DNA of 64,000 nt from Sulfitobacter sp. D7. Lineage in GTDB: Bacteria; Pseudomonadota; Alphaproteobacteria; Rhodobacterales; Rhodobacteraceae. Made by a program: the position numbers and the translations under genes. Location of the stretch: contig NZ_CP020694.1 of NCBI RefSeq assembly GCF_003611275.1, forward strand, positions 2,046,001-2,110,000. The letters run 5' to 3'. Of this stretch, positions 1-64,000 are shown piece after piece (the first letter of the stretch is position 1; every line of letters starts with the position of its first letter). A model generated the notes under the pieces. It was given only the letters and a program-made list of their open reading frames with translations, did no database searches and was not told the DNA's origin.

Positions 1-673
1 GCCCGACCATCACACCATCTGCGCCCGACAGCCGCAGGGCTTGGCGTGCCTCATCGCTGCCAGTGATATCGCCATTGGCGATGACGGGGACGCGCACCGT
101 TTCTTTCACCGTCCGTATCGCGGCCCAATCGGCGCGGCCCTTGTAGAACTGACAGCGCGTGCGCCCGTGAATTGTGATCATCTGCACGCCCGCATCCTCG
201 GCCCGTTTGGCGATGGGTGCGGCGTTGAGCATATTGTCGTCCCAGCCGAGCCGGGTTTTGAGTGTCACAGGCACGTTGACCGCGCCCACAACCGCCTCAA
301 TTAGCCGCAGCGCGTGATCAGGCGTCTTCATCAGCGCCGAGCCCGAGGCGCCCTGCGTCACTTTCTTGGCCGGGCAGCCCATGTTGATGTCGATGATCCG
401 CGCACCCATCGCCTCGACCATCCGTGCGGCTTCGGCCATCGGTCCGGCCTCGCGCCCCGCGAGCTGGACGGAGGTGCCGATGACATCCAACCCCAACTCT
501 GCCTTCTCTCGGGTACCGGGGCGGCGGCTGAGCAGTTCTTGGCTGGCGACCATCTCCGACACGACCAAACCGGCCCCGAATCGCGCCACGAGGCTGCGAT
601 AGGGCAGATCGGTGATCCCCGCCATCGGGGCGAGGAATACCGGAGGGTCGAATGTCAGGGGGTCGGCGGTCAC
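1..673 (-). CDS. dusB: tRNA-dihydrouridine synthase DusB (NifR3 type), 3' end outside window
   Basis: Flavoenzyme that reduces uridine to dihydrouridine in the tRNA D-arm. Reading leftwards from a GTG at 673, the frame is open to the window edge for about 224 codons, so the C-terminus is missing. Visible family motifs are the FMN-barrel start FLAPMAGITDLPYR, then INMGCPAKKVTQGASGSALM, which carries the usual catalytic cysteine, then VTLKTRLGW and ITIHGRTRCQFYKG, ending in a phosphate-binding segment (VIANGDI, GADGVMVGR). It is divergent from ispDF. In relatives nifR3/dusB often precedes ntrB-ntrC, which would lie off the left edge. The GTG start is chosen because no ATG lies upstream in frame close to the conserved N-terminus. 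Confidence 0.93.
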   Translation of the reverse strand, partial: MTADPLTFDPPVFLAPMAGITDLPYRSLVARFGAGLVVSEMVASQELLSRRPGTREKAELGLDVIGTSVQLAGREAGPMAEAARMVEAMGARIIDINMGCPAKKVTQGASGSALMKTPDHALRLIEAVVGAVNVPVTLKTRLGWDDNMLNAAPIAKRAEDAGVQMITIHGRTRCQFYKGRADWAAIRTVKETVRVPVIANGDITGSDEARQALRLSGADGVMVG

Positions 674-857
674 GTGCTTAATCCTTGTGCGGTCCCTTGC
701 TGTGTAGCTCTGCCACGGGGTGACCTCAATGAAACTAGCCTGAAAAGCAGCTATGCGCCAAGCAACTGCTTATTTTTTAGGCAGCCACCCCAGATTGCAC
801 CCCGCCGCCGCATTGCCTAGACAGGGCCATGTTCACCACGTTTTCCAGATTGCCCGC

Positions 858-1988
858 ATGAGTATCGCAGCTTTGATCGTCGCCGCAGGGCGCGGCAGCC
901 GCGCGGGCGGTCCGCAGCCAAAACAATGGCAGGCGCTGGCGGGGGCGCGTGTGATCGATCACACCCTCGCCGTGTTTCGCACCCTACCCCAGATCACCGA
1001 AATCGTGCTGGTGCTGCACGAAGACGACATGGATCAAGCCGAGGCATTTGCGGCCCAAGGCGTTACCGTCACCACCGGCGGGGCGGAGCGTGCGGCCTCG
1101 GTCCAACGCGGGCTTGCGGCCATTCGGCACGCGGAGAAGGTGTTGATCCATGACGCCGCGCGGCCCTGCGTTTCGGCCCAGATCATTGCTGGCGTGATTG
1201 ATGCGCTCGACCAGCATCAAGCCGCCGCACCGGGCCTGCCGGTCACCGACGCGCTTTGGCAGGGCGCGGATGGCCGCGTCACCGGCACGCAAGACCGCAG
1301 CGCCCTTTTCGCCGCGCAGACGCCGCAGGGCTTTGACCTTGCCGCGATCCGCGCGGCCCACGCCACCTACGACGGCCAAGCGGCAGATGATGTCGAAGTC
1401 GCCCGCGCGGCGGGCCTGACCGTTGCCATCACCCAAGGCAGCGCCGATAACCTGAAAATCACCCGGCCCGAGGATTTTGCCCGCGCCGCCCGCATATTGG
1501 AGACCCGCATGGACATTCGCACCGGCAACGGATTTGACGTGCACGCCTTTGGCCCCGGAGATCACGTGACCCTCTGCGGCCTCGACATTCCCCACACCCA
1601 CGGGCTAGTCGGCCATTCTGACGCCGATGTGGCGCTGCACACGGTCACTGACGCGATCTATGGCGCGCTGGCACGGGGCGACATCGGCCAGCACTTCCCG
1701 CCGAGCGATCCGCAGTGGAAAGGCGCGCGCAGTGATATCTTTCTGCGCCATGCCGCGCAGATGGCCCGCGATATGGGATTTACGCTGACCCACGTTGATT
1801 GCACGCTGATCTGCGAAACCCCTAAGATTGGCCCCCATGTGGAGCCGATGCGCGCCTCTATGGCCGAGATGCTAGGGCTTGAGGTCTACCGCGTATCCGT
1901 CAAAGCGACAACAAGCGAGCGCCTCGGCTTTACCGGACGTGGCGAAGGCATTGCCTGTATGGCCACAGCAACATTGGTGAAATCATGA
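858..1988 (+). CDS. ispDF: Bifunctional IspD/IspF enzyme of the MEP isoprenoid pathway
   Basis: Fusion of 2-C-methyl-D-erythritol 4-phosphate cytidylyltransferase (residues 1-217) and MECDP synthase (218-376). IspD shows the nucleotide-binding glycine-rich start [10 protein letters not shown] and the segment HDAARPCVS. IspF starts near [15 protein letters not shown], which has the metal-binding D-x-H, and continues with [10 protein letters not shown] and [15 protein letters not shown]. The ATG at 858 gives [13 protein letters not shown]; the open frame extends 35 codons upstream, but that part is low-complexity and not conserved. The fused form is typical of alphaproteobacteria. The stop overlaps the pgpA start by four bases, so translation is probably coupled. 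Dxr of the same pathway is encoded at 48.5-49.6 kb. Confidence 0.95.
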
Positions 1989-2476
1989 CCCCTGCTCATC
2001 TCATTGCGACACTTCTGGGCGTTGGCCATATCCGCCCCGCGCCGGGCACTTGGGGGTCGCTTGTTGCGCTGCCTTATGCGTGGCTTCTGCATGTGTTCGG
2101 CGGCTTTCCCCTGTTGGTGATTGGCATCCTTGTGGCCATCCCGTTGGGCTGGTGGGCCACAGCGCGCTATACGGCCGGCGGGCCGGATCATGATCCCGGC
2201 GAAGTGGTGATCGACGAATTGGTCGGCCAGTGGATCGCGCTTTTGCCCTTGTCTTATGCCGCTTGGTCCATGCAAATTCCGATCCTAGCCATGTGGCCCG
2301 GTTGGATCGCGGCCTTCGCCCTGTTCCGGTTGTTTGACATCACCAAACCGCTGATCATCGGTTGGGCAGACCGTCAGGGTGGCCCCTTTGGTGTGATGCT
2401 GGACGATATCTTCGCCGGCATCTTCGCCGCCCTTGGCGTCATGGCGCTGGCGGCGCTTTACCACGGGGCCCTGTAA
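1985..2476 (+). CDS. pgpA: Phosphatidylglycerophosphatase A
   Basis: Inner-membrane phosphatase that dephosphorylates phosphatidylglycerol phosphate in phospholipid synthesis. The 163-residue protein has the PgpA family start [15 protein letters not shown], several hydrophobic segments and the acidic signature [16 protein letters not shown], whose acidic residues are thought to bind the metal. A second conserved segment, [14 protein letters not shown], lies near the C-terminus. The start codon overlaps the ispDF stop (ATGA) and the stop codon abuts the start of the next gene, giving a tight three-gene unit ispDF-pgpA-cinA. Confidence 0.93.
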
Positions 2477-2950
2477 ATGATCCTCGCGGCGCAACTCTTG
2501 GAAAAGGCACGCGAAACCGGCGCAATGGTTGCTTGTGCGGAGAGTTGCACGGGCGGAATAGTAGCTGCCGCACTGACTGACTTGCCGGGGTCTTCGGCGC
2601 TGCTCGACCGGGGCTTCGTGACCTATACCAATGCCGCGAAAATCGCGATGTTGGGCGTTTCAGATGCGACGCTCGCGCAATTGGGTGCAGTGTCTGAACA
2701 GGTGGCCGCAGAGATGGCGGCGGGCGCGTTGGCAAACTCTGAGGCGCAGATCGCCGTATCGATCACAGGCATCGCCGGGCCCGGCGGATCAGAGCATAAA
2801 CCCGAAGGCCGCGTTTGTTTTGGCCTTGCCACAGCGGCGGGCGTTCAGACGGAAACGATCGAGTTCGGCGCCCAGGGCCGCGACACGGTGCGGCTTGCGG
2901 CCCGTGACCACGCGCTTGGCCTGTTGCTGCGAGGCTTCGCGGCGCTTTAG
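2477..2950 (+). CDS. cinA: CinA C-terminal-type protein (nicotinamide-nucleotide amidohydrolase PncC)
   Basis: A 157-residue single-domain member of the CinA C-terminal family, which deamidates NMN to nicotinate mononucleotide in pyridine nucleotide recycling. Family motifs are CAESCTGGIVAAALTDLPGS near the N-terminus, GFVTYTNAAK, and ITGIAGPGG in the middle. The N-terminal molybdopterin-like (COG1058) domain of full-length CinA is absent, so this is the stand-alone deamidase form. The start codon directly follows the pgpA stop. Its last codons overlap the 3' end of the convergent COQ10/RatA gene by four bases. Confidence 0.92.
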   Translation: MILAAQLLEKARETGAMVACAESCTGGIVAAALTDLPGSSALLDRGFVTYTNAAKIAMLGVSDATLAQLGAVSEQVAAEMAAGALANSEAQIAVSITGIAGPGGSEHKPEGRVCFGLATAAGVQTETIEFGAQGRDTVRLAARDHALGLLLRGFAAL

Positions 2951-3399
2951 CCTTTGGGCCCGTAAAGCTCTTTCGCACGGTTCTCAAAGGCCCGCACGAT
3001 GCGCTGCATCGCTTCGTTGAAAACCACGCCGATGACCTTTTGCAGGATCATGTTCTTGAATTCGAAATCGACAAAGAAATGCACCTGACAGCCTTCGAGG
3101 TTATCCTCGAAATGCCAGTTTGATTTCATATACTTGAACGGCCCATCCAGATATTCGGTGTCGATCTTCTTGGCCTCGGGCCAGAGCACGACGCGGCTGG
3201 TGAACCGCTCCCGAAACACTTTGAAAGAGATCACAAGATCGGCTTCCATCACCCGGTGATCGCCCCGGTCTTCGTCACTGCGAATGCGCGCAGCAGCGGT
3301 CCAAGGCAGGAATTCGGGATAGCGAGCCACATCGGCGACAAGATCATACATCTGTTGCGCGCTATAGGGCAGTTGGCGGGTCTCTGAATGGGTGGGCAT
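2947..3399 (-). CDS. COQ10/RatA-family START-domain protein
   Basis: A 150-residue polyketide cyclase/START-like protein. The N-terminus [20 protein letters not shown] and the segment [15 protein letters not shown] are typical of the family that includes mitochondrial COQ10 (ubiquinone-binding chaperone) and E. coli RatA (YfjG). In alphaproteobacteria the COQ10-like role in ubiquinone handling is the more likely one; that is inference. Databases often label such proteins as type II toxin RatA, which I would not carry over. It is divergent from hpt, with about 70 bp between the two starts, and convergent with cinA. Confidence 0.85.
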
Positions 3400-3467
3400 T
3401 GCGTTCCGTTGCGTTGCAGGTTACCCCCTATTTCACGTCTCAACCCCGCAGATTCAAGGGCAAAACC

Positions 3468-4004
3468 ATGGCACACGGGCCTTATGTCATCGACGAAATG
3501 ATCTCGGCCAAGGCCATCGCGGCGCGGATTGAGGATCTCTGCCGTGAGATCCATGACGAATTCAACGGCACCGATAAATTGGTCGTGGTCGGCCTGCTGC
3601 GCGGGTCTTTTGTGTTCATCGCCGATCTGGTGCGCGAATTGGACCTGCCGATCGAGGTCGATTTCCTCGAAGCGTCCAGCTATGGCGACGGCATGGAGAG
3701 CAGCCGGGAAGTGCGCATTCTCAAGGATTTGCGCGGCGCAATCGAAGGGCGCGACGTGCTGGTCGTCGAGGATATCGTCGACACCGGCCATACGTTGCAC
3801 CATGTCACCAACCTGCTCCGCTCGCGCGAACCAGCGCGGCTGAAATCCATTGCCCTGCTCGACAAACCCACCCGGCGCGAAGTGGACCTGAAAGCAGACT
3901 GGACCGGCTTTGAAATCCCGGACGAATTCGTCGTGGGCTATGGCATCGACTTTGCCCAACGCAACCGCAACCTGCCTTTCATCGGGAAAGTTCGCTTTAC
4001 GTGA
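3468..4004 (+). CDS. hpt: Hypoxanthine phosphoribosyltransferase
   Basis: Purine salvage enzyme converting hypoxanthine (and guanine) plus PRPP to IMP (GMP). The 178-residue product carries the PRPP-binding loop [15 protein letters not shown] at residues 96-110 and the N-terminal flexible-loop region [15 protein letters not shown]. The ATG at 3468 gives [13 protein letters not shown], the usual family N-terminus; the frame is open further upstream without conserved sequence. The stop overlaps the start of a 57-codon membrane ORF by one base. GuaA of the same purine network lies at 13.5-15.0 kb. Confidence 0.94.
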
Positions 4005-4177
4005 TGGACCCGCGGTGGCTACTGCGCATGTCCCAATGGGCGCGCAATCCACCCTCGGGCAAACGGGTGATCGTGGTCTTTGCAATCATCGCGGCGGCTT
4101 TGGCCATCGGGTTGATCGAATGGCTGGGCTATTGGCCCGATTGGGCCACGGCAGAGCGCATCCCCCGCCGGTTCTAA
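4004..4177 (+). CDS. Small single-pass membrane protein, 57 aa, unknown function
   Basis: I do not recognise a characterised family. The ATG at 4004 shares its A with the hpt stop (TGATG), so translation could be coupled to hpt. The product starts [20 protein letters not shown], a basic tryptophan-rich segment, followed by one hydrophobic helix of about 19 residues (from VIVVFAIIAAALAIG to the next Trp) and a short WPDWATAERIPRRF tail. A positive N-terminal side suggests an N-in orientation. Codon use matches the neighbours. The overlap, third-position GC and membrane topology support a real gene; expression is unproven. Confidence 0.7.
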   Translation: MDPRWLLRMSQWARNPPSGKRVIVVFAIIAAALAIGLIEWLGYWPDWATAERIPRRF

Positions 4178-4270
4178 GCCGAAGCGCGCCGGTTATCCCG
4201 CTGATCACGTTTTTGTTTTTTGTTGCAAGCCGCGCTCATGTTACGCTGCGACAAGAAAAGGGAGATGACC

Positions 4271-4750
4271 ATGCATTTGACCAAAAGCATTACCGCCATC
4301 GGCATCGGCGCCGCGATGATCGCGACCGCTGGATTCGCCGCCAGCCATAGTGAAAAAGCCGCCAGCGACGCCGTCAACGCGCGCCACGCGCAGATGCAAC
4401 TGATCGCCTATCACACCGGCATCCTGGGCGGGATGGCCAAAGGCGAAACGGAATATAACGCCGAAATGGCAACCGCCGCCGCCACCAATCTTCATGCTGC
4501 CGCAGGCTTTCAGCCCCGCACGCTTTGGCTTGAAGGCACTGAGCAAGGCGCCGTTGAAGGGTCCCGCGCCAAGGCCGAAATCTGGAGCGATTCTGAGGGG
4601 TTCAACGACGCCTTCATGGCGCTGGAGACCGCCAGCGCGGATATGATCGAGGCCGCAGGCACCGATCTTGACGCCCTGAAAGCGGGCATGGGTGCGGTGG
4701 GCAAGGCCTGCGGCGCCTGCCACGACGATTACCGCGGCCCCAAGAACTGA
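4271..4750 (+). CDS. Cytochrome c' / c556-type monohaem cytochrome
   Basis: A 159-residue periplasmic haem protein. Residues 1-22 form a signal peptide ending ATAGFA-ASHS. A four-helix-bundle cytochrome c' layout is implied by the single C-terminal haem motif CGACH (KACGACHDDYRGP at the extreme C-terminus), typical of the c556/c' family rather than class I cytochromes. The start at 4271 is preferred over an ATG six bases upstream because the AAGGGAG ribosome site is six bases from 4271. A dihaem cytochrome follows after three bases, so the two are probably co-transcribed and may exchange electrons. The physiological partner is not visible here. Confidence 0.9.
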   Translation: MHLTKSITAIGIGAAMIATAGFAASHSEKAASDAVNARHAQMQLIAYHTGILGGMAKGETEYNAEMATAAATNLHAAAGFQPRTLWLEGTEQGAVEGSRAKAEIWSDSEGFNDAFMALETASADMIEAAGTDLDALKAGMGAVGKACGACHDDYRGPKN

Positions 4751-4753
4751 TCC

Positions 4754-5641
4754 TTGCGCCCTATTGTCCCTGTACTGCTGGGCTGTGCCGTTCTCGGCGC
4801 GGCCCTTGGCTGGGTCGCAACCCGGCCCGATCCGCTTGAGCCGTCTTATGGCGCAGGTCTGACGCCTGACCCGGAAGCGGGGGCGCGGGTCTTTGCTGCC
4901 GGGGGCTGCGTTTCGTGCCATGCCGCCCCCGAGAGTGAGGGGGGGGAGATGCTGGTTCTGGCCGGTGGCCTGCCCTTCCCCAGCGATTTTGGCACCTTCC
5001 ACGCGCCCAATATCTCGCCCGATGCATACCATGGCATCGGCGACTGGACCTTGCCAGAGTTTGCCCGCGCCGTGACGCGCGGCGTCTCGCCCGAAGGCCA
5101 GCACTACTACCCCGCCTTTCCCTATACGGCCTACCAACACCTCGCCCCGCAGGACGTGGTGAACCTCTTTGCCTATATGCAAACCCTACCCGCCGCAGAT
5201 GTCCCGAGCCTGCCGCATGAGGTGGGTTTTCCCTTCAACATCCGCCGGGGCCTCGGCGCGTGGAAGGTTATGTTCTTTGACGAAGATTTCGTGCTGGCCG
5301 ATGCGTCAGACACACAGGTAGCGCGCGGGCGCTACCTTGTCGAAGGGCTGGCCCATTGCGGCGAATGCCACACGCCACGCAACGCCTTGGGCGGGTTAGA
5401 GCAGGACGCTTGGCTAACCGGCGCGCCGAACCCCTCGGGCAAGGGGCGCATTCCCGGCATCACGCCCGCACATCTTGAGTGGTCCAAGGCCGATCTGGTG
5501 GAATATTTCACCTCCGGCTTCACGCCGGAATGGGATAGCGCGGGCGGAGAGATGGCCGAGGTGGTCAGCAACCTTGCCCAACTCCCCGAAAGCGACCGCG
5601 AAGCGATTGCGGCCTACCTCAAAGCCCTGCCCGGCGATTAA
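4754..5641 (+). CDS. Dihaem c-type cytochrome, exported
   Basis: A 295-residue protein with an N-terminal membrane anchor or signal (PIVPVLLGCAVLGAALGWVA) and two class I haem sites, CVSCH near residue 54 and CGECH near residue 203. The architecture resembles the cytochrome subunits of membrane-bound alcohol/aldehyde dehydrogenases and related dihaem electron carriers: GIGDWTLPEFARAVTRGVS, then YPAFPYTAYQHL. No dehydrogenase subunit is adjacent. The start is a TTG at 4754, three bases after the cytochrome c' stop; no ATG fits the signal sequence. Substrate and partner are unknown. Confidence 0.87.
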   Translation: MRPIVPVLLGCAVLGAALGWVATRPDPLEPSYGAGLTPDPEAGARVFAAGGCVSCHAAPESEGGEMLVLAGGLPFPSDFGTFHAPNISPDAYHGIGDWTLPEFARAVTRGVSPEGQHYYPAFPYTAYQHLAPQDVVNLFAYMQTLPAADVPSLPHEVGFPFNIRRGLGAWKVMFFDEDFVLADASDTQVARGRYLVEGLAHCGECHTPRNALGGLEQDAWLTGAPNPSGKGRIPGITPAHLEWSKADLVEYFTSGFTPEWDSAGGEMAEVVSNLAQLPESDREAIAAYLKALPGD

Positions 5642-5663
5642 CGCCGGGCGCGTCTTCCTAGGA

Positions 5664-6617
5664 TTACGCGATACCCAGCTTGCGGTTCCGCGCCTCGCGC
5701 AGACGCGCGAAATCGTCGCCCGCGTGATAGCTCGACCGGGTCAGCGGCGTGGCGGAAACCATGAGGAAGCCCTTGCCGTAGGCCGCTTTTTCGTAGGAGG
5801 TGAATTCCTCCGGCGTGACAAAACGGTCCAGCGCGTGGTGCTTAGGCGTGGGCTGCAGATACTGGCCAATGGTCAGGAAATCGATGTCGGCGGCGCGCAT
5901 GTCTTCCATCACCTGAATGACCGATTGCCGATCTTCGCCCAAGCCCACCATGATGCCCGATTTGGTGAACATCGACGGGTCCAGTTCCTTTACTCGCTGA
6001 AGCAGGCGGAGAGAGTGGAAGTAACGCGCGCCGGGGCGCACTTCGGGGTAGAGGCCCGGTACGGTTTCGAGGTTGTGGTTAAACACATCCGGCCGCGCTT
6101 CGACAACCTTTTCAAGGGCTTCGGGACCGCAACGGATGAAATCCGGTGTTAGAATTTCGATCGTCGTGTCGGGGCTGCGGTGGCGCACGGCGCGGATGGT
6201 CTGGGCGAAGTGCTCCGCCCCGCCATCTTCGATATCGTCGCGATCAACGCTCGTGATAACCACATGGTTCAACCCCAGCTTGGCGACAGCATCGGCCACG
6301 CGGCCCGGCTCGAACACATCCAAATCCTCAGGCGGCTTGCCGGTGGCGATGTTGCAGAAGGTACAGGCGCGGGTACAAACCTCGCCCATGATCATCATCG
6401 TGGCGTGCCCCTGAGACCAGCATTCGCCAACGTTGGGGCAACCCGCTTCTTCGCAGACCGTGGTCAGCTTGTTGTCACGCATGATGCGCGCCGTCTCGGC
6501 ATAGCCCTTGCCGCCGGGCGCTTTGACCCTGATCCAGCTCGGTTTTTTTGGCTGGGCGTTGTCGGGCTTGCGCGCCTTTTCGGGGTGGCGCTGTTCGGGT
6601 ATCTTCAGATCGCGCAT
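5664..6617 (-). CDS. lipA: Lipoyl synthase
   Basis: Radical-SAM enzyme that inserts two sulfurs into protein-bound octanoyl groups. The 317-residue product has the auxiliary-cluster cysteines [12 protein letters not shown] (C55, C60, C66) and the radical-SAM motif CTRACTFC (C81, C85, C88). The ATG at 6617 gives [18 protein letters not shown], the usual alphaproteobacterial N-terminus; an in-frame start 20 codons upstream lacks conservation. The divergent neighbour is a peroxiredoxin gene, separated by about 240 bp. lipB is not in the window. Confidence 0.96.
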
Positions 6618-6770
6618 CGGGGGCCTCTGATCATTGTGTCGCACCCTGTTTATCACAGTCCTTGACCCGATGACCACCTACAGCATGCGCACCCAAGACA
6701 AGGCTGCCATGCACCAGCGGCATCACCCCTTGCCCATGATTTAGTGCTTTGTTTTCTAAACGGAAAATTA

Positions 6771-6789
6771 CAATGCAGTTGCAGCATTG
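6771..6789. promoter_or_regulatory. Inverted repeat at the peroxiredoxin promoter, probable activator site
   Basis: The sequence is CAATGC-N7-GCATTG, perfect 6-bp arms, and it contains the LysR-type spacing T-N11-A. Its right arm touches the -35 box of the promoter at 6787-6815, the position where an OxyR-type activator contacts RNA polymerase. An oxyR gene is encoded 0.7 kb downstream. Assignment to OxyR is inference. Confidence 0.5.
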
Positions 6790-6815
6790 CGAGAGTTGCT
6801 CAGGCTGCCTATATG
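6787..6815 (+). promoter_or_regulatory. Probable sigma-70 promoter of the peroxiredoxin gene
   Basis: TTGCGA (6787-6792) and TATATG (6810-6815) are separated by exactly 17 bases and lie 45 bases before the peroxiredoxin start codon. Confidence 0.5.
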
Positions 6816-6859
6816 GGCTACCAACCGACAAAGATTCCAATCCGAGAAAGAGAGACGCG

Positions 6860-7408
6860 ATGAAACCCGGTATTCAAGTTCCCAACGTCACCTTCAAAAC
6901 GCGCGTGCGCGACGAAAGCATCGAAGGCAACAACCCCTTCCGCTGGGAAGACAAAACCAGCGAAGACTTCTTCAAAGGCAAGCGCGTTGTCCTGTTCTCG
7001 CTCCCCGGTGCCTTCACGCCGACATGCAGCACCTACCAGCTGCCCGGTTTTGAGAACAACTTCGCAGCGTTCCAAGAGCATGGCATCGACGCGATCTATT
7101 GCCTGTCGGTCAACGACAGCTTTGTCATGAACAAATGGAAAGAAATGCAGGGCGTCCAGAACATCGACGTGATCCCTGATGGGTCCGGCGAGTTCACCCG
7201 CCGCATGGGCATGTTGGTGGCCAAAGACAACCTCGGCTTCGGCGCGCGCAGCTGGCGCTATGCGGCGATCGTCAACGACGGTCAGATCGAAGCATGGTTC
7301 GAAGAGCCCGGCATCAGCGACAACCACGGCGATGACCCCTACGGTGTTTCCAGCCCCGAGACCCTGCTGGAATACCTCGAAAACCAGAAGCAGACCGAAG
7401 CGGCCTAA
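6860..7408 (+). CDS. Peroxiredoxin, Prx5 type
   Basis: A 182-residue thioredoxin-fold peroxidase of the Prx5 subfamily that reduces hydrogen and organic peroxides. The peroxidatic cysteine is C56 within LPGAFTPTCSTYQLPGF. The region CLSVNDSFVMNKW is also typical of Prx5. A second cysteine at the start of that region (YCLSV) may or may not act as a resolving residue. The start at 6860 follows a purine-rich GAGAAAGAGAGA stretch. The gene has its own promoter and inverted repeat, and oxyR and katA follow, making a peroxide-defence cluster. Confidence 0.93.
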   Translation: MKPGIQVPNVTFKTRVRDESIEGNNPFRWEDKTSEDFFKGKRVVLFSLPGAFTPTCSTYQLPGFENNFAAFQEHGIDAIYCLSVNDSFVMNKWKEMQGVQNIDVIPDGSGEFTRRMGMLVAKDNLGFGARSWRYAAIVNDGQIEAWFEEPGISDNHGDDPYGVSSPETLLEYLENQKQTEAA

Positions 7409-7425
7409 GCGCCCTTTGAGTGACC

Positions 7426-7449
7426 GGATCGGGCCATTTGGCCCGGTCC
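7426..7449. terminator. Stem-loop between convergent peroxiredoxin and oxyR genes
   Basis: A 10-bp stem with one G-U pair and an ATTT loop (GGATCGGGCC/GGCCCGGTCC). It sits between the two convergent 3' ends. No U-run follows on either strand, so intrinsic termination is uncertain. Confidence 0.4.
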
Positions 7450-7475
7450 CTCTGACCCCGCTGCCCCGCCCGCGC

Positions 7476-8393
7476 CTAGTATGTCGCGCGTAGCTGCCCG
7501 GTCAGCCCTTCCCCCACATCTTTCAGCGTCTGGGCCAATTGCGCCGCCCAACCGCTGCCCGGCGTGCCCGCCCGGCGCACGAGCCCGATCTGCCGCGCTG
7601 GCTCCGGTGTGCCGAAACGGTGCAGCCGTAGGCCCGGCGCGGCATCAAGCTCGGTTTTGGCGGCGATCTCGGGCATCAAGGTCATGCCAAACCCCGCCTC
7701 CACCAGCCGCGATAGGGTCGCGAGAGACGAAGCGCCCGTGTGGATGCCCGCCTGCGTCCGGTCCCGCTGACAAACCTCTAGCGCTTGATCGGTCAGGCAG
7801 TGACCGTCTTCCAGCAGCATCAGCGGCGTGCGGGCCAGATCGGTCGGACGGACAACCGCCGCCCCCGCCATCCGCTCGGCGGAGCCCGCCAGCAGAAAGC
7901 GATCTTCGAACAGGGGCATTTCGGCCAGACCGGTTTCGCCTGTTGGCACCGCCATCACCGCCGCGTCCAGCGCCCCGGCCCGCAAATCGGCCAACAGCTG
8001 ATCGGTCTGCGCCTCGCGCACCTCGACCCGCAGGGAAATATCCTGCGCGCGCAGGGCGGCCAGCACACCGGGCAAAAGATAGGGCGCCACCGTCGGGATC
8101 AGCCCAAGGTTCAAGGTGCCCGCCAGCCCCACCTGTTCGCGCGCCGTGGCTTCCAACAGTTTGGCGCGGCGCAAAATATCCTCGGCGCGGGTCAGCACCT
8201 CGCGGCCCAAGGGCGTCAGGACCGAGGCGCGGCTTTGCCGTTCGATCAACCGCCCCCCCAGCGACTCCTCCAAGGTGCGGATCTGCACGGAAAGCGCAGG
8301 CTGAGAGATATTGCTGGCCTCCGCCGCCCGCCCGAAGTTGCCCAAAGTCGCCAGTGCGCGGAAATATTCAAGTTGCTTTAGGGTGAAGTTCAT
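7476..8393 (-). CDS. oxyR: Hydrogen-peroxide-sensing LysR regulator OxyR
   Basis: A 305-residue LysR-family regulator with an N-terminal winged helix (residues 1-60, FGRAAEASNISQPALSVQIRTLE). In the effector domain two cysteines fall exactly at C199 and C208 (GHCLTDQALEVC), the numbering of the redox-active pair of E. coli OxyR, so disulfide-based peroxide sensing is strongly indicated. It is divergent from katA across 95 bp containing a perfect palindrome, and convergent with a peroxiredoxin gene. Activation of katA and probably of the peroxiredoxin is the expected role. Confidence 0.93.
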   Translation of the reverse strand: MNFTLKQLEYFRALATLGNFGRAAEASNISQPALSVQIRTLEESLGGRLIERQSRASVLTPLGREVLTRAEDILRRAKLLEATAREQVGLAGTLNLGLIPTVAPYLLPGVLAALRAQDISLRVEVREAQTDQLLADLRAGALDAAVMAVPTGETGLAEMPLFEDRFLLAGSAERMAGAAVVRPTDLARTPLMLLEDGHCLTDQALEVCQRDRTQAGIHTGASSLATLSRLVEAGFGMTLMPEIAAKTELDAAPGLRLHRFGTPEPARQIGLVRRAGTPGSGWAAQLAQTLKDVGEGLTGQLRATY

Positions 8394-8407
8394 AACTTTT
8401 ACCTATC

Positions 8408-8425
8408 GCAGTTTTACAAAACTGC
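8408..8425. promoter_or_regulatory. Palindromic operator between oxyR and katA
   Basis: GCAGTTTT-AC-AAAACTGC is a perfect 8-bp inverted repeat in the 95-bp oxyR-katA divergent intergenic region. It is the obvious candidate for autoregulation of oxyR and peroxide activation of katA. The half-site GCAGTT also occurs inside the repeat upstream of the peroxiredoxin gene. Confidence 0.6.
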
Positions 8426-8488
8426 AATTGGAAATTATGGGCGAAATGGATCATCTTCCCCTCAGACAATAACCGAGGGGAACCCAAG

Positions 8489-9985
8489 ATGAGCAAGCGT
8501 CTCACCACCACCGCCGGCGCGCCGATGCCGACCAATGAAACCAGCAAAACCGCCGGAAGCCGTGGCCCGGTCTTGCTGGACGATTACCAATTGATCGAAA
8601 AACTGGCCCATCAGAACCGCGAGCGCATCCCCGAGCGGGCCGTTCACGCCAAGGGCTGGGGCGCCGAAGGCACCTTTACCGTGACCCATGACATCAGCGA
8701 ATACAGCTGTGCGGCGATCTTCTCCGAAGTGGGCAAGACCTGCGAAATCCTCTCGCGCTGGTCCACCGTGGCAGGCGAATTGGGTGCCGCCGACAGTGAG
8801 CGTGACGTGCGCGGATTCTCTGTGAAGTTCTACACCGAGGAAGGCAACTGGGACGTTGTGGGCAACAACACCCCGATCTTCTTTGTCCGCGATGCCTATA
8901 AATTCCCGGACTTCATCCGCACCCAGAAACGCCACCCGCGCACCAACCTGCGCTCGCCCGAGGCGATGTTCGACTTCTGGGCGGCTCAGCCCGAATGCGT
9001 GCACCAGGTGACCATCCTGATGTCGGACCGCGGCATTCCGGTGAACCCGATGCACATGCACGGCTACGGCAGCCACACCTATTCGATGTGGAACGCCAAG
9101 GGCGAGCGTCATTGGGTGAAGTTCCACTTCCGCTGCCAGCAGGAAATCCGCAACCGCACCAATGAAGACGCGGAAAAGCTGATCGGCTCGACCCGCGAGA
9201 ACTTCCAAGAGGATCTCTTCAACGCGATCGAAGGCGGCGAATTCCCGAAATGGGAGCTGAATATCCAAGTCATGCCCGAGGCAGAGGCCGAGACCTGCGG
9301 CTTTAACCCCTTTGACCTGACCAAAGTCTGGCCGCATGCGGATTACCCGCTGATCCCGGTCGGCATGCTGGAGTTCAACCGCAACCCCGACAACTACTTC
9401 CAAAGCATCGAGAACGCCGCCTATTCGCCCTCGAACAAGGTGCCGGGGATTGGGTTTTCACCCGATAAGATGTTGCAAGCGCGGGTCTTTTCCTATGCGG
9501 ACGCGCACCGCTACCGTCTTGGCACGCATTACGAGGCCCTGCCCGCCAACGCGCCCAAGGCCGCGCCGATGCACCACTACCACAAGGACGGCTCCATGCG
9601 GTTCTTCCCCCAGCAGACCGGCCACCCGGATGCCTATTACGAGCCGAACCAATATGAGGAATCGGCCCGCCCCGACCCGTCGGTGCAAGAGCCTCCGCTG
9701 CGCATCTCGGGCGATGCGGATCGCTATGTTCAAGAGGAAACGGATGCCGATTACGTCCAGCCGCGCAAGCTCTACACCGAGGTGTTCGATCAGGCGCAGC
9801 GTGACCTTCTGCATGAGAACATGGCCGGTGCCATGGCGCCCTGTTCGCAGCAGGTAAAAGAACGCTGGTATGCGGTGCTGGAAAAAGTGCACCCCGACTA
9901 TGCCGCCGGCGTGCGCAACGCCTGTGAGAAAGACGAAGTGGCGATTTCGGTGACAGATGAGACGCCGACGAAGGTCGCAGACTAA
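8489..9985 (+). CDS. katA: Monofunctional haem catalase (small-subunit, clade 3 type)
   Basis: A 498-residue catalase that dismutates hydrogen peroxide. The distal histidine is H53 in [15 protein letters not shown], and the proximal haem tyrosine lies in [14 protein letters not shown]. Its length and the [21 protein letters not shown] region fit the clade 3 enzymes, which bind NADPH. The start at 8489 follows the AGGGGAACCC ribosome-site region. It is divergent from oxyR and closely followed by a strong terminator. Confidence 0.97.
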
Positions 9986-9992
9986 AACAACC

Positions 9993-10028
9993 GGGGCGGC
10001 AGGATCATCACCCTGCCGCCCCTTCTTT
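9993..10028 (+). terminator. Intrinsic terminator after katA
   Basis: A perfect 11-bp stem GGGGCGGCAGG/CCTGCCGCCCC with an 8-base loop is followed by TTCTTTA. It lies eight bases after the katA stop. The same stem could also stop the convergent DUF6456 gene, whose stop codon is at 10027. Confidence 0.8.
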
Positions 10029-11181
10029 ATCCGATCATCGGGCCGCCCGGGCCTACGGTTTCGTCGTAGTGTCGTTTGAGCCGCATCAGCGCGATCCGCA
10101 GCACGATCTTGCCTGATCGCGCCGACCATCCCAGCCGCTTTTCAGTGGTCTCCAACCCTTCCAGATAGCAGCAACAGCGCAGCACCACGTCCGACAGGCC
10201 GGGGCCGAGTTCGGCCATGGCATCTGCCACCCGCTTGCGCGCCTCTGCCGCGGCCATGCTGCCCGAGCCCTCACGCCGCCCGCTGGGTTTTGCGCCCGGC
10301 GTCAGGAAATGATCCCAATTTTGGGTCACCTCACCGCCCATCTGGGCCAGTTCGAAATCCTCACGCAGCCTTTCACCGGCATGGACCAGCCCCTCGTTCA
10401 GAAAGGGCGCACCGGATTTGTCGCGCCGCCTAGCAAGCGCAGACAGCGGGCTTTCCGATAGGCAATAGCGGCCTCGGCGCGGGACCGCATCGGCATCCGC
10501 GCCCTCTTCCGCCTCGGGGCCGCTGGCCATGCCCAGAAACGCGGTCTGATCTTCGGCAAAGCCATGGGCGCCCGCGCCTTGGTCTTCTATCATCCGCCGC
10601 AGCGCAGCCCGCCCGGCGCTGGTGATGTGATAGCGCGTTACCCGGCCTGTGCTGCCGGGGGCGATCCAATCTTTCAGGGCCATCGCCTGCGCCACGGCGC
10701 TGTCCACCACAGCGGTGCGTGCGCCGGGGCCGGTGTCCGTCTCGCGCAGGACGACGGCCTTTTCCATGCCCTCGGCCACGGCGAGGATCGCGCCCGTCTC
10801 ATGCAGGCGCCGAAGGACGCGCAGCGCCTCGGCGGCGAAAGTGTCTTCGTCAAGAAGGGGGGTGGCGGGTTTGGTCATTGTCGCTGTCTTTCCTGCTGGG
10901 GGGCCAGCAGTACAATCCAAAGCGCGCCGCACCGCCCCGAGCCTGCGCAGGGCGGCATCCATCAGCGGATCGTCGCGCCTTGTCTCAATACGGCGGATTT
11001 GACGCATGATGGTCGAGGCATGGCAGCCAGCTTGGCGTGCCAAGGCCCGGATCGGTGCGCCGGTCTCCGTATGTGCGAGGTAATGTAGGGCTCCGTGCGG
11101 CACCCATCCCGGCAGGACGGTCTGTTGGATTTGGTGATGCGCCTTCAATTGACTGCCACTTCCATTTTGGCGGGTCCCCAA
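10027..11181 (-). CDS. HTH and DUF6456 domain protein, putative regulator
   Basis: The 384-residue product begins with a helix-turn-helix-like region (APIRALARQAGCHASTIMRQIRRIE, shown here as two adjoining parts: APIRALARQAGC and HASTIMRQIRRIE). The middle is variable. It ends in the DUF6456 segment LGPGLSDVVLRCCCYLEG followed by GLETTEKRLGWSARSGKI. This two-part architecture recurs in Rhodobacterales but I know of no established function. DNA binding is plausible from the HTH. The start is uncertain: TTG at 11181 is the longest reading, while a GTG at residue 27 of that frame is an alternative close to the conserved region. It is divergent from the DUF6477 gene. Confidence 0.75.
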   Translation of the reverse strand: MGTRQNGSGSQLKAHHQIQQTVLPGWVPHGALHYLAHTETGAPIRALARQAGCHASTIMRQIRRIETRRDDPLMDAALRRLGAVRRALDCTAGPPAGKTATMTKPATPLLDEDTFAAEALRVLRRLHETGAILAVAEGMEKAVVLRETDTGPGARTAVVDSAVAQAMALKDWIAPGSTGRVTRYHITSAGRAALRRMIEDQGAGAHGFAEDQTAFLGMASGPEAEEGADADAVPRRGRYCLSESPLSALARRRDKSGAPFLNEGLVHAGERLREDFELAQMGGEVTQNWDHFLTPGAKPSGRREGSGSMAAAEARKRVADAMAELGPGLSDVVLRCCCYLEGLETTEKRLGWSARSGKIVLRIALMRLKRHYDETVGPGGPMIG

Positions 11182-11228
11182 GCTGGAGAGTTATCCCCAG
11201 AGCTATTCACAACCTATGGATGTTTTGG

Positions 11229-11243
11229 TTACCTGTTGGTTAA
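11229..11243. promoter_or_regulatory. CtrA-box-like site upstream of the DUF6477 gene
   Basis: TTAC-N7-TTAA matches seven of eight fixed bases of the CtrA consensus TTAA-N7-TTAA. It lies in the 214-bp divergent region between the DUF6456 and DUF6477 genes. CtrA is encoded at 38 kb of the same window. A single degenerate match is weak evidence. Confidence 0.3.
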
Positions 11244-11395
11244 AATCGTCGCATTTGGCAATGATTGTTTCCAAAAGGTAAACAGCACCGGTATGCGCCG
11301 TGCGCCGCGAAGCCATGACGCGCAACACACGGAAAGGTTGCGCCATGCTTCGATGATCCGGGGTGATTCACCCCCCCGTTCACCGGAGAGTTGTG

Positions 11396-11692
11396 ATGCA
11401 AGATCTACTGACCATGCTGCAAAGACTTCACCGCCCGCGCCTGTTGATGCGCGCCGCCCGTATCGGAGCCGAGGATTACCGGCGCGGCACCCATCTGCCC
11501 CGCATATTGGGCTTTGGCATGTTGCCGCGCCACGGCACGGCGCTGATCAAACTGATCGAGATCGAGGCCGAGTTGGACACCCAGCGCAAGACGGCAGATG
11601 CAAGCTATAGCCTGATCCGGCATGTGGATGTGCTGATCGCCATGGTCGGCGAAGCGCGCTTTCTGAGAGCCGCGCAGAGCCCCAGCGCGTAG
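11396..11692 (+). CDS. DUF6477 family protein, unknown function
   Basis: A 98-residue mostly helical protein: MQDLLTMLQRLHRPRLLM, then RAARIGAEDYRRGTHLPRIL and a C-terminal helix HVDVLIAMVGEARFLRAA. I recognise it as a short conserved Rhodobacterales protein (DUF6477) usually found beside the DUF6456 gene, as here. The start at 11396 is set by a GGAGAG ribosome site seven bases upstream; the frame is open 11 codons further. No catalytic motif is visible. It could act with the divergent HTH protein, which is inference from conserved proximity. Confidence 0.78.
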   Translation: MQDLLTMLQRLHRPRLLMRAARIGAEDYRRGTHLPRILGFGMLPRHGTALIKLIEIEAELDTQRKTADASYSLIRHVDVLIAMVGEARFLRAAQSPSA

Positions 11693-11728
11693 AGGCCGCG
11701 GCGGGGGAACGCCCCCCGCAGTCCCATT

Positions 11729-13267
11729 TTAGGTAAAGCTATCCGGCTCCGCTGCCTTGCGGGTCGCGACAAAGGCATCAAGCGCCTCGCGAATGGCCGG
11801 CTCTAGCGCGGGTTGCTGATAATCGGCGAGCATCTTTTCGACCCGCGCGGTGGCAAGGGTCTGCGTATCGCGCGCCCCCTCATCCGACCATGTCTCGAAG
11901 GGTTTGTAATCCAGCAGGTCGGATTTCCAAAACGCCTCGCGGAAGTTGTTCTGTGTATGGGCGCAACCGAGGTAATGCCCCCCCGGCCCGACTTCGCGGA
12001 TTGCGTCCATGGCCTGCGCGTTCTCGTCCATCTCCACCCCGCGGGCGAGGTGATGCAGCGTGCCCAGTTGATCGGCATCCATGACGAACTTCTCGAAAGA
12101 AGACACAAGCCCCCCTTCCAGCCAGCCACAGGCGTGCAGCATGAAGTTCACCCCAGCCAGAAGCCCCATGTTCAGACTGTTGGAGGTCTCATAGGCCGCC
12201 TGCGCATCGGGCAGTTTCGAGCCATTGAAAGACCCGGCGCTCCGGTAAGGCAGGTTCAGCCTGCGGGCCAGTTGCCCAGCGCCATAGGTGATATGCGCAG
12301 CCTCAGGCGTGCCGAATGTAGGCGCACCACTGTTCATGTCGATGGAGGTCACGAAAGCCCCCATGATCACAGGCGCACCGGGGCGGACGAGCTGGCTATA
12401 GGCGATGCCTGCCAAAGTCTCGGCCAAGACCTGCGTCAATGTCCCTGCGACACTCACCGGGGCCATCGCACCCCCAACGATAAACGGCGAAATGATGCAG
12501 GCCTGATTGTTCTCGGCATAGACCTTGAGCGCCCCCATCATCACATCGTCGAATGTCATCGGCGAGTTGATGTTGATGAGCGAGGTCATCACCGTGTTTT
12601 CCTGCACGAAGTCCTTACCAAAAAGGATGCCGCACATATCGACACTGTCCTGCGCGCGCGACGGCTCGGTCACCGACCCCATGAAGGGTTTGTCGCTGAG
12701 CGTCATATGGGCATGCAGCATATCGAGGTGGCGTTTGTTCACCGGGATGTCGGTCGGCTCACATACCGTCCCCCCCGAGTGATGCAGCCATTTCGACATA
12801 TAGCCGAGCTTCACGAACTTCTGGAAATCCGCCAGCGTAGCATAGCGGCGCCCCCCTGCGGCATCGCGCACGAAGGGCGGCCCATAGACCGGGGCGAGGA
12901 CAAGGCTCTTGCCTCCAATTACCACATCCCGCTCGCGGTTGCGCGCCACTTGGGTGATCGTCGAGGGGGCGGTAGAGCACAGCTTGCGCGCTAGCCCCCG
13001 TGGAATACGCACCCGTTCCCCCTGCACATCGGCCCCGGCGTCACGCCACAGTGCCAGCGCATCGGGGTTGTCGGGAAAGTTCACACCGATCTCTTCAAGC
13101 ACTGTGTCGGCGTTATGCTCGATAATCTCCAGCGCTTCTTCGGTCAGCACTTCGAAGTTCGGGATGTTCCGCTCGATATAGCGCGCTGTCTCGAATGAGA
13201 CGGCCGTGCGTGCCGCGCGCCGTGCCGCACCTCCGCCGCCGCGTGCCCGTCGTGCTGATTCCGCCAT
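11729..13267 (-). CDS. MttB-family (trimethylamine methyltransferase-like) protein without pyrrolysine
   Basis: A 512-residue TIM-barrel methyltransferase of the MttB superfamily. Signature regions are [48 protein letters not shown] and [20 protein letters not shown]. The frame runs through without an in-frame UAG, so this is a non-pyrrolysine member. The characterised example MtgB demethylates glycine betaine with a corrinoid protein. No corrinoid protein, activator or methyltetrahydrofolate transferase gene is adjacent. Such solitary members are common in roseobacters; substrate (betaine, TMA-like or other quaternary amine) cannot be read from the sequence. The start follows an AAGGA ribosome site. 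It is divergent from guaA. Confidence 0.88.
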
Positions 13268-13466
13268 TGCTCTATCCTTCCCGCAACTCTTGGCCTGTGC
13301 CTACCCCATTCCCAAGTGCCCCTTCGCGCGGATAACGCCCTCTAGCGGCAAAAAGCGACATCGCGTGCCGTCCTCGCGCCACTTGCGCGAATTAAACGCG
13401 ACAGGGCTGCGTCTTCGGCCCGCTAGAGACTTGCCAGAGCGCGCCCACGGGCCTAATCACGGCCCC

Positions 13467-15029
13467 ATGACAGATATCACCCATGACCGCCTTCTCATCA
13501 TCGACTTCGGCAGCCAGGTCACGCAGCTTATCGCGCGTCGCCTGCGGGAGCTGAACGTCTTTTGCGAAATCCACCCGTTCAACACGGTGGACGAAGCCTT
13601 CCTCAAGGAATTCGCGCCTAAGGCGGTGATCCTGTCGGGCGGCCCGTCCTCTGTGTTTGCCGAAGGCGCACCACGTCCGCCGCAGGCTGTGTTTGAACTG
13701 GGCGTGCCGATCTTGGGCATCTGCTATGGCCAACAGGTCATGATGCATTGCCTTGGCGGCCATGTGGAGCGCGGTCACGGCACCGCCGAATTTGGACGGG
13801 CCTTCGTGACCCCCACGGGCCAACAGCTTGATCTGCTGGAGGGTTGGTTTGCCACCGACCGCGAACAGGTCTGGATGAGCCACGGCGACCACGTCAGCAA
13901 GATCGCTCCGGGGTTTGAGGTCTATGGCACCTCCCCCAACGCGCCTTTCGCCATTACCGCGGATGTTGAACGTCACTTCTACGCGGTGCAATTCCACCCC
14001 GAGGTGCACCACACGCCCAACGGCCCGCGCCTTTATGAGAACTTCGTGCGTCTGGCAGGGTTCAAAGGCGACTGGACCATGAGCGCCTACCGTGAGGAAG
14101 CCATTGCCGCGATCCGCGAGCAGGTTGGCGACCAGAAGGTGATCTGTGGCCTTTCCGGCGGCGTGGACTCCTCCGTCGCCGCCGTGCTGATCCACGAAGC
14201 CATCGGCGATCAGTTGACCTGCGTCTTCGTTGACCACGGTCTGCTGCGCAAGGGTGAGGCCGAAGAGGTCGTCACCATGTTCCGCGACCACTACAACATG
14301 CCGCTGATCCACGCTGACGAGCAAGAGTTGTTCTTGGGCGAGCTCGACGGTGTCTCGGACCCCGAGACCAAGCGCAAGATCATCGGCAAGCTCTTTATCG
14401 ATGTGTTCCAGAAACACGCAAAAGACGTGGGCGATGCGACTTTCTTGGCCCAAGGCACGCTCTACCCCGATGTGATCGAAAGCGTCTCCTTCTCCGGCGG
14501 CCCTTCGGTCACCATCAAGAGCCACCACAATGTCGGTGGCCTGCCCGAAAAGATGGGCCTCAAACTGGTCGAGCCGCTGCGCGAGTTGTTCAAAGACGAA
14601 GTGCGCGAGCTGGGCCGTGAACTCGGGCTGCCGCCTTCGTTCATTGGCCGCCACCCCTTCCCCGGGCCGGGCCTTGCGATCCGCTGCCCCGGTGAGATCA
14701 CCCGCGAGAAGCTGGCGATCCTGCGCGAGGCCGATGCGGTCTATATCGATCAGATCCGCCGCCATGGTCTCTATGACGATATCTGGCAAGCCTTCGTGGC
14801 GATCCTGCCTGTGCGTACCGTGGGCGTGATGGGCGATGGCCGGACCTATGACTTCGCCTGCGCCCTGCGTGCGGTGACGTCCGTCGACGGCATGACAGCG
14901 GACTACTACCCGTTCACCCATGACTTCCTTGGTGAAACCGCCACGCGGATCATCAACGAGGTGCCGGGCATCAACCGCGTCACCTATGACATCACCTCGA
15001 AACCTCCGGGCACCATCGAGTGGGAATAA
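13467..15029 (+). CDS. guaA: GMP synthase (glutamine-hydrolysing)
   Basis: A 520-residue enzyme converting XMP to GMP. The N-terminal class I amidotransferase has its catalytic cysteine at C86 ([10 protein letters not shown]) and the HPEVHHT triad histidine near residue 178. The ATP pyrophosphatase domain starts at [15 protein letters not shown]. The dimerisation domain ends [15 protein letters not shown], the family C-terminus. The ATG at 13467 gives [20 protein letters not shown]; the upstream open frame is unconserved. The next gene starts three bases after the stop. Confidence 0.97.
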
Positions 15030-15031
15030 AC

Positions 15032-15373
15032 ATGAGGGTGGCCCTAACCGGCCACCTTCGCTGCGCCACCCGGGCCGAGGCGGACCGGGTGCGCGCGGGG
15101 CTTGACGCGCATCTGCGCCTCACCCGTGCCGAGCCGGGGTGTTTGCGCTTCGACGTGACGCCCACCGACGATCCCCTCCTGTGGCAGGTATCGGAACTTT
15201 TCACCGACCGCGCAGCCTTTGCGGCGCATCAGAACCGCACGGCGGCTTCAGACTGGGCAAGGCTCACCGCCGGGATCACACGCGACTACAAGATCACCGA
15301 CACCCCGATCACCGACCGCCAAATCATCGGCGACGAGGCCAAGGGCGATGACCAATTGACCAACCCCACATGA
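15032..15373 (+). CDS. Antibiotic biosynthesis monooxygenase (ABM) domain protein
   Basis: A 113-residue dimeric alpha/beta-barrel protein of the ABM/YgiN-like group: LRCATRAEADRVRAGLDAHL, then EPGCLRFDVTPTDDPLLW and a helix containing FTDRAAFAAHQNRTAASDW. Small family members act as cofactor-independent quinol monooxygenases or haem-binding proteins; the substrate is not predictable here. It is translationally linked to guaA upstream (three bases) and to the permease downstream (ATGA overlap), which looks like read-through transcription more than functional linkage. Confidence 0.8.
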   Translation: MRVALTGHLRCATRAEADRVRAGLDAHLRLTRAEPGCLRFDVTPTDDPLLWQVSELFTDRAAFAAHQNRTAASDWARLTAGITRDYKITDTPITDRQIIGDEAKGDDQLTNPT

Positions 15374-16239
15374 CCCCCACCGTCCGCGCTGCACTCTGGA
15401 TGATCGGCTCCATCGGCTCTTTCTCGACCATGGCTGTGGCGGGGCGTGAACTCTCGGCACGGTTCGATACCTTTGAGGTGATGCTCTACCGCAGTGTGAT
15501 CGGTGTGATCATCGTCCTGTCGCTCGCTTGGGCCACCGGGGCGTGGCGGCAGATCAACACCCGCAACTTTGGCCTACAACTTATCCGCAACCTCGCGCAT
15601 TTCACCGGGCAGAACCTATGGTTCCTCGCCGTGTCGCTGATCCCGCTGGCGCAGGTCTTCGCGCTAGAGTTCACTTCACCGCTTTGGGTCATCGTTCTGT
15701 CGATCTTTCTGCTGGGCGAACGGTTGACCGCCACGCGGGCGCTGGCCGCCGTCATGGGGTTCATCGGCATTCTGATCGTCGCACGGCCTGATATTGGCAA
15801 CCTCAACTCCGGCATTCTGGCGGCGGCGGGCTGTGCGGTCTTCTTTGCCCTGACCAATGTGCTGACCAAGCGGCTGACGCGCACCCAAGGGATCACCACG
15901 ATCCTATTCTACCTCACAACGCTGCAATTGATCTTTGGCCTGATCTCGGCGGGCTACGACGGCGATATCGCCGGACCTACTGTTGAGACGATGCCATTTC
16001 TGCTGCTCGTCGGCGCCTGTGGGTTGCTTGCGCATTACTGTCTAACCAACGCGCTGAGCCTCGCCCCCGCGACCGTGGTGGTGCCGATTGATTTCGTCCG
16101 CCTTCCGGCGATCGCGGTCGTCGGGATGCTCCTCTATGCCGAAGCGCTCGATGTCTGGGTCTTCGTCGGGGCCGCGATCATTTTTGCGGGCAATTACCTC
16201 AACATCTGGTTTGAGACCCGCAAAGCACACCCCAAGTAA
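15370..16239 (+). CDS. EamA/DMT-family permease
   Basis: A 289-residue inner-membrane transporter with about ten hydrophobic helices in two EamA repeats. The first starts around MIGSIGSFSTMAVAGRELSA, the second around GILAAAGCAVFFALTNVLTK. These drug/metabolite superfamily proteins export amino acids, nucleotide-type metabolites or other small solutes; the substrate cannot be assigned. The start overlaps the preceding stop by four bases. A second EamA gene lies at 17.6-18.5 kb; the two are only distantly similar. Confidence 0.88.
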   Translation: MTPTVRAALWMIGSIGSFSTMAVAGRELSARFDTFEVMLYRSVIGVIIVLSLAWATGAWRQINTRNFGLQLIRNLAHFTGQNLWFLAVSLIPLAQVFALEFTSPLWVIVLSIFLLGERLTATRALAAVMGFIGILIVARPDIGNLNSGILAAAGCAVFFALTNVLTKRLTRTQGITTILFYLTTLQLIFGLISAGYDGDIAGPTVETMPFLLLVGACGLLAHYCLTNALSLAPATVVVPIDFVRLPAIAVVGMLLYAEALDVWVFVGAAIIFAGNYLNIWFETRKAHPK

Positions 16240-16276
16240 TGTTTGCCCAGATTTCAACCTGACCCAAGGTCAGTGA

Positions 16277-16306
16277 TTGACGCAAACGGCAGCTATCCGC
16301 TTAGAT
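16277..16306 (+). promoter_or_regulatory. Possible promoter of the FadL-like porin gene
   Basis: TTGACG (16277-16282) is a good -35 box. An 18-base spacer leads to TTAGAT (16301-16306), a weak -10. It lies 55 bases before the start codon. Confidence 0.35.
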
Positions 16307-16360
16307 CGTTTCTAACCTGTGCCGGGGAGGAACCGCACAGAAGTCTTGGGAGGAAAGCAA

Positions 16361-17449
16361 ATGAAAACCTATTTCTTGGCAATTCCGGCACTGTTGGCAT
16401 CTACGGCACTCGTTCACGCTGGCGGTATCGATCGGTCGGGCCAATCCATCAACGCCCTGTTTGAAAACGGGCGCTATGCCGAATTCAGCTTCGGGCATAT
16501 CTCGCCCGACACGTCGGGCACCTCGGTTGCGGCGCTCGGCAGCCGCGATTCAGGCAATGCCACAGAAAGCTACATGCAGTTTGGCGCCGCCTATAAGGCA
16601 GACATCAACGACAAGCTGTCCTATGCGATCATTTATGACCAGCCCTTTGGCGCTGACATCGATTACCCCACGGGCACCGGCTACTACGCCGCAGGCGCGC
16701 AGGCTGATCTTGATGCGCACGCTCTGACCGGCCTGCTGCGCTACCGCATGAACGACAACTTCAGCGTTCACGGCGGTCTGCGTGTGCAAACCATCGAAGC
16801 CACAGCGGCTGTCCCCTTCGTCGGCGGCTATACGGTTGATGGTGAGCGCGACACAGGCGTCGGTTATGTCGCTGGTGTCGCCTATGAGCGCCCCGACATC
16901 GCCATGCGCGTAGCGCTGACTTATAACTCCAAGATCGAACATGACGTAGACACCACCGAGTTCGGCGCAGTCATGAGCACGACCGAAATCGAAACACCTC
17001 AGTCGGTGAACCTCGACTTCCAGACCGGTATCGCGGCTGACACGCTGCTCTTTGGTGGCATCCGCTGGGTTGATTGGTCGTCCTTCGATATTTCTCCGGC
17101 TGCCTATGCTGGCGCCACGGGCGGGGCCTCCCTCGTGAGCTATGAGAACGATGTTTTCACCTACTCGCTGGGTGTGGGCCGTCGTCTGAATGACAACTGG
17201 TCGGTCTCTGCTTCCGTTGGCTATGAGAAGTCCGAAGGCGGCTTTGCCTCCAACCTCGGCCCGACCGATGGCAACAAGAGCCTCGCGCTGGCCGCCGTCT
17301 ATACCCGCGACAATATGAGAATCACCACCGGCGTGCGCTACGTCAACATCGGTGACGCAGAGACGGCCATTCCGGGCTTTGCCCCGGCAGCGGAATTCGA
17401 AGACAACGATGCCGTGGCCTTTGGTGTCAAAGTGGGTTTCACCTTCTAA
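16361..17449 (+). CDS. OmpP1/FadL-family outer-membrane transporter
   Basis: A 362-residue outer-membrane beta-barrel. Residues 1-20 are a signal peptide (KTYFLAIPALLASTALVHA) followed by the FadL-like N-terminus GGIDRSGQSINALFENG. Alternating aromatic and polar strands fill the rest and the last residue is F (VKVGFTF), typical of BAM substrates. FadL proteins import long-chain fatty acids or other hydrophobic compounds. The start at 16361 follows a GGGAGGAAAG ribosome site. The gene is monocistronic, with a strong terminator. Confidence 0.88.
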   Translation: MKTYFLAIPALLASTALVHAGGIDRSGQSINALFENGRYAEFSFGHISPDTSGTSVAALGSRDSGNATESYMQFGAAYKADINDKLSYAIIYDQPFGADIDYPTGTGYYAAGAQADLDAHALTGLLRYRMNDNFSVHGGLRVQTIEATAAVPFVGGYTVDGERDTGVGYVAGVAYERPDIAMRVALTYNSKIEHDVDTTEFGAVMSTTEIETPQSVNLDFQTGIAADTLLFGGIRWVDWSSFDISPAAYAGATGGASLVSYENDVFTYSLGVGRRLNDNWSVSASVGYEKSEGGFASNLGPTDGNKSLALAAVYTRDNMRITTGVRYVNIGDAETAIPGFAPAAEFEDNDAVAFGVKVGFTF

Positions 17450-17473
17450 TCCACACCAGAACCGTTGAGATCA

Positions 17474-17504
17474 CGCCGCCCGATCCCCTCGGGCGGCGTT
17501 TTTT
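17474..17504 (+). terminator. Intrinsic terminator after the FadL-like gene
   Basis: A perfect 10-bp stem CGCCGCCCGA/TCGGGCGGCG with a 5-base loop is followed by six T residues. Confidence 0.9.
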
Positions 17505-17560
17505 ATGCATGCGCATCTTTCGGGTCGTGCCGATCAATGGAACGGCCTAAACCCGAGGTC

Positions 17561-18493
17561 ATGATCACACAAAAAACCATTCCCCCGCGTGCTTGGATCG
17601 AAATGGGCTTTCTCGCTCTGCTTTGGGGCGCGTCCTTTGTCGCCGTGCGGGTGGCACTGGATGAGATCGGGCCGCTGACCTCGGTTGCGCATCGGGTGTT
17701 CTGGGCGATGCTGGTGCTTTGGGGCGCGGTCGCCGTTATGCGCCTGCCGCTGCCGCGCGACCCGCGCATCTGGGCGGCCTTCCTGCTGATGGGGCTGTTG
17801 AATAATGTGATCCCCTTCTCGCTGATGGCATGGGGGCAGCTGCATATCCCCTCTGGCCTGACCTCAATCCTCAATGCCGCCACGGCGATCTTTGGCGTGC
17901 TGGCCGCCGCGATCTTTCTCGCGGATGAGCGCATCACCCCGCGCAAGGCGATTGGCGTCTGCCTTGGCTTTGCCGGGGTCAGCACCGCCATCGGGCTGGA
18001 AAACCTCACGAATTTCGACCTCGGCAGCCTTGCGCAGCTTGCCGTGCTGGGCGGGGCAATGTCCTATGCCATGGCGGGTGTCTGCGCGCGCAAACTGCTG
18101 CCGGGCCAACCGCCGCAACTGGCCGCCGCCGGGATGCTGACAGGGGCCACGCTGATCATGCTGCCGCTGGCATGGGTGGTCGAAGGGCCGCTGACGCTCG
18201 ACCTTGCCCCGGCGACGCTCATGGCCATTGCCTATTACGCGCTGGCTGCCACGGCGCTGGCCTATCTGCTTTATTACCGGGTGCTGGGCATGGCGGGCAG
18301 CAGCAACCTGATGCTGGTCACGCTGCTGGTCGCACCCGTCGCGATCCTGCTGGGCGCATGGCTGCGCGATGAAACCCTGCGCCCTGCCGCCTACAGCGGC
18401 TTTGCCCTTCTGGCGCTTGGGCTTTTGGTGCTGGATGGCCGCATCTGGCGTCTGGTCAAACACTGGGGTACTCAGGGGAAACGAAGCACTTAA
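17561..18493 (+). CDS. EamA/DMT-family permease
   Basis: A 310-residue inner-membrane protein with ten predicted helices in two EamA repeats: GFLALLWGASFVAVRVALDE opens the first, and LAVLGGAMSYAMAGVCARK the second. The substrate is unknown. I place the start at 17561 (MITQKTIPPRAW) because GAGG lies five bases upstream; an ATG at 17537 is an alternative. The gene follows the terminator of the porin, so it should have its own promoter. A P-loop ATPase gene follows after 12 bases. Confidence 0.87.
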   Translation: MITQKTIPPRAWIEMGFLALLWGASFVAVRVALDEIGPLTSVAHRVFWAMLVLWGAVAVMRLPLPRDPRIWAAFLLMGLLNNVIPFSLMAWGQLHIPSGLTSILNAATAIFGVLAAAIFLADERITPRKAIGVCLGFAGVSTAIGLENLTNFDLGSLAQLAVLGGAMSYAMAGVCARKLLPGQPPQLAAAGMLTGATLIMLPLAWVVEGPLTLDLAPATLMAIAYYALAATALAYLLYYRVLGMAGSSNLMLVTLLVAPVAILLGAWLRDETLRPAAYSGFALLALGLLVLDGRIWRLVKHWGTQGKRST

Positions 18494-18505
18494 CCTTGGT
18501 GATAC

Positions 18506-19366
18506 ATGCTCTACCCCACGGCTGACGACTGGCGCGCCGCGCCGCGCCGCAAAGTTCTGATCTTTGGCATGTCGGGCTTGGGCAAAACCCATCTGTCCAG
18601 CCTGCTGCGCGCCAGCGGGGATTGGTTTCACTACTCGATCGACTACCGCATCGGCACCCGCTATCTGGGCGAACTGATCGCCGACAACGCCAAGGCCGAG
18701 GCGATGAAGGTGCCGTTTCTACGTGATCTGCTGCTCAGCGATAGCATCTACATCGGCTCAAACATCACCTTCGACAATCTATCGCCCGTGGCTACGTGGC
18801 TCGGCAAACCCGGCGATCCCGCGCGCGGTGGGCTGCCCATGGCGGACTATGCAACGCGCCAAGAGGCGTTCCGCCGGGCCGAGATCAGCGCGCTGCAAGA
18901 CACCGCCTATTTCGCCAACCGCGCCGAAGCGCTCTACGGCTATCCGCATTTCATCTGTGACACCGGTGGCTCGATCTGCGAATGGGTCGACCCCGAAGAC
19001 CCGAACGACCCGCTGTTGCAACAGCTCTCGCAAGAATGCCTGCTGGTCTGGATCAAAGGCGACGAGGCCCATACCGAAGAACTGATCCGCCGTTTCGACA
19101 AAGCCCCCAAGCCGATGGCCTATCAGCCTGAATTCCTCGCCCGTGCATGGACCGATTATCTCGCGGAAAAGAACATCACCGAAGACGCCGTGAACCCCGA
19201 TGATTTCATCCGCTGGACCTATGCCGCCGCGCTGTCGCACCGCCAGCCGCGCTATGCTGCGATGTCGAAATGGGGCGTCACGATCACCCCTGCCGACATC
19301 GACACACTAAAAGCTCCCGAAGACTTTACCGATCTTATCGCCCGCCACCTACCCTCGGGCGGTTGA
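18506..19366 (+). CDS. P-loop ATPase/kinase-like protein, unknown function
   Basis: A 286-residue cytosolic protein. A Walker A motif lies at the N-terminus (KVLIFGMSGLGKTHLSSLL, residues 16-34). The acidic FICDTGGSICEWVD segment could supply the Walker B aspartate. The rest (FHYSIDYRIGTRYLGE and the YQPEFLARAWTDYLAE region) does not match a characterised family I can name, although similar proteins are found across Rhodobacteraceae. The size and P-loop spacing suggest a nucleotide or small-molecule kinase, which is inference. It is flanked by a permease and metA. Confidence 0.75.
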   Translation: MLYPTADDWRAAPRRKVLIFGMSGLGKTHLSSLLRASGDWFHYSIDYRIGTRYLGELIADNAKAEAMKVPFLRDLLLSDSIYIGSNITFDNLSPVATWLGKPGDPARGGLPMADYATRQEAFRRAEISALQDTAYFANRAEALYGYPHFICDTGGSICEWVDPEDPNDPLLQQLSQECLLVWIKGDEAHTEELIRRFDKAPKPMAYQPEFLARAWTDYLAEKNITEDAVNPDDFIRWTYAAALSHRQPRYAAMSKWGVTITPADIDTLKAPEDFTDLIARHLPSGG

Positions 19367-19422
19367 ACCCACCACGCCCAAGATTACCTGACTGCTCTGG
19401 CTACCCCTGAAAGACCTGTCTC

Positions 19423-20340
19423 ATGCCCATCAAGATCCCCTCCCGCCTGCCCGCCTTCGACGTTCTGCGCAACGAAGGGGTCATGGTGCTGGACGAGGAA
19501 CTGGCGTCCCGACAGGACATTCGCCCGCTGCGCATCGCCCTGCTGAACCTGATGCCCAAGAAAATCCAAACGGAGAACCAGTTCGCCCGTCTGATCGGCG
19601 CAACGCCTCTGCAGATTGAACTCAGCCTCATCCGCATGTCCGACCACCAAGCCCGCAATACGGCAGCAGAGCATATGGAAAGCTTCTATCGCCCCTTCGA
19701 GGAAATGAAGGCCGAGAAATTCGACGGGCTGATCATCACCGGCGCACCGATTGAGCATCTTGAGTTTAACGAGGTGACCTATTGGGACGAGTTGGGCGAA
19801 GTGATGGAATGGACCCAGACCAACATCCACTCCACCTTTGGCGTCTGCTGGGGGGGCATGGCGATGATCAACCATTTCCATGGGGTTAAGAAACACATCC
19901 TGCCCGAGAAAGCCTTCGGCTGTTTCCGCCACCGCAACCTCGCGCCCGCCTCGCCGTATCTGCGCGGGTTCTCGGATGATTGCACCGTGCCCGTCTCTCG
20001 CTGGACCGAGATGCGCCAAGACGAAGTGAACACGCACGCGGGCCTCACCACGCTTTTGGGTAGCGATGAAGTCGGCCCCTGCCTGATCGAAGACCCCGCG
20101 CACCGCGCGCTCTATGTCTTTAACCATTTCGAATACGACCGCGACACGCTGAAACAAGAGTATGACCGCGACGTTGAGAATGGCGTGCCGATCAACGTGC
20201 CCTGCAACTACTACCCAGAGGATGACCCATCGCGCACCCCGGTGAACCGCTGGCGCAGCCACGCGCATCTGCTTTACGGCAATTGGATCAACGAGATATA
20301 CCAAACCACCCCCTTCGATATGAATGAGATTGGCCATTAA
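19423..20340 (+). CDS. metA: Homoserine O-acetyltransferase of the MetA family
   Basis: A 305-residue enzyme activating homoserine for methionine synthesis. The nucleophile is C142 ([12 protein letters not shown]). Residue 111 is glutamate ([10 protein letters not shown]). In the MetA family Glu at this position goes with acetyl-CoA and Gly with succinyl-CoA use, so the product is predicted to be O-acetylhomoserine despite the common label succinyltransferase. Only 56 bases separate it from the upstream gene and I see no SAM riboswitch there. The 3' end overlaps the next gene by 17 bases. Confidence 0.94.
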
Positions 20341-21304
20341 ACTGCTGCTCGCCCTTCTGCTCGGACTGGCGCTGCTGGTGGCGCTTGTCCAATGGCGCGC
20401 CGCACGACATGAGGCGCGGGCCGAGGCCAGCTACCCGCCCGAGGGCGAGATCATCACGGTGGATGGCCTGCCGGTCCATGCCAAGGTTATCGGCAGCGGG
20501 CCTGATCTGGTGCTGATCCATGGGGCCAGCGGCAACCTGCGTGATTTCACCATGGGGTTCGCGGAACGGCTGAGCGATCGCTACCGCGTCATCATGTTCG
20601 ACCGCCCCGGCATGGGCTATACCGCCCGCCTCCCCGGCGCGCGTGGCGCGTGGAACCCGCTGGGGGAATCGCCCCAAGAACAAGCCGCGCTGCTGCAAAA
20701 GGCTGCCGACCAGCTTGGCGTCGAAAACCCCATCGTGTTGGGCCACTCCTTTGGCGGGGCTGTGGCGCTGGCCTGGGGGGTGCAGCGGCCCAAAGACACC
20801 GCCGCGCTGGTGCTTGTCTCTGCGGTGTCAGAGCCATGGCCCGGTGGGCTGGGCTGGATTTACAACGTCAGCGCCTCGCGGCTTGGCGGTGCGCTTTTTA
20901 TCCCCGCCGTCACCGCTTTCGTCCCCGAAGGCGTGGTGCAAAGCAGTGTTGAGGCGATCTTTGCCCCGCAGCCCGCGCCCGAGGGCTATGCCGAACATAT
21001 CGGCACCGGGTTGACCCTACGCCGCAGCGCCAGCCGCGCCAACGCCCAGCAGGTGCACCAGCTTCGCCCCCATGTGGTTGAAATGGCCGCACAATATGAC
21101 CGTCTGACCATGCCGGTTGAGATCATTCATGGCGATGCCGATACCATTGTGCCAATGCATATCCACGCCGAGGAATTGATCAAAGACATCCCGAACGGCG
21201 CGCTCACCCGACTGCCCGGCATGGGCCATATGCCCCATCATGCCGACCCGCAGGCCGTGGTCGACACAATCGACCGCGCCGCCACCCGTGCGGGTTTGCG
21301 TTAA
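20324..21304 (+). CDS. Alpha/beta hydrolase with N-terminal membrane anchor
   Basis: A 326-residue alpha/beta-hydrolase-fold protein. Residues 1-24 form a hydrophobic anchor or signal ([19 protein letters not shown]). The oxyanion region is [12 protein letters not shown], the nucleophile elbow [10 protein letters not shown], the acid lies in [10 protein letters not shown] and the histidine in [10 protein letters not shown]. The whole catalytic triad is therefore visible, placed outside the cytoplasm. The substrate is unknown. Its start lies inside the 3' end of metA (17-base overlap), which suggests coupling; a link to methionine metabolism is not evident. Confidence 0.86.
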
Positions 21305-21353
21305 GCGCCTTAACATCCCATATTGAAACAAGAACAACCCGCAAGGAGCGCCC

Positions 21354-22223
21354 ATGGACCTGCCCTTTGACGGCGCAATCAGCGCCTTTTACGAGAATGA
21401 CGCCCCCGAGGACATTCGCCAAGCGATCCGCCGCTCCGACAAGGACGATATCCTTTCGCCCAGCTATCCGCATGACGAGCGTCTGTCGCGCAAAACCTAT
21501 GAGCGCGACTATGAGCGGTTGCAGATCGAAATGGTCAAATTGCAATCTTGGGTGCGCGAAACGGGCCAGCGCGTCGTCATGGTGTTTGAGGGCCGCGACG
21601 CCGCCGGAAAAGGCGGCACGATCCGCCGTATGCGCGAGAACCTAAGCCCCCGTTCCGCCCGTGTCGTCGCCCTGTCGAAACCCACTGAGACGGAACAGGG
21701 CGAATGGTATTTTCAACGCTATATCAAACACTTGCCCACCGCGGGCGAGATGGTGTTTTATGACCGCTCTTGGTACAATCGCGGGGTGGTGGAAAAGGTT
21801 TTCGACTTTTGCACCCCCGAACAGCGCGCGCATTTCTTTGAACAAGTCACCCCGTTTGAGCAGATGCTCGTCGAAGACGGCATTCACCTGATCAAGTTCT
21901 GGCTCAACGTGGGCCGGGCCGAGCAGTTGCGCCGCATGCTGTCGCGCGAATCCGACCCGTTGAAGCAATGGAAGCTCAGCCCCATCGACGTCAAAGGTCT
22001 CGCCAAATGGGAGGAATATTCGAGCGCCATCGCCGAGACCCTGCTGAGCAGCCATACGGATGAGACCCCTTGGACGGTGATCCGATCCGACGATAAGCGC
22101 CGCGCCCGACTGGCCGCGATGCGCCACCTGCTGAACCGCTTCGACTACCCCCAGAAAGACGCCAAAGCGATTGGCAAGATCGACGACGAGATTTGCGGCG
22201 GGCCGGACATCTGGGATGCCTAA
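21354..22223 (+). CDS. ppk2: Polyphosphate kinase 2
   Basis: A 289-residue PPK2-family kinase that transfers phosphate between polyphosphate and nucleotides. The Walker A motif is FEGRDAAGKGG (from residue 78), and the Walker B region is VFYDRSWYNRGVVE. Lid residues occur in LRRMLSRESDPLKQWKLSP. The single-domain size fits class I (NDP to NTP), but class cannot be set from motifs alone. A CAAGGAG ribosome site precedes the start. The stop overlaps the start of a TetR-family gene by eight bases. Confidence 0.92.
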   Translation: MDLPFDGAISAFYENDAPEDIRQAIRRSDKDDILSPSYPHDERLSRKTYERDYERLQIEMVKLQSWVRETGQRVVMVFEGRDAAGKGGTIRRMRENLSPRSARVVALSKPTETEQGEWYFQRYIKHLPTAGEMVFYDRSWYNRGVVEKVFDFCTPEQRAHFFEQVTPFEQMLVEDGIHLIKFWLNVGRAEQLRRMLSRESDPLKQWKLSPIDVKGLAKWEEYSSAIAETLLSSHTDETPWTVIRSDDKRRARLAAMRHLLNRFDYPQKDAKAIGKIDDEICGGPDIWDA

Positions 22224-22833
22224 GCGCGGCTATCATCACGGCAACCTGCGCCAAGCCTTGATCGACGCAGCACTTGAGTTGATCGAGCAGCGCGGCCCCA
22301 CGGGCTTTACCCTCTCCGAGGCCGCTAAACGCGCGGGCGTCACCCCGGCTGCGGTCTATCGCCACTTCGAAGGCCGCGAAGACCTGATCGCCGAGGCCGC
22401 GCATCAAGGCTATGATATCTTTGCCGAATTGATGGAATTTGCTTACGAATCCGGCCAGCCCTCAGCCCTCAAAGCCTTCGAGGCCACGGGCCGCGCCTAT
22501 CTGGCATTCGCGCGCAAATACCCCGGCCATTACATCGCCATGTTCGAATCCGGCATCTCGGTGAACCGCACCCCGGAACTGGCCCATGCCGCCAACCGCG
22601 CCAATGGCGTGCTAGAGCGCGCAGCATCCGACCTCAGCCAGCATATCCCGGCAGACAAACGCCCGCCCGCTTCGATGTTCTCGGCCCATATCTGGGCGAT
22701 GAGCCACGGCGTGGTCGAACTTTTCGCCCGCAACTCCCCCGGTCGCGCGTCGCCCTTCCCAGCAGATGACCTGCTGGAAACCGGGATCGGGATTTACCTG
22801 CGCGGGCTGGGATTGGTCAGCCCCGACGAGTAA
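22216..22833 (+). CDS. TetR/AcrR-family transcriptional regulator
   Basis: A 205-residue regulator. The N-terminal HTH is FTLSEAAKRAGVTPAAVYRHF at residues 34-54 (quoted in part: SEAAKRAGVTPAAVYRHF). The C-terminal ligand domain (YLAFARKYPGHYIAMFES) resembles the WHG/TetR_C_33-like type. The start at 22216 lies inside the last codons of ppk2, so the two should be co-translated, and a role in controlling the PPK2 transcript is possible. The effector is unknown. Confidence 0.86.
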   Translation: MPKRGYHHGNLRQALIDAALELIEQRGPTGFTLSEAAKRAGVTPAAVYRHFEGREDLIAEAAHQGYDIFAELMEFAYESGQPSALKAFEATGRAYLAFARKYPGHYIAMFESGISVNRTPELAHAANRANGVLERAASDLSQHIPADKRPPASMFSAHIWAMSHGVVELFARNSPGRASPFPADDLLETGIGIYLRGLGLVSPDE

Positions 22834-22846
22834 GGTTTAGCGGCCC

Positions 22847-23842
22847 TTAGGCCGCCACCCTCATGTTTTGCAAGACATCCGCCGCAATCTCAAACGAGCG
22901 CAACCGCGCCGCGTGATCGTGGATTTGCCCGGTCAGGATCAACTCATCCGGGCAGTGCTGTGCGATCAGCGCCTCAAGCTGCCGCTTGACCGTCTCTGGG
23001 CTGCCCACGGCAGACACGCGCAGCGCATGATCCACCCCCTGCCGCATCCCTGCGCCAATCTCGGCGTCTATGTCACGCACCGGGCGTGGCAGCTTGCCGG
23101 GGCGGCCAGTGCGCAGACGGGCGAATGCCTGCTGCATGGTGGTGCGCAGATAGGCCCCCTCTTCATCCGTGTCGGCAGCGAATACGTTGACCGCCAGCAT
23201 GAAGCGCGGCGCGGGGCAGGCTTCGGAAGGTTTGAAATCACGACGGTAGATGGCCGTGGCCTCCTCCAACGCATCGGGCGCAAAGTGAGAGGCAAAGGCA
23301 TAAGGCAGCCCAAAATGCGCCGCCAGTTGCGCACCGTATAGCGAGGAGCCGAGGATCCAGATCGGCACATGCGTCCCCTCACCCGGATGCGCACGCACCG
23401 GCGACCGCGGGTCGGCGTCACCCAGATAAGCCATCAACTCGGCCACATCATCGGGGAAGTGATCGCCGCCACTCATGCCGCGCCGCATGGCACGCATCAC
23501 CGCCTGATCGCCGCCCGGCGCACGCCCTAGCCCCAAATCGATCCGGTCGCCATGGATCGCCGCCAAGGTCCCAAACTGCTCGGCAATCGCCAAAGGCGCG
23601 TGATTGGGCAGCATCACCCCGCCCGCCCCAACGCGAATATGCTGCGTGTGGTCCGCCACATGCCCCAGCAAAACCGATGTCGCCGCCGAGGCGATGCCCG
23701 GCATGTTATGATGCTCAGCCATCCAGAAGCGGTGATAGCCCTTGGCTTCGGCCAATTGGGCCAACGCGACGGAATTGGCGATGGCGGTGGCGGTGTCTGA
23801 CCCTTCGGGCACCGGGGCAAGGTCTAGAACTGAATACTGCAT
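22847..23842 (-). CDS. LLM-class (luciferase-like) flavin-dependent oxidoreductase
   Basis: A 331-residue single-component group member of the bacterial luciferase family: [16 protein letters not shown], then [34 protein letters not shown] and [11 protein letters not shown]. Such enzymes use FMNH2 or F420-like cofactors; the substrate cannot be deduced. Databases often call close relatives MsnO8-like. The ATG at 23842, with GGAGACA upstream, matches the conserved N-terminus, although the frame stays open 72 codons upstream. It is convergent with the TetR gene and divergent from the porin. Confidence 0.88.
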
Positions 23843-24080
23843 GACTGTCTCCTGTGTTGCGCTTGATATAGGCAGGCGCCGCCCCGCCCGGAACCACGGG
23901 GGCTGAGAAAAACCAACGACTTGGGCGAAATTTCCGTCGTTCACAATGTTATGTTCTAACGCATGCCAGCTATGCGCAGACGGTCCTTGCGGCTCCCCCA
24001 TGTCGGGCATATCCGAAAGACCTTCACAACCAGACTTCGCCAGTCGCAGACAAGCCATGGTCCAACACTAGGCAAATGCC

Positions 24081-24770
24081 ATGAATATCAAACACCTTAT
24101 CGGGTTCGGCCTTACCGCCGGGCTGCTCTCTTCCGCCGCCTATGCGCAGGACAACATCACCACCGGTTTCGACCCGGTGATCGAAGACCGCGCCATGACC
24201 TCCATGATTGGCTGGACCGCAGGCGTCTCTGCCGCCACACGTTTCAACACGTCGGATGATTTCGATCACCTCGAAAACGAAGTCGAAGGCTTTGTCGAGC
24301 TGACCTACGGCGGCTTCCACACCGGCCTCAGCGCAACATCGCTCTACCAAGACCCGACAGATGACGTCGAGTTCGAAGCAAACCTCGGCTATGGCGCGGA
24401 CTTCGGTCAGGGTCTCAGCTGGGATCTGACCTATGGCTATATCTGGCTGAACGATTCCGAAAACCACAGCGAAGAGATCACCGCGACACTGGGCTTCCCC
24501 ATCGGTCGTGACGCCTCCGGCGCCTTTGCTGTGATCATCGACCCCGACAATGGCGAAAGCGATCAGGAAGTCGCGTTCGAAGCGCCCCTGTCCGAGCGTT
24601 GGACCGCCGTTGGCCTCATCGGCAACAGCGACCGTGACGACAACATCTATGCCGAAGCCGGCGCCGTTTACGACTTTGGCGATGGCATCAGCTTTGAAGC
24701 GCTCTACGAAGACACCAACGATGGCGACGGCGTGTTGGGCTTCACCGTGAGCTACGAAATCGGCGGCTAA
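24081..24770 (+). CDS. TorF-like outer-membrane beta-barrel protein
   Basis: A 229-residue exported protein with a signal peptide IKHLIGFGLTAGLLSSAAYA, cleaved before QDN. The mature part is an acidic beta-strand-rich barrel (VEGFVELTYGGFHTGLSATS, then LSWDLTYGYIWLND) and resembles the Gcw_chp/TorF family of putative porins. No substrate is known. The stop is followed by a clear terminator, so it is a single-gene unit. Confidence 0.8.
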   Translation: MNIKHLIGFGLTAGLLSSAAYAQDNITTGFDPVIEDRAMTSMIGWTAGVSAATRFNTSDDFDHLENEVEGFVELTYGGFHTGLSATSLYQDPTDDVEFEANLGYGADFGQGLSWDLTYGYIWLNDSENHSEEITATLGFPIGRDASGAFAVIIDPDNGESDQEVAFEAPLSERWTAVGLIGNSDRDDNIYAEAGAVYDFGDGISFEALYEDTNDGDGVLGFTVSYEIGG

Positions 24771-24800
24771 GCCGTCTCGGGATCACGGTTCCTAGATCAG

Positions 24801-24832
24801 AGGCCGTTGCGGGAAACCGCAGCGGCCTTTTT
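24801..24832 (+). terminator. Intrinsic terminator after the TorF-like gene
   Basis: An 11-bp stem (GGCCGTTGCGG/CCGCAGCGGCC, one G-U pair) with a GAAA tetraloop is followed by five T residues. Confidence 0.9.
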
Positions 24833-24867
24833 CATGACCAGCAGCCACACATGCCAGCCCACAAACG

Positions 24868-24897
24868 AAAAAGGGCCACCCCGGAGGGCAGCCCTTT
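24868..24897 (-). terminator. Intrinsic terminator of rplM-rpsI
   Basis: Read on the minus strand, AAAGGGCTGCC and GGTGGCCCTTT pair (two G-U pairs) around a CTCCGG loop, and the stem runs into five T residues. It lies 20 bases after the rpsI stop. Confidence 0.85.
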
Positions 24898-24917
24898 CGC
24901 AAACTTGATCGGTAAGC

Positions 24918-25418
24918 TTAACGCTTGGAGAACTGGAAGCTCCGGCGCGCTTTGGCCTTACCGTATTTCTTCCGCTCGACGACGCGGCTGTCACGGGTCA
25001 GGAAGCCTGCCGCTTTCAGCGCACCGCGCAGGGAGGGATCATAAAGCTGCAGCGCCTTGGAGATGCCGTGCTTAACCGCGCCCGCTTGACCCGACAGACC
25101 GCCGCCTTTGACAGTTGCGAACACGTCGAACTGGCCTTCGGTGTTGGTGATGCCGAAAGGCTGTGCCAGGATCAACTGCTGCACGGGACGCGCGAAGTAT
25201 TCGTTCTGCGGCTTGCCGTTGACGATAACCTTGCCGGAACCGGGCTTGATCCAAACGCGGGCGACCGCGTCTTTACGTTTGCCGGTGGCATAGGCGCGGC
25301 CCAGTTCGTCACGAACCGGCTCGCGCGGGGTCATTTCGGTTTCGGTGCCCTGCACGCCGCCGATGTTCTCGGTCACGGCTGCTTCGAGACCGTCGAGGGA
25401 TTTGATTTCGTCAGCCAT
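24918..25418 (-). CDS. rpsI: 30S ribosomal protein S9
   Basis: A 166-residue S9 with the alphaproteobacterial N-terminal extension (about 40 acidic residues) before the conserved core [17 protein letters not shown]. It ends in the canonical basic tail FQFSKR. The start at 25418 gives MADEIKSL; an ATG two codons upstream (25424), overlapping the rplM stop, is also possible, and both fit the GGAG site. Co-transcribed with rplM as in most bacteria. Confidence 0.97.
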
Positions 25419-25420
25419 GC

Positions 25421-25882
25421 TCATGCACTCCGCGTGTTTTTCTTGTTCAAGGATTTAACATCCAGAACTTCGGGGCTCTGCGCCTCATGGGGGTGATCGC
25501 TACCTGCATAGACGCGCAGGTTGGTCATGATCTGGCGGCTCAGGCGGTTGCCGGGCAGCATGCGCTTGACCGCTTGGGTCACAACACGCTCAGGATGCGC
25601 GCCCTCAAGGATCTGTGCCTTGGTGCGCGACTTGATGCCACCGGGGTGGCCGGTGTGCCAGTAGAAGTGCTCTTCGCGCTTCTTGCCGGTCATCTGCACC
25701 TTGTCGGCGTTGATGACGATCACGTTGTCGCCGCAATCCATATGCGGTGTGAAGGACGGCTTGTGCTTGCCGCGCAGGCGCGTGGCGATGATCGAAGCGA
25801 GACGGCCCAGCACGACGCCTTCGGCGTCGATGATGATCCATTTCTTGTCGATATCTGCCGGTGTCGCAGAAAAGGTTTTCAT
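25421..25882 (-). CDS. rplM: 50S ribosomal protein L13
   Basis: A 153-residue L13: [20 protein letters not shown], then [16 protein letters not shown] and [20 protein letters not shown]. First gene of the rplM-rpsI operon, with a good promoter 63-90 bases upstream. The stop overlaps a potential rpsI start. Confidence 0.98.
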
Positions 25883-25944
25883 GGATGAATTCCCGTTTAA
25901 GGTTGGTCGGAACGAGGAATCCCCGCCCGGTGTCTGATGGAGGG

Positions 25945-25972
25945 GTTATAACCACCTGCATCGCCGGGTCAA
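25945..25972 (-). promoter_or_regulatory. Sigma-70 promoter of rplM-rpsI
   Basis: On the minus strand TTGACC (25972-25967) and TATAAC (25950-25945) are separated by 16 bases, ahead of a leader of about 55 bases. It is the best -35/-10 pair in the window. Confidence 0.7.
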
Positions 25973-26042
25973 GCGCAGCAATCGCGGATTACGTAAGCAA
26001 AATCAGTTACTTATGATTTAGGTATAATAATACCCCAAATTT

Positions 26043-27458
26043 CTACACGCTGATCTGCTCTGGCGGATTGTCCAAGAGACAGCGCAGGCGCTGCATCGCC
26101 GCCTCAAAAGAGCGCAGAGAGACATGGGCGTTCACCGCGATGCGCACCGCATGGGGCGCGCGGCCATCGCGCAGGGCAAATTCATCAGCAGACCGGATTT
26201 GCACGCCCTGCGCCTCTGCGGCCCGACAAAACCCCGCCGCCCGCCAGCCGGGGGGCAGGTGCAGCCACAAAAACGGCACATCGCGCGACCACTGCAATTC
26301 ATGGCCGCCCAGATGGTTCACCGCGACTTCTACATATTCACCCAACCGCTCGCGGATGTCGTTGCAGATCCCCTTCATCCGGGGATCGGTCAGCAGAATG
26401 CGCGTGGCCTCAGCCAAGGGGCGGGCAAGGCCGAAGTATCCGTATTCCGCCACCCGCCGCAAATCCGCTGACCTGCCTTTCGGTGCCAGCGAAAACCCCA
26501 CACGCAGCGCCGGCGTAAGCTCTTTCGAGATCGACGAGACATGCCAAACATGTTCCGGCCAAAGCGACCGATAGCTCGGCGCGCGGGCCGAGCCCATGCG
26601 ATAGCAATCGTCTTCCAATATTTCCAACCCGTGCCGCTTTGCGACCTCTAGCAATGCGCGCCGCCGTTCTAGACAGGTGTGGCTGCCGGTCGGGTTGTGC
26701 ACCTCAGGCGTGGTGCAAAACACCTGCGCGCCACTGTCGCGCGCGGCTTTGTCCAGCGCCTCTGGCAAGACGCCATCTTTGTCCATCGCCACGCCAACCA
26801 CTTCTGCGCGCAACACCTCTGCTGCGCGGCGAAACCCAGCATAGGATAGGTCTTCAACCAGCATCACCGGCTTTGGCCCAGTCAGTATCGCCTGAAGTAC
26901 CAATACAATCCCGCTCTGCCCGCCATGAGAGAGCACCACGTCTTGCTCGCTCAGCGGCCCGAGGGAGAGATGCGACAGCCAGTCGACCACCGCTTGGCGC
27001 ACCGGGGCATAGGCATCGCGGGTGGGATAATTCATCAGCTCTTCGCCCGGCACATCCGCCACCTGCCGCAGGGCGCTGCGGATCAGGGCCACCTGCCCCA
27101 TGTCTGGTAAGCGCGGGCTAAAAAGGCTGACCGCATCGGTATCGGAGATCTCTAACTCTTTGATCCAGCTATCTTGTTCGCGATTCCAGACATCTTCGCG
27201 AATGGCGGCTTGCGGCGGGGCGACAAAAGTGCCCCGGCCGACCTCGGCCTCCAGCAAACCTTCGTCCGTAAGAATGGTATAGGCCCGCGCCACGGTGCCG
27301 GGGGTGATCCCCAACTGCCACGCCAGCTCGCGCACAGGCGGCAGCTTGTCCCCCACGGCCAGTGCACCGGATGTGACCCCCTCGCGGATCGTGAGGGCGA
27401 CGAGTTTGTACTTCGGTCCCTGCCCTTCGGCGAGGGTTGGCTGCCAAATTGTACCCAT
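26043..27458 (-). CDS. MocR-type regulator: GntR HTH fused to PLP aminotransferase-like domain
   Basis: A 471-residue MocR/GabR-family protein. The GntR winged helix spans residues 14-80 (GALAVGDKLPPVRELAWQLG, then ITPGTVARAYTILTDEGLLE). The fold-type I PLP domain follows, with HNPTG at 254-258, the acidic residue at LEDDCYR (281-287) and the cofactor lysine at K312 (SSISKELTPALRVG). Such proteins sense an amine or PLP derivative and bind direct or inverted repeats. The start codon sits inside an ATTGTA-N5-TACAAT repeat, implying autorepression, and further copies lead to the divergent DUF1127 gene. The ligand is unknown. Confidence 0.92.
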   Translation of the reverse strand: MGTIWQPTLAEGQGPKYKLVALTIREGVTSGALAVGDKLPPVRELAWQLGITPGTVARAYTILTDEGLLEAEVGRGTFVAPPQAAIREDVWNREQDSWIKELEISDTDAVSLFSPRLPDMGQVALIRSALRQVADVPGEELMNYPTRDAYAPVRQAVVDWLSHLSLGPLSEQDVVLSHGGQSGIVLVLQAILTGPKPVMLVEDLSYAGFRRAAEVLRAEVVGVAMDKDGVLPEALDKAARDSGAQVFCTTPEVHNPTGSHTCLERRRALLEVAKRHGLEILEDDCYRMGSARAPSYRSLWPEHVWHVSSISKELTPALRVGFSLAPKGRSADLRRVAEYGYFGLARPLAEATRILLTDPRMKGICNDIRERLGEYVEVAVNHLGGHELQWSRDVPFLWLHLPPGWRAAGFCRAAEAQGVQIRSADEFALRDGRAPHAVRIAVNAHVSLRSFEAAMQRLRCLLDNPPEQISV

Positions 27459-27552
27459 TACAATATTCCTGTGGTCAAATTGTATCGCGCTTTGTACCCT
27501 TGTACCTGTAGGCTTTCTACACTTTGTGTCAATACAATTTCGCCAATACAAA
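27446..27552. promoter_or_regulatory. Multi-site operator region between MocR and DUF1127 genes
   Basis: The core TTGTA or its complement TACAA occurs seven times in 107 bp. There is a perfect inverted repeat ATTGTA-N5-TACAAT at 27448-27464 across the MocR start codon, ATTGTA at 27479, a tandem TTGTAC pair at 27492 and 27500 (8 bp apart), and a CAATACAA pair at 27530 and 27544 (14 bp apart). These are likely MocR-binding sites. Confidence 0.6.
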
Positions 27553-27568
27553 TTCAAGGAGTTCTCCC

Positions 27569-27799
27569 ATGACACAGGCTCGCCCTATCAGCGCCGATGC
27601 AATGACATTGATGACATACCGCGCCCTGCCGGTCCCTGCGATGATCGCGCTGCGCTTTGCGGCGGTCGTGACCACATGGGCGGCCCGCCGACGCACCCGG
27701 ATCGCGCTTGCTGCGCTTGAGCCGTGGGAGCTTGATGATGCGGGACTTACACCGGAACAAGCCTCAGCCGAGGCTTCCCGCGTGTTCTGGCAGGCGTAA
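27569..27799 (+). CDS. DUF1127 small basic protein
   Basis: A 76-residue protein ending in the DUF1127 pattern RTRIALAALEPWELDDAGLT followed by EASRVFW. Alphaproteobacterial DUF1127 proteins are often stress-induced and some bind RNA. The start at 27569 has AAGGAG at the ideal distance. It is divergent from the MocR gene and downstream of several shared TTGTA-type sites, and is followed by a strong terminator, so it is a compact regulated single-gene unit. The target or partner is not visible. Confidence 0.88.
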   Translation: MTQARPISADAMTLMTYRALPVPAMIALRFAAVVTTWAARRRTRIALAALEPWELDDAGLTPEQASAEASRVFWQA

Positions 27800-27831
27800 C
27801 TTCCCTGTGGCGTCCGCCAGACCTCTTCCTT

Positions 27832-27857
27832 GGGCCGGGTTTTCCCGGCCCTTTTTT
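27832..27857 (+). terminator. Intrinsic terminator after the DUF1127 gene
   Basis: A perfect 8-bp stem GGGCCGGG/CCCGGCCC with a TTTT loop is followed by six T residues. Confidence 0.92.
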
Positions 27858-27909
27858 CGTAGTCTCGCGCAGACGCCCAGCCCGGAATCAAGCCGCAGGC
27901 GCCGGGCCA

Positions 27910-27937
27910 TCGCCTGCCCGTCCCGGCGGGCGGGCGA
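27910..27937. repeat. GC-rich stem-loop in the DUF1127-thioesterase gap
   Basis: TCGCCTGCCCG and CGGGCGGGCGA pair over 11 bp (one G-U) around a 6-base loop, 53 bases past the DUF1127 terminator. It may protect or stop the convergent thioesterase transcript. No U-run follows on the minus strand. Nothing else is seen in the 245-bp gap. Confidence 0.4.
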
Positions 27938-28044
27938 TTTGGTGAAGCTGGGCGCATCTTCGAAAAAGCACGTCAAGACTGCCCCATAAAGTGGCACGGA
28001 TCGCCGTCACAGTCGCCAGCCCACGGGCAGGCGCTGGCCCTTCC

Positions 28045-28473
28045 TCACCCCATCGACGCAGGCGGAATCGCATAGGTCAGGCTCGCCCGCGCCACCGGCT
28101 TATCCGACCCTTCGGAATAGATCAGCACATCCGTCACCGACAACTGCCGCCCCAGCTTGAGCAGCTTGGCATGGGCGACCAGCGGCACATCCGCCAGCGG
28201 CTTGCGCATGAAATCGATCGAGCAATTCGTCGTCACCGCCAGCGCCTTCGGCCCAATCATCGCAAGCGTCGCGAGATAGGCCGCCACATCCGCCAGCGCG
28301 AACATCGACGGGCCCGACACCGTCCCTCCGGGCCGCAGATGGCGGCGGCTGGTCAACAGACGCATGGTGATCTCATTCTCGGCCACGTGATCCACGGCGA
28401 AATCATCCGCCACCTGATCAAACACCTCCCGCATAAAGGCTTCCAACGCCTCTGCATCCATCACCACGGCCAT
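28045..28473 (-). CDS. PaaI-family hotdog thioesterase
   Basis: A 142-residue hotdog-fold protein with the PaaI-type active-site region RPGGTVSGPSMFALADVAAY and the strand TTNCSIDFMRKPLADVPLVA. Such enzymes hydrolyse acyl-CoA thioesters; acyl specificity is unknown. The GTATG start region at 28473 is preceded by a strong GGAGGACA ribosome site. It is divergent from an enoyl-CoA hydratase gene only about 60 bp away, so the two may share a regulatory region for acyl-CoA turnover. Confidence 0.86.
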   Translation of the reverse strand: MAVVMDAEALEAFMREVFDQVADDFAVDHVAENEITMRLLTSRRHLRPGGTVSGPSMFALADVAAYLATLAMIGPKALAVTTNCSIDFMRKPLADVPLVAHAKLLKLGRQLSVTDVLIYSEGSDKPVARASLTYAIPPASMG

Positions 28474-28531
28474 ACTTGTCCTCCCTGCTTTCCTCGGCGT
28501 AACGTTGGCGCGACCAGCTTGGGAGGGCAAG

Positions 28532-29317
28532 GTGACAATTCTTGACGTTACGGCACAAGGGCCGGTGACCCACCTGCGCATGAACGCACCCGAGCGGCTG
28601 AACGCACTGTCGGACGAAATGCTGGCCGCCCTGCACAGCAAACTCGACGCCTTGGCCGAAGATCGGCAAACCCGTGTCATTATCCTATCGGGCGCGGGCA
28701 AAGCCTTTTGCGCGGGGCACGACCTGCGCCAGATGACCGCCATGCGCCAAGCCGAAGACGGCGGAGCCGCCGCCTTCAAAGACCTCTTCGACCGCTGCGC
28801 CACCCTCATGGCCCGCATTCAAAGCCTGCCGCAGCCCGTCATCGCCCAAGTCCACGGCATCGCCACCGCCGCTGGCTGCCAGCTTGTCGCCACCTGCGAC
28901 ATCGCCATCGCCGCCGAGGACACCCGCTTTGGCGTCAACGGCGTGAACATCGGCCTTTTCTGTTCAACCCCCATGGTCGCCCTGACCCGCAGCATCCCGC
29001 GCAAACAAGCGTTTGAGATGCTGACCACCGGCGAATTCATCTCAGCCCCCCGCGCTGCAGAACTGGGCCTGATCAACCGCGCCGTGCCGGGCGACCAGCT
29101 GGCTACTGAAACCAACGCCCTAGCCGAAAAGATCGCCGCCAAACTCGGCACCGCCGTCGCCCACGGCAAAGGCGCATTCTATCAACAGATGCACTTGCCC
29201 ACCGACCAAGCATACGCCTTCACCGGCGACATCATGGTGCGCAATATGCTTGAGGCTGACACCCGCGAAGGCATCGACGCCTTCTTGGAAAAACGCGCGC
29301 CCGACTGGCAGCAGTGA
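28532..29317 (+). CDS. Enoyl-CoA hydratase/isomerase family protein
   Basis: A 261-residue crotonase-fold protein. Oxyanion-hole segments are SGAGKAFCAGHDLRQM and QLVATCDIAIAAEDTRFG. The glutamates used by classical hydratases are not both evident, so dehydration, isomerisation or hydrolysis are all open. It resembles the ECHDC3-like group. I choose the GTG at 28532 because GGGAGG lies five bases upstream; a TTG at 28505 is possible. Confidence 0.88.
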   Translation: MTILDVTAQGPVTHLRMNAPERLNALSDEMLAALHSKLDALAEDRQTRVIILSGAGKAFCAGHDLRQMTAMRQAEDGGAAAFKDLFDRCATLMARIQSLPQPVIAQVHGIATAAGCQLVATCDIAIAAEDTRFGVNGVNIGLFCSTPMVALTRSIPRKQAFEMLTTGEFISAPRAAELGLINRAVPGDQLATETNALAEKIAAKLGTAVAHGKGAFYQQMHLPTDQAYAFTGDIMVRNMLEADTREGIDAFLEKRAPDWQQ

Positions 29318-29389
29318 TTGTTTCCAAATTTGCGCAACAGTGTTGCCACGCAGGGGCTGGCAAATCTGGCAAAATCGGGGCACTGTTAT

Positions 29390-29417
29390 ATTAGGGTACA
29401 GAAACCCTAATGATTTT
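29390..29417 (+). terminator. Perfect stem-loop after echA, possible terminator
   Basis: ATTAGGGT and ACCCTAAT form a perfect 8-bp stem with a 6-base loop (29390-29411), followed by GATTTT. It lies 72 bases after the enoyl-CoA hydratase stop. The AT-rich stem and short U-run make it a weak terminator at best. It abuts the rod-like element at 29414. Confidence 0.4.
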
Positions 29418-29492
29418 GGGTCGCCGACGGCGGAAGGTCCCTCCGGGTCAGCCTCTCACTGACCGACCATTCCCGCAGCGGCGACCCCAAAA
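29414..29492. repeat. 79-bp rod-like inverted repeat, possible structured RNA or palindromic element
   Basis: The ends are near-perfect complements: TTTTGGGTCGCCG (29414-29426) and CGGCGACCCCAAAA (29479-29492), with one bulged base. Inside, GCGGAAGGTC pairs imperfectly with GACCATTCCCGC, and the tip is GGTCAG-CCTCTCA-CTGACC. On either strand the whole element folds into one long hairpin. It lies in the 277-bp echA-trmFO gap, about 100 bases before trmFO. I cannot match it to a known RNA family. An attenuator or leader of trmFO, an sRNA, or a palindromic repeat element are possible. Confidence 0.55.
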
Positions 29493-29594
29493 CCATGCCC
29501 GGCCAAGCGCGCGTACCGCGATATTTCAGCGCGCATCAGCCCGCCCCCGCTCTTGCCTGTTGCGCGCGAACCCGCCCTGCCCTACATCGCCCCC

Positions 29595-30935
29595 ATGACA
29601 GATACATTGCACATCATCGGCGGCGGCATGGCCGGATCAGAGGCTGCTTGGCAAGCGGCGAACGCGGGCGTGGAAGTCGTGATCCACGAGATGCGCCCCA
29701 AGGTCGAAACCTTCGCCCACCAAACCGGGCTTCTGGGCGAGATGGTCTGCTCCAACTCCTTCCGCTCGGATGATGACGAGCAAAACGCCGTGGGCCTGCT
29801 GCATTGGGAAATGCGCGCCGCCGACGGCCTCATCATGGCCTGCGCCGACAAAAACCGCCTGCCCGCTGGCGGCGCACTGGCAGTAGACCGCGACCCCTTC
29901 GCGCAGACCGTCACCGACACGCTGCTCGCACACCCCAATATCACCGTCGAATACGGCGAGATTTCTGAGCTGCCAAAAGACGGCAAATGGATCATCGCTA
30001 CTGGCCCGCTGACCTCCGGCGCATTGGCCGAAGCCATCGCCGCCGAAACCGGGGCCGAGGCGCTCGCCTTTTTCGACGCCATCGCGCCCATCGTCTATTT
30101 CGACAGTATCGACATGTCGAAAGCCTGGATGCAGTCGCGCTATGACAAGGGCGAAACCGAGGAAGAGCGTACCGCCTACCTCAACTGCCCCATGGACAAG
30201 CAGCAATACGACGATTTCATCGACGCGCTGCTAGAGGCCGACAAGACCGAGTTCCGCGAAGGCGAAACGGCGGGCTATTTCGATGGCTGCTTGCCCATTG
30301 AAGTGATGGCAGAACGGGGCCGCGAAACCCTCCGCCATGGCCCGATGAAACCGGTTGGCCTGACCAACCCGCACCAGCCCGAGATCAAGGCCCATGCCGT
30401 TGTCCAGCTGCGCCGCGACAACAAGCTGGGCACGCTTTACAATATCGTCGGCTTTCAAACCAAAATGAAGTACGGCGCGCAAACAGATGTTTTCAAACGA
30501 ATTCCTGGGCTTGAGAACGCGCGCTTTGCACGTCTCGGCGGCATTCACCGCAACTCGTTCATCAACTCACCCACGTTGCTTGACGATCAAATGCGCCTGC
30601 GCAGCCGCGACAATATCCGCTTTGCCGGGCAGATCACTGGCGTCGAAGGCTATGTCGAAAGCGCCGCGATGGGCTTGCTCGCAGGTCGCATGGCCGCCGC
30701 TGAGATCAAGGGCGGCAGCCTGCCAACCCCGCCCGACAGCACCGCCATGGGCGCGCTGATCACCCACATCACCGGCGGGGCGGATGCGAAAACCTTTCAG
30801 CCGATGAACGTGAACTTCGGCCTGTTTCCGCCTGTCGAAGGGCTTAAATCGGGCCGTCGCGGCCGCAAGGATCGCTACAAAGCCTATACCGACCGTGCCA
30901 AGGCAGATTGGCAGGCATGGCTTGATCAAGGTTAA
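29595..30935 (+). CDS. trmFO: Methylenetetrahydrofolate-tRNA-(uracil-5-)-methyltransferase TrmFO
   Basis: A 446-residue folate- and FAD-dependent enzyme making 5-methyluridine-54 in tRNA. The FAD-binding [14 protein letters not shown] motif is at the N-terminus. Later conserved segments are [20 protein letters not shown] (with a conserved cysteine), [15 protein letters not shown] and [17 protein letters not shown]. The ATG at 29595 gives [11 protein letters not shown]; the frame extends 14 unconserved codons upstream. The 5' region carries a rod-like inverted repeat. Confidence 0.96.
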
Positions 30936-30988
30936 CCCGCCCCGGGTTAACACTGGATCCTCCTGCCCATCCCCCATATCCTAGGGGA

Positions 30989-31603
30989 ATGACAAAACAT
31001 TATTTCGACAAAGCCTACGCGGCGCGGGACACGCAGGTGATCCGTAGCCTTTATGACGAATGGGCGGGCAGCTACGACGAGGATATCAAAGCGCAGGGCT
31101 ATGCCACGCCCGACCGCGCCGCTGCCACGCTCGCTGAATTTCTGGATAACAAAGACGCACCGATCTTCGATATCGGCTGCGGCACAGGGCTGTCTGGCGC
31201 GGCCCTGAAACAAGCGGGTTTCACCACCATCGACGGCGGCGATGTCTCTGCCGCTATGCTGGCAGTGGCTCGAAAAAAAGATATATACCGCAATTTGTTA
31301 GAGCTCGAAGTTGATGCCCCTCTCCCCTTCGCGCCCGGCAGCTATGAAGCGATCAGCGCCATCGGCGTGATCGGCCCCGGAGCCGCGCCGATCAGATTGT
31401 TCGACACGTTGATGCATGCATTAGAAAAGGGCGGTAAACTTCTGTTTTCGCTCAACGAAAAGGCGCTCGAAGATCGCGGCGCCCTGGGCATGATCCATGA
31501 GTGGACCGACTGCGGCGCGGCGATCCTGCTCTTTGCAGAGGAAGGCCCGCACCTGCCCGGCATCGACTTGAAGTCTACCGTCTATCTGATTGAAAAGAAT
31601 TGA
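30989..31603 (+). CDS. Class I SAM-dependent methyltransferase
   Basis: A 204-residue Rossmann-fold methyltransferase. Motif I is IFDIGCGTGLSGAAL around residues 58-72, followed by GGDVSAAMLAVARKK (motif II region). The N-terminus YDEWAGSYDEDIKAQGYATP resembles the UbiE/williams-beuren type group. The substrate is not predictable. The last codon overlaps the TTG start of gluQ (TTGA), so these two are co-translated. Confidence 0.85.
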   Translation: MTKHYFDKAYAARDTQVIRSLYDEWAGSYDEDIKAQGYATPDRAAATLAEFLDNKDAPIFDIGCGTGLSGAALKQAGFTTIDGGDVSAAMLAVARKKDIYRNLLELEVDAPLPFAPGSYEAISAIGVIGPGAAPIRLFDTLMHALEKGGKLLFSLNEKALEDRGALGMIHEWTDCGAAILLFAEEGPHLPGIDLKSTVYLIEKN

Positions 31604-32457
31604 CACTTACCACCAGATTTGCCCCATCCCCGACCGGTCCGCTGCACCTTGGCCACGCATATTCGGCACTCTTGGCTCATGATCTGGCCAAAGCAGCGGG
31701 GGGAAAGTTCCTGCTGCGTATCGAAGATATCGACCAATCCCGCGCGCGACCCAAGTGGGAGGCGCAGATCTACGAAGACCTCGCATGGCTTGGTATTGAC
31801 TGGCCGCAGCCTGTGATGCGCCAATCCGACAGAATGGCGGCCTACCGCAGTGCCCTTGATGACCTCTGGGCGCGTGGCCTCGTCTATGCTTGCACCTGCA
31901 ACCGCCGCGACATCGCCGCGGCCACCAGCGCCCCGCAGGAGGGCGCAGAGCCCGTCTATGGCCCCGACGGCCTGATTTACCCCGGCACCTGCCGTGACGC
32001 AGGCCATCCAAAAGCCTCCGGCGCGCTGCGGCTTGATATGCGTAAAGCCTTGGCCTTTTTGGGCAATCGCGCGCTTAACTTCACCGAAAACGGCCATGGC
32101 CCGAATGCTGAAACCGGCGCGATCACCTTCTCCCCGGATCAGCTTATCGCCACGGTCGGTGATGTGGTCTTGGCCCGGCGCGACATGGGCACGTCCTACC
32201 ACCTTTCCGTCGTACTCGACGATGCCGCACAGGGGATCACGCTTGTCCCGCGCGGGGCCGACCTTTTTGCGGCGACCTATATCCATGTTGTGCTGCAGGC
32301 TTTGCTCGACCTGCCAACGCCGCATTATCACCATCACCGGCTGATCCGGGATGACGGCGGCAAACGGCTCGCCAAACGCGATGACGCCCGCGCCATCGCG
32401 CTCTACCGTGAGAATGGAATGACGCCCGAAGATATTCGTTCTATGGTCGGGCTTTAG
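31600..32457 (+). CDS. gluQ: Glutamyl-Q tRNA(Asp) synthetase
   Basis: A 285-residue truncated class I synthetase-like enzyme (also called GluQ-RS or YadB) that attaches glutamate to queuosine in tRNA(Asp). The HIGH-like motif is PTGPLHLGHAYSAL. The zinc-site cysteines appear in YACTCNRRD and YPGTCRDAGH, and the KMSKS-like motif is GGKRLAKRDDA. The anticodon-binding domain of GluRS is absent, as expected. The start is a TTG at 31600 overlapping the methyltransferase stop. Confidence 0.93.
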   Translation: MTLTTRFAPSPTGPLHLGHAYSALLAHDLAKAAGGKFLLRIEDIDQSRARPKWEAQIYEDLAWLGIDWPQPVMRQSDRMAAYRSALDDLWARGLVYACTCNRRDIAAATSAPQEGAEPVYGPDGLIYPGTCRDAGHPKASGALRLDMRKALAFLGNRALNFTENGHGPNAETGAITFSPDQLIATVGDVVLARRDMGTSYHLSVVLDDAAQGITLVPRGADLFAATYIHVVLQALLDLPTPHYHHHRLIRDDGGKRLAKRDDARAIALYRENGMTPEDIRSMVGL

Positions 32458-32466
32458 CGCGCGGCC

Positions 32467-32826
32467 TTAATCCACCGGCTTCATCAGTTCGACTTCTTCA
32501 TCATCCTGAATCCCGGTGTAAAAGCAACTGCGCCGCCCAGTGTGACAGGCGGGACCGGTCTGGTCCACAAGTACCAACAGGCAATCGCGGTCGCAATCGA
32601 CCCGCATTTCAACTAGTTTTTGCACATGGCCACTGGTTTCGCCCTTTACCCAGAACGCCTGCCGCGAGCGACTCCAATAGGTGACCTTGCCCGTCTCAAG
32701 GCTGCGCGCGATGCTCTCTGCGCTCATCCAGGCCAGCATCAGCACCTCATGTGTCTCCACGTCCTGCGCGATGGCGGGGATCAGGCCCGCCTCGTTGAAC
32801 TGAAGGCTTGCAGGATCGAAAGTCAT
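32467..32826 (-). CDS. hisI: Phosphoribosyl-AMP cyclohydrolase
   Basis: A 119-residue monofunctional HisI acting in histidine synthesis. Metal ligands are visible in VDCDRDC (D77, C78, D79, D81) and in the zinc pair C94 and C101 ([13 protein letters not shown]). The HisE pyrophosphohydrolase domain is not fused. The start at 32826 gives [19 protein letters not shown]. It is divergent from the IscU-like gene, 75 bp apart, and convergent with gluQ. Confidence 0.95.
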
Positions 32827-32901
32827 CGGGCACCTCGTGGAAATATTTGCATCTGTCTCTGCGGCGCTTATGTAGGGTTTCAGTACGAAAAGGAACAGCC
32901 C

Positions 32902-33363
32902 ATGTCGGATGAGACGGACCTCATCAAGCTCTACTCCGCGCGTATCTTGGCGCTTACCGCAGAGATCCCGCATCTGGGCCGGATGGAGGCCCCGCAGGCC
33001 AGCGTGAAGCGCCGCTCGCCGCTGTGCGGCTCGACCGTGACGGTTGATGTGCGCGTTGAGGAAGGCCGTCTGGCCGAGATGAAACAGGACGTGAAAGCCT
33101 GCGCCTTGGGGCAAGCGGCTGCGGCCGTTGTGGGCGGTGCCGCGCCCGGTGCCTCGCTCACGCAGATCACCACTGCCCGCGATCAACTGCGCGCCATGCT
33201 CAAGGGCGAAGGGCCGGTGCCGGACGCCCCCTTTGACGGTTTCGAAGTGCTGACCCCTGCCGCGGCCTATAAAAACCGCCATGCCTCCATCATGCTGAGC
33301 ATCGAGGCGCTGACAGAGGCGATGCAACAGGCCGAAGCCCCGGCGGAAGCTGGCGAGCCCTAA
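32902..33363 (+). CDS. IscU/NifU-like iron-sulfur scaffold protein with two of three cysteines
   Basis: A 153-residue protein of the NifU N-terminal/IscU-like fold: [32 protein letters not shown] (C42) and [14 protein letters not shown] (C67). At the place of the third cluster ligand the sequence reads [13 protein letters not shown], with serine instead of cysteine, so it is unlikely to be a standard IscU. Such two-cysteine versions recur next to hisI in relatives, in my recollection. It may be a carrier or a specialised scaffold. The start at 32902 has AAAGGA upstream. Confidence 0.83.
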
Positions 33364-33401
33364 GCGCAGCCTGCCGCAGCCCACCTTCCCCAATATTCAA
33401 C

Positions 33402-33437
33402 AAAAAAACGCCGCACATCCTGCGAAGGATGGCGGCG
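33402..33437 (-). terminator. Intrinsic terminator of the small SOS-box gene
   Basis: On the minus strand CGCCGC-CATCCT pairs with AGGATG-(T)-GCGGCG around a TCGC loop (12 bp with one bulge) and is followed by seven T residues. It lies about 120 bases after the 42-aa ORF on the same strand and is the only minus-strand terminator downstream of ligA-recG. Confidence 0.88.
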
Positions 33438-33557
33438 TCAGTCGGCGTTCCTCATGTTGGGACCCGCTTTGCCAGAGGCCGACGCGGACAGGCAAGTCGG
33501 TGCATCAAATTGGGACGGATGCAGCAGACAAAGCGGCATGAGAGCCTTTGGCAGAAC

Positions 33558-33686
33558 TCAGATAAAGGCGGGCAGATGCAACCCGACGACCAGCATCACG
33601 ATCAAAGCGGCGGCCCCTGCTGCATCTTGCAGCAATGTGGCCTGCGATCTGAGGGCGATAGATTTCAGGGCAGTGTAAGTCATCAT
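33558..33686 (-). CDS. 42-aa single-pass membrane protein preceded by a LexA-type box
   Basis: The ORF reads MMTYTALKSIALRSQATLLQ followed by a hydrophobic helix (AAGAAALIVMLVVGL) and HLPAFI. The Shine-Dalgarno is the full consensus AAGGAGGT, four bases before the first ATG and seven before the second. There is a strong terminator downstream and a GTTC-N7-GTTC box about 60 bases upstream. I know no family for it. By analogy with the 29-aa Caulobacter SidA, an SOS-induced inner-membrane inhibitor of division, a DNA-damage role is possible; there is no sequence similarity claim. It lies just downstream of recG on the same strand. Confidence 0.75.
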   Translation of the reverse strand: MMTYTALKSIALRSQATLLQDAAGAAALIVMLVVGLHLPAFI

Positions 33687-33742
33687 CAGTACCTCCTTAT
33701 CTTTGTTGCTTCTTTGTTCTCATTTTTACCCATCCATGTAAA

Positions 33743-33757
33743 GAACTTTTTGAGAAC
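33743..33757 (-). promoter_or_regulatory. LexA (SOS) box, alphaproteobacterial type
   Basis: On the minus strand the sequence is GTTC-TCAAAAA-GTTC, an exact match to the alphaproteobacterial direct-repeat LexA consensus GTTC-N7-GTTC. A third GTTC lies ten bases upstream. It sits between the recG stop and the 42-aa ORF, in the right orientation and distance to control that ORF. Confidence 0.65.
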
Positions 33758-33785
33758 ATTCGCGAACATAAAGAGAGTTTAGGCG

Positions 33786-38011
<4,226 letters not shown>

Positions 38012-38079
38012 TCACCTGTGGCTTAGATAGGTGGCGATCAGGGGCAGGTCTAGCGATTTTAGGTCCGGTTGATGGCAGA

Positions 38080-38787
38080 TCAGGCGCTGGCGGCCAGATC
38101 CATCTGCGCCGGTTCGGGATCGCGCAGCACATAGCCCCGGCCCCAGACGGTTTCGATATAGCTCTCTCCGCCTGTGGCTTGGCTGAGCTTTTTGCGCAGC
38201 TTGCAGATAAAGACATCGATGATCTTCAGTTCAGGCTCATCCATGCCGCCATAGAGGTGGTTGAGAAACATCTCTTTGGTCAGGGTCGTGCCCTTGCGCA
38301 GGCTCAGCAGTTCCAGCATCTGGTATTCTTTGCCGGTCAAATGCACGGGGCTGTCGTTGACACTGACGGTCTTGGCATCAAGGTTTACGGCGACTTGCCC
38401 CGTCTCAATCACCGATTGGGAATGGCCTTTGGAACGACGGATGATGGCGTGGATCCGGGCCACCAATTCTTCGCGGTGAAATGGTTTGGTCAAATAATCG
38501 TCGGCACCAAATCCAAATCCCCTGAGTTTGTTTTCCGTATCGTCGGACCCCGACAGGATCAGGATCGGCGTTTCAATCCGCGCCAGCCGCAATTGGCGCA
38601 GCACATCATGGCCGTTCATATCCGGCAGATCGAGGTCGAGCAGGATCAAATCATAGTCATAGAGCTTGGCCAGATCGATTCCCTCTTCGCCTAGGTCGGT
38701 GGCATAGACGTTAAGATTCGCATGGGTCAGCATGAGTTCAATACTGCGAGAGGTCGTCGGGTCATCTTCAACTAACAATACACGCAT
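38080..38787 (-). CDS. ctrA: Cell-cycle response regulator CtrA
   Basis: A 235-residue OmpR-type response regulator. The receiver has the acidic pair in [15 protein letters not shown] and the phosphoacceptor D51 ([13 protein letters not shown]), with K at [15 protein letters not shown]. The winged-helix domain is near identical to CtrA ([33 protein letters not shown]). In Rhodobacterales CtrA controls motility, gene-transfer-agent and related traits rather than being essential for the cycle. The start at 38787 has GGAG eight bases upstream. The sciP gene lies directly upstream, and a CtrA-box-like site occupies the gap. Confidence 0.96.
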
Positions 38788-38837
38788 TCGGTTTCTCCGG
38801 CTCATCTAGGACGATTGGCTAATCTTGAGCAAAAAAG

Positions 38838-38853
38838 GTTAACTACCCGTTAC
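38838..38853. promoter_or_regulatory. CtrA-box-like site upstream of ctrA
   Basis: GTTAAC-N5-GTTACC, one base off the TTAA-N7-TTAA consensus. It lies 50-65 bases upstream of the ctrA start, next to a weak -35 (TTGCTC on the minus strand). CtrA autoregulation is known in Caulobacter and is the likely meaning here. Confidence 0.45.
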
Positions 38854-38880
38854 CGATACTAGATAGGCTAGCTTAACAAC

Positions 38881-39174
38881 TTAAAGTTGTCTATACTTCT
38901 TCAAGGCAGTGGCCTTCAGCGCGGCCTCTCCATGCTCTGTAACCGCATGCAACCATTCCATAAATTCGTCATCGCTAATGCCATAACGCTCCAGCGCTTC
39001 GGATTGGGTGATCAGCCCATAGACCACCCCCCGCACCACCGCTGCCTTGCGCGAGGCGACCCACCTTCGCGTATCTGCGCCGGGCAAATCGGCGCGTGAC
39101 ATCACGCTCCCGTCAGCGAGGGTAACAGACCGTGGCCCATCGACTTTTTTCAGGTACATCGCATCATCCGCCAT
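38881..39174 (-). CDS. sciP: CtrA inhibitor SciP (DUF1153)
   Basis: A 97-residue helix-turn-helix protein of the DUF1153/SciP family: LKKVDGPRSVTLADGSVM, then DTRRWVASRKAAVVRGVVYG and ITQSEALERYGISDDEFMEW. In Caulobacter SciP binds CtrA and blocks its activation of target promoters. Here the gene lies 93 bp upstream of ctrA on the same strand. The ATG at 39174 is chosen; a TTG at 39189 or the ATG at 39159 (MYLKKVDG) are alternatives, and no strong ribosome site decides. Confidence 0.9.
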   Translation of the reverse strand: MADDAMYLKKVDGPRSVTLADGSVMSRADLPGADTRRWVASRKAAVVRGVVYGLITQSEALERYGISDDEFMEWLHAVTEHGEAALKATALKKYRQL

Positions 39175-39227
39175 TGTTCTGGCGGCCAATAACCCCCATC
39201 TGCCTTAACGCGGCGTGAAGCCTGCCC

Positions 39228-39255
39228 TTGTGACTAGGTAGGATTTTCCTATATT
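39228..39255 (+). promoter_or_regulatory. Probable sigma-70 promoter of mnmA
   Basis: TTGTGA (39228-39233) and TATATT (39250-39255) are 16 bases apart and end 25 bases before the mnmA start codon. Confidence 0.6.
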
Positions 39256-39279
39256 CGCGCACAAACTCCGGAGAGACCC

Positions 39280-40422
39280 ATGGCCCTTGATCAGACCCCG
39301 CCGCTCAATTCGCTTGGCTTTGCCAAAGCCCCCGCCGATACGCGGGTGGTGGTGGCGATGTCTGGCGGTGTGGACAGTTCGGTGGTTGCCGCGATGCTGG
39401 CTGATGAGGGGTATGACGTCGTCGGCGTCACCCTCCAGCTTTACGATCACGGCGCGGCGCTGGCTAAAAAAGGTGCCTGCTGTGCGGGTGTCGACATCCA
39501 AGACGCCCGCCGCGTGGCCGAGGAAATGGGCTTCCCGCATTACGTTCTGGACTATGAAAACGTCTTTAAGGACGCCGTGATCGACGAGTTTGCCGATAGC
39601 TACCTTGGCGGTGCGACACCTGTGCCCTGCATTCGCTGCAACGAGCGGGTGAAGTTCAAAGACCTGTTGGAAACCGCCAAAGATCTTGAGGCCGACTGCA
39701 TGGCCACAGGTCACTATATCCAGCGGAAGATGGGCGAGAACGGCCCGGAACTGCACGCCGCCGCCGACGGCAACCGTGATCAGAGCTATTTCCTCTTCTC
39801 CACCACCGAAGAGCAGCTTTCCTATCTGCGCTTCCCATTGGGCCATCTGCCCAGCAAGGACGACACCCGCAAGCTGGCGGCGAAATACGGGCTGGAAGTC
39901 GCGGACAAACCTGACAGTCAGGATATCTGTTTCGTCCCCAATGGCGACTATGCCGCGGTGATCCGCAAACTACGGCCTGAGGCTGCCGATCCGGGCAATA
40001 TCGTCGATACCGAGGGCAATGTGCTGGCGAATCATGAGGGTGTGATCCACTACACCATCGGTCAGCGCCGCGGCTTGGGCATCGGCGGTCTGGCCGACCC
40101 GCTTTATGTGGTGAGGTTGGATGCCGAGCGCAAAGAGGTCGTCGTTGGCCCTAAATCCATGCTCGCCACCCGCAAGATCCCGGTGCGAGAGATCAACTGG
40201 CTGGGCGATGAGCCCCTGACCTCGCGCCCGGAGTGGCACATCGCCGTGCGCGTGCGCTCCACCCGTCCGCCGCGCGATGCGATTCTGCGCCCGATCAGCG
40301 CGACCGAGGCCGAGGTTGAACTGCTGACCGCCGAGGAAGGCGTGTCCCCGGGGCAGGCTTGCGTGTTCTATGATCCTGAAAGCACCCGCATCTTCGGCGG
40401 CGGCTGGATCCACCGGGGCTGA
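39280..40422 (+). CDS. mnmA: tRNA-specific 2-thiouridylase
   Basis: A 380-residue enzyme that thiolates U34 of Glu, Gln and Lys tRNAs. The PP-loop is [17 protein letters not shown]. The catalytic cysteines are C117 ([12 protein letters not shown]) and C217 ([14 protein letters not shown]). The start has GGAGAG seven bases upstream. It is divergent from sciP and convergent with lpxB. Confidence 0.97.
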
Positions 40423-40428
40423 TCCCGC

Positions 40429-41580
40429 CTACATCCGGGCCAGCACCGCGCGCGCGGCCCGCAGGCCCGGTGCCTCGCCGCCCTGCCCCAAACGTTGCAT
40501 CGTCAGCGCCATCGCGTCCTTCTGGGCGCCGGGCGCGCGCAGCACCTGCAAGACACCTTCAGCGATGGGTCCGGGGCGGCAGTTCGCCCCGATGAACTCC
40601 GGCACCACGCGGGTTTCCGAGACGAGGTTGACCAGCGTCACCGTATCCACCCGCAGCATCCGCCCGATGATCTGGCGGCTGATCCAGTTCATGTCATAGG
40701 CGATGACCATTGGCGTGTTCACCGCAGCCAGTTCCAGAGACACGGTGCCCGAGGCCGCCAGCGCCACATCCGCCGCGCGGAAGGCGGCGCGTTTGGTGGC
40801 GGTGAACTCTTCGGACGCCATATCACGCGGGTCCAGCACCAGCGGGTTGCCGGCCCAATTGCGCGTCACCTGTTTGACCAATGCCGCCACCGGACTGGCC
40901 GCTGGCACCACGACGCGCAAGGCCGGCTCCGCCTCGACCAGCCGCGCGACGACCTGCTGGAACACTGGCGCCAGCCGCGTGACCTCGCCCCGGCGCGAGC
41001 CGGGCAACGCCAGCAACAGCGGTGCATCGGCAAGACGGTGCTCGGCGCGGAAGGCCGCAGCGGCGGCGTCATCGGCCACAGGCTCGGCCACCACCGGGTG
41101 ACCCACGAAATCACAGGCCATACCCGCCGCTTCCATATAGGGCGGCTCAAAGGGGAAAAGCGCCAGCACATGATCGACAGAGCGGGCCATCTTCTCAGCC
41201 CGACCGGGGCGCCATGCCCAGACCGTCGGGGCAACGTAATGCACTGTTCGGATGTCGGATTTCTCTTTCACCTTACGCGCCACACGCAGGGAAAAATCGG
41301 GGCTGTCGATGGTGATGAGCACATCTGGTTTGGTCTCAACCACCGCCTGCGCCGTCTCGTTGATCCGGGCCATCAGCGCGCGATATTTCGGCAGGATCTC
41401 GGCCAGCCCCATGACGCTGAGCTCGTTCATGTCGAACCGGCTTTCCAACCCCTGAGCCATCATCATCGGCCCGCCGATGCCGTCGAAGGTCACCTCGGGA
41501 CAAAGCTCTTTCAGCCCCGCCATCAGCGCGCCGCCCAACCGATCGCCCGAAGGCTCGCCTGCCAGAATGAACACCTTCAT
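40429..41580 (-). CDS. lpxB: Lipid A disaccharide synthase
   Basis: A 383-residue GT19 glycosyltransferase that joins UDP-diacylglucosamine and lipid X. Family markers are MKVFILAGEPSGDRLGGALM, FDGIGGPMMMAQGLES, APTVWAWRPGRAEKMA and LLLALPGSRRGEVTRLAP. The start at 41580 overlaps the lpxI stop. It is the last gene of the minus-strand envelope block. Confidence 0.96.
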   Translation of the reverse strand: MKVFILAGEPSGDRLGGALMAGLKELCPEVTFDGIGGPMMMAQGLESRFDMNELSVMGLAEILPKYRALMARINETAQAVVETKPDVLITIDSPDFSLRVARKVKEKSDIRTVHYVAPTVWAWRPGRAEKMARSVDHVLALFPFEPPYMEAAGMACDFVGHPVVAEPVADDAAAAAFRAEHRLADAPLLLALPGSRRGEVTRLAPVFQQVVARLVEAEPALRVVVPAASPVAALVKQVTRNWAGNPLVLDPRDMASEEFTATKRAAFRAADVALAASGTVSLELAAVNTPMVIAYDMNWISRQIIGRMLRVDTVTLVNLVSETRVVPEFIGANCRPGPIAEGVLQVLRAPGAQKDAMALTMQRLGQGGEAPGLRAARAVLARM

Positions 41581-42377
41581 GTCGCGTCTTTCTCTCGGAC
41601 CCAAAGCACCAGACCAAGCTCATCAGCAAGCGCCACGCAAGCGTCACGCTCCAGCAGCATCACACCGCCTGCTTTTACGACCACGCCCGCCAGCCCCGCT
41701 GCATGGGCGGCGCGCAGCGTGTCGGGGCCGATGGTGGGCAGATCAATCTCGCGGATTTGGTCAGTTTTCGGGCCTTTGCAGAGCACCGCTCGCGCCCCGC
41801 GCACCATCTCTGGCAAGGTCGTCAGCAAGTGATCCGTGCCGCCGATGGTCTCAACCCCGTAGACCTGCTCACGCCCAATCACGCAAGCCTGCCCGATGTC
41901 GAGCGTGGCCAAGCCATCGAGCACGGCAGCACCACGCGCGGCATCCCGGCGCATCTGCTCATCTGGCAACTCCCGCGACAGCACACCGCTGTCGGCCAAC
42001 AAGTCGGGCACCAGTTCATCGGCCCCGACCACCCGAAGGCCATGGTCTTCGAAAATCGTCTTGATCACCTCAAGCGCGCCATTGTCGCCCGCGGCCAGCG
42101 CCTGTTTGAACTGCGGCACCAAAGGTGCTGTGCGGATATCGAGCTTTGCGGGGTCCAGCGTGGGCCGGTCGATAGCCCCGCACAGACACACATCTCGAAT
42201 ACCCACGCCCAAAAGATGCGCCAGAAGGCTGCCCAAGGTCTCCAAACGAAAGGTCAGATCGGGCTTCAACCCATCGGGCGCGCAGCCCTCATAGGCGCAG
42301 ACCAACGGCGGCTCGGCCTGCGCTGCCGCCACCCGTGCGGGCAAGCCGCCGCGCCCGGCGATCAGCGCAAGGCTCAT
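41577..42377 (-). CDS. lpxI: UDP-2,3-diacylglucosamine pyrophosphatase LpxI
   Basis: A 266-residue DUF1009 protein: [19 protein letters not shown], then DVCLCGAIDRPTLDP and the C-terminal GVMLLERDACVALADELG. LpxI replaces LpxH in many alphaproteobacteria, hydrolysing UDP-diacylglucosamine to lipid X by attack on the alpha phosphate. It overlaps lpxA upstream and lpxB downstream by four bases each, matching the pathway order. Confidence 0.94.
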   Translation of the reverse strand: MSLALIAGRGGLPARVAAAQAEPPLVCAYEGCAPDGLKPDLTFRLETLGSLLAHLLGVGIRDVCLCGAIDRPTLDPAKLDIRTAPLVPQFKQALAAGDNGALEVIKTIFEDHGLRVVGADELVPDLLADSGVLSRELPDEQMRRDAARGAAVLDGLATLDIGQACVIGREQVYGVETIGGTDHLLTTLPEMVRGARAVLCKGPKTDQIREIDLPTIGPDTLRAAHAAGLAGVVVKAGGVMLLERDACVALADELGLVLWVREKDAT

Positions 42378-43156
42378 TTCGGCGTCAGGAAATGACGGCC
42401 CGTGTCGGCCATGACAAAATCGACGATCTGGCGAACGTAATCGCTTTGGGTTTCGTCGCCCAAACGCCGCGCTCGGTCCGAGAATGTACCCTCGCCCTGC
42501 GCGAGCATCTGAAACGCTGCCCGCAGCGCCGTGATGTCGCTCCGTGCCACGCCCGCGCGTTTCAGCCCGACAAGGTTCAGCCCGTCCAGATCACCCCGCG
42601 GCGCTTGGACAAGCCCATAGGGGATCACGTCATTGGTCACCATGGTCACCGCGCCAATGATCGCGCCTTGACCGATGCGGACCCACTGATGGATGCCCGA
42701 AAGCCCGCCAATGATCACGTCATCTTCAAGCACGCAATGCCCCGCCACGGCGGCGTTGTTCACCACGATCACGCGGTTGCCGACGATGGCGTCATGGGCA
42801 ATGTGACAGCCCGCCATGAACAGCCCGTCGTCGCCCACGCGCGTCACCCCGCCACCGCCTTCGGTGCCGCAGTTCATCGTGACATGTTCGCGGATGCGGT
42901 TGCGTTCGCCAATGACCAGACGGCTGGCTTCGCCCTTGAACTTCAAATCCTGCGGAATCTCACCGATCACCGCGAAAGGAAAGATCACCGTGCCCGCGCC
43001 AACCTCGGTCTGGCCAGTGACGACGACATGGGATTTCAACTCCACATCCGCCTTTAGCACGACCTCAGGCCCGACGACGCAAAAGGGGCCGACGCGCGCC
43101 GAAGGGTCGATCTGCGCCCCCTCTTCGATCACGGCACTGGGGTGGATATTGCTCAT
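42374..43156 (-). CDS. lpxA: UDP-N-acetylglucosamine O-acyltransferase
   Basis: A 260-residue left-handed beta-helix acyltransferase, first enzyme of lipid A synthesis. Hexapeptide repeats fill residues 1-190 (for example [20 protein letters not shown]). The catalytic histidine is expected in the [17 protein letters not shown] region. The C-terminal helical part carries [18 protein letters not shown]. Overlaps fabZ and lpxI by four bases. Confidence 0.96.
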
Positions 43157-43623
43157 GCCGCGTCCTGCGGCAGATCCAACATCGCCATGAATTCGGCCTC
43201 GGCGGCCATTTCGCCCTCGACCGTGGCAACACCGCCGAATTTCCAGATTTTCGCACCCGGCTTGCCGCGCAGGGTCGTGAGATCCATCCGCAGCACATCG
43301 CCGGGGCCAACCTTGCGGCGGAACTTACATTTGTCGATCGACATGAAATAGATCAGCATGTCGCGGTCCTGCATGCCAAGGGCGGTGCCCACCATCACGC
43401 CTGCTGTCTGCGCCATCGCTTCAACAATGGTGACGCCCGGCATGATCGGCGTGCCGGGGAAATGGCCCTGAAAATGCGGCTCGTTCATGGTGACGTTTTT
43501 GTAGCCGACAGCACTCTCGGTGCCCTTGATCTCTTCGACCTTGTCGACCAGCAAAAAGGGATAGCGGTGCGGCAGGATGCGCTGGATCAACTGGATATCG
43601 GCGCGCAGCAGCTCTTCGGTCAT
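43153..43623 (-). CDS. fabZ: 3-hydroxyacyl-ACP dehydratase FabZ
   Basis: A 156-residue hotdog dehydratase of fatty acid synthesis. The active-site histidine is in [17 protein letters not shown] and the catalytic acid in [17 protein letters not shown]. The gene overlaps lpxA by four bases and follows ompH after 82 bases. Confidence 0.96.
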
Positions 43624-43705
43624 GGACTGTCCTTTGTCTCAGAAGGTTGCTGAATGGCTACCAATTCAGGCGGCTGGGGGCAAGCATCCCCGCAGGGCGC
43701 GCGGA

Positions 43706-44290
43706 TCAGTCGGCGTCGGTCAGCCCGGTTCCGATCGCCTCATCCAGCAGGGCAATCGCCTCATCCGTGACCTCAATCACCGAGGAAGAAACAAAGACCC
43801 GCCGCCGCTCAAGAATGACCGCCGCGTCGGAATTTCGCATCAACTGCTCAAGCACCGGGGCCGCGGCAGACAGGAACCGCTCGCGCTCAAGATCCAACGC
43901 CTCGCTCAGCGCCCGGTTTTTCGCCGCCTGCTCTGTCCTTGTGCGCTGGACCTTCTCGTCAAAGGCATCGGCCAGAAGCCGGAACTGAGCGGGCTTCATC
44001 TGCGACCGTTTTTCGGTGAGTTCGCGTTCTTCCGCCTCTAGGGCCGCCTCAATCTCGCGGTTTTCGGTGGCCAGTTGCTCACTCTCGGCTTCGATCTCGC
44101 GGGTGACGCGCTGGCCAAAGGCACTGTCGCGGAACAGGCGCTCGGAATCGATGGTCAGCACGGGGCTGATCACACCGCCCCGCGCGGGGGCTGGCGTGTT
44201 TGTTTGCGGCTCTGCCACAGGGGCCTGCTGCGCGAGGCCGGGGGTGGCCCCGGCCAGCATCATCACCAAGGGGATGAGAGCGCGGCGCAT
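43706..44290 (-). CDS. OmpH/Skp-family periplasmic chaperone
   Basis: A 194-residue exported protein. Residues 1-21 are a signal peptide (RRALIPLVMMLAGATPGLA). The mature part is mostly coiled-coil (EIEAESEQLATENREIEAAL and the following EERELTEKRSQMKPAQFRLL), ending EAIGTGLTDAD. Skp-type chaperones carry unfolded outer-membrane proteins to BAM, which fits its place four bases after bamA. Sequence conservation is low, as usual for the family. Confidence 0.88.
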   Translation of the reverse strand: MRRALIPLVMMLAGATPGLAQQAPVAEPQTNTPAPARGGVISPVLTIDSERLFRDSAFGQRVTREIEAESEQLATENREIEAALEAEERELTEKRSQMKPAQFRLLADAFDEKVQRTRTEQAAKNRALSEALDLERERFLSAAAPVLEQLMRNSDAAVILERRRVFVSSSVIEVTDEAIALLDEAIGTGLTDAD

Positions 44291-44294
44291 GGGC

Positions 44295-46628
44295 TTAGAA
44301 CGTCGTCCGCAGCGTGACCTCAAAGCTTTGCTCTTTGTCAAAGCTCTCTTTCTTCAGCGCGTCGGAGACGTTGAACTGAAGCGGGCCAAGTGGCGTGTCC
44401 CAGAAGACCGAGAAGCCGATCACATGACGGAAAGAACCGCCTTCGCCGACGATGGTGCCGCCCGTGGTGTCAACATCGCTCAGATCCCACAGGTTGCCCA
44501 CGTCATAGAAGACACCACCAGAGATGCCATATTCCTCGGGCAGCCCCAGCGGGAACTCCGCCTCGAAACGGGCCACGGCAAAGAGGTTGCCGCCAAGCGC
44601 GTCATCCACACCGTTGCTCTGATCGCGCGGACCGATGCCGCCCGGCTCAAAGCCGCGCATGATCGACGGGCCGAGGATGAAGCGGTCAACAGCGCGGTTG
44701 GTGCCGCCGTTCCATGCCAGCGCACCGCCTTCAAGCGTGGCGCGAAGGGTCACTTCCTCGTTAAAGATGCGCTTTTCGCCCGCGATCTTGGCAGTCGTCT
44801 TGATAAACTCGTTATCCCCACCAAGCCCGGCAAAGTCCTGACCGAACTCGAATAGAATGCCCTGTGTCGGATCCAGCCCGGTGCGGCGGGTGTCATAGGT
44901 GTAGGTGTAGCCGAGGGAGGAAGAGAACAACGCGCCTTCCGCGATTTCATTCGCGATGGTGGCGCTGTTATCCTCATCATCACGCTCCAGCATCTCGATC
45001 CCTTCGAGCGTATAGCGCGTCGACAGACGGCCATTCTCGCTGACCGGAAAAGTCAGGCTGGGCTGGAACACCAGACGTTCGGTGTCATAGCTGGTGTAAG
45101 ACGAATTGGTTTCCGCATAATCAAGCTTGAGACCAAGCGCCACGTCACGCCCCAAAAAGCGCGGCTCGACAAAGGTCACGCCATAGCGCGTGGCATCTTC
45201 GGCGGTGGAGATCGACAGGTTCAGCCGCTGGCCGCGCCCGAGGAAGTTGTCCTCCTGAAAGCTGACCGCCACCCCGAAACCGTCGTTGTTCGAGAAGGAG
45301 CCGCCGAAGTTCAGCGAACCTGTGGGCTTCTCTTCCACATCGACGTCAATCACAACCTGCTCGGGGCTGGAGCCTTGGCGGGCGTTGACCTCTGCCGTCT
45401 CGAAATACTGCAGCGCGCGGATACGTTCTGCCGCTTGGCGAATTTCGCGCGGGTTGAACGGGTCACCCTCGACGCTGTCAAACTCGCGGCGGATCACCCG
45501 GTCAAGCGTCGTGGTGTTGCCTTCGATGTCGATCCGCTCAACAAAGATACGCTCGCCACGGGACAGCTTGTAGGTCACGTTGAGCGACAGATCACGGTCG
45601 TTGCGGTCAATCACCGGCTCGACCCGCAGGAAATCGACACCATCGCGGATCGCTTGGCGCTCGATCCGGGCGATGTCATTCTCGATCAGAGTGGGCGAGT
45701 AGATCACGCCGGGGCGGATTTTGAGCAGGTCACGGTACACGGCGGCGTTCAGACCCGGCACTTCGGACTCGACCGACACGTTGCCGAAACGGAACTGCTG
45801 CCCCTCGGTGATGTTATAGGCCACGAAGACGCCATCGCGTTCTTCGGTCAGCTCGGCGTTGACCGCCTCGGTACGCATGTCGACATAGCCGCGCGAGAGG
45901 TAGAAATCCCGCAGCATCTGCTTATCGGCCTCGACCCGGCCTTCGACATAGGTGTCACGTTTGACCAAACGGCGGAACAGACCCGCCTGTTTGGTGTCCA
46001 GCACGCGGCGCAGACGCCGGTCGGAATAGACCCGGTTGCCGACAAAGCTCAGACGCTCGATCTCGACGTTGTCGCCTTCGAAAATTTCGAACACCAGATC
46101 GACGCGGTTTTGATCGCGGCGGATGATGCGGGGCTGCACGCGGGCCGACAGACGGCCTTCGTTGCTATAGGCCTCGGCGATGGCGGCGGCGTCTTGCTCG
46201 GCTTGGCTGGGATTGAACACCCGACGCTCGGTCGAGCCGATAAGTTCGGCCAGCATCTCATCTTTGATGCGGCGGTTGCCCTCAAAGCTGACGCGGTTCA
46301 GCGTCGGCAGTTCGACCACCGTGATGACCAGCGTGTTGCCCTGCGGCTCAAGAGCGACGGATTCAAACAAGCCCGAGTTTTGCAGGTTCTGATAGGCGTC
46401 GTTCAACTGACCGCCCGACACCGCCTGCCCGCGCCCGATACCGGCCCGGCGCAGAATCGCGCTGTCGCCGATCCGCTCATTGCCGTCGATGACGACCGTG
46501 TTGAACTGATATTGCTGCGCCTGCGCTTGGCTGCCCGGCACGAGCCAGGCCACGGACAACATGACACAAAGCGATGCCCCCCGAAGGGTCTTGCCAACAT
46601 TGCTGCGCTGCGCCCACTCGACGGGCAT
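44295..46628 (-). CDS. bamA: Outer-membrane assembly factor BamA
   Basis: A 777-residue Omp85 protein. A signal peptide (LRGASLCVMLSVAWLVPGSQ then AQA) is followed by five POTRA repeats to about residue 390 (starting QYQFNTVVIDGNERIGDS) and a C-terminal barrel with the VRGF-like motif IMRGFEPGGIG. The protein ends in F. The start at 46628 is preferred because GAGGG lies four bases upstream; an ATG at 46652 is an alternative. Sits between rseP with its small ORF and ompH. Confidence 0.95.
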   Translation of the reverse strand: MPVEWAQRSNVGKTLRGASLCVMLSVAWLVPGSQAQAQQYQFNTVVIDGNERIGDSAILRRAGIGRGQAVSGGQLNDAYQNLQNSGLFESVALEPQGNTLVITVVELPTLNRVSFEGNRRIKDEMLAELIGSTERRVFNPSQAEQDAAAIAEAYSNEGRLSARVQPRIIRRDQNRVDLVFEIFEGDNVEIERLSFVGNRVYSDRRLRRVLDTKQAGLFRRLVKRDTYVEGRVEADKQMLRDFYLSRGYVDMRTEAVNAELTEERDGVFVAYNITEGQQFRFGNVSVESEVPGLNAAVYRDLLKIRPGVIYSPTLIENDIARIERQAIRDGVDFLRVEPVIDRNDRDLSLNVTYKLSRGERIFVERIDIEGNTTTLDRVIRREFDSVEGDPFNPREIRQAAERIRALQYFETAEVNARQGSSPEQVVIDVDVEEKPTGSLNFGGSFSNNDGFGVAVSFQEDNFLGRGQRLNLSISTAEDATRYGVTFVEPRFLGRDVALGLKLDYAETNSSYTSYDTERLVFQPSLTFPVSENGRLSTRYTLEGIEMLERDDEDNSATIANEIAEGALFSSSLGYTYTYDTRRTGLDPTQGILFEFGQDFAGLGGDNEFIKTTAKIAGEKRIFNEEVTLRATLEGGALAWNGGTNRAVDRFILGPSIMRGFEPGGIGPRDQSNGVDDALGGNLFAVARFEAEFPLGLPEEYGISGGVFYDVGNLWDLSDVDTTGGTIVGEGGSFRHVIGFSVFWDTPLGPLQFNVSDALKKESFDKEQSFEVTLRTTF

Positions 46629-46834
46629 TCTGCCCTCGTTCCTCAGTCCCATTACACCGACCCGTTTTTTTACGACATTGTTGTCAACCTGACTACGCAG
46701 GTTGACGGGGTTTGTCAAAAGCAACGGCCGAGAAAATATACCATATCATGCGGCAAGTTGGGCCAGAATGACATCATGAGCCAAGATCGTGCAGAAGCAC
46801 CCGATAAGGCACTCTATCACGCACTCGCAAGCAT

Positions 46835-46963
46835 TCAGAGAGAGGCGACAAAGGCCCCGGCAGAGAGCGCCGCTGCAATGGCCGCGGCAAAGAACGCACG
46901 GTCCCAGTTAAGGTCCAAAAGCAGGCTGAGGCCGCGGTATGATCCTTGTAAAACGTGCATCAT
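46835..46963 (-). CDS. 42-aa single-pass membrane protein between rseP and bamA
   Basis: The ORF encodes MMHVLQGSYRGLSLLLDLNW, then DRAFFAAAIAAALSAGAFVA and SL: a short amphipathic start and one C-terminal hydrophobic helix. An AAGGA ribosome site precedes the double ATG. It is in the same orientation as rseP (stop 140 bp upstream) and bamA (start about 206 bp downstream). I believe similar tiny proteins occur in relatives, but I cannot verify it. A role in envelope assembly is only suggested by position. Confidence 0.62.
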   Translation of the reverse strand: MMHVLQGSYRGLSLLLDLNWDRAFFAAAIAAALSAGAFVASL

Positions 46964-47103
46964 GGGTTCCTTCTTGATGGAAGATGACCGTAGCCAAGGA
47001 TTGCGGCACGATTTTGTTCAATTATGACCATTTCAAGGCATTACGCCCTGCCCGTAAGGGCAAGGCGCAGGATGTCTTTCACTGTCAGGGGCGCCGCCCG
47101 GCC

Positions 47104-48456
47104 TTATGGGCAGAACAAGTCGTTCCCAAGCGCAAAGAGCATCAAGGTCAGCACCAAGGCGATGCCCATGGTCATCAAAATCCGCAGCGCGCCATCGCTG
47201 GGCGGTTTGCCGGTCACGGCCTCATAGGCGTAAAACACCAGATGCCCGCCGTCCAAGGCCGGGATTGGGAAGAGGTTCAGCAGACCGACCGCCGTGCTCA
47301 GCACCGCGATGAAATAGATGAAGGACTGCGCCCCTTGGCTCGCCATCGCGCCCGAAGTCTGGGCGATGCCCACCGGGCCGCTCAGGTTGCAGGTGCTGAT
47401 ATTGCCGACGATCATCTCGCGCAGGCCCGAGATCGACCCCGTGATGATGCGCCAAGTGTTGTCTAGGCCCGAGCTAAGCGCCTCCCCCACGCCGGGCGTA
47501 TCGGTTGCGGGCACAAAGGCCATGCCGCCGACGATGCCGATGCGCAGGTTTTGCTTGAAACTGCCATCGGGCTGCGGCTCATCCGTGGCTTTGGGAACGA
47601 GGGTGAAAGGCAGGCTCTCGCCGTCGCGCCAGACGGTCAGCTCCTGCGGCGCCCCTTCGGAAGCTTCGACCACCTCTTTCAACTCACCAAAGGCCACGAT
47701 CTCTTGCCCGTTGACGGCGGTGATCACATCCCCGCTGCGCAAACCGGCCTCTTGCGCTGCCGATTGCGGCGCGACATTGCTGACCAGCGGCGGCATCAGA
47801 TAGGGGCCGGGCACGGTCAGGTCGGCCCCATCGCGGGTGATGTCATAGCTCAAGACCGCTTCTTGGGGCAAATTCGTCAGGAAATCGCTATAGCCCCCAC
47901 CGGCAGCAAGCGAGGGCACCGGCGCGCCTTCGACCGCGCGCAGAATGTCGCCCGGCTCCAACTCATAGGCAGCGTTGGGAAGCGCCCGCAGCTCTCCCAC
48001 GGTGAGCGGATCGCGGGCGGTGCCAGCGGTCATCGCCACGGCGAAAAAGATGAGAATCGACAGGGCAAAGTTGAACACCGGCCCCGCCGCCACGGTCAGC
48101 GCGCGGGCATAAAGCGGCGCGCCGTGCATCGTGTGGCGCAGCGCTTCGGGGTCTTCGGCCAGCGCCTCCATCGCGGTTTCGTCCTTGCCGGAGGCCGCAT
48201 TGGAATCGCCCGCGAATTTCACATAGCCGCCAAAGGGCAGCAGCGCGAACTGCCAGCGCGTGCCGCGCTTGTCGATGCGCGAAAACAGCACCGGGCCGAA
48301 GCCCAGACTGAAGACATCCGCTTTGATCCCGGTCCAACGGCCAACGATGTAATGGCCGTATTCGTGGATCGCCACGATCACCGACAGCGCCACGACAAAG
48401 GCCAATATCGTCCAAATCAGCCCGCCGAACTCCGGCAAATATCCCATGATGTCCAA
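47104..48456 (-). CDS. rseP: Site-2 intramembrane metalloprotease RseP
   Basis: A 450-residue inner-membrane protease. The zinc motif HEYGH is at residues 31-35, within VIVAIHEYGHYIVGRWTG. PDZ-like sequence follows (APQSAAQEAGLRSGDVITAV) and the second active-site segment is LFPIPALDGGHLVFY. It releases envelope-stress sigma factors by cleaving anti-sigma factors. I use a TTG at 48456 (LDIMGYLPEFGG) because relatives begin in the same way; an ATG at 48447 is also possible. It follows dxr after four bases. Confidence 0.95.
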   Translation of the reverse strand: MDIMGYLPEFGGLIWTILAFVVALSVIVAIHEYGHYIVGRWTGIKADVFSLGFGPVLFSRIDKRGTRWQFALLPFGGYVKFAGDSNAASGKDETAMEALAEDPEALRHTMHGAPLYARALTVAAGPVFNFALSILIFFAVAMTAGTARDPLTVGELRALPNAAYELEPGDILRAVEGAPVPSLAAGGGYSDFLTNLPQEAVLSYDITRDGADLTVPGPYLMPPLVSNVAPQSAAQEAGLRSGDVITAVNGQEIVAFGELKEVVEASEGAPQELTVWRDGESLPFTLVPKATDEPQPDGSFKQNLRIGIVGGMAFVPATDTPGVGEALSSGLDNTWRIITGSISGLREMIVGNISTCNLSGPVGIAQTSGAMASQGAQSFIYFIAVLSTAVGLLNLFPIPALDGGHLVFYAYEAVTGKPPSDGALRILMTMGIALVLTLMLFALGNDLFCP

Positions 48457-48460
48457 CGTG

Positions 48461-49642
48461 CTATCCTGCTCTATTATGAATTGCGGCTGTCGCGGCCTTA
48501 CGGGCGAGATGATCGACCTCGGCCACCAGATCAAGTGTCATTTCGTCGCTGCCCCGGCCCAGCGATGCGTCAGCGGCGCGCGCGTCCAATACCTCTTCGA
48601 CGATTTCGGCCATTTGGGTAAAGCGCAACTGCCCGGCGATAAAGCCATCCAGCGCAACCTCTTTGGCCGCATTAAACACCGCGCCCATGAGGCCGCCTGC
48701 TGCCATGACCTCCCGCGCGAGGCGCAGCGCGGGCCAGCGGGCGTCGTCGGGCGCGGTAAAATCGAACCGTCCGATCTTGGTGAGATCCAGCCGCTCCACC
48801 GGCAAAGGTGCCCGCTGCGGGTGGTGCAGCGCATAGCCAATCGCGTGACGCATGTCAGGCGGTCCGACATGGGCCATCAGCCCACCATCGCAGAACCCCA
48901 CCAACGCATGGATCATCGACTGCGGATGCACCAGCACTTCGATAGCCTCAGGCGAGACGCCGAAAAATTCCCTCGTTTCAATGACTTCCATCGCTTTGTT
49001 GAACATCGAGGCTGAGTCGATGGTGATCCGCTGACCCATGTCCCAGTTCGGATGGTTTGAAGCTTGGTCGAGCGTCGCATTGGCGAGGTCTTTTAGCGGC
49101 CAATCGCGAAACGCGCCGCCGCTGGCAGTGATGATGACGCGCTCAACGGCGGTCATATCCTCGCCCACGAGCGCTTGGAAAACGGCGGAATGTTCGCTGT
49201 CGACCGGCAGGATCGTCGCGCCATTGCGCTCAGCCTCGCCCATGATCAGCGCCCCGGCGCAGACCAGCGATTCCTTGTTGGCCAGTGCCAGTGTGCCGCC
49301 TTGGCGCAGGGCGGCCAGCCCCGGTGCCAGCCCCGCAGCACCGATGATCGCCGACATGGTCCAATCCGCCGGACGCGATGCCGCCTCGGCGATCGCGTCA
49401 GACCCTGCCGCCGCCTCAATCCCGCTGCCGCTAAGCGCGTCGCGCAGATCCTCCAGCAGGTCTTCGCGCGCGGTGACCGCGACCTCGGCGTTCAGCGCTT
49501 TCGCATCCGCCGCCAGTTGCGCGATATTGCCCGCCCCGGTCAGCGCCACGACATCATAGCCGTCAGGCGCGCGGCGGATCAGGTCAATCGTGTTTTGACC
49601 GATGGACCCGGTCGCCCCCAGTATCGAAATCTTGCGCGGCAT
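48461..49642 (-). CDS. dxr: 1-deoxy-D-xylulose 5-phosphate reductoisomerase
   Basis: A 393-residue NADPH enzyme making MEP. The Rossmann start is KISILGATGSIGQNTIDLI. The substrate and metal site includes LPVDSEHSAVFQAL and the flexible loop WDMGQRITIDSASMFNK. Together with ispDF at 0.9-2.0 kb it shows the MEP route to isoprenoids. It lies seven bases after cdsA. Confidence 0.97.
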   Translation of the reverse strand: MPRKISILGATGSIGQNTIDLIRRAPDGYDVVALTGAGNIAQLAADAKALNAEVAVTAREDLLEDLRDALSGSGIEAAAGSDAIAEAASRPADWTMSAIIGAAGLAPGLAALRQGGTLALANKESLVCAGALIMGEAERNGATILPVDSEHSAVFQALVGEDMTAVERVIITASGGAFRDWPLKDLANATLDQASNHPNWDMGQRITIDSASMFNKAMEVIETREFFGVSPEAIEVLVHPQSMIHALVGFCDGGLMAHVGPPDMRHAIGYALHHPQRAPLPVERLDLTKIGRFDFTAPDDARWPALRLAREVMAAGGLMGAVFNAAKEVALDGFIAGQLRFTQMAEIVEEVLDARAADASLGRGSDEMTLDLVAEVDHLARKAATAAIHNRAG

Positions 49643-49648
49643 AGCGGA

Positions 49649-50440
49649 TCAGTTCACGCCCGGCGGGAAGCCGATCAGCGGCCCGACGATCAGCAAGAAC
49701 ACCGCAGCGCCCAGCATTCCATCAAAGCGGTCCAGCAGACCGCCATGGCCGGGGATCAGCGCCGAGCTGTCTTTGACGCCCATCTTACGTTTCATCCCCG
49801 ATTCCGCCATATCGCCCATCTGCGAAGCCATCGACAGCGCGACCGAGATGCCGACGAGCTGCAGCCCAAAGCCGGTGTTGAACGAAAAGATCAGCCCGAC
49901 AACAGCCGCCCCGACCCAGCCCGATGCGGTGCCGGACCATGTTTTCTTGGGGCTGACCTTGGGCCAGAACTTCGGCCCGCCAATGGCGCGACCGGCGAAA
50001 TAGCCTACCACATCGGTGACCACGACCACCAGCACCAGCCACATCAGCCAGCCAAAGCCCATGTCGTCACGCAACTGGATCAGGCCAAAGCCCGCCAGCA
50101 GGATCAGCGCGGTAAAACTCATGTAAAGCGTGCGGTTGGCGCTCAATAGCGCGAAGCCCAAAAGCGCGGGTGCCAGCAACAGCGGCAGGCCAAAGCCAAC
50201 CGGCAGATAGACCGAGGCCAACACGGCCACGCCCGTCACCAGCCCAAGCTGCCAAGATTCCGCCTTCCCCGGCCCGCGCAGCATGCCGACCAGTTCCCAG
50301 ACCATCATGCCGCAAATCAATGCGACCAGCAGATGAAACACCACACCGCCCAGCCAGATGCCCAGCAGGCCAATCAGGATCATGGCGCTGGCAGACAGCA
50401 TCCGCGCCCGCAGGTCGGACCATTGTTCAGGTGATTTCAT
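49649..50440 (-). CDS. cdsA: Phosphatidate cytidylyltransferase
   Basis: A 263-residue polytopic membrane enzyme making CDP-diacylglycerol. The family signature is at the C-terminal half: SPKKTWSGTASGWVGAAVVG and KDSSALIPGHGGLLDRFD. About seven to eight hydrophobic helices. It follows uppS by 11 bases. Confidence 0.95.
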   Translation of the reverse strand: MKSPEQWSDLRARMLSASAMILIGLLGIWLGGVVFHLLVALICGMMVWELVGMLRGPGKAESWQLGLVTGVAVLASVYLPVGFGLPLLLAPALLGFALLSANRTLYMSFTALILLAGFGLIQLRDDMGFGWLMWLVLVVVVTDVVGYFAGRAIGGPKFWPKVSPKKTWSGTASGWVGAAVVGLIFSFNTGFGLQLVGISVALSMASQMGDMAESGMKRKMGVKDSSALIPGHGGLLDRFDGMLGAAVFLLIVGPLIGFPPGVN

Positions 50441-50451
50441 CGCAAGTCTCC

Positions 50452-51189
50452 TCAGGTCTTGACCGCACCGAACCGCCTGTCACGCCCGCCATAGGCGGCG
50501 CAGAGCCGGGCGAATTCCTCGCGGGTGAAATCCGGCCACAGCGTGTCGATGAACTCATATTCCGCATAGGCCGACTGCCACAGCAGAAAGTTCGAAATCC
50601 GCGCCTCGCCGCTGGTGCGGATCACCAGATCGGGGTCGGGCAGCACATGGGTATCGAGGTAGCGCGGCAGGGTCTCTTCGTCCACGCTGTCGGGGTCGAG
50701 TTTGCCGCTGGCGACATCTTGGGCCAAACGATGCGTGGCGCGGGCCACCTCATCGCGGCCACCATAGTTCAGCGCAATCGTGAGGTTGATGCGGGTGTTT
50801 TGCACGGTATGGGCCTCAAGCTCGCCCATCAGTTTGATCAGCTTGTCATCCAGCCTGTCGCGATCCCCGATGAACCGAACCCGCGCGCCATATTCGCTAA
50901 GGCTGCGCATTTCCTTGGAGATATAGCGCCGAAACAGCGACATAAGCCCCGCCACCTCGACCTGCGTGCGCTTCCAATTCTCTGTCGAGAAGGCAAAAAT
51001 CGTCAGGTATTCCACCCCCACATCGGGGCAGGCCTCAACGATTTCGCGCACCCGTCTGGCACCGGCGTGGTGACCAAACAGCCGGGGCCGCCCGCGTTGG
51101 GTGGCCCAGCGGCCATTGCCGTCCATGATGATCGCCACATGTCGCGGCCCACCGGGAGCAATCTTAGGTTGAATTTCGGCGGTGCTCAT
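50452..51189 (-). CDS. uppS: Undecaprenyl diphosphate synthase
   Basis: A 245-residue cis-prenyltransferase making the peptidoglycan and O-antigen carrier lipid. The diphosphate-binding aspartate is D23 in AIIMDGNGRWATQRG. Other family blocks are LTIFAFSTENWKR, LNYGGRDEVARA and LVIRTSGEARISNFLLWQ. Part of the frr-uppS-cdsA-dxr-rseP order common in proteobacteria. Confidence 0.97.
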   Translation of the reverse strand: MSTAEIQPKIAPGGPRHVAIIMDGNGRWATQRGRPRLFGHHAGARRVREIVEACPDVGVEYLTIFAFSTENWKRTQVEVAGLMSLFRRYISKEMRSLSEYGARVRFIGDRDRLDDKLIKLMGELEAHTVQNTRINLTIALNYGGRDEVARATHRLAQDVASGKLDPDSVDEETLPRYLDTHVLPDPDLVIRTSGEARISNFLLWQSAYAEYEFIDTLWPDFTREEFARLCAAYGGRDRRFGAVKT

Positions 51190-51236
51190 GTCTCGGCCTT
51201 TTCTTTCAAGTGCTGTGTCCCTGCCCTTGGGCCGGG

Positions 51237-51803
51237 TCAGACTTGCATGATTTCGGCCTGTTTCGTCTCAAGCTGGTCATCGATGAGGGTGATGAAGCGG
51301 TTGGTCAGGTCCTGCACTTCGCCTTCCCAAATCTTCTGGTCATCTTCGGACATCGCGCCGTCGTTTTTGGCTTTCTTGATCTGGTCCATCCCGTCGCGGC
51401 GGATGTTGCGGATCGAAACGCGGGCGTGTTCTGCATACTGCCCGGCAACCTTGGTCAGCTGGGTGCGGCGCTCTTCGTTGAGCTCAGGGATCGGCAGCAT
51501 GATGATGGTGCCGTTCAGCTGCGGGTTGATGCCCAGACCGCTTTCGCGAATGGCCTTTTCAACCTTACCGACCAGACCTTTGTCCCACACGTTGATCGTC
51601 ACCATGCGCGGCTCTGGCACGTTGACGGTGCCGACTTGGTTCACCGGGGTCATCTGGCCATAAGCCTCAACCATCACCGGCTCCAGCATAGAGGCCGAGC
51701 CACGCCCTGTGCGCAGCGATGCGAACTCGGTCCGAAGCGACGCAATTGCGCCGTTCATCCGCCGTTCAAGATCATCGGTATCGAGCATAAATTCGTCTGA
51801 CAT
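51237..51803 (-). CDS. frr: Ribosome recycling factor
   Basis: A 188-residue [23 protein letters not shown], then [20 protein letters not shown] and the domain II block PLNQ-like [16 protein letters not shown]. The C-terminal helix holds [20 protein letters not shown]. The ATG at 51803 matches the usual N-terminus [11 protein letters not shown]. Confidence 0.97.
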
Positions 51804-51974
51804 GGCGAGGCCTGCTTGTTGTTTCCTTGCGTTACGGCTTTCTAACGGTGGCGCGGCGCTTTCACAACTGCCCATTACTTCGCCACCATGCGCCAACCGC
51901 GACCCCAAGAGAGCCGCGGCGGCCTTAAGCGGATCGTCCAGCCGTAGGACGATCACCTGCGGTGCATTTCGCGT

Positions 51975-52700
51975 TTAGCCGACGCGGGTATAGGTGCCCT
52001 GCCCGGCCAGAATGCCCTTGAACCCGCCCGGCTCATCCAGCGAGAAGACGATAATCGGCAGGTTGTTGTCGCGTGCCAATGCGATGGCAGAGGCATCCAT
52101 AACGCCAAGCCGCTTTTGCAGCACGTCGTCATAGCTTACCGTGTCATAGCGTTTTGCATCATCGAATTTCGCCGGGTCTTTGTCGTAAACCCCATCGACC
52201 TTGGTGCCCTTAAAGATGGCCTCGCAAGACATCTCATTAGCGCGCAGGGTCGCAGCGGTGTCGGTGGTGAAATAGGGGTTGCCGGTGCCTGCGGCAAAGA
52301 TGCAAACGCGCTTCTTCTCAAGGTGGCGCACAGCACGGCGGCGGATGTAAGGCTCGGCCACTTCGTTCATCGTAATGGCCGAAATCACCCGTGTGTGGAT
52401 GCCCAGACCCTCAAGCGCGGACTGCATCGCCAGAGCGTTCATGACGGTGGCAAGCATGCCCATATAATCCGCCGTGGTCCGCTCCATCCCCTGCGCAGAG
52501 CCTTGCAGCCCGCGAAAGATATTGCCGCCGCCGATGACCATGCAGATCTCGACGCCAAGCGAATGCACCGTTTGCACTTCGCGGGCGATGCGTTCGACGG
52601 TTGGTGGATGCAGGCCATAGCCGAGGTCACCCATCAGCGCCTCCCCGGAAATCTTTAGCATCACGCGGTTAAAGGAGACTTGGGGGGTGTCTTGGGACAT
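51975..52700 (-). CDS. pyrH: UMP kinase
   Basis: A 241-residue amino-acid-kinase-fold enzyme phosphorylating UMP. Markers are [34 protein letters not shown] and the C-terminal [15 protein letters not shown]. The start at 52700 ([12 protein letters not shown]) is preferred over an ATG three codons earlier. It is divergent from miaA across 130 bp and upstream of frr by 171 bp, in which I see no feature. Confidence 0.97.
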
Positions 52701-52830
52701 CGGGCACACCTTATTATTTCACCAACCGGAGGAGATTTGAGCCATACGGCGGTGAAGGGTTTTCATTTCGCGCCAAAATGTCGCAAATACGTCCAAGGTT
52801 CAATGCGGGACGTAAGGAAGACGCAAAGAA

Positions 52831-53721
52831 ATGCCGGATATTCCCAAGGCCCAGTTTGATGCTCTGTTGCAAGACCTGCCGCCCGAGCGGCCTGTGCTGA
52901 TCGCCGGGCCAACCGCCAGTGGCAAATCTGCCCTGGCACTCGCCATCGCAGAGGCGCAGGGCGGCGTGATCGTGAACGCCGATGCCAGTCAGGTCTATGC
53001 GCCCCTGCGCATCATCAGCGCCCGGCCCTCAGCCGAAGAAGAGGCCCGCGCGCCGCATCTGCTCTATGGTCATCTGGCCGAAGATGCGTCCTATTCCACC
53101 GGCCATTGGCTGCGCGAGGTGGCCCCGCTGCTGGGCGGCGATCAGCGGGTGATCATCACCGGCGGCACCGGGCTTTATTTCGCGGCTCTGACCCAAGGAT
53201 TAGCTGAGATACCGAAAACCCCGCCAGAGGTCCGCGCCCAAGGCGATGACATGACGCTCGAAGACCTGCTGGCGCAGCTTGATGCTGAGACCGCGGCGGG
53301 CATTGACCAGCGCAACCGCGCGCGGGTGCAGCGCGCTTGGGAAGTGTGGCAGGCCACCGGCCGCGGCCTGTCGGACTGGCAACGCGATACCGGCGCGCCG
53401 CTTTTGCCGCTCGCGGACTGCCTGCCTATCGTTTTCGATGTTGAGCGGGATTGGCTGAACGCCCGCATCGCCCAACGCTTTGACCTGATGTTAGAGCAAG
53501 GCGCCTTGGAAGAGGTCGCCGCCCTCCGTCCGCGATATGACCCCACGCTGCCCGCCCATCGCGCCATCGGCGTGCCGGAACTGATCCGCCACATTGACGG
53601 CGATTGGCCCCTGCACCGCGCCCGCGAAGCCGCCGTGGTTGCCACCCGCCGCTTCGCCAAACGGCAGCGCACTTGGATGCGTAGCAAAATGGCAGATTGG
53701 CATCGGGTGACGCCGCAATAA
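52831..53721 (+). CDS. miaA: tRNA dimethylallyltransferase
   Basis: A 296-residue enzyme adding dimethylallyl to A37 of UNN-reading tRNAs. The P-loop is [17 protein letters not shown], followed by [16 protein letters not shown] and [17 protein letters not shown]. It ends with the basic [15 protein letters not shown] block. A copy of the CAAAATGTCGCAAA motif lies 44 bases before its start. Confidence 0.96.
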
Positions 53722-53821
53722 CCGCAGGGCGCACACAGTTTCTTGCGTTATTCCAACCATCCGATAGCCTGACGTTGTAGATTGTCCCGACAGGGTTGCC
53801 ATTTCTCGACGAAAGCGCCGC

Positions 53822-54598
53822 GTGCCCCAAACGCAGATACAAACCCACACCTTGGCCCAGCTTTCGGCGGGGCAAGATTGGCGGCTGACCCTCGCCCATG
53901 AGCGCGACCACCATCTGCTGATCTGGATCACCCGGGGCCAGGGTCGGTTGCTGCTGGATGGGCAACGCCGGGGCATCAGCCCCCATAACGCACTCTGGAT
54001 ACCGGCGCGGTCGCTCTTTGCTCTGGAGCTGGGCTATCAATGTCTGGGCCATGCGGTGCTGATCCCGGAAGACCGCGATGTGCGTTTGCCCGAAATGCCG
54101 CGCCAGTTGCGCATCCGCGACGGTGTAGCCCAATCCGAAATTGCGGCCCTGATCGAACAGACCCAGCGGGAGGTTCAGCAAGGCCGCCCCCTCCAACAAG
54201 ACGCGCTGAAGGCTCAGGTCGCGCTGATATCGGTATGGCTCCGCCGGCAGATCATGTCAGACGAACATGCCGCCCCCCGGCCCAAGGCCGGCGACAGGCT
54301 CAGCGCGCGGTTCTGCGCCCTGATCGCCCAGCGCGCGCCCAAGGGTGGCAGCATGGCCGATCACGCAGCGGAACTGGGCGTCACGCCGACCCATCTGACC
54401 CGCGCTGTCAAAGCGGCCACCGGCAAATCCGCCGCTGATCTCTTGACGGAACGCAGTTGCCATGCCGCCCGGCGTCTGTTGGCCGAAACCGATCAAACCG
54501 CCGCCGAGATCGCAGCCTCTCTGGGCTTTGGCTCCGCTGCCTATTTCACCCGTTTCATGCAGCAGCACAGCGGCCTCCCCCCCAGCAAGCTGCGCTGA
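53822..54598 (+). CDS. AraC-family transcriptional regulator
   Basis: A 258-residue regulator. A cupin-like N-terminal sensory half (LLIWITRGQGRLLLDGQRRG, then NALWIPARSLFAL) precedes two C-terminal HTHs (SMADHAAELGVTPTHLTRAV and TAAEIAASLGFGSAAYFTRF). The start is a GTG at 53822. The gene lies 310 bp upstream of a peptide-type ABC transporter operon in the same direction, with a pair of direct repeats in the gap, so control of that operon is likely. Confidence 0.88.
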   Translation: MPQTQIQTHTLAQLSAGQDWRLTLAHERDHHLLIWITRGQGRLLLDGQRRGISPHNALWIPARSLFALELGYQCLGHAVLIPEDRDVRLPEMPRQLRIRDGVAQSEIAALIEQTQREVQQGRPLQQDALKAQVALISVWLRRQIMSDEHAAPRPKAGDRLSARFCALIAQRAPKGGSMADHAAELGVTPTHLTRAVKAATGKSAADLLTERSCHAARRLLAETDQTAAEIAASLGFGSAAYFTRFMQQHSGLPPSKLR

Positions 54599-54908
54599 TC
54601 CGCGCCCGAAATGTCGCTTTCAGACCCTCAAAATGTCGCAAAAACTCCCTCAAACGGCTCAGCCGAATGTTGACGCGCGACCAATTTATGTGCCTGATGG
54701 CTGAACTGCTCTGAAAACAGTCAGATCAACGACCAAGCGCGTGACGCTGGGAAAGACCGCCAATGGGTCTTAGGCATCACAGTGCGCACAGGCAGCAACG
54801 TCTGCCGCGAACAGAACCGGCGCTGTGATGGCGCCGCACAAATCAAAAAGGCCACAAAGGCCGCATCGTCGGGCCAAGTCACCGCCCGACCCTGCCACAG
54901 GGGACCAC
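54599..54908 (+). promoter_or_regulatory. 310-bp gap before the ABC operon, with direct repeats and a possible -35
   Basis: No gene is evident beyond a 15-codon ORF. Two copies of AAATGTCGC start at 54609 and 54631, 22 bp (two helical turns) apart, as expected for AraC-type operator halves. The second copy is part of CAAAATGTCGCAAA (54629-54642), identical to 52774-52787. TTGACG at 54670 could be a -35 box but lacks a good -10. No terminator is visible for the AraC gene. Confidence 0.5.
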
Positions 54909-55997
54909 ATGGGACTATTCATTTTGCGCCGGCTGGGTGTGATGTTGCTGACGGCGCTCTGCCTGACGTTCATCGTATTCTGGCTGACCAATCTCTATCC
55001 GAACCTCGAAAAGCTCGCCAAGACCCAAGGCAACTTCCGCATGTCCGACGAGGCAGTGGCCAGCTACCTTGAAAGCCGCGGCTATCTGCAACCCACCGTC
55101 GACAAGTTCGGCGAATGGCTGGGCGTGTTGCCCGGATGGGTCACCGAAGGCGACACGCCGGAAGAGACCTTTGGCCGCTGTTTCGCCCCCGGCACCCCGG
55201 TAGAGGCGCGCGCCACCCGCTGCGGCATCCTGCAAGGCGATTGGGGCTTTTCGACCGTCTTCAAAGAACCCGTGGGCGAAACCGTCCTGACGCGCCTCGC
55301 ACTCACCGGCAAGTTGATGTTCTGGGTGCTGATGCTGATGGTCCCCTCGGCGCTGATCGTCGGTGTGCTGGCGGGCATGCGCGAAGGCTCCAAGCTTGAC
55401 CGCTCGCTCTCGACCTTCTCCATCGCCACCACGGCGACGCCTGAATATGTCTCGGGCGTGATCTTCATCGCGGTGCTGGCCTCCTCGCGCTTTGGCCTCT
55501 CGCCGCTTCTGGCGGAATGGGGCTGGATCGACAGTAAAACCCTATTTCTTGGCTCCGCCACGTCTGCCATGAAAGACGCCAACTTCTGGAACTTCTTCCT
55601 GCCGGTGCTGACCATCTCGCTCTACGGCATGGGCTATATCGCCCGGATGACGCGGGCGTCGATGACCGAGGTGATGACCGCGCAGTATATCCGCACAGCG
55701 CGGCTCAAGGGGGTGAAATTCTCTGAGATCGTGCTGAAACACGCCCTGCGCAACGCGCTGATCGCGCCCTTCACGGTGATCATGCTGCAAATCCCATGGC
55801 TGCTGAACGGTGTGGTGATTGTGGAGACGCTGTTCAACTACAAGGGCTTCGGCTGGCTCCTCGTCCAAGCGGCTGCGAACAACGACATCGAACTGCTGCT
55901 CGCCGTTTCGGTCGTGTCGGTCATCGTCGTGCTTGTGACGCAGTTGATCTCTGATATCGGCTACGTTTTCCTCAACCCGCGCATTCGCATTTCTTAA
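54909..55997 (+). CDS. Peptide-type ABC transporter permease (DppB/OppB-like)
   Basis: A 362-residue inner-membrane permease. The N-terminus GLFILRRLGVMLLTALCLTF is typical of DppB-type proteins. A periplasmic insertion of about 100 residues contains two cysteines (GRCFAP and TRCGIL). The transmembrane BPD domain ends with the EAA-like loop TARLKGVKFSEIVLKHALRN. The start at 54909 has AGGGG upstream. First gene of a three-gene operon; the solute is unknown. Confidence 0.9.
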   Translation: MGLFILRRLGVMLLTALCLTFIVFWLTNLYPNLEKLAKTQGNFRMSDEAVASYLESRGYLQPTVDKFGEWLGVLPGWVTEGDTPEETFGRCFAPGTPVEARATRCGILQGDWGFSTVFKEPVGETVLTRLALTGKLMFWVLMLMVPSALIVGVLAGMREGSKLDRSLSTFSIATTATPEYVSGVIFIAVLASSRFGLSPLLAEWGWIDSKTLFLGSATSAMKDANFWNFFLPVLTISLYGMGYIARMTRASMTEVMTAQYIRTARLKGVKFSEIVLKHALRNALIAPFTVIMLQIPWLLNGVVIVETLFNYKGFGWLLVQAAANNDIELLLAVSVVSVIVVLVTQLISDIGYVFLNPRIRIS

Positions 55998-56009
55998 GGG
56001 AGCATGGAC

Positions 56010-57476
56010 ATGGAACAACTGACATGGACCGGGTCTCTTGCGGGGCTCAACATCATCTTCCTCGGCCTTTGCGTGATGCTGGCCTTGGCTGTCGCGGCGC
56101 AGATTGTCGTTTCCTTCCTGCCTGCCAGTGAGGCACAAGAGATCAACCCCGACGGCACCGTTGCCCGACGGGGCGGTGTGGCGGGCGGACTGAACCGTGC
56201 GGTGATCCTGCTGTTTGCGCTGCTGATCCTTGTGGTGCTGATCTATATCGTCGCCGGTGCCTTCATGGGGCCGCAGGCAGGCATCTTCGGCGGCATGTCG
56301 CAGCAGATGCTGCCGGTCTGGATCGCGCTGATCCTGACCTTCGCCGTCTCCATCCACTTCAAACGCCGCCTTGGCCTCTACGGCAAGCTATTCGACAGCA
56401 CCGTGGGGATGATCGGCTTTGCCATCGTCATGTTCTGGGTATTCACCGGAGTCTTTGGCGGGTTGTTCGACCTGCTGGTGACGCACGACAGCCTTAGCCA
56501 AACTTCGGGCATGAAGAACAAGCTGCCCGGCACCCCGCTGCGCAGCCCCGATGAGGGCGAATACCCGTGGTTCCTGTTGGGCGGTGATAACCTTGCCCGC
56601 GATGTCTTCTCTCGGCTGATCAAGGGCTCTTGGGTCGTGGTGCAGATCGCGCCGCTGGCGACGCTCTTTGCCTTTATGGTCGGGATCACGCTGGGCCTGC
56701 CTGCGGGCTATTACGGCGGGCGGCTGGATACGATCCTCAGCTTTCTGGCGAACCTGATCCTCGCGTTTCCGGTGATCTTGCTGTTCTACCTGTTGGTCAC
56801 GCCCGAGATCGTGCTGACCGGCATCCCGAACTACATGGCCGTGTTCCTGTTTATCTTCCCGCTGATCTTCCTCGCGGTGCTGCTGAACTCACGCTACTAC
56901 ACGCAGCCTTCGTTCCGCACGCCGCTGCTGATCGTGGTGCTGGGCGTGGTCGGCTGGCTGTACCTGTCGCTGGTCTCTACCGACGGTGCGATCGTGGCGA
57001 CGGACACCTACCGCATCCCTGGCCTGCCGAGCATGATCGACCTCTTTGATATCGACGCCGGTGTGCTGGTGGTCTTTGTCTCGGTCGTCTTCGTGAACTC
57101 GCCCACGGTGTTCCGCATCGTGCGCGGCCTCGCGCTGGACATCAAAACGCGCGACTATGTCGCCGCCGCCCAGACCCGTGGCGAAGGCCCGTGGTACATC
57201 ATGCTGTGGGAAATTCTGCCCAACGCCCGTGGCCCGCTGATCGTCGATTTCTGCCTGCGCATCGGCTATACCACGATCCTTCTCGGCACTTTGGGGTTCT
57301 TCGGCCTTGGGCTGGAAAGCGAGAGCCCGGATTGGGGCAGCACGATCAACGCAGGCCGCCGCCTGCTGTCGCTCTATCCGCACGCGGCCATCGCGCCCGC
57401 GCTTGCACTTCTGAGCCTCGTTCTGGGCCTGAACCTGCTGGCCGACGGCCTGCGCGAAGAATCCTTGCGCGACTAA
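56010..57476 (+). CDS. Peptide-type ABC transporter permease (DppC/OppC-like), unusually long
   Basis: A 488-residue permease, compared with about 300 residues for ordinary DppC. The extra length is an N-terminal region with three hydrophobic helices (IIFLGLCVMLALAVAAQIVV; AVILLFALLILVVLIYIVAG) and an expanded loop in the transport domain. The EAA-like loop is AAAQTRGEGPWYIMLWEILP. The ATG at 56010 is chosen since AAGGGAG lies eight bases upstream; the ATG at 56004 would be only one base away from it. Confidence 0.9.
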   Translation: MEQLTWTGSLAGLNIIFLGLCVMLALAVAAQIVVSFLPASEAQEINPDGTVARRGGVAGGLNRAVILLFALLILVVLIYIVAGAFMGPQAGIFGGMSQQMLPVWIALILTFAVSIHFKRRLGLYGKLFDSTVGMIGFAIVMFWVFTGVFGGLFDLLVTHDSLSQTSGMKNKLPGTPLRSPDEGEYPWFLLGGDNLARDVFSRLIKGSWVVVQIAPLATLFAFMVGITLGLPAGYYGGRLDTILSFLANLILAFPVILLFYLLVTPEIVLTGIPNYMAVFLFIFPLIFLAVLLNSRYYTQPSFRTPLLIVVLGVVGWLYLSLVSTDGAIVATDTYRIPGLPSMIDLFDIDAGVLVVFVSVVFVNSPTVFRIVRGLALDIKTRDYVAAAQTRGEGPWYIMLWEILPNARGPLIVDFCLRIGYTTILLGTLGFFGLGLESESPDWGSTINAGRRLLSLYPHAAIAPALALLSLVLGLNLLADGLREESLRD

Positions 57477-57539
57477 GAAACATCCTCCGGGGGGCGCCCC
57501 CTCCCGGACCCTTTTGATCCCCCCGACTGGGAGAGACAA

Positions 57540-59630
57540 ATGCCAAAGACTGATTACGACGGCCCCATTCTTGAGATCAACAACCTGTCGATCTCGTTCT
57601 TCACCCGCCTGCGCGAGATCCCCGCCGTGATGGATTTCTCTGTCAGCGTCCAACCGGGCGAAGCTGTGGGGCTGGTGGGCGAAAGCGGCTGCGGCAAGTC
57701 GACCGTGGCGCTGGGCGTGATGCAGGATCTGGGCCGCAATGGCCGGATCGTCGGCGGCTCCATCAAGTTCAAGGGCCGCGACCTCAGCGAGATGAGCCCC
57801 GAAGAGCTACGCGACATTCGCGGCAGCGAGATCGCGATGATCTATCAAGAGCCGATGGCCAGCCTCAACCCCGCCATGCGGATCGGCAAACAGCTGATGG
57901 AAGTGCCGATGATCCACGCTGGCATGTCCGAAAAAGAAGCCTATGTGCGGGCGCTTCAGGTGGTCACGGATGTGAAACTCCCCGATCCAGAGCGCATCTT
58001 GAAAGCCTACCCGCACCAACTCTCGGGCGGGCAGCAACAGCGCATCGTGATTGCCATGGCGCTGATGTCCGAACCCTCGCTTCTGATCCTTGATGAGCCG
58101 ACGACCGCGCTTGACGTGACCGTCGAAGCGGCGGTCGTGGATCTGGTAAAGGACTTGGGCAAGAAATACGGCACCTCAATGCTGTTCATCTCCCACAATC
58201 TCGGGCTGGTGCTGGAAACCTGCGACCGCATCTGCGTGATGTATTCCGGCGAAGCGGTCGAGAAAGGCTCCATCCACGATGTCTTCGACGAGATGCAGCA
58301 CCCCTATACGCAGGCGCTGTTCCGTTCGATCCCACTGCCCGGCGCCGACAAGAACGCGCGGCCTCTTGTGGCCATCCCCGGCAACTTCCCCCTGCCCCAT
58401 GAACGCCCGCCCGGCTGTAACTTCGGCCCCCGCTGCGATTATTTCATGGCGGGCCGCTGCGATGCCGCGCCGATCCCGATGGAAAGCGTACCCGGCAACG
58501 ACCGGCACGAAACCCGCTGTATTCGCTTTCAAGAAATCGACTGGCAAGCGCCACTGGAACTGGCCGAGGTCAAGGAAAAGGGCGAGGTTGGCGAGGTCGT
58601 CCTCAAGATGGACAAGCTCAAGAAATACTATCAGGTCGCGGCAAATGCCATGTTCGGCGGCGGCAATACCAAGGTGGTCAAAGCCAACGAATCCTTGAGT
58701 TTCGAGGCCCATGAGAGCGAAACCCTCGCCATTGTCGGGGAATCGGGCTGCGGCAAATCCACCTTCGCCAAGGTCCTCATGGGGCTTGAGACGGCGACCG
58801 AGGGGCACATCTACCTTGATGGCAAGGATATTGGCGGGGTGCCCATCGACGACCGCACGACCAAGAACGTCGCCGATGTTCAGATGGTCTTTCAAAACCC
58901 CTTCGACACGCTGAACCCTTCCATGACCGTCGGGCGGCAGATCATCCGCGCGTTGGAAATTTTCCGCATCGGCAAGAATGAGAAAGAGCGCAAGCAGCGC
59001 ATGCTGGAACTGCTCGATCTGGTCAAACTGCCGCGTGAATTCGCAACCCGCATGCCGCGGCAACTGTCCGGTGGGCAAAAGCAGCGGGTCGGCATTGCCC
59101 GCGCCTTTGCGGGTGACGCGCGGATCGTGGTGGCGGATGAGCCTGTCTCGGCGCTGGATGTAAGCGTACAAGCGGCGGTGACCGACCTGCTGATGGAGAT
59201 CCAGCGCGAGCAGAAGACGACGCTCTTGTTCATCAGCCATGACCTCTCCATCGTGCGCTATCTCAGCGACCGGGTGATGGTGATGTATCTGGGCCATGTG
59301 GTCGAATTGGGCGACACCGATCAGGTCTTCTCGCCGCCCTATCACCCCTATACCGAGGCGCTGCTGAGTGCCGTGCCGATTGCCGATACCAAGGTAAAGA
59401 AGAAACACATCGTCCTCGAAGGCGACGTGCCCTCGGCCATGAACCCGCCGCCGGGCTGCCCTTTTCAGACGCGCTGTCGCTGGAAATCACAGGTGCCGGG
59501 GGACCTCTGCGAACGGGAGGTCCCGCCGATGGTCACCATGGCGGACGGGCATCAGATTAAATGCCACCTCTCAGCCCAGCAATTCGCCGAGATGGAGCCG
59601 GTGATCGAAGTGGGCACGGCAGCAGAATGA
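57540..59630 (+). CDS. Peptide-type ABC transporter ATPase with two fused nucleotide-binding domains (DppD-DppF)
   Basis: A 696-residue double ATPase. Domain 1 has Walker A GESGCGKST at 47-55, signature LSGGQQQR and Walker B LLILDEPTTALD. A C-terminal oligopeptide-transporter cysteine segment follows (RPPGCNFGPRCDYF). Domain 2 has Walker A GESGCGKST near residue 400, LSGGQKQRVGIARAF, VVADEPVSALD and a second cysteine segment (PPGCPFQTRCRWK). Both halves look competent. No substrate-binding protein gene is in the operon. Confidence 0.94.
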   Translation: MPKTDYDGPILEINNLSISFFTRLREIPAVMDFSVSVQPGEAVGLVGESGCGKSTVALGVMQDLGRNGRIVGGSIKFKGRDLSEMSPEELRDIRGSEIAMIYQEPMASLNPAMRIGKQLMEVPMIHAGMSEKEAYVRALQVVTDVKLPDPERILKAYPHQLSGGQQQRIVIAMALMSEPSLLILDEPTTALDVTVEAAVVDLVKDLGKKYGTSMLFISHNLGLVLETCDRICVMYSGEAVEKGSIHDVFDEMQHPYTQALFRSIPLPGADKNARPLVAIPGNFPLPHERPPGCNFGPRCDYFMAGRCDAAPIPMESVPGNDRHETRCIRFQEIDWQAPLELAEVKEKGEVGEVVLKMDKLKKYYQVAANAMFGGGNTKVVKANESLSFEAHESETLAIVGESGCGKSTFAKVLMGLETATEGHIYLDGKDIGGVPIDDRTTKNVADVQMVFQNPFDTLNPSMTVGRQIIRALEIFRIGKNEKERKQRMLELLDLVKLPREFATRMPRQLSGGQKQRVGIARAFAGDARIVVADEPVSALDVSVQAAVTDLLMEIQREQKTTLLFISHDLSIVRYLSDRVMVMYLGHVVELGDTDQVFSPPYHPYTEALLSAVPIADTKVKKKHIVLEGDVPSAMNPPPGCPFQTRCRWKSQVPGDLCEREVPPMVTMADGHQIKCHLSAQQFAEMEPVIEVGTAAE

Positions 59631-59658
59631 AAAAGGCGCGGCTCCGAAGAGCCGCGCC
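59630..59658 (-). terminator. Intrinsic terminator for the 175-aa periplasmic protein gene
   Basis: A perfect 10-bp stem GGCGCGGCTC/GAGCCGCGCC, read on the minus strand with a TTCG loop, is followed by five T residues. It overlaps the last base of the ABC ATPase stop. On the plus strand the U-run is missing. Confidence 0.85.
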
Positions 59659-59725
59659 TGCTCCCTCAGGCGGTTTAAGGGGGGAACGGCCTGAGGTAAT
59701 CGTGATCCGGTTTTAGGGGCCGGAT

Positions 59726-60253
59726 TTAGGGGTCGACGGACGAACCGGCTGTGTTCACATTGGCCAGACCTTCGGCCACAACATCGGCAAAGGTCGACAC
59801 GAGCGCCACGTAGAATTCAGTCTCAGACGGCGGCACGTTGACATAGCCTTCGGGTGCGATGTCTTCGCCGCTATAGGCTGAGATCTTCACCGGGAAGCTC
59901 AGACCAGCGTTGTCACCGGTGGGGCTTGTGATATCAACAACGCCTTCCAACTCGTTGAATTCTTTACTGTCGGGCAACATGGTTGCGCCGTTGAGAGAGA
60001 TCTTGCGGATATCGATCTTGATCTGCGGATCGGCACCATCGCTGCTCATCGGCACACGCTCTGCCACTTCGGCGCGCAGGTCTTCTTCCAGATCAGGATA
60101 GAAGTCCATGGCGTTGCTCTCTGCAGCCGCGCTGACAGAGGATTCAACGTCGATTTTCGAGACCATGATCTTATCTTGGGCAAAAGCAGAGCTGCTCAGC
60201 GCAATAACGCTTACACCGGCGGCAAGGGCGATGTTTTTCATATTCGTCAGCAT
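59726..60253 (-). CDS. Exported protein of unknown function, 175 aa
   Basis: I do not recognise the family. The start at 60253 has GGAGAACG upstream and the protein opens with a signal peptide (MKNIALAAGVSVIALSSSAF then AQDK). The mature part is acidic, predicted alpha/beta (AMDFYPDLEEDLRAEVAERV; IKIDIRKISLNGATMLPDSK), without cysteines or haem motifs. It ends NTAGSSVDP. It is monocistronic, with its own terminator. Two small stem-loops lie at 59664-59727 just after its stop. Confidence 0.75.
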   Translation of the reverse strand: MLTNMKNIALAAGVSVIALSSSAFAQDKIMVSKIDVESSVSAAAESNAMDFYPDLEEDLRAEVAERVPMSSDGADPQIKIDIRKISLNGATMLPDSKEFNELEGVVDITSPTGDNAGLSFPVKISAYSGEDIAPEGYVNVPPSETEFYVALVSTFADVVAEGLANVNTAGSSVDP

Positions 60254-60432
60254 GTCGTTCTCCTTTGATCTTTTATCTCTGAGGCGAGAATTTCCCGCTG
60301 CAAAGTTTCTGATCAAAGAACCCCAAGATCGCCCCAGCGGTTCCCTAGGGCGCCGGGCCAAGGGGGCATAGGCACGTGAAAATAGGCGGACAAACGCCCA
60401 CCGCGCCATACAGACCCATGGATATCAATGGC

Positions 60433-61044
60433 TTAGCTGCCAGTGATCACTTTAACGTAATTCCGCGTTTCTTTATAGGGGGGGACGCCCCCGTATTTCT
60501 TAACCGCCCCCGGCCCCGCGTTATAAGCCGCCAGCGCCAGCTCCCAACTGCCGAAAGCGCGGTACTGTATTTTGAGGTAGCGCGCGCCGCCTTCAAGGTT
60601 CTGCACCGGATCGGTCGGGTCGACGCGCAGCGCCTGCGCGGTCTGGGGCATCAGTTGAGCCAATCCCATCGCCCCCTTGTGCGACAGCGCCTTGGGGTTC
60701 CAGCCGCTTTCCTGCTGAACCAGCCGCAGAAACAGATCAACCGGGATACCATGCCGGGTCGCCGCCGCGCGGGCATGGGTCAGAAAGGCCCCTTTGTAGG
60801 AACCGTTGTATTTCGGCGCATCCCATTTCGTCGGGGTGACAACCTTGGGCGGTTGCAGCCGAACGGAGGCGGAATATTGCTTGGATGCGCGGTTATCGAG
60901 GATGCTTTTCTGAGAAGAAAACAAACCCGCGCGGTTTTTGCTGGCAAACATATCGGCTGCCGCCGGCGCTGCCCCCATCGCGATCATCCCGGCTGCCGCC
61001 AAACCTACCGCGGCCAGACCGGCCAAACGTCCCGTCTTTCGCAT
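60433..61044 (-). CDS. Lytic transglycosylase (SLT family)
   Basis: A 203-residue exported enzyme that cleaves peptidoglycan glycan strands. A signal peptide ([20 protein letters not shown] then AAPAAA) precedes a linker and the SLT domain: catalytic glutamate in [14 protein letters not shown], then [16 protein letters not shown] and [17 protein letters not shown]. The start at 61044 has AGGGGGCAG upstream; an in-frame ATG seven codons earlier is less likely. It is divergent from ssb. Confidence 0.92.
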
Positions 61045-61259
61045 CTCTGCCCCCTGCCGTTGCATTGCGCGCAGTATACCCAAAACCGCGCGGCCTACCA
61101 GCCCCCGGAAACCGGCCCGCCACGCGGCGTGCCTTGATGGGCGGCGAGGTGGGAAAGCCGGTGTCATCCGGCGGACAACCGCGATATAAACGGCCGAATT
61201 GGGCGCGCTCGGATTCGCGCCCGACGCAATGACACAGCAATGACAAACGAGGGGGCAAG

Positions 61260-61802
61260 ATGGCCGGCTCAGTGAACAAAGTGATCCTTATCGGCAACCT
61301 CGGGCGCGACCCCGAGGTGCGGTCGTTCCAGAACGGCGGCAAAGTGTGCAACCTGCGCATCGCCACCTCGGAAACATGGAAAGACCGCAACACCGGTGAG
61401 CGCCGCGAGAAGACCGAATGGCATTCGGTGGCGATCTTCCAAGAGGGGCTCGTTCGCATCGCCGAGCAGTACCTCAAGAAGGGCTCCAAAGTGTATATCG
61501 AAGGCCAGTTGCAAACCCGCAAATGGCAAGACCAATCCGGCGCGGACCGCTATAGCACCGAAGTGGTGCTGCAGGGCTTTGGCGGCACGCTGACCATGCT
61601 CGACGGTCCCGGTGGCGCCGGGTCCGGCGGCGGTGGTGGTGGCGGCGGCTACGGTGGTGGCGGCGGTGGCGGCTACGGTGGTGGCGGCAATGACTACGGC
61701 GGCGGCTATGACAGCGGCCCGTCCTCCTCGGGCGGCGGCAGCGGTGGTGGCGGCGGCGGCGGTGGCGGCAGCCGTGATCTCGATGACGAGATCCCGTTCT
61801 AA
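61260..61802 (+). CDS. ssb: Single-stranded DNA-binding protein
   Basis: A 180-residue SSB. The OB fold spans residues 1-115 ([40 protein letters not shown]). The linker at about 120-172 is almost pure glycine with a few Tyr, Asn, Asp and Ser. The tail DLDDEIPF is the protein-interaction tip. I see no LexA box in the 215 bp upstream. The glycine tract makes the DNA locally repetitive (GGCGGTGGT-like). Confidence 0.97.
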
Positions 61803-61817
61803 ACCCTATGCGATTTC

Positions 61818-61843
61818 GGGCGGGGCGCCGTTGCGCCCTGCCC
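61818..61843 (+). terminator. Stem-loop after ssb
   Basis: GGGCGGGGCGC and GCGCCCTGCCC pair with one mismatch around a CGTT loop, 15 bases after the ssb stop. No U-run follows. The rest of the 294-bp ssb-aroB gap (to 62096) holds only GC-rich sequence and a GGCGGCGCCGCC palindrome followed by TTTTT at about 62025-62036, which could be the real stop site. Confidence 0.45.
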
Positions 61844-62096
61844 ACCCTCTGCGACCGCGGCCGTGACAGGTCTTTAACCGCGCCGGATTAGACCTCTCCC
61901 CATCGCGATACCCGCCGGGCATTCATCAGTTCGGCAACCGGATCAGAGGCGCTCCACGCGGGCGCCATGTCAAGACGTTCAGACATGCAGGGTGACGCCT
62001 GTCTCAAACATCCGACTTGGCGGCGCCGCCCTTTTTATTCGGCACCACAACACCTTAAAGAACAGAGTTAAACCGCCGGGCCCAGCACGCCGCGGG

Positions 62097-63212
62097 TCAC
62101 TGGCGCGCGCTTAGCGCGTCGCGCAGCAGGGCCAGCACATCGGCATTGTCGACCTCGGCCCCCGCAAAGGCTTGGCCGATGCCGCGCGCCAGAACGAAAC
62201 GCAACCGGCCATCGACAACCTTTTTGTCCTGCCCCATCAGGCGCAGCAACTCTTCGGCCTCTGGCAGGTCGCCGGGAATGTCGCGCAGGTCGGTCTTCAT
62301 GCCCATCTGCGCCAGATGGGCGCGCAGGCGGCTGGGGTCTTCCTGCGGGCATAGGCCCTGCCGCGCGGAAAGCTCAAAGGCCAGCGCACAGCCGATCGCC
62401 ACCCCTTCGCCATGCAGCAGACGGTCGGAATAGCCGGTCGCCGCCTCAAGCGCATGGCCGAAAGTATGGCCGAGGTTGAGCAACGCGCGGTCGCCCTGCT
62501 CGGTCTCGTCGCGTTCCACGATATCGGCCTTCATCTGGACCGAACGGCGCACCGCCTCGATCCGAGCTTCCATATCGCCCGCCGCAAGGGCTGGCCCCTG
62601 CGCCTCTAGCCAATCAAAGAAATCCGCATCGCCCAGCAGGCCGTATTTTACGACCTCGCCATACCCGGCGAGGAAATCGCGGGGCGGCATGGTCCCCAGC
62701 ACTTCGGTATCGGCGAGCACGAGGCTGGGTTGATGGAATGCCCCGATCAGGTTCTTGCCTTGGCTTGCGTTGATCCCGGTCTTGCCACCCACCGAACTGT
62801 CGACCTGCGCCAGAAGCGATGTGGGGATCTGCACAAAACGCACCCCGCGCCGCAGCACGGCGGCGGCAAAGCCCACCAGATCGCCGATCACCCCGCCGCC
62901 AAAGGCCACGACGATATCGCCGCGCTCCACCTGTTCGTCGAGCAGCCAGTCGACCGAGCGCTGCAGATTGGCCCAGTCCTTGGTCCCCTCTCCGGGCGCG
63001 AGTTCCAGCGCCGACATCGCGATGCCCTCGGCGGCCAACCCGTCCCGCAGCGTTTGCAAATGCAACGCGGCCACGCGGCTTTCGGTGATGACGGCCACCC
63101 GCTTGCGGCGCAGCAGCGGCGCGATCAGCGCGCCCGCATCGGCCAGCAACCCCGGCCCGATGATTACATCATATTCCCGCCCCGGCAGGGCTACGGATAC
63201 CGTCTCACGCAT
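62097..63212 (-). CDS. aroB: 3-dehydroquinate synthase
   Basis: A 371-residue NAD- and zinc-dependent enzyme, second step of the shikimate pathway. Markers are VVAFGGGVIGDLVGFAAAVL, IPTSLLAQVDSSVGGKTGIN and GHTFGHALEAATGY (zinc histidines). The start at 63212 (MRETVSVALPGREYD) lies inside the aroK 3' end (eight-base overlap). Confidence 0.97.
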   Translation of the reverse strand: MRETVSVALPGREYDVIIGPGLLADAGALIAPLLRRKRVAVITESRVAALHLQTLRDGLAAEGIAMSALELAPGEGTKDWANLQRSVDWLLDEQVERGDIVVAFGGGVIGDLVGFAAAVLRRGVRFVQIPTSLLAQVDSSVGGKTGINASQGKNLIGAFHQPSLVLADTEVLGTMPPRDFLAGYGEVVKYGLLGDADFFDWLEAQGPALAAGDMEARIEAVRRSVQMKADIVERDETEQGDRALLNLGHTFGHALEAATGYSDRLLHGEGVAIGCALAFELSARQGLCPQEDPSRLRAHLAQMGMKTDLRDIPGDLPEAEELLRLMGQDKKVVDGRLRFVLARGIGQAFAGAEVDNADVLALLRDALSARQ

Positions 63213-63801
63213 CCAATTTCTCCAAAACATCCGGCCTTGTCAGCAGCTTATCGATCACCCGATTGGCCATGGCGTCAATCGACAGGCGCGGATCACAGCG
63301 CACCGACAGATCCGCCAGCCGGTAAAGCGGCACCCGGTCGCGGTAGAGCGCGGTCAGCGTGGCCTTGGGATCAGCCGTGCGCAGCAGCGGACGGCTGTCC
63401 TTATAGCGCACCCGGTTCCACAGCAGATCAAGATCCGCATCCAGCCAGAGCGCCACACCGTAAGCCGCGATATTGTCGCGATTTACCTCGGCCAGAAACG
63501 CCCCGCCGCCGGTGGACAGGATGCAACGTTCCTCTGCCAGCAGCCGGGCGATGACCTCTGTCTCGCGTTTGCGAAAGAACGGTTCTCCGTCGCGGGTAAA
63601 GATTTCGGGCACGCTCAGATTGGCCGCCGCCTCAATCTCGGCATCGCTGTCCAGAAAGGGCGCGCCCAGCTTGGCCGAGACCGCACGCCCCACCGCCGTC
63701 TTGCCCGCCCCCATCATGCCAACCAGCGCCACCGTCTTGTTCAGACGGTAACGGGGCGGCATTTCTTCGCCATCGGTTATGCTGTGCTTAATTCCGCTCA
63801 T
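63205..63801 (-). CDS. aroK: Shikimate kinase
   Basis: A 198-residue kinase phosphorylating shikimate. The P-loop is VALVGMMGAGKTAVGRAV, the substrate site includes FLDSDAEIE and FRKRETEVI, and the glycine-rich CILSTGGGAFL segment follows. The start at 63801 is provisional: the ATG at 63762 (MPPRYRLNKTVAL) is equally close to the conserved core and neither has a strong ribosome site. aroK-aroB form a unit. Confidence 0.95.
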   Translation of the reverse strand: MSGIKHSITDGEEMPPRYRLNKTVALVGMMGAGKTAVGRAVSAKLGAPFLDSDAEIEAAANLSVPEIFTRDGEPFFRKRETEVIARLLAEERCILSTGGGAFLAEVNRDNIAAYGVALWLDADLDLLWNRVRYKDSRPLLRTADPKATLTALYRDRVPLYRLADLSVRCDPRLSIDAMANRVIDKLLTRPDVLEKLDA

Positions 63802-63881
63802 TTTTCTCTGAATGACGTGATCTTGCCGGAAAGGCCATATATAGTTTGGCAAAATAGCAGAATTCCGGGCAGGCATTAATC

Positions 63882-64000
63882 ATGGGTAAACTTTTTAAGC
63901 TTTTGATATTTCTATTGATTGTCGGCTTCATCGGGCTGGTGGGCTATGCCTACGTCGGGCCCTTCTTTGGCGTGGACTTTTCGCCCGAACAGATTGAGAC
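63882..64000 (+). CDS. N-terminus of a membrane-anchored protein, cut by window end
   Basis: Thirty-nine codons are visible: a short basic start (MGKLFK), one hydrophobic helix (LLIFLLIVGFIGLVGYAYVG) and the beginning of an acidic region (FFGVDFSPEQIE). No family can be named from this piece. It is divergent from aroK, about 80 bp apart, a position where roseobacters commonly carry a small conserved envelope protein. Confidence 0.6.
   Translation, partial: MGKLFKLLIFLLIVGFIGLVGYAYVGPFFGVDFSPEQIE

Follow-up and report, generated by a model that had tools for sequence, protein, structure and literature searches.

SOS-controlled small membrane proteins and dual-function transcripts are each already known separately. 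SidA of Caulobacter crescentus, a 29-residue SOS-induced inner-membrane division inhibitor (PMC4211646), resembles the candidate considered here in being a tiny alphaproteobacterial inner-membrane protein under LexA; however, the proteins here have 40-42 residues, and no structured 3′ RNA is described for SidA in the available text of two reports (PMC4211646, PMC12700426). This analogy is drawn from size, membrane span, box and class of bacteria only, not from a comparison of sequences. In Escherichia coli, DinQ, a single-span peptide under SOS control, depolarises the membrane (PMC3567139), and TisB depolarises the membrane after loss of LexA (PMC8145889); in the accessible parts of these papers, the DinQ/AgrB and TisB/IstR-1 pairs are SOS-controlled membrane peptides with an RNA component. 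That RNA is an antisense antitoxin, whereas at the present locus the RNA is on the coding strand, as its 3′ part. The dicBF operon of the E. coli Qin prophage encodes both a small protein and a small RNA, each acting on division (PMC10448788), and YneA of Bacillus subtilis and SosA of Staphylococcus aureus are further SOS-induced division inhibitors (PMC13396833, PMC6851548), as far as the available sections of these sources go. The likeness to dicBF is drawn from layout, and unlike that prophage operon, the present locus is a core chromosomal one with a LexA-type operator. YneA and SosA are small membrane proteins; both are longer than the protein considered here, and to our knowledge no structured RNA is known for either. 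The alphaproteobacterial CcsR/cuckoo small RNAs carry several hairpins with one short C-rich loop motif, CCUCC. The RNA described below likewise presents a short C-rich motif on several hairpins; it differs in its motifs (CUGYC/GUCCC), and has no match in Rfam.

We analyzed a window of 64,000 bases (bases 2046001-2110000 of the contig) from the 3.96 Mb genome of Sulfitobacter sp. D7; positions below are counted from the first base of this window. On the minus strand, recG is followed by a GTTC array, TTTACA, GAACAAAGAAGCAAC, a full Shine-Dalgarno sequence, a 42-codon open reading frame (ORF), approximately 120 untranslated nt, and a strong terminator:

33786..35876, minus strand: recG (Pfam RecG domains), the constant upstream neighbour
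33764-33767, minus strand: extra GTTC, 10 bp upstream of the N7 box
33754..33767, minus strand: overlapping GTTC-N6-GTTC; three GTTC in all, at 10 and 11 bp spacing
33743..33757, minus strand: LexA-type box GTTC-N7-GTTC (GTTC-TCAAAAA-GTTC), on the same strand as the ORF and conserved in relatives
33737..33742, minus strand: TTTACA, a possible -35 element, within the near-invariant block GTTCTTTAC
33705..33719, minus strand: GAAC-N7-CAAC (GAACAAAGAAGCAAC), LexA-like, one base off, in inverse orientation
33691..33698, minus strand: Shine-Dalgarno sequence AAGGAGGT, read directly, 4 nt before the first ATG
33558..33686, minus strand: 42-codon ORF; predicted short helix 2-13, then helix 15-41 including the C-terminal membrane span (approximately residues 21-42)
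33402..33557, minus strand: structured 3′ RNA, made up of the long-range stem P1, the hairpins P2 and P3, and the terminator
33527..33546, minus strand: P1 5′ arm (single-sequence fold; covariation of helices 1 and 2)
33501..33523, minus strand: P2 hairpin, conserved loop with CCGUCCCAA (covariation, helix 3)
33479..33500, minus strand: P3 hairpin, conserved loop with UUGCCUGUCC (helix 4, the weakest helix, 72% of cells paired)
33444..33473, minus strand: P1 3′ arm with a GUCCCAA bulge (single-sequence fold; covariation)
33402..33439, minus strand: intrinsic terminator, 14 bp with U7 (fold; covariation, helix 5)
32899..33363, plus strand: NifU_N-like gene (PF01592, E 2.8e-5), the convergent downstream neighbour

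A preliminary description of this DNA had named the ORF, its Shine-Dalgarno sequence, the terminator and the N7 box, and direct reading found all four where it had placed them; the extra GTTC, the GAACAAAGAAGCAAC element and the structured RNA at 33402-33557 had been missed. We read the locus, from its conserved sequence, as a probable LexA-repressed transcript with two products, a membrane protein with a single span and a 3′ RNA that is structured.

The product of the ORF has 42 residues: MMTYTALKSIALRSQATLLQDAAGAAALIVMLVVGLHLPAFI. It was found in 22 of 24 Sulfitobacter genomes, its own included (E <1e-11), and the two genomes without a match are 64% and 87% complete. Its length is exactly 42 residues in all 22 genomes with a match. 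The reading frame, which the preliminary description took for a real gene, is not lost in relatives, and is under purifying selection: pN was lower than pS in 231 of 231 genus pairs (pN/pS 0.25; mean pN 0.16 versus mean pS 0.63 within Sulfitobacter), and the third codon positions are the most variable. A chance ORF is ruled out by the constant length within the genus together with the lower pN in every pair; as judged from this substitution pattern, the ORF is a conserved coding gene. The product contains a single hydrophobic stretch (residues 24-42, Kyte-Doolittle 2.27), the hydropathy value KD19 is >= 1.6 in 54/54 and 120/120 relatives, and the span defined by hydropathy corresponds to the last 19-21 residues in each of 120 further relatives. 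The single hydrophobic helix proposed earlier is thus upheld as that of a predicted single-pass membrane protein. An AlphaFold2 model places helices at residues 2-13 and 15-41 with a mean pLDDT of 89; such a predicted two-helix arrangement is as expected for a peptide of this kind and says nothing on function. Among 28 diverse members, T17, D21, A22, G24, A26, A27, L28 and L36 never vary, and K8, A25 and P39 hardly do; the product has 40-42 residues across relatives.

The public protein database contains 480 relatives at E <= 0.01, out of 501 candidates. The preliminary description had called the protein unannotated, and this holds for families, as no Pfam or NCBIfam family matched the window protein. 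It does not hold for deposition: relatives are in the database, where, among the best 120 of the 480, those with a name are called “hypothetical” or “uncharacterized” protein, or carry a bare coordinate label.

It should be noted that “family” is used here for Rhodobacteraceae in the GTDB sense, while NCBI places Sulfitobacter in Roseobacteraceae. A protein profile matched 161 of 198 family genomes, sampled at about one per genus (E <= 0.001), with one match per genome among the matches listed; the remaining 37 had no match at this threshold. Class-wide, the protein was found in 4 of 289 genomes, all four of them members of the same family, and no match was found outside the family among these 289. 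The neighborhood is stable: recG was present at all 83 loci examined, and the convergent NifU-like gene at 75 of them. A mobile or prophage gene was rejected because of this fixed place beside recG and because no match was found in plasmid or phage records (E <= 0.01).

GTTC-N7-GTTC can be taken as the LexA box of this organism, because it is present by the lexA, recA, uvrA, uvrD/pcrA, pdeM, mmcB and SRAP genes of the same genome, as assigned by NCBIfam and Pfam matches (those for UvrA, RecA and UvrD are to partial proteins, and the pdeM box overlaps the start codon). The genome encodes a LexA domain (PF01726, 57 bits); the matched domain ends at 1701523, and a box lies at 1701554, i.e., 31 bp past it on the promoter side. 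In addition, GAAC-N7-GAAC was found in all 15 Sulfitobacter recA promoters recovered (16 genomes were searched, one of which had no recA match). The assigned gene regions of the own genome belong to a set of 20, mostly with A+T-rich spacers, that were picked by eye from 91 matches, so that they serve as examples of the box and give no measure of enrichment; in several of the 20, no known SOS gene is seen.

The number of boxes is uninformative by itself. Exact GTTC-N7-GTTC occurs twice in the window versus 1.54 expected (45 of 100 shuffles reach 2), and genome-wide there are 91 matches versus 178 for the reversed control pattern. The box was thus dropped as stand-alone evidence, because its count does not exceed chance in the window and falls short of the reversed control genome-wide; its significance comes from conservation across relatives and not from its frequency. 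The second exact match in the window (51753-51767, plus strand, GTTCATCCGCCGTTC) has a GC-rich spacer and is probably due to chance.

The exact box in the right orientation, which the preliminary description had pointed out, proved to be nearly universal at this locus. It is kept in 21 of 22 Sulfitobacter genomes (the remaining one, L011, has N6), in 51 of 53 named loci, which overlap in part with those genomes (L099 has N6, and L102 has lost one half-site), in 30/30 loci L158-L187, and in 115 of 120 further loci, the exceptions being L246, L279, L296, L306 and L307. These further loci, approximately one per genus, come from the 150 of 161 protein genomes that had listed places, minus 30 already sampled. 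The N6 pair of GTTC was found in 98 of them, and GAAC-N7-[CG]AAC upstream of the ORF in 102; GAAC-N7-GAAC was present upstream in 9, lying approximately at the place of the downstream element in L245, L259, L261, L277, L287 and L306. Locus L246 alone lacks every box searched for; its ORF reads on to 75 residues, which may reflect decay of this copy or an error in the contig.

From 64 distinct sequences (of 75 extracted), the upstream part of the operator has the consensus TGTTC(G/A)CAAATGTTCTCA(A/T)AAAGTTCTTTACA; the downstream part, AnnTGAGAACAAAGnGGCAACA, follows the AAAGTTCTTTACA block after approximately 11 variable bases. A single base separates the downstream GAAC-N7-CAAC from a LexA box, and the element keeps C where LexA would prefer G (C in 60 of 64 sequences, G in none). 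Within the own genome, GAGAACAAANNNGCAACA occurs exactly at this locus alone and three more times with 2 mismatches; a control also gives four matches. A scan with the sigma-70 consensus found no promoter-like match in the conserved blocks, TTTACA included. As far as alignment can tell, the operator is composite, with extra GTTC half-sites upstream and GAAC-N7-(C/G)AAC downstream, and is almost frozen. That the box serves recG was ruled out by its position: on the strand shared by both genes, the box comes after recG and before the small ORF.

LexA presumably is the factor that binds the GTTC array. A different repressor would be in keeping with the extra GTTC at N6 spacing, with the frozen flanks, and with the GTTC block being unique in the genome (ATGTTCTCAWAAAGTTCTTTAC gives a single match with up to 3 mismatches); we consider this very improbable, however, since the N7 core is the box found at recA, uvrA, lexA and mmcB of the same genome. 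Conservation of the N7 spacer and of the flanks goes far beyond what a LexA site should require, so that a second factor may bind.

Between the stop codon and the terminator lies a conserved RNA of approximately 150 nt, in which a long-range stem encloses hairpins with C-rich loops; a further hairpin, P4, folds in many relatives and is missing in the window RNA. The minimum free energy of the window RNA is -61.4 kcal/mol (z -3.46), and none of 200 shuffles was as stable. The long-range stem and the terminator were recovered in each of 26 sequences folded singly, window included. RNAalifold, applied to 25 Sulfitobacter sequences aligned without structure, gave 33 pairs, 15 of them with compensatory changes. 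In 100 sequences drawn from loci with an RNA match, 31 of 33 pairs have compensatory changes, 92.5% of cells are paired, and the covariation score is 0.353 versus 0.036-0.049 for slid controls; these figures lean upward because the alignment was fitted to the structure, a bias that does not affect the 25-sequence analysis. The loop letters are conserved as well: CUGCCUG[UCA] occurs in 84 of the 100 sequences versus 2 in shuffles, and GUCCC in 97 versus 41. G-U cells exceed A-C cells (54 versus 11 in A2; 80 versus 45 in A4 without the terminator), which favors an RNA on the minus strand. The terminator is the stronger argument for the strand, because both strands fold about equally well (the sense strand is lower in 15 of 25). 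About half of the predicted transcript is, on this covariation, conserved structured RNA.

A covariance model built from the 25 Sulfitobacter sequences matched 52 of 53 named loci just downstream of the ORF (E <= 0.001; the miss is L119), at least 17 of the 53 having helped to build it. In the family, 108 of 198 genomes were matched and 90 were not at the same threshold, partly because of a strict filter; a local search in 50 loci with the protein and without an RNA match recovered 36 at E < 0.001, some of them little beyond the terminator. Some low-scoring matches within the family may also be terminator-like; for example, the match in L230 spans model positions 145-171 only, and that in L111 is 60 nt long. 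Class-wide, the four matches outside the family (56-102 nt, 22-38 bits) are taken as terminator-like. A known RNA was ruled out as far as Rfam 15 is concerned: for window positions 33350-33850 the best score was 19.2 bits versus a cut-off of 46, and across 15 loci there were 0 matches at E <= 0.1.

The reading frame and the RNA structure are both conserved and adjacent on one strand, and this layout suggests that ORF and RNA form one transcript. Of 112 RNA matches, 97 follow a listed protein match, at a downstream distance of 2-156 nt (median 12). Nine of the other 15 were read, leaving out six weak, off-locus ones (G198 twice, G156, G183, G081 and G155; E 5.8e-7 to 7.3e-4), and a membrane ORF of the same kind lies upstream in 8 of the 9. 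Three of the nine are in genomes with a protein match outside the matches listed; six, from five genomes, are in genomes without one. Five RNA matches from genomes without a protein match show a diverged ORF, and one, L314, has no membrane ORF upstream and looks spurious. An RNA without the ORF was not convincingly seen among the matches examined.

We propose, with a probability of roughly 0.6, that the locus is an SOS gene with a composite LexA operator, a membrane protein acting on division, and a structured 3′ RNA. LexA bound to the GTTC direct repeats upstream and to GAAC-N7-(C/G)AAC downstream would silence a promoter within the operator; DNA damage would remove LexA, and the transcript would then be made (we infer both the promoter position and the induction by damage). 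The strong Shine-Dalgarno sequence would direct translation into an inner-membrane protein of 40-42 residues with a single span, and toward its 3′ end the same transcript would carry a conserved RNA of several hairpins with C-rich loops, closed by a terminator. The protein would act in the membrane on the division machinery, like SidA in Caulobacter, so that division is held during DNA repair; action on division has somewhat less than an even chance. The CUGYC/GUCCC loops may allow the RNA to act on other messages, or the RNA may tune the life of its own message; activity beyond its own message is tentative, at best an even proposition; the odds for both roles are judgement and were not computed. 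A doubtful extension is a damage checkpoint with two arms, in which a LexA-controlled transcript beside recG, family-wide, would yield a membrane protein of about 40 residues stalling the divisome, and a 3′ RNA that, once released, would use its repeated CUGYC/GUCCC loops to silence messages via their ribosome-binding sites or to titrate an RNA-binding protein.

Other roles for the two products have to be weighed against this proposal. A peptide like TisB or DinQ could depolarise the membrane and slow the cell after damage, with the structured RNA controlling the dose; an SOS-type box, about 40 residues, one predicted span and a structured message would all fit. The known loci of this type have an antisense RNA, however, and a consensus scan, which is a weak test, found no plus-strand promoter-like site in 33350-33900; the structure here is 3′ of the ORF and was not seen to mask the Shine-Dalgarno sequence (the two were not folded together), and a fixed chromosomal place with no plasmid or phage match would be unusual for a mobile type I module. 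We regard this role as unlikely. Less likely still is regulation of another membrane complex needed during damage, i.e., a protease, a transporter or a respiratory enzyme. Many small single-span bacterial proteins do modulate larger membrane proteins, and contact between helices might be made through the conserved DAxGAAAL...L motif, but no particular partner is indicated, and the SOS link favors division or repair. For the RNA, the competing role is one confined to stability and termination, without any action in trans. Its position on the message, its end in a terminator, and the lack of a convincing RNA without ORF among the matches examined agree with such a role, to which we assign nearly half of the probability; a terminator alone, on the other hand, needs neither a long-range stem nor loop motifs, and the loop letters are conserved while the stems change.

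The family includes major marine bacteria. In the literature searched, which covered few subscription journals, no account was found of how division is held after DNA damage in this family, nor of the combination described here, its place beside recG, its family-wide range, or the RNA family. In the main text of a report on LexA of D. shibae, as available, “recG” and “sidA” are absent (PMC6473078), and a study of EcpR1 was discarded as a link to recG, which appears in its accessible part only as a cloning fragment (PMC4414408). The locus is a strong single candidate for the division hold, with one gene in one place under a conserved switch in most sampled genera. The folded RNA adds a second product to this candidate SOS gene, and it represents an RNA family that Rfam 15 does not contain; both the ORF and the RNA are short enough for annotation to pass over.

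Several other boxes may mark SOS genes. On another contig (G000:C3:30787-30804), a LexA-type box GTTCCTTTTTCGTTC (GAGAACGAAAAAGGAACA on the other strand) possibly belongs to a plasmid SOS gene. Two boxes, each at position ~801 of its region, adjoin radical SAM genes that are possible SOS genes: in L063 the box is at the start of a gene for a putative DNA modification/repair protein (TIGR03916) and overlaps the listed first codons, and in L065 it lies approximately 12 bp before an ORF of the PA0069 family (NF033668). In L072 (minus strand, 883-1266), the box GTTCCCTTTCTGTTC lies approximately 35 bp before a 127-residue ORF that matched no Pfam or NCBIfam family, possibly a nameless SOS gene. 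Finally, in the recA promoters of Sulfitobacter (L134-L148), a lone GTTC half-site recurs in 15 loci approximately 20 bp upstream of GAAC-N7-GAAC, with a partly conserved TCATA between the half-site and the recA box.
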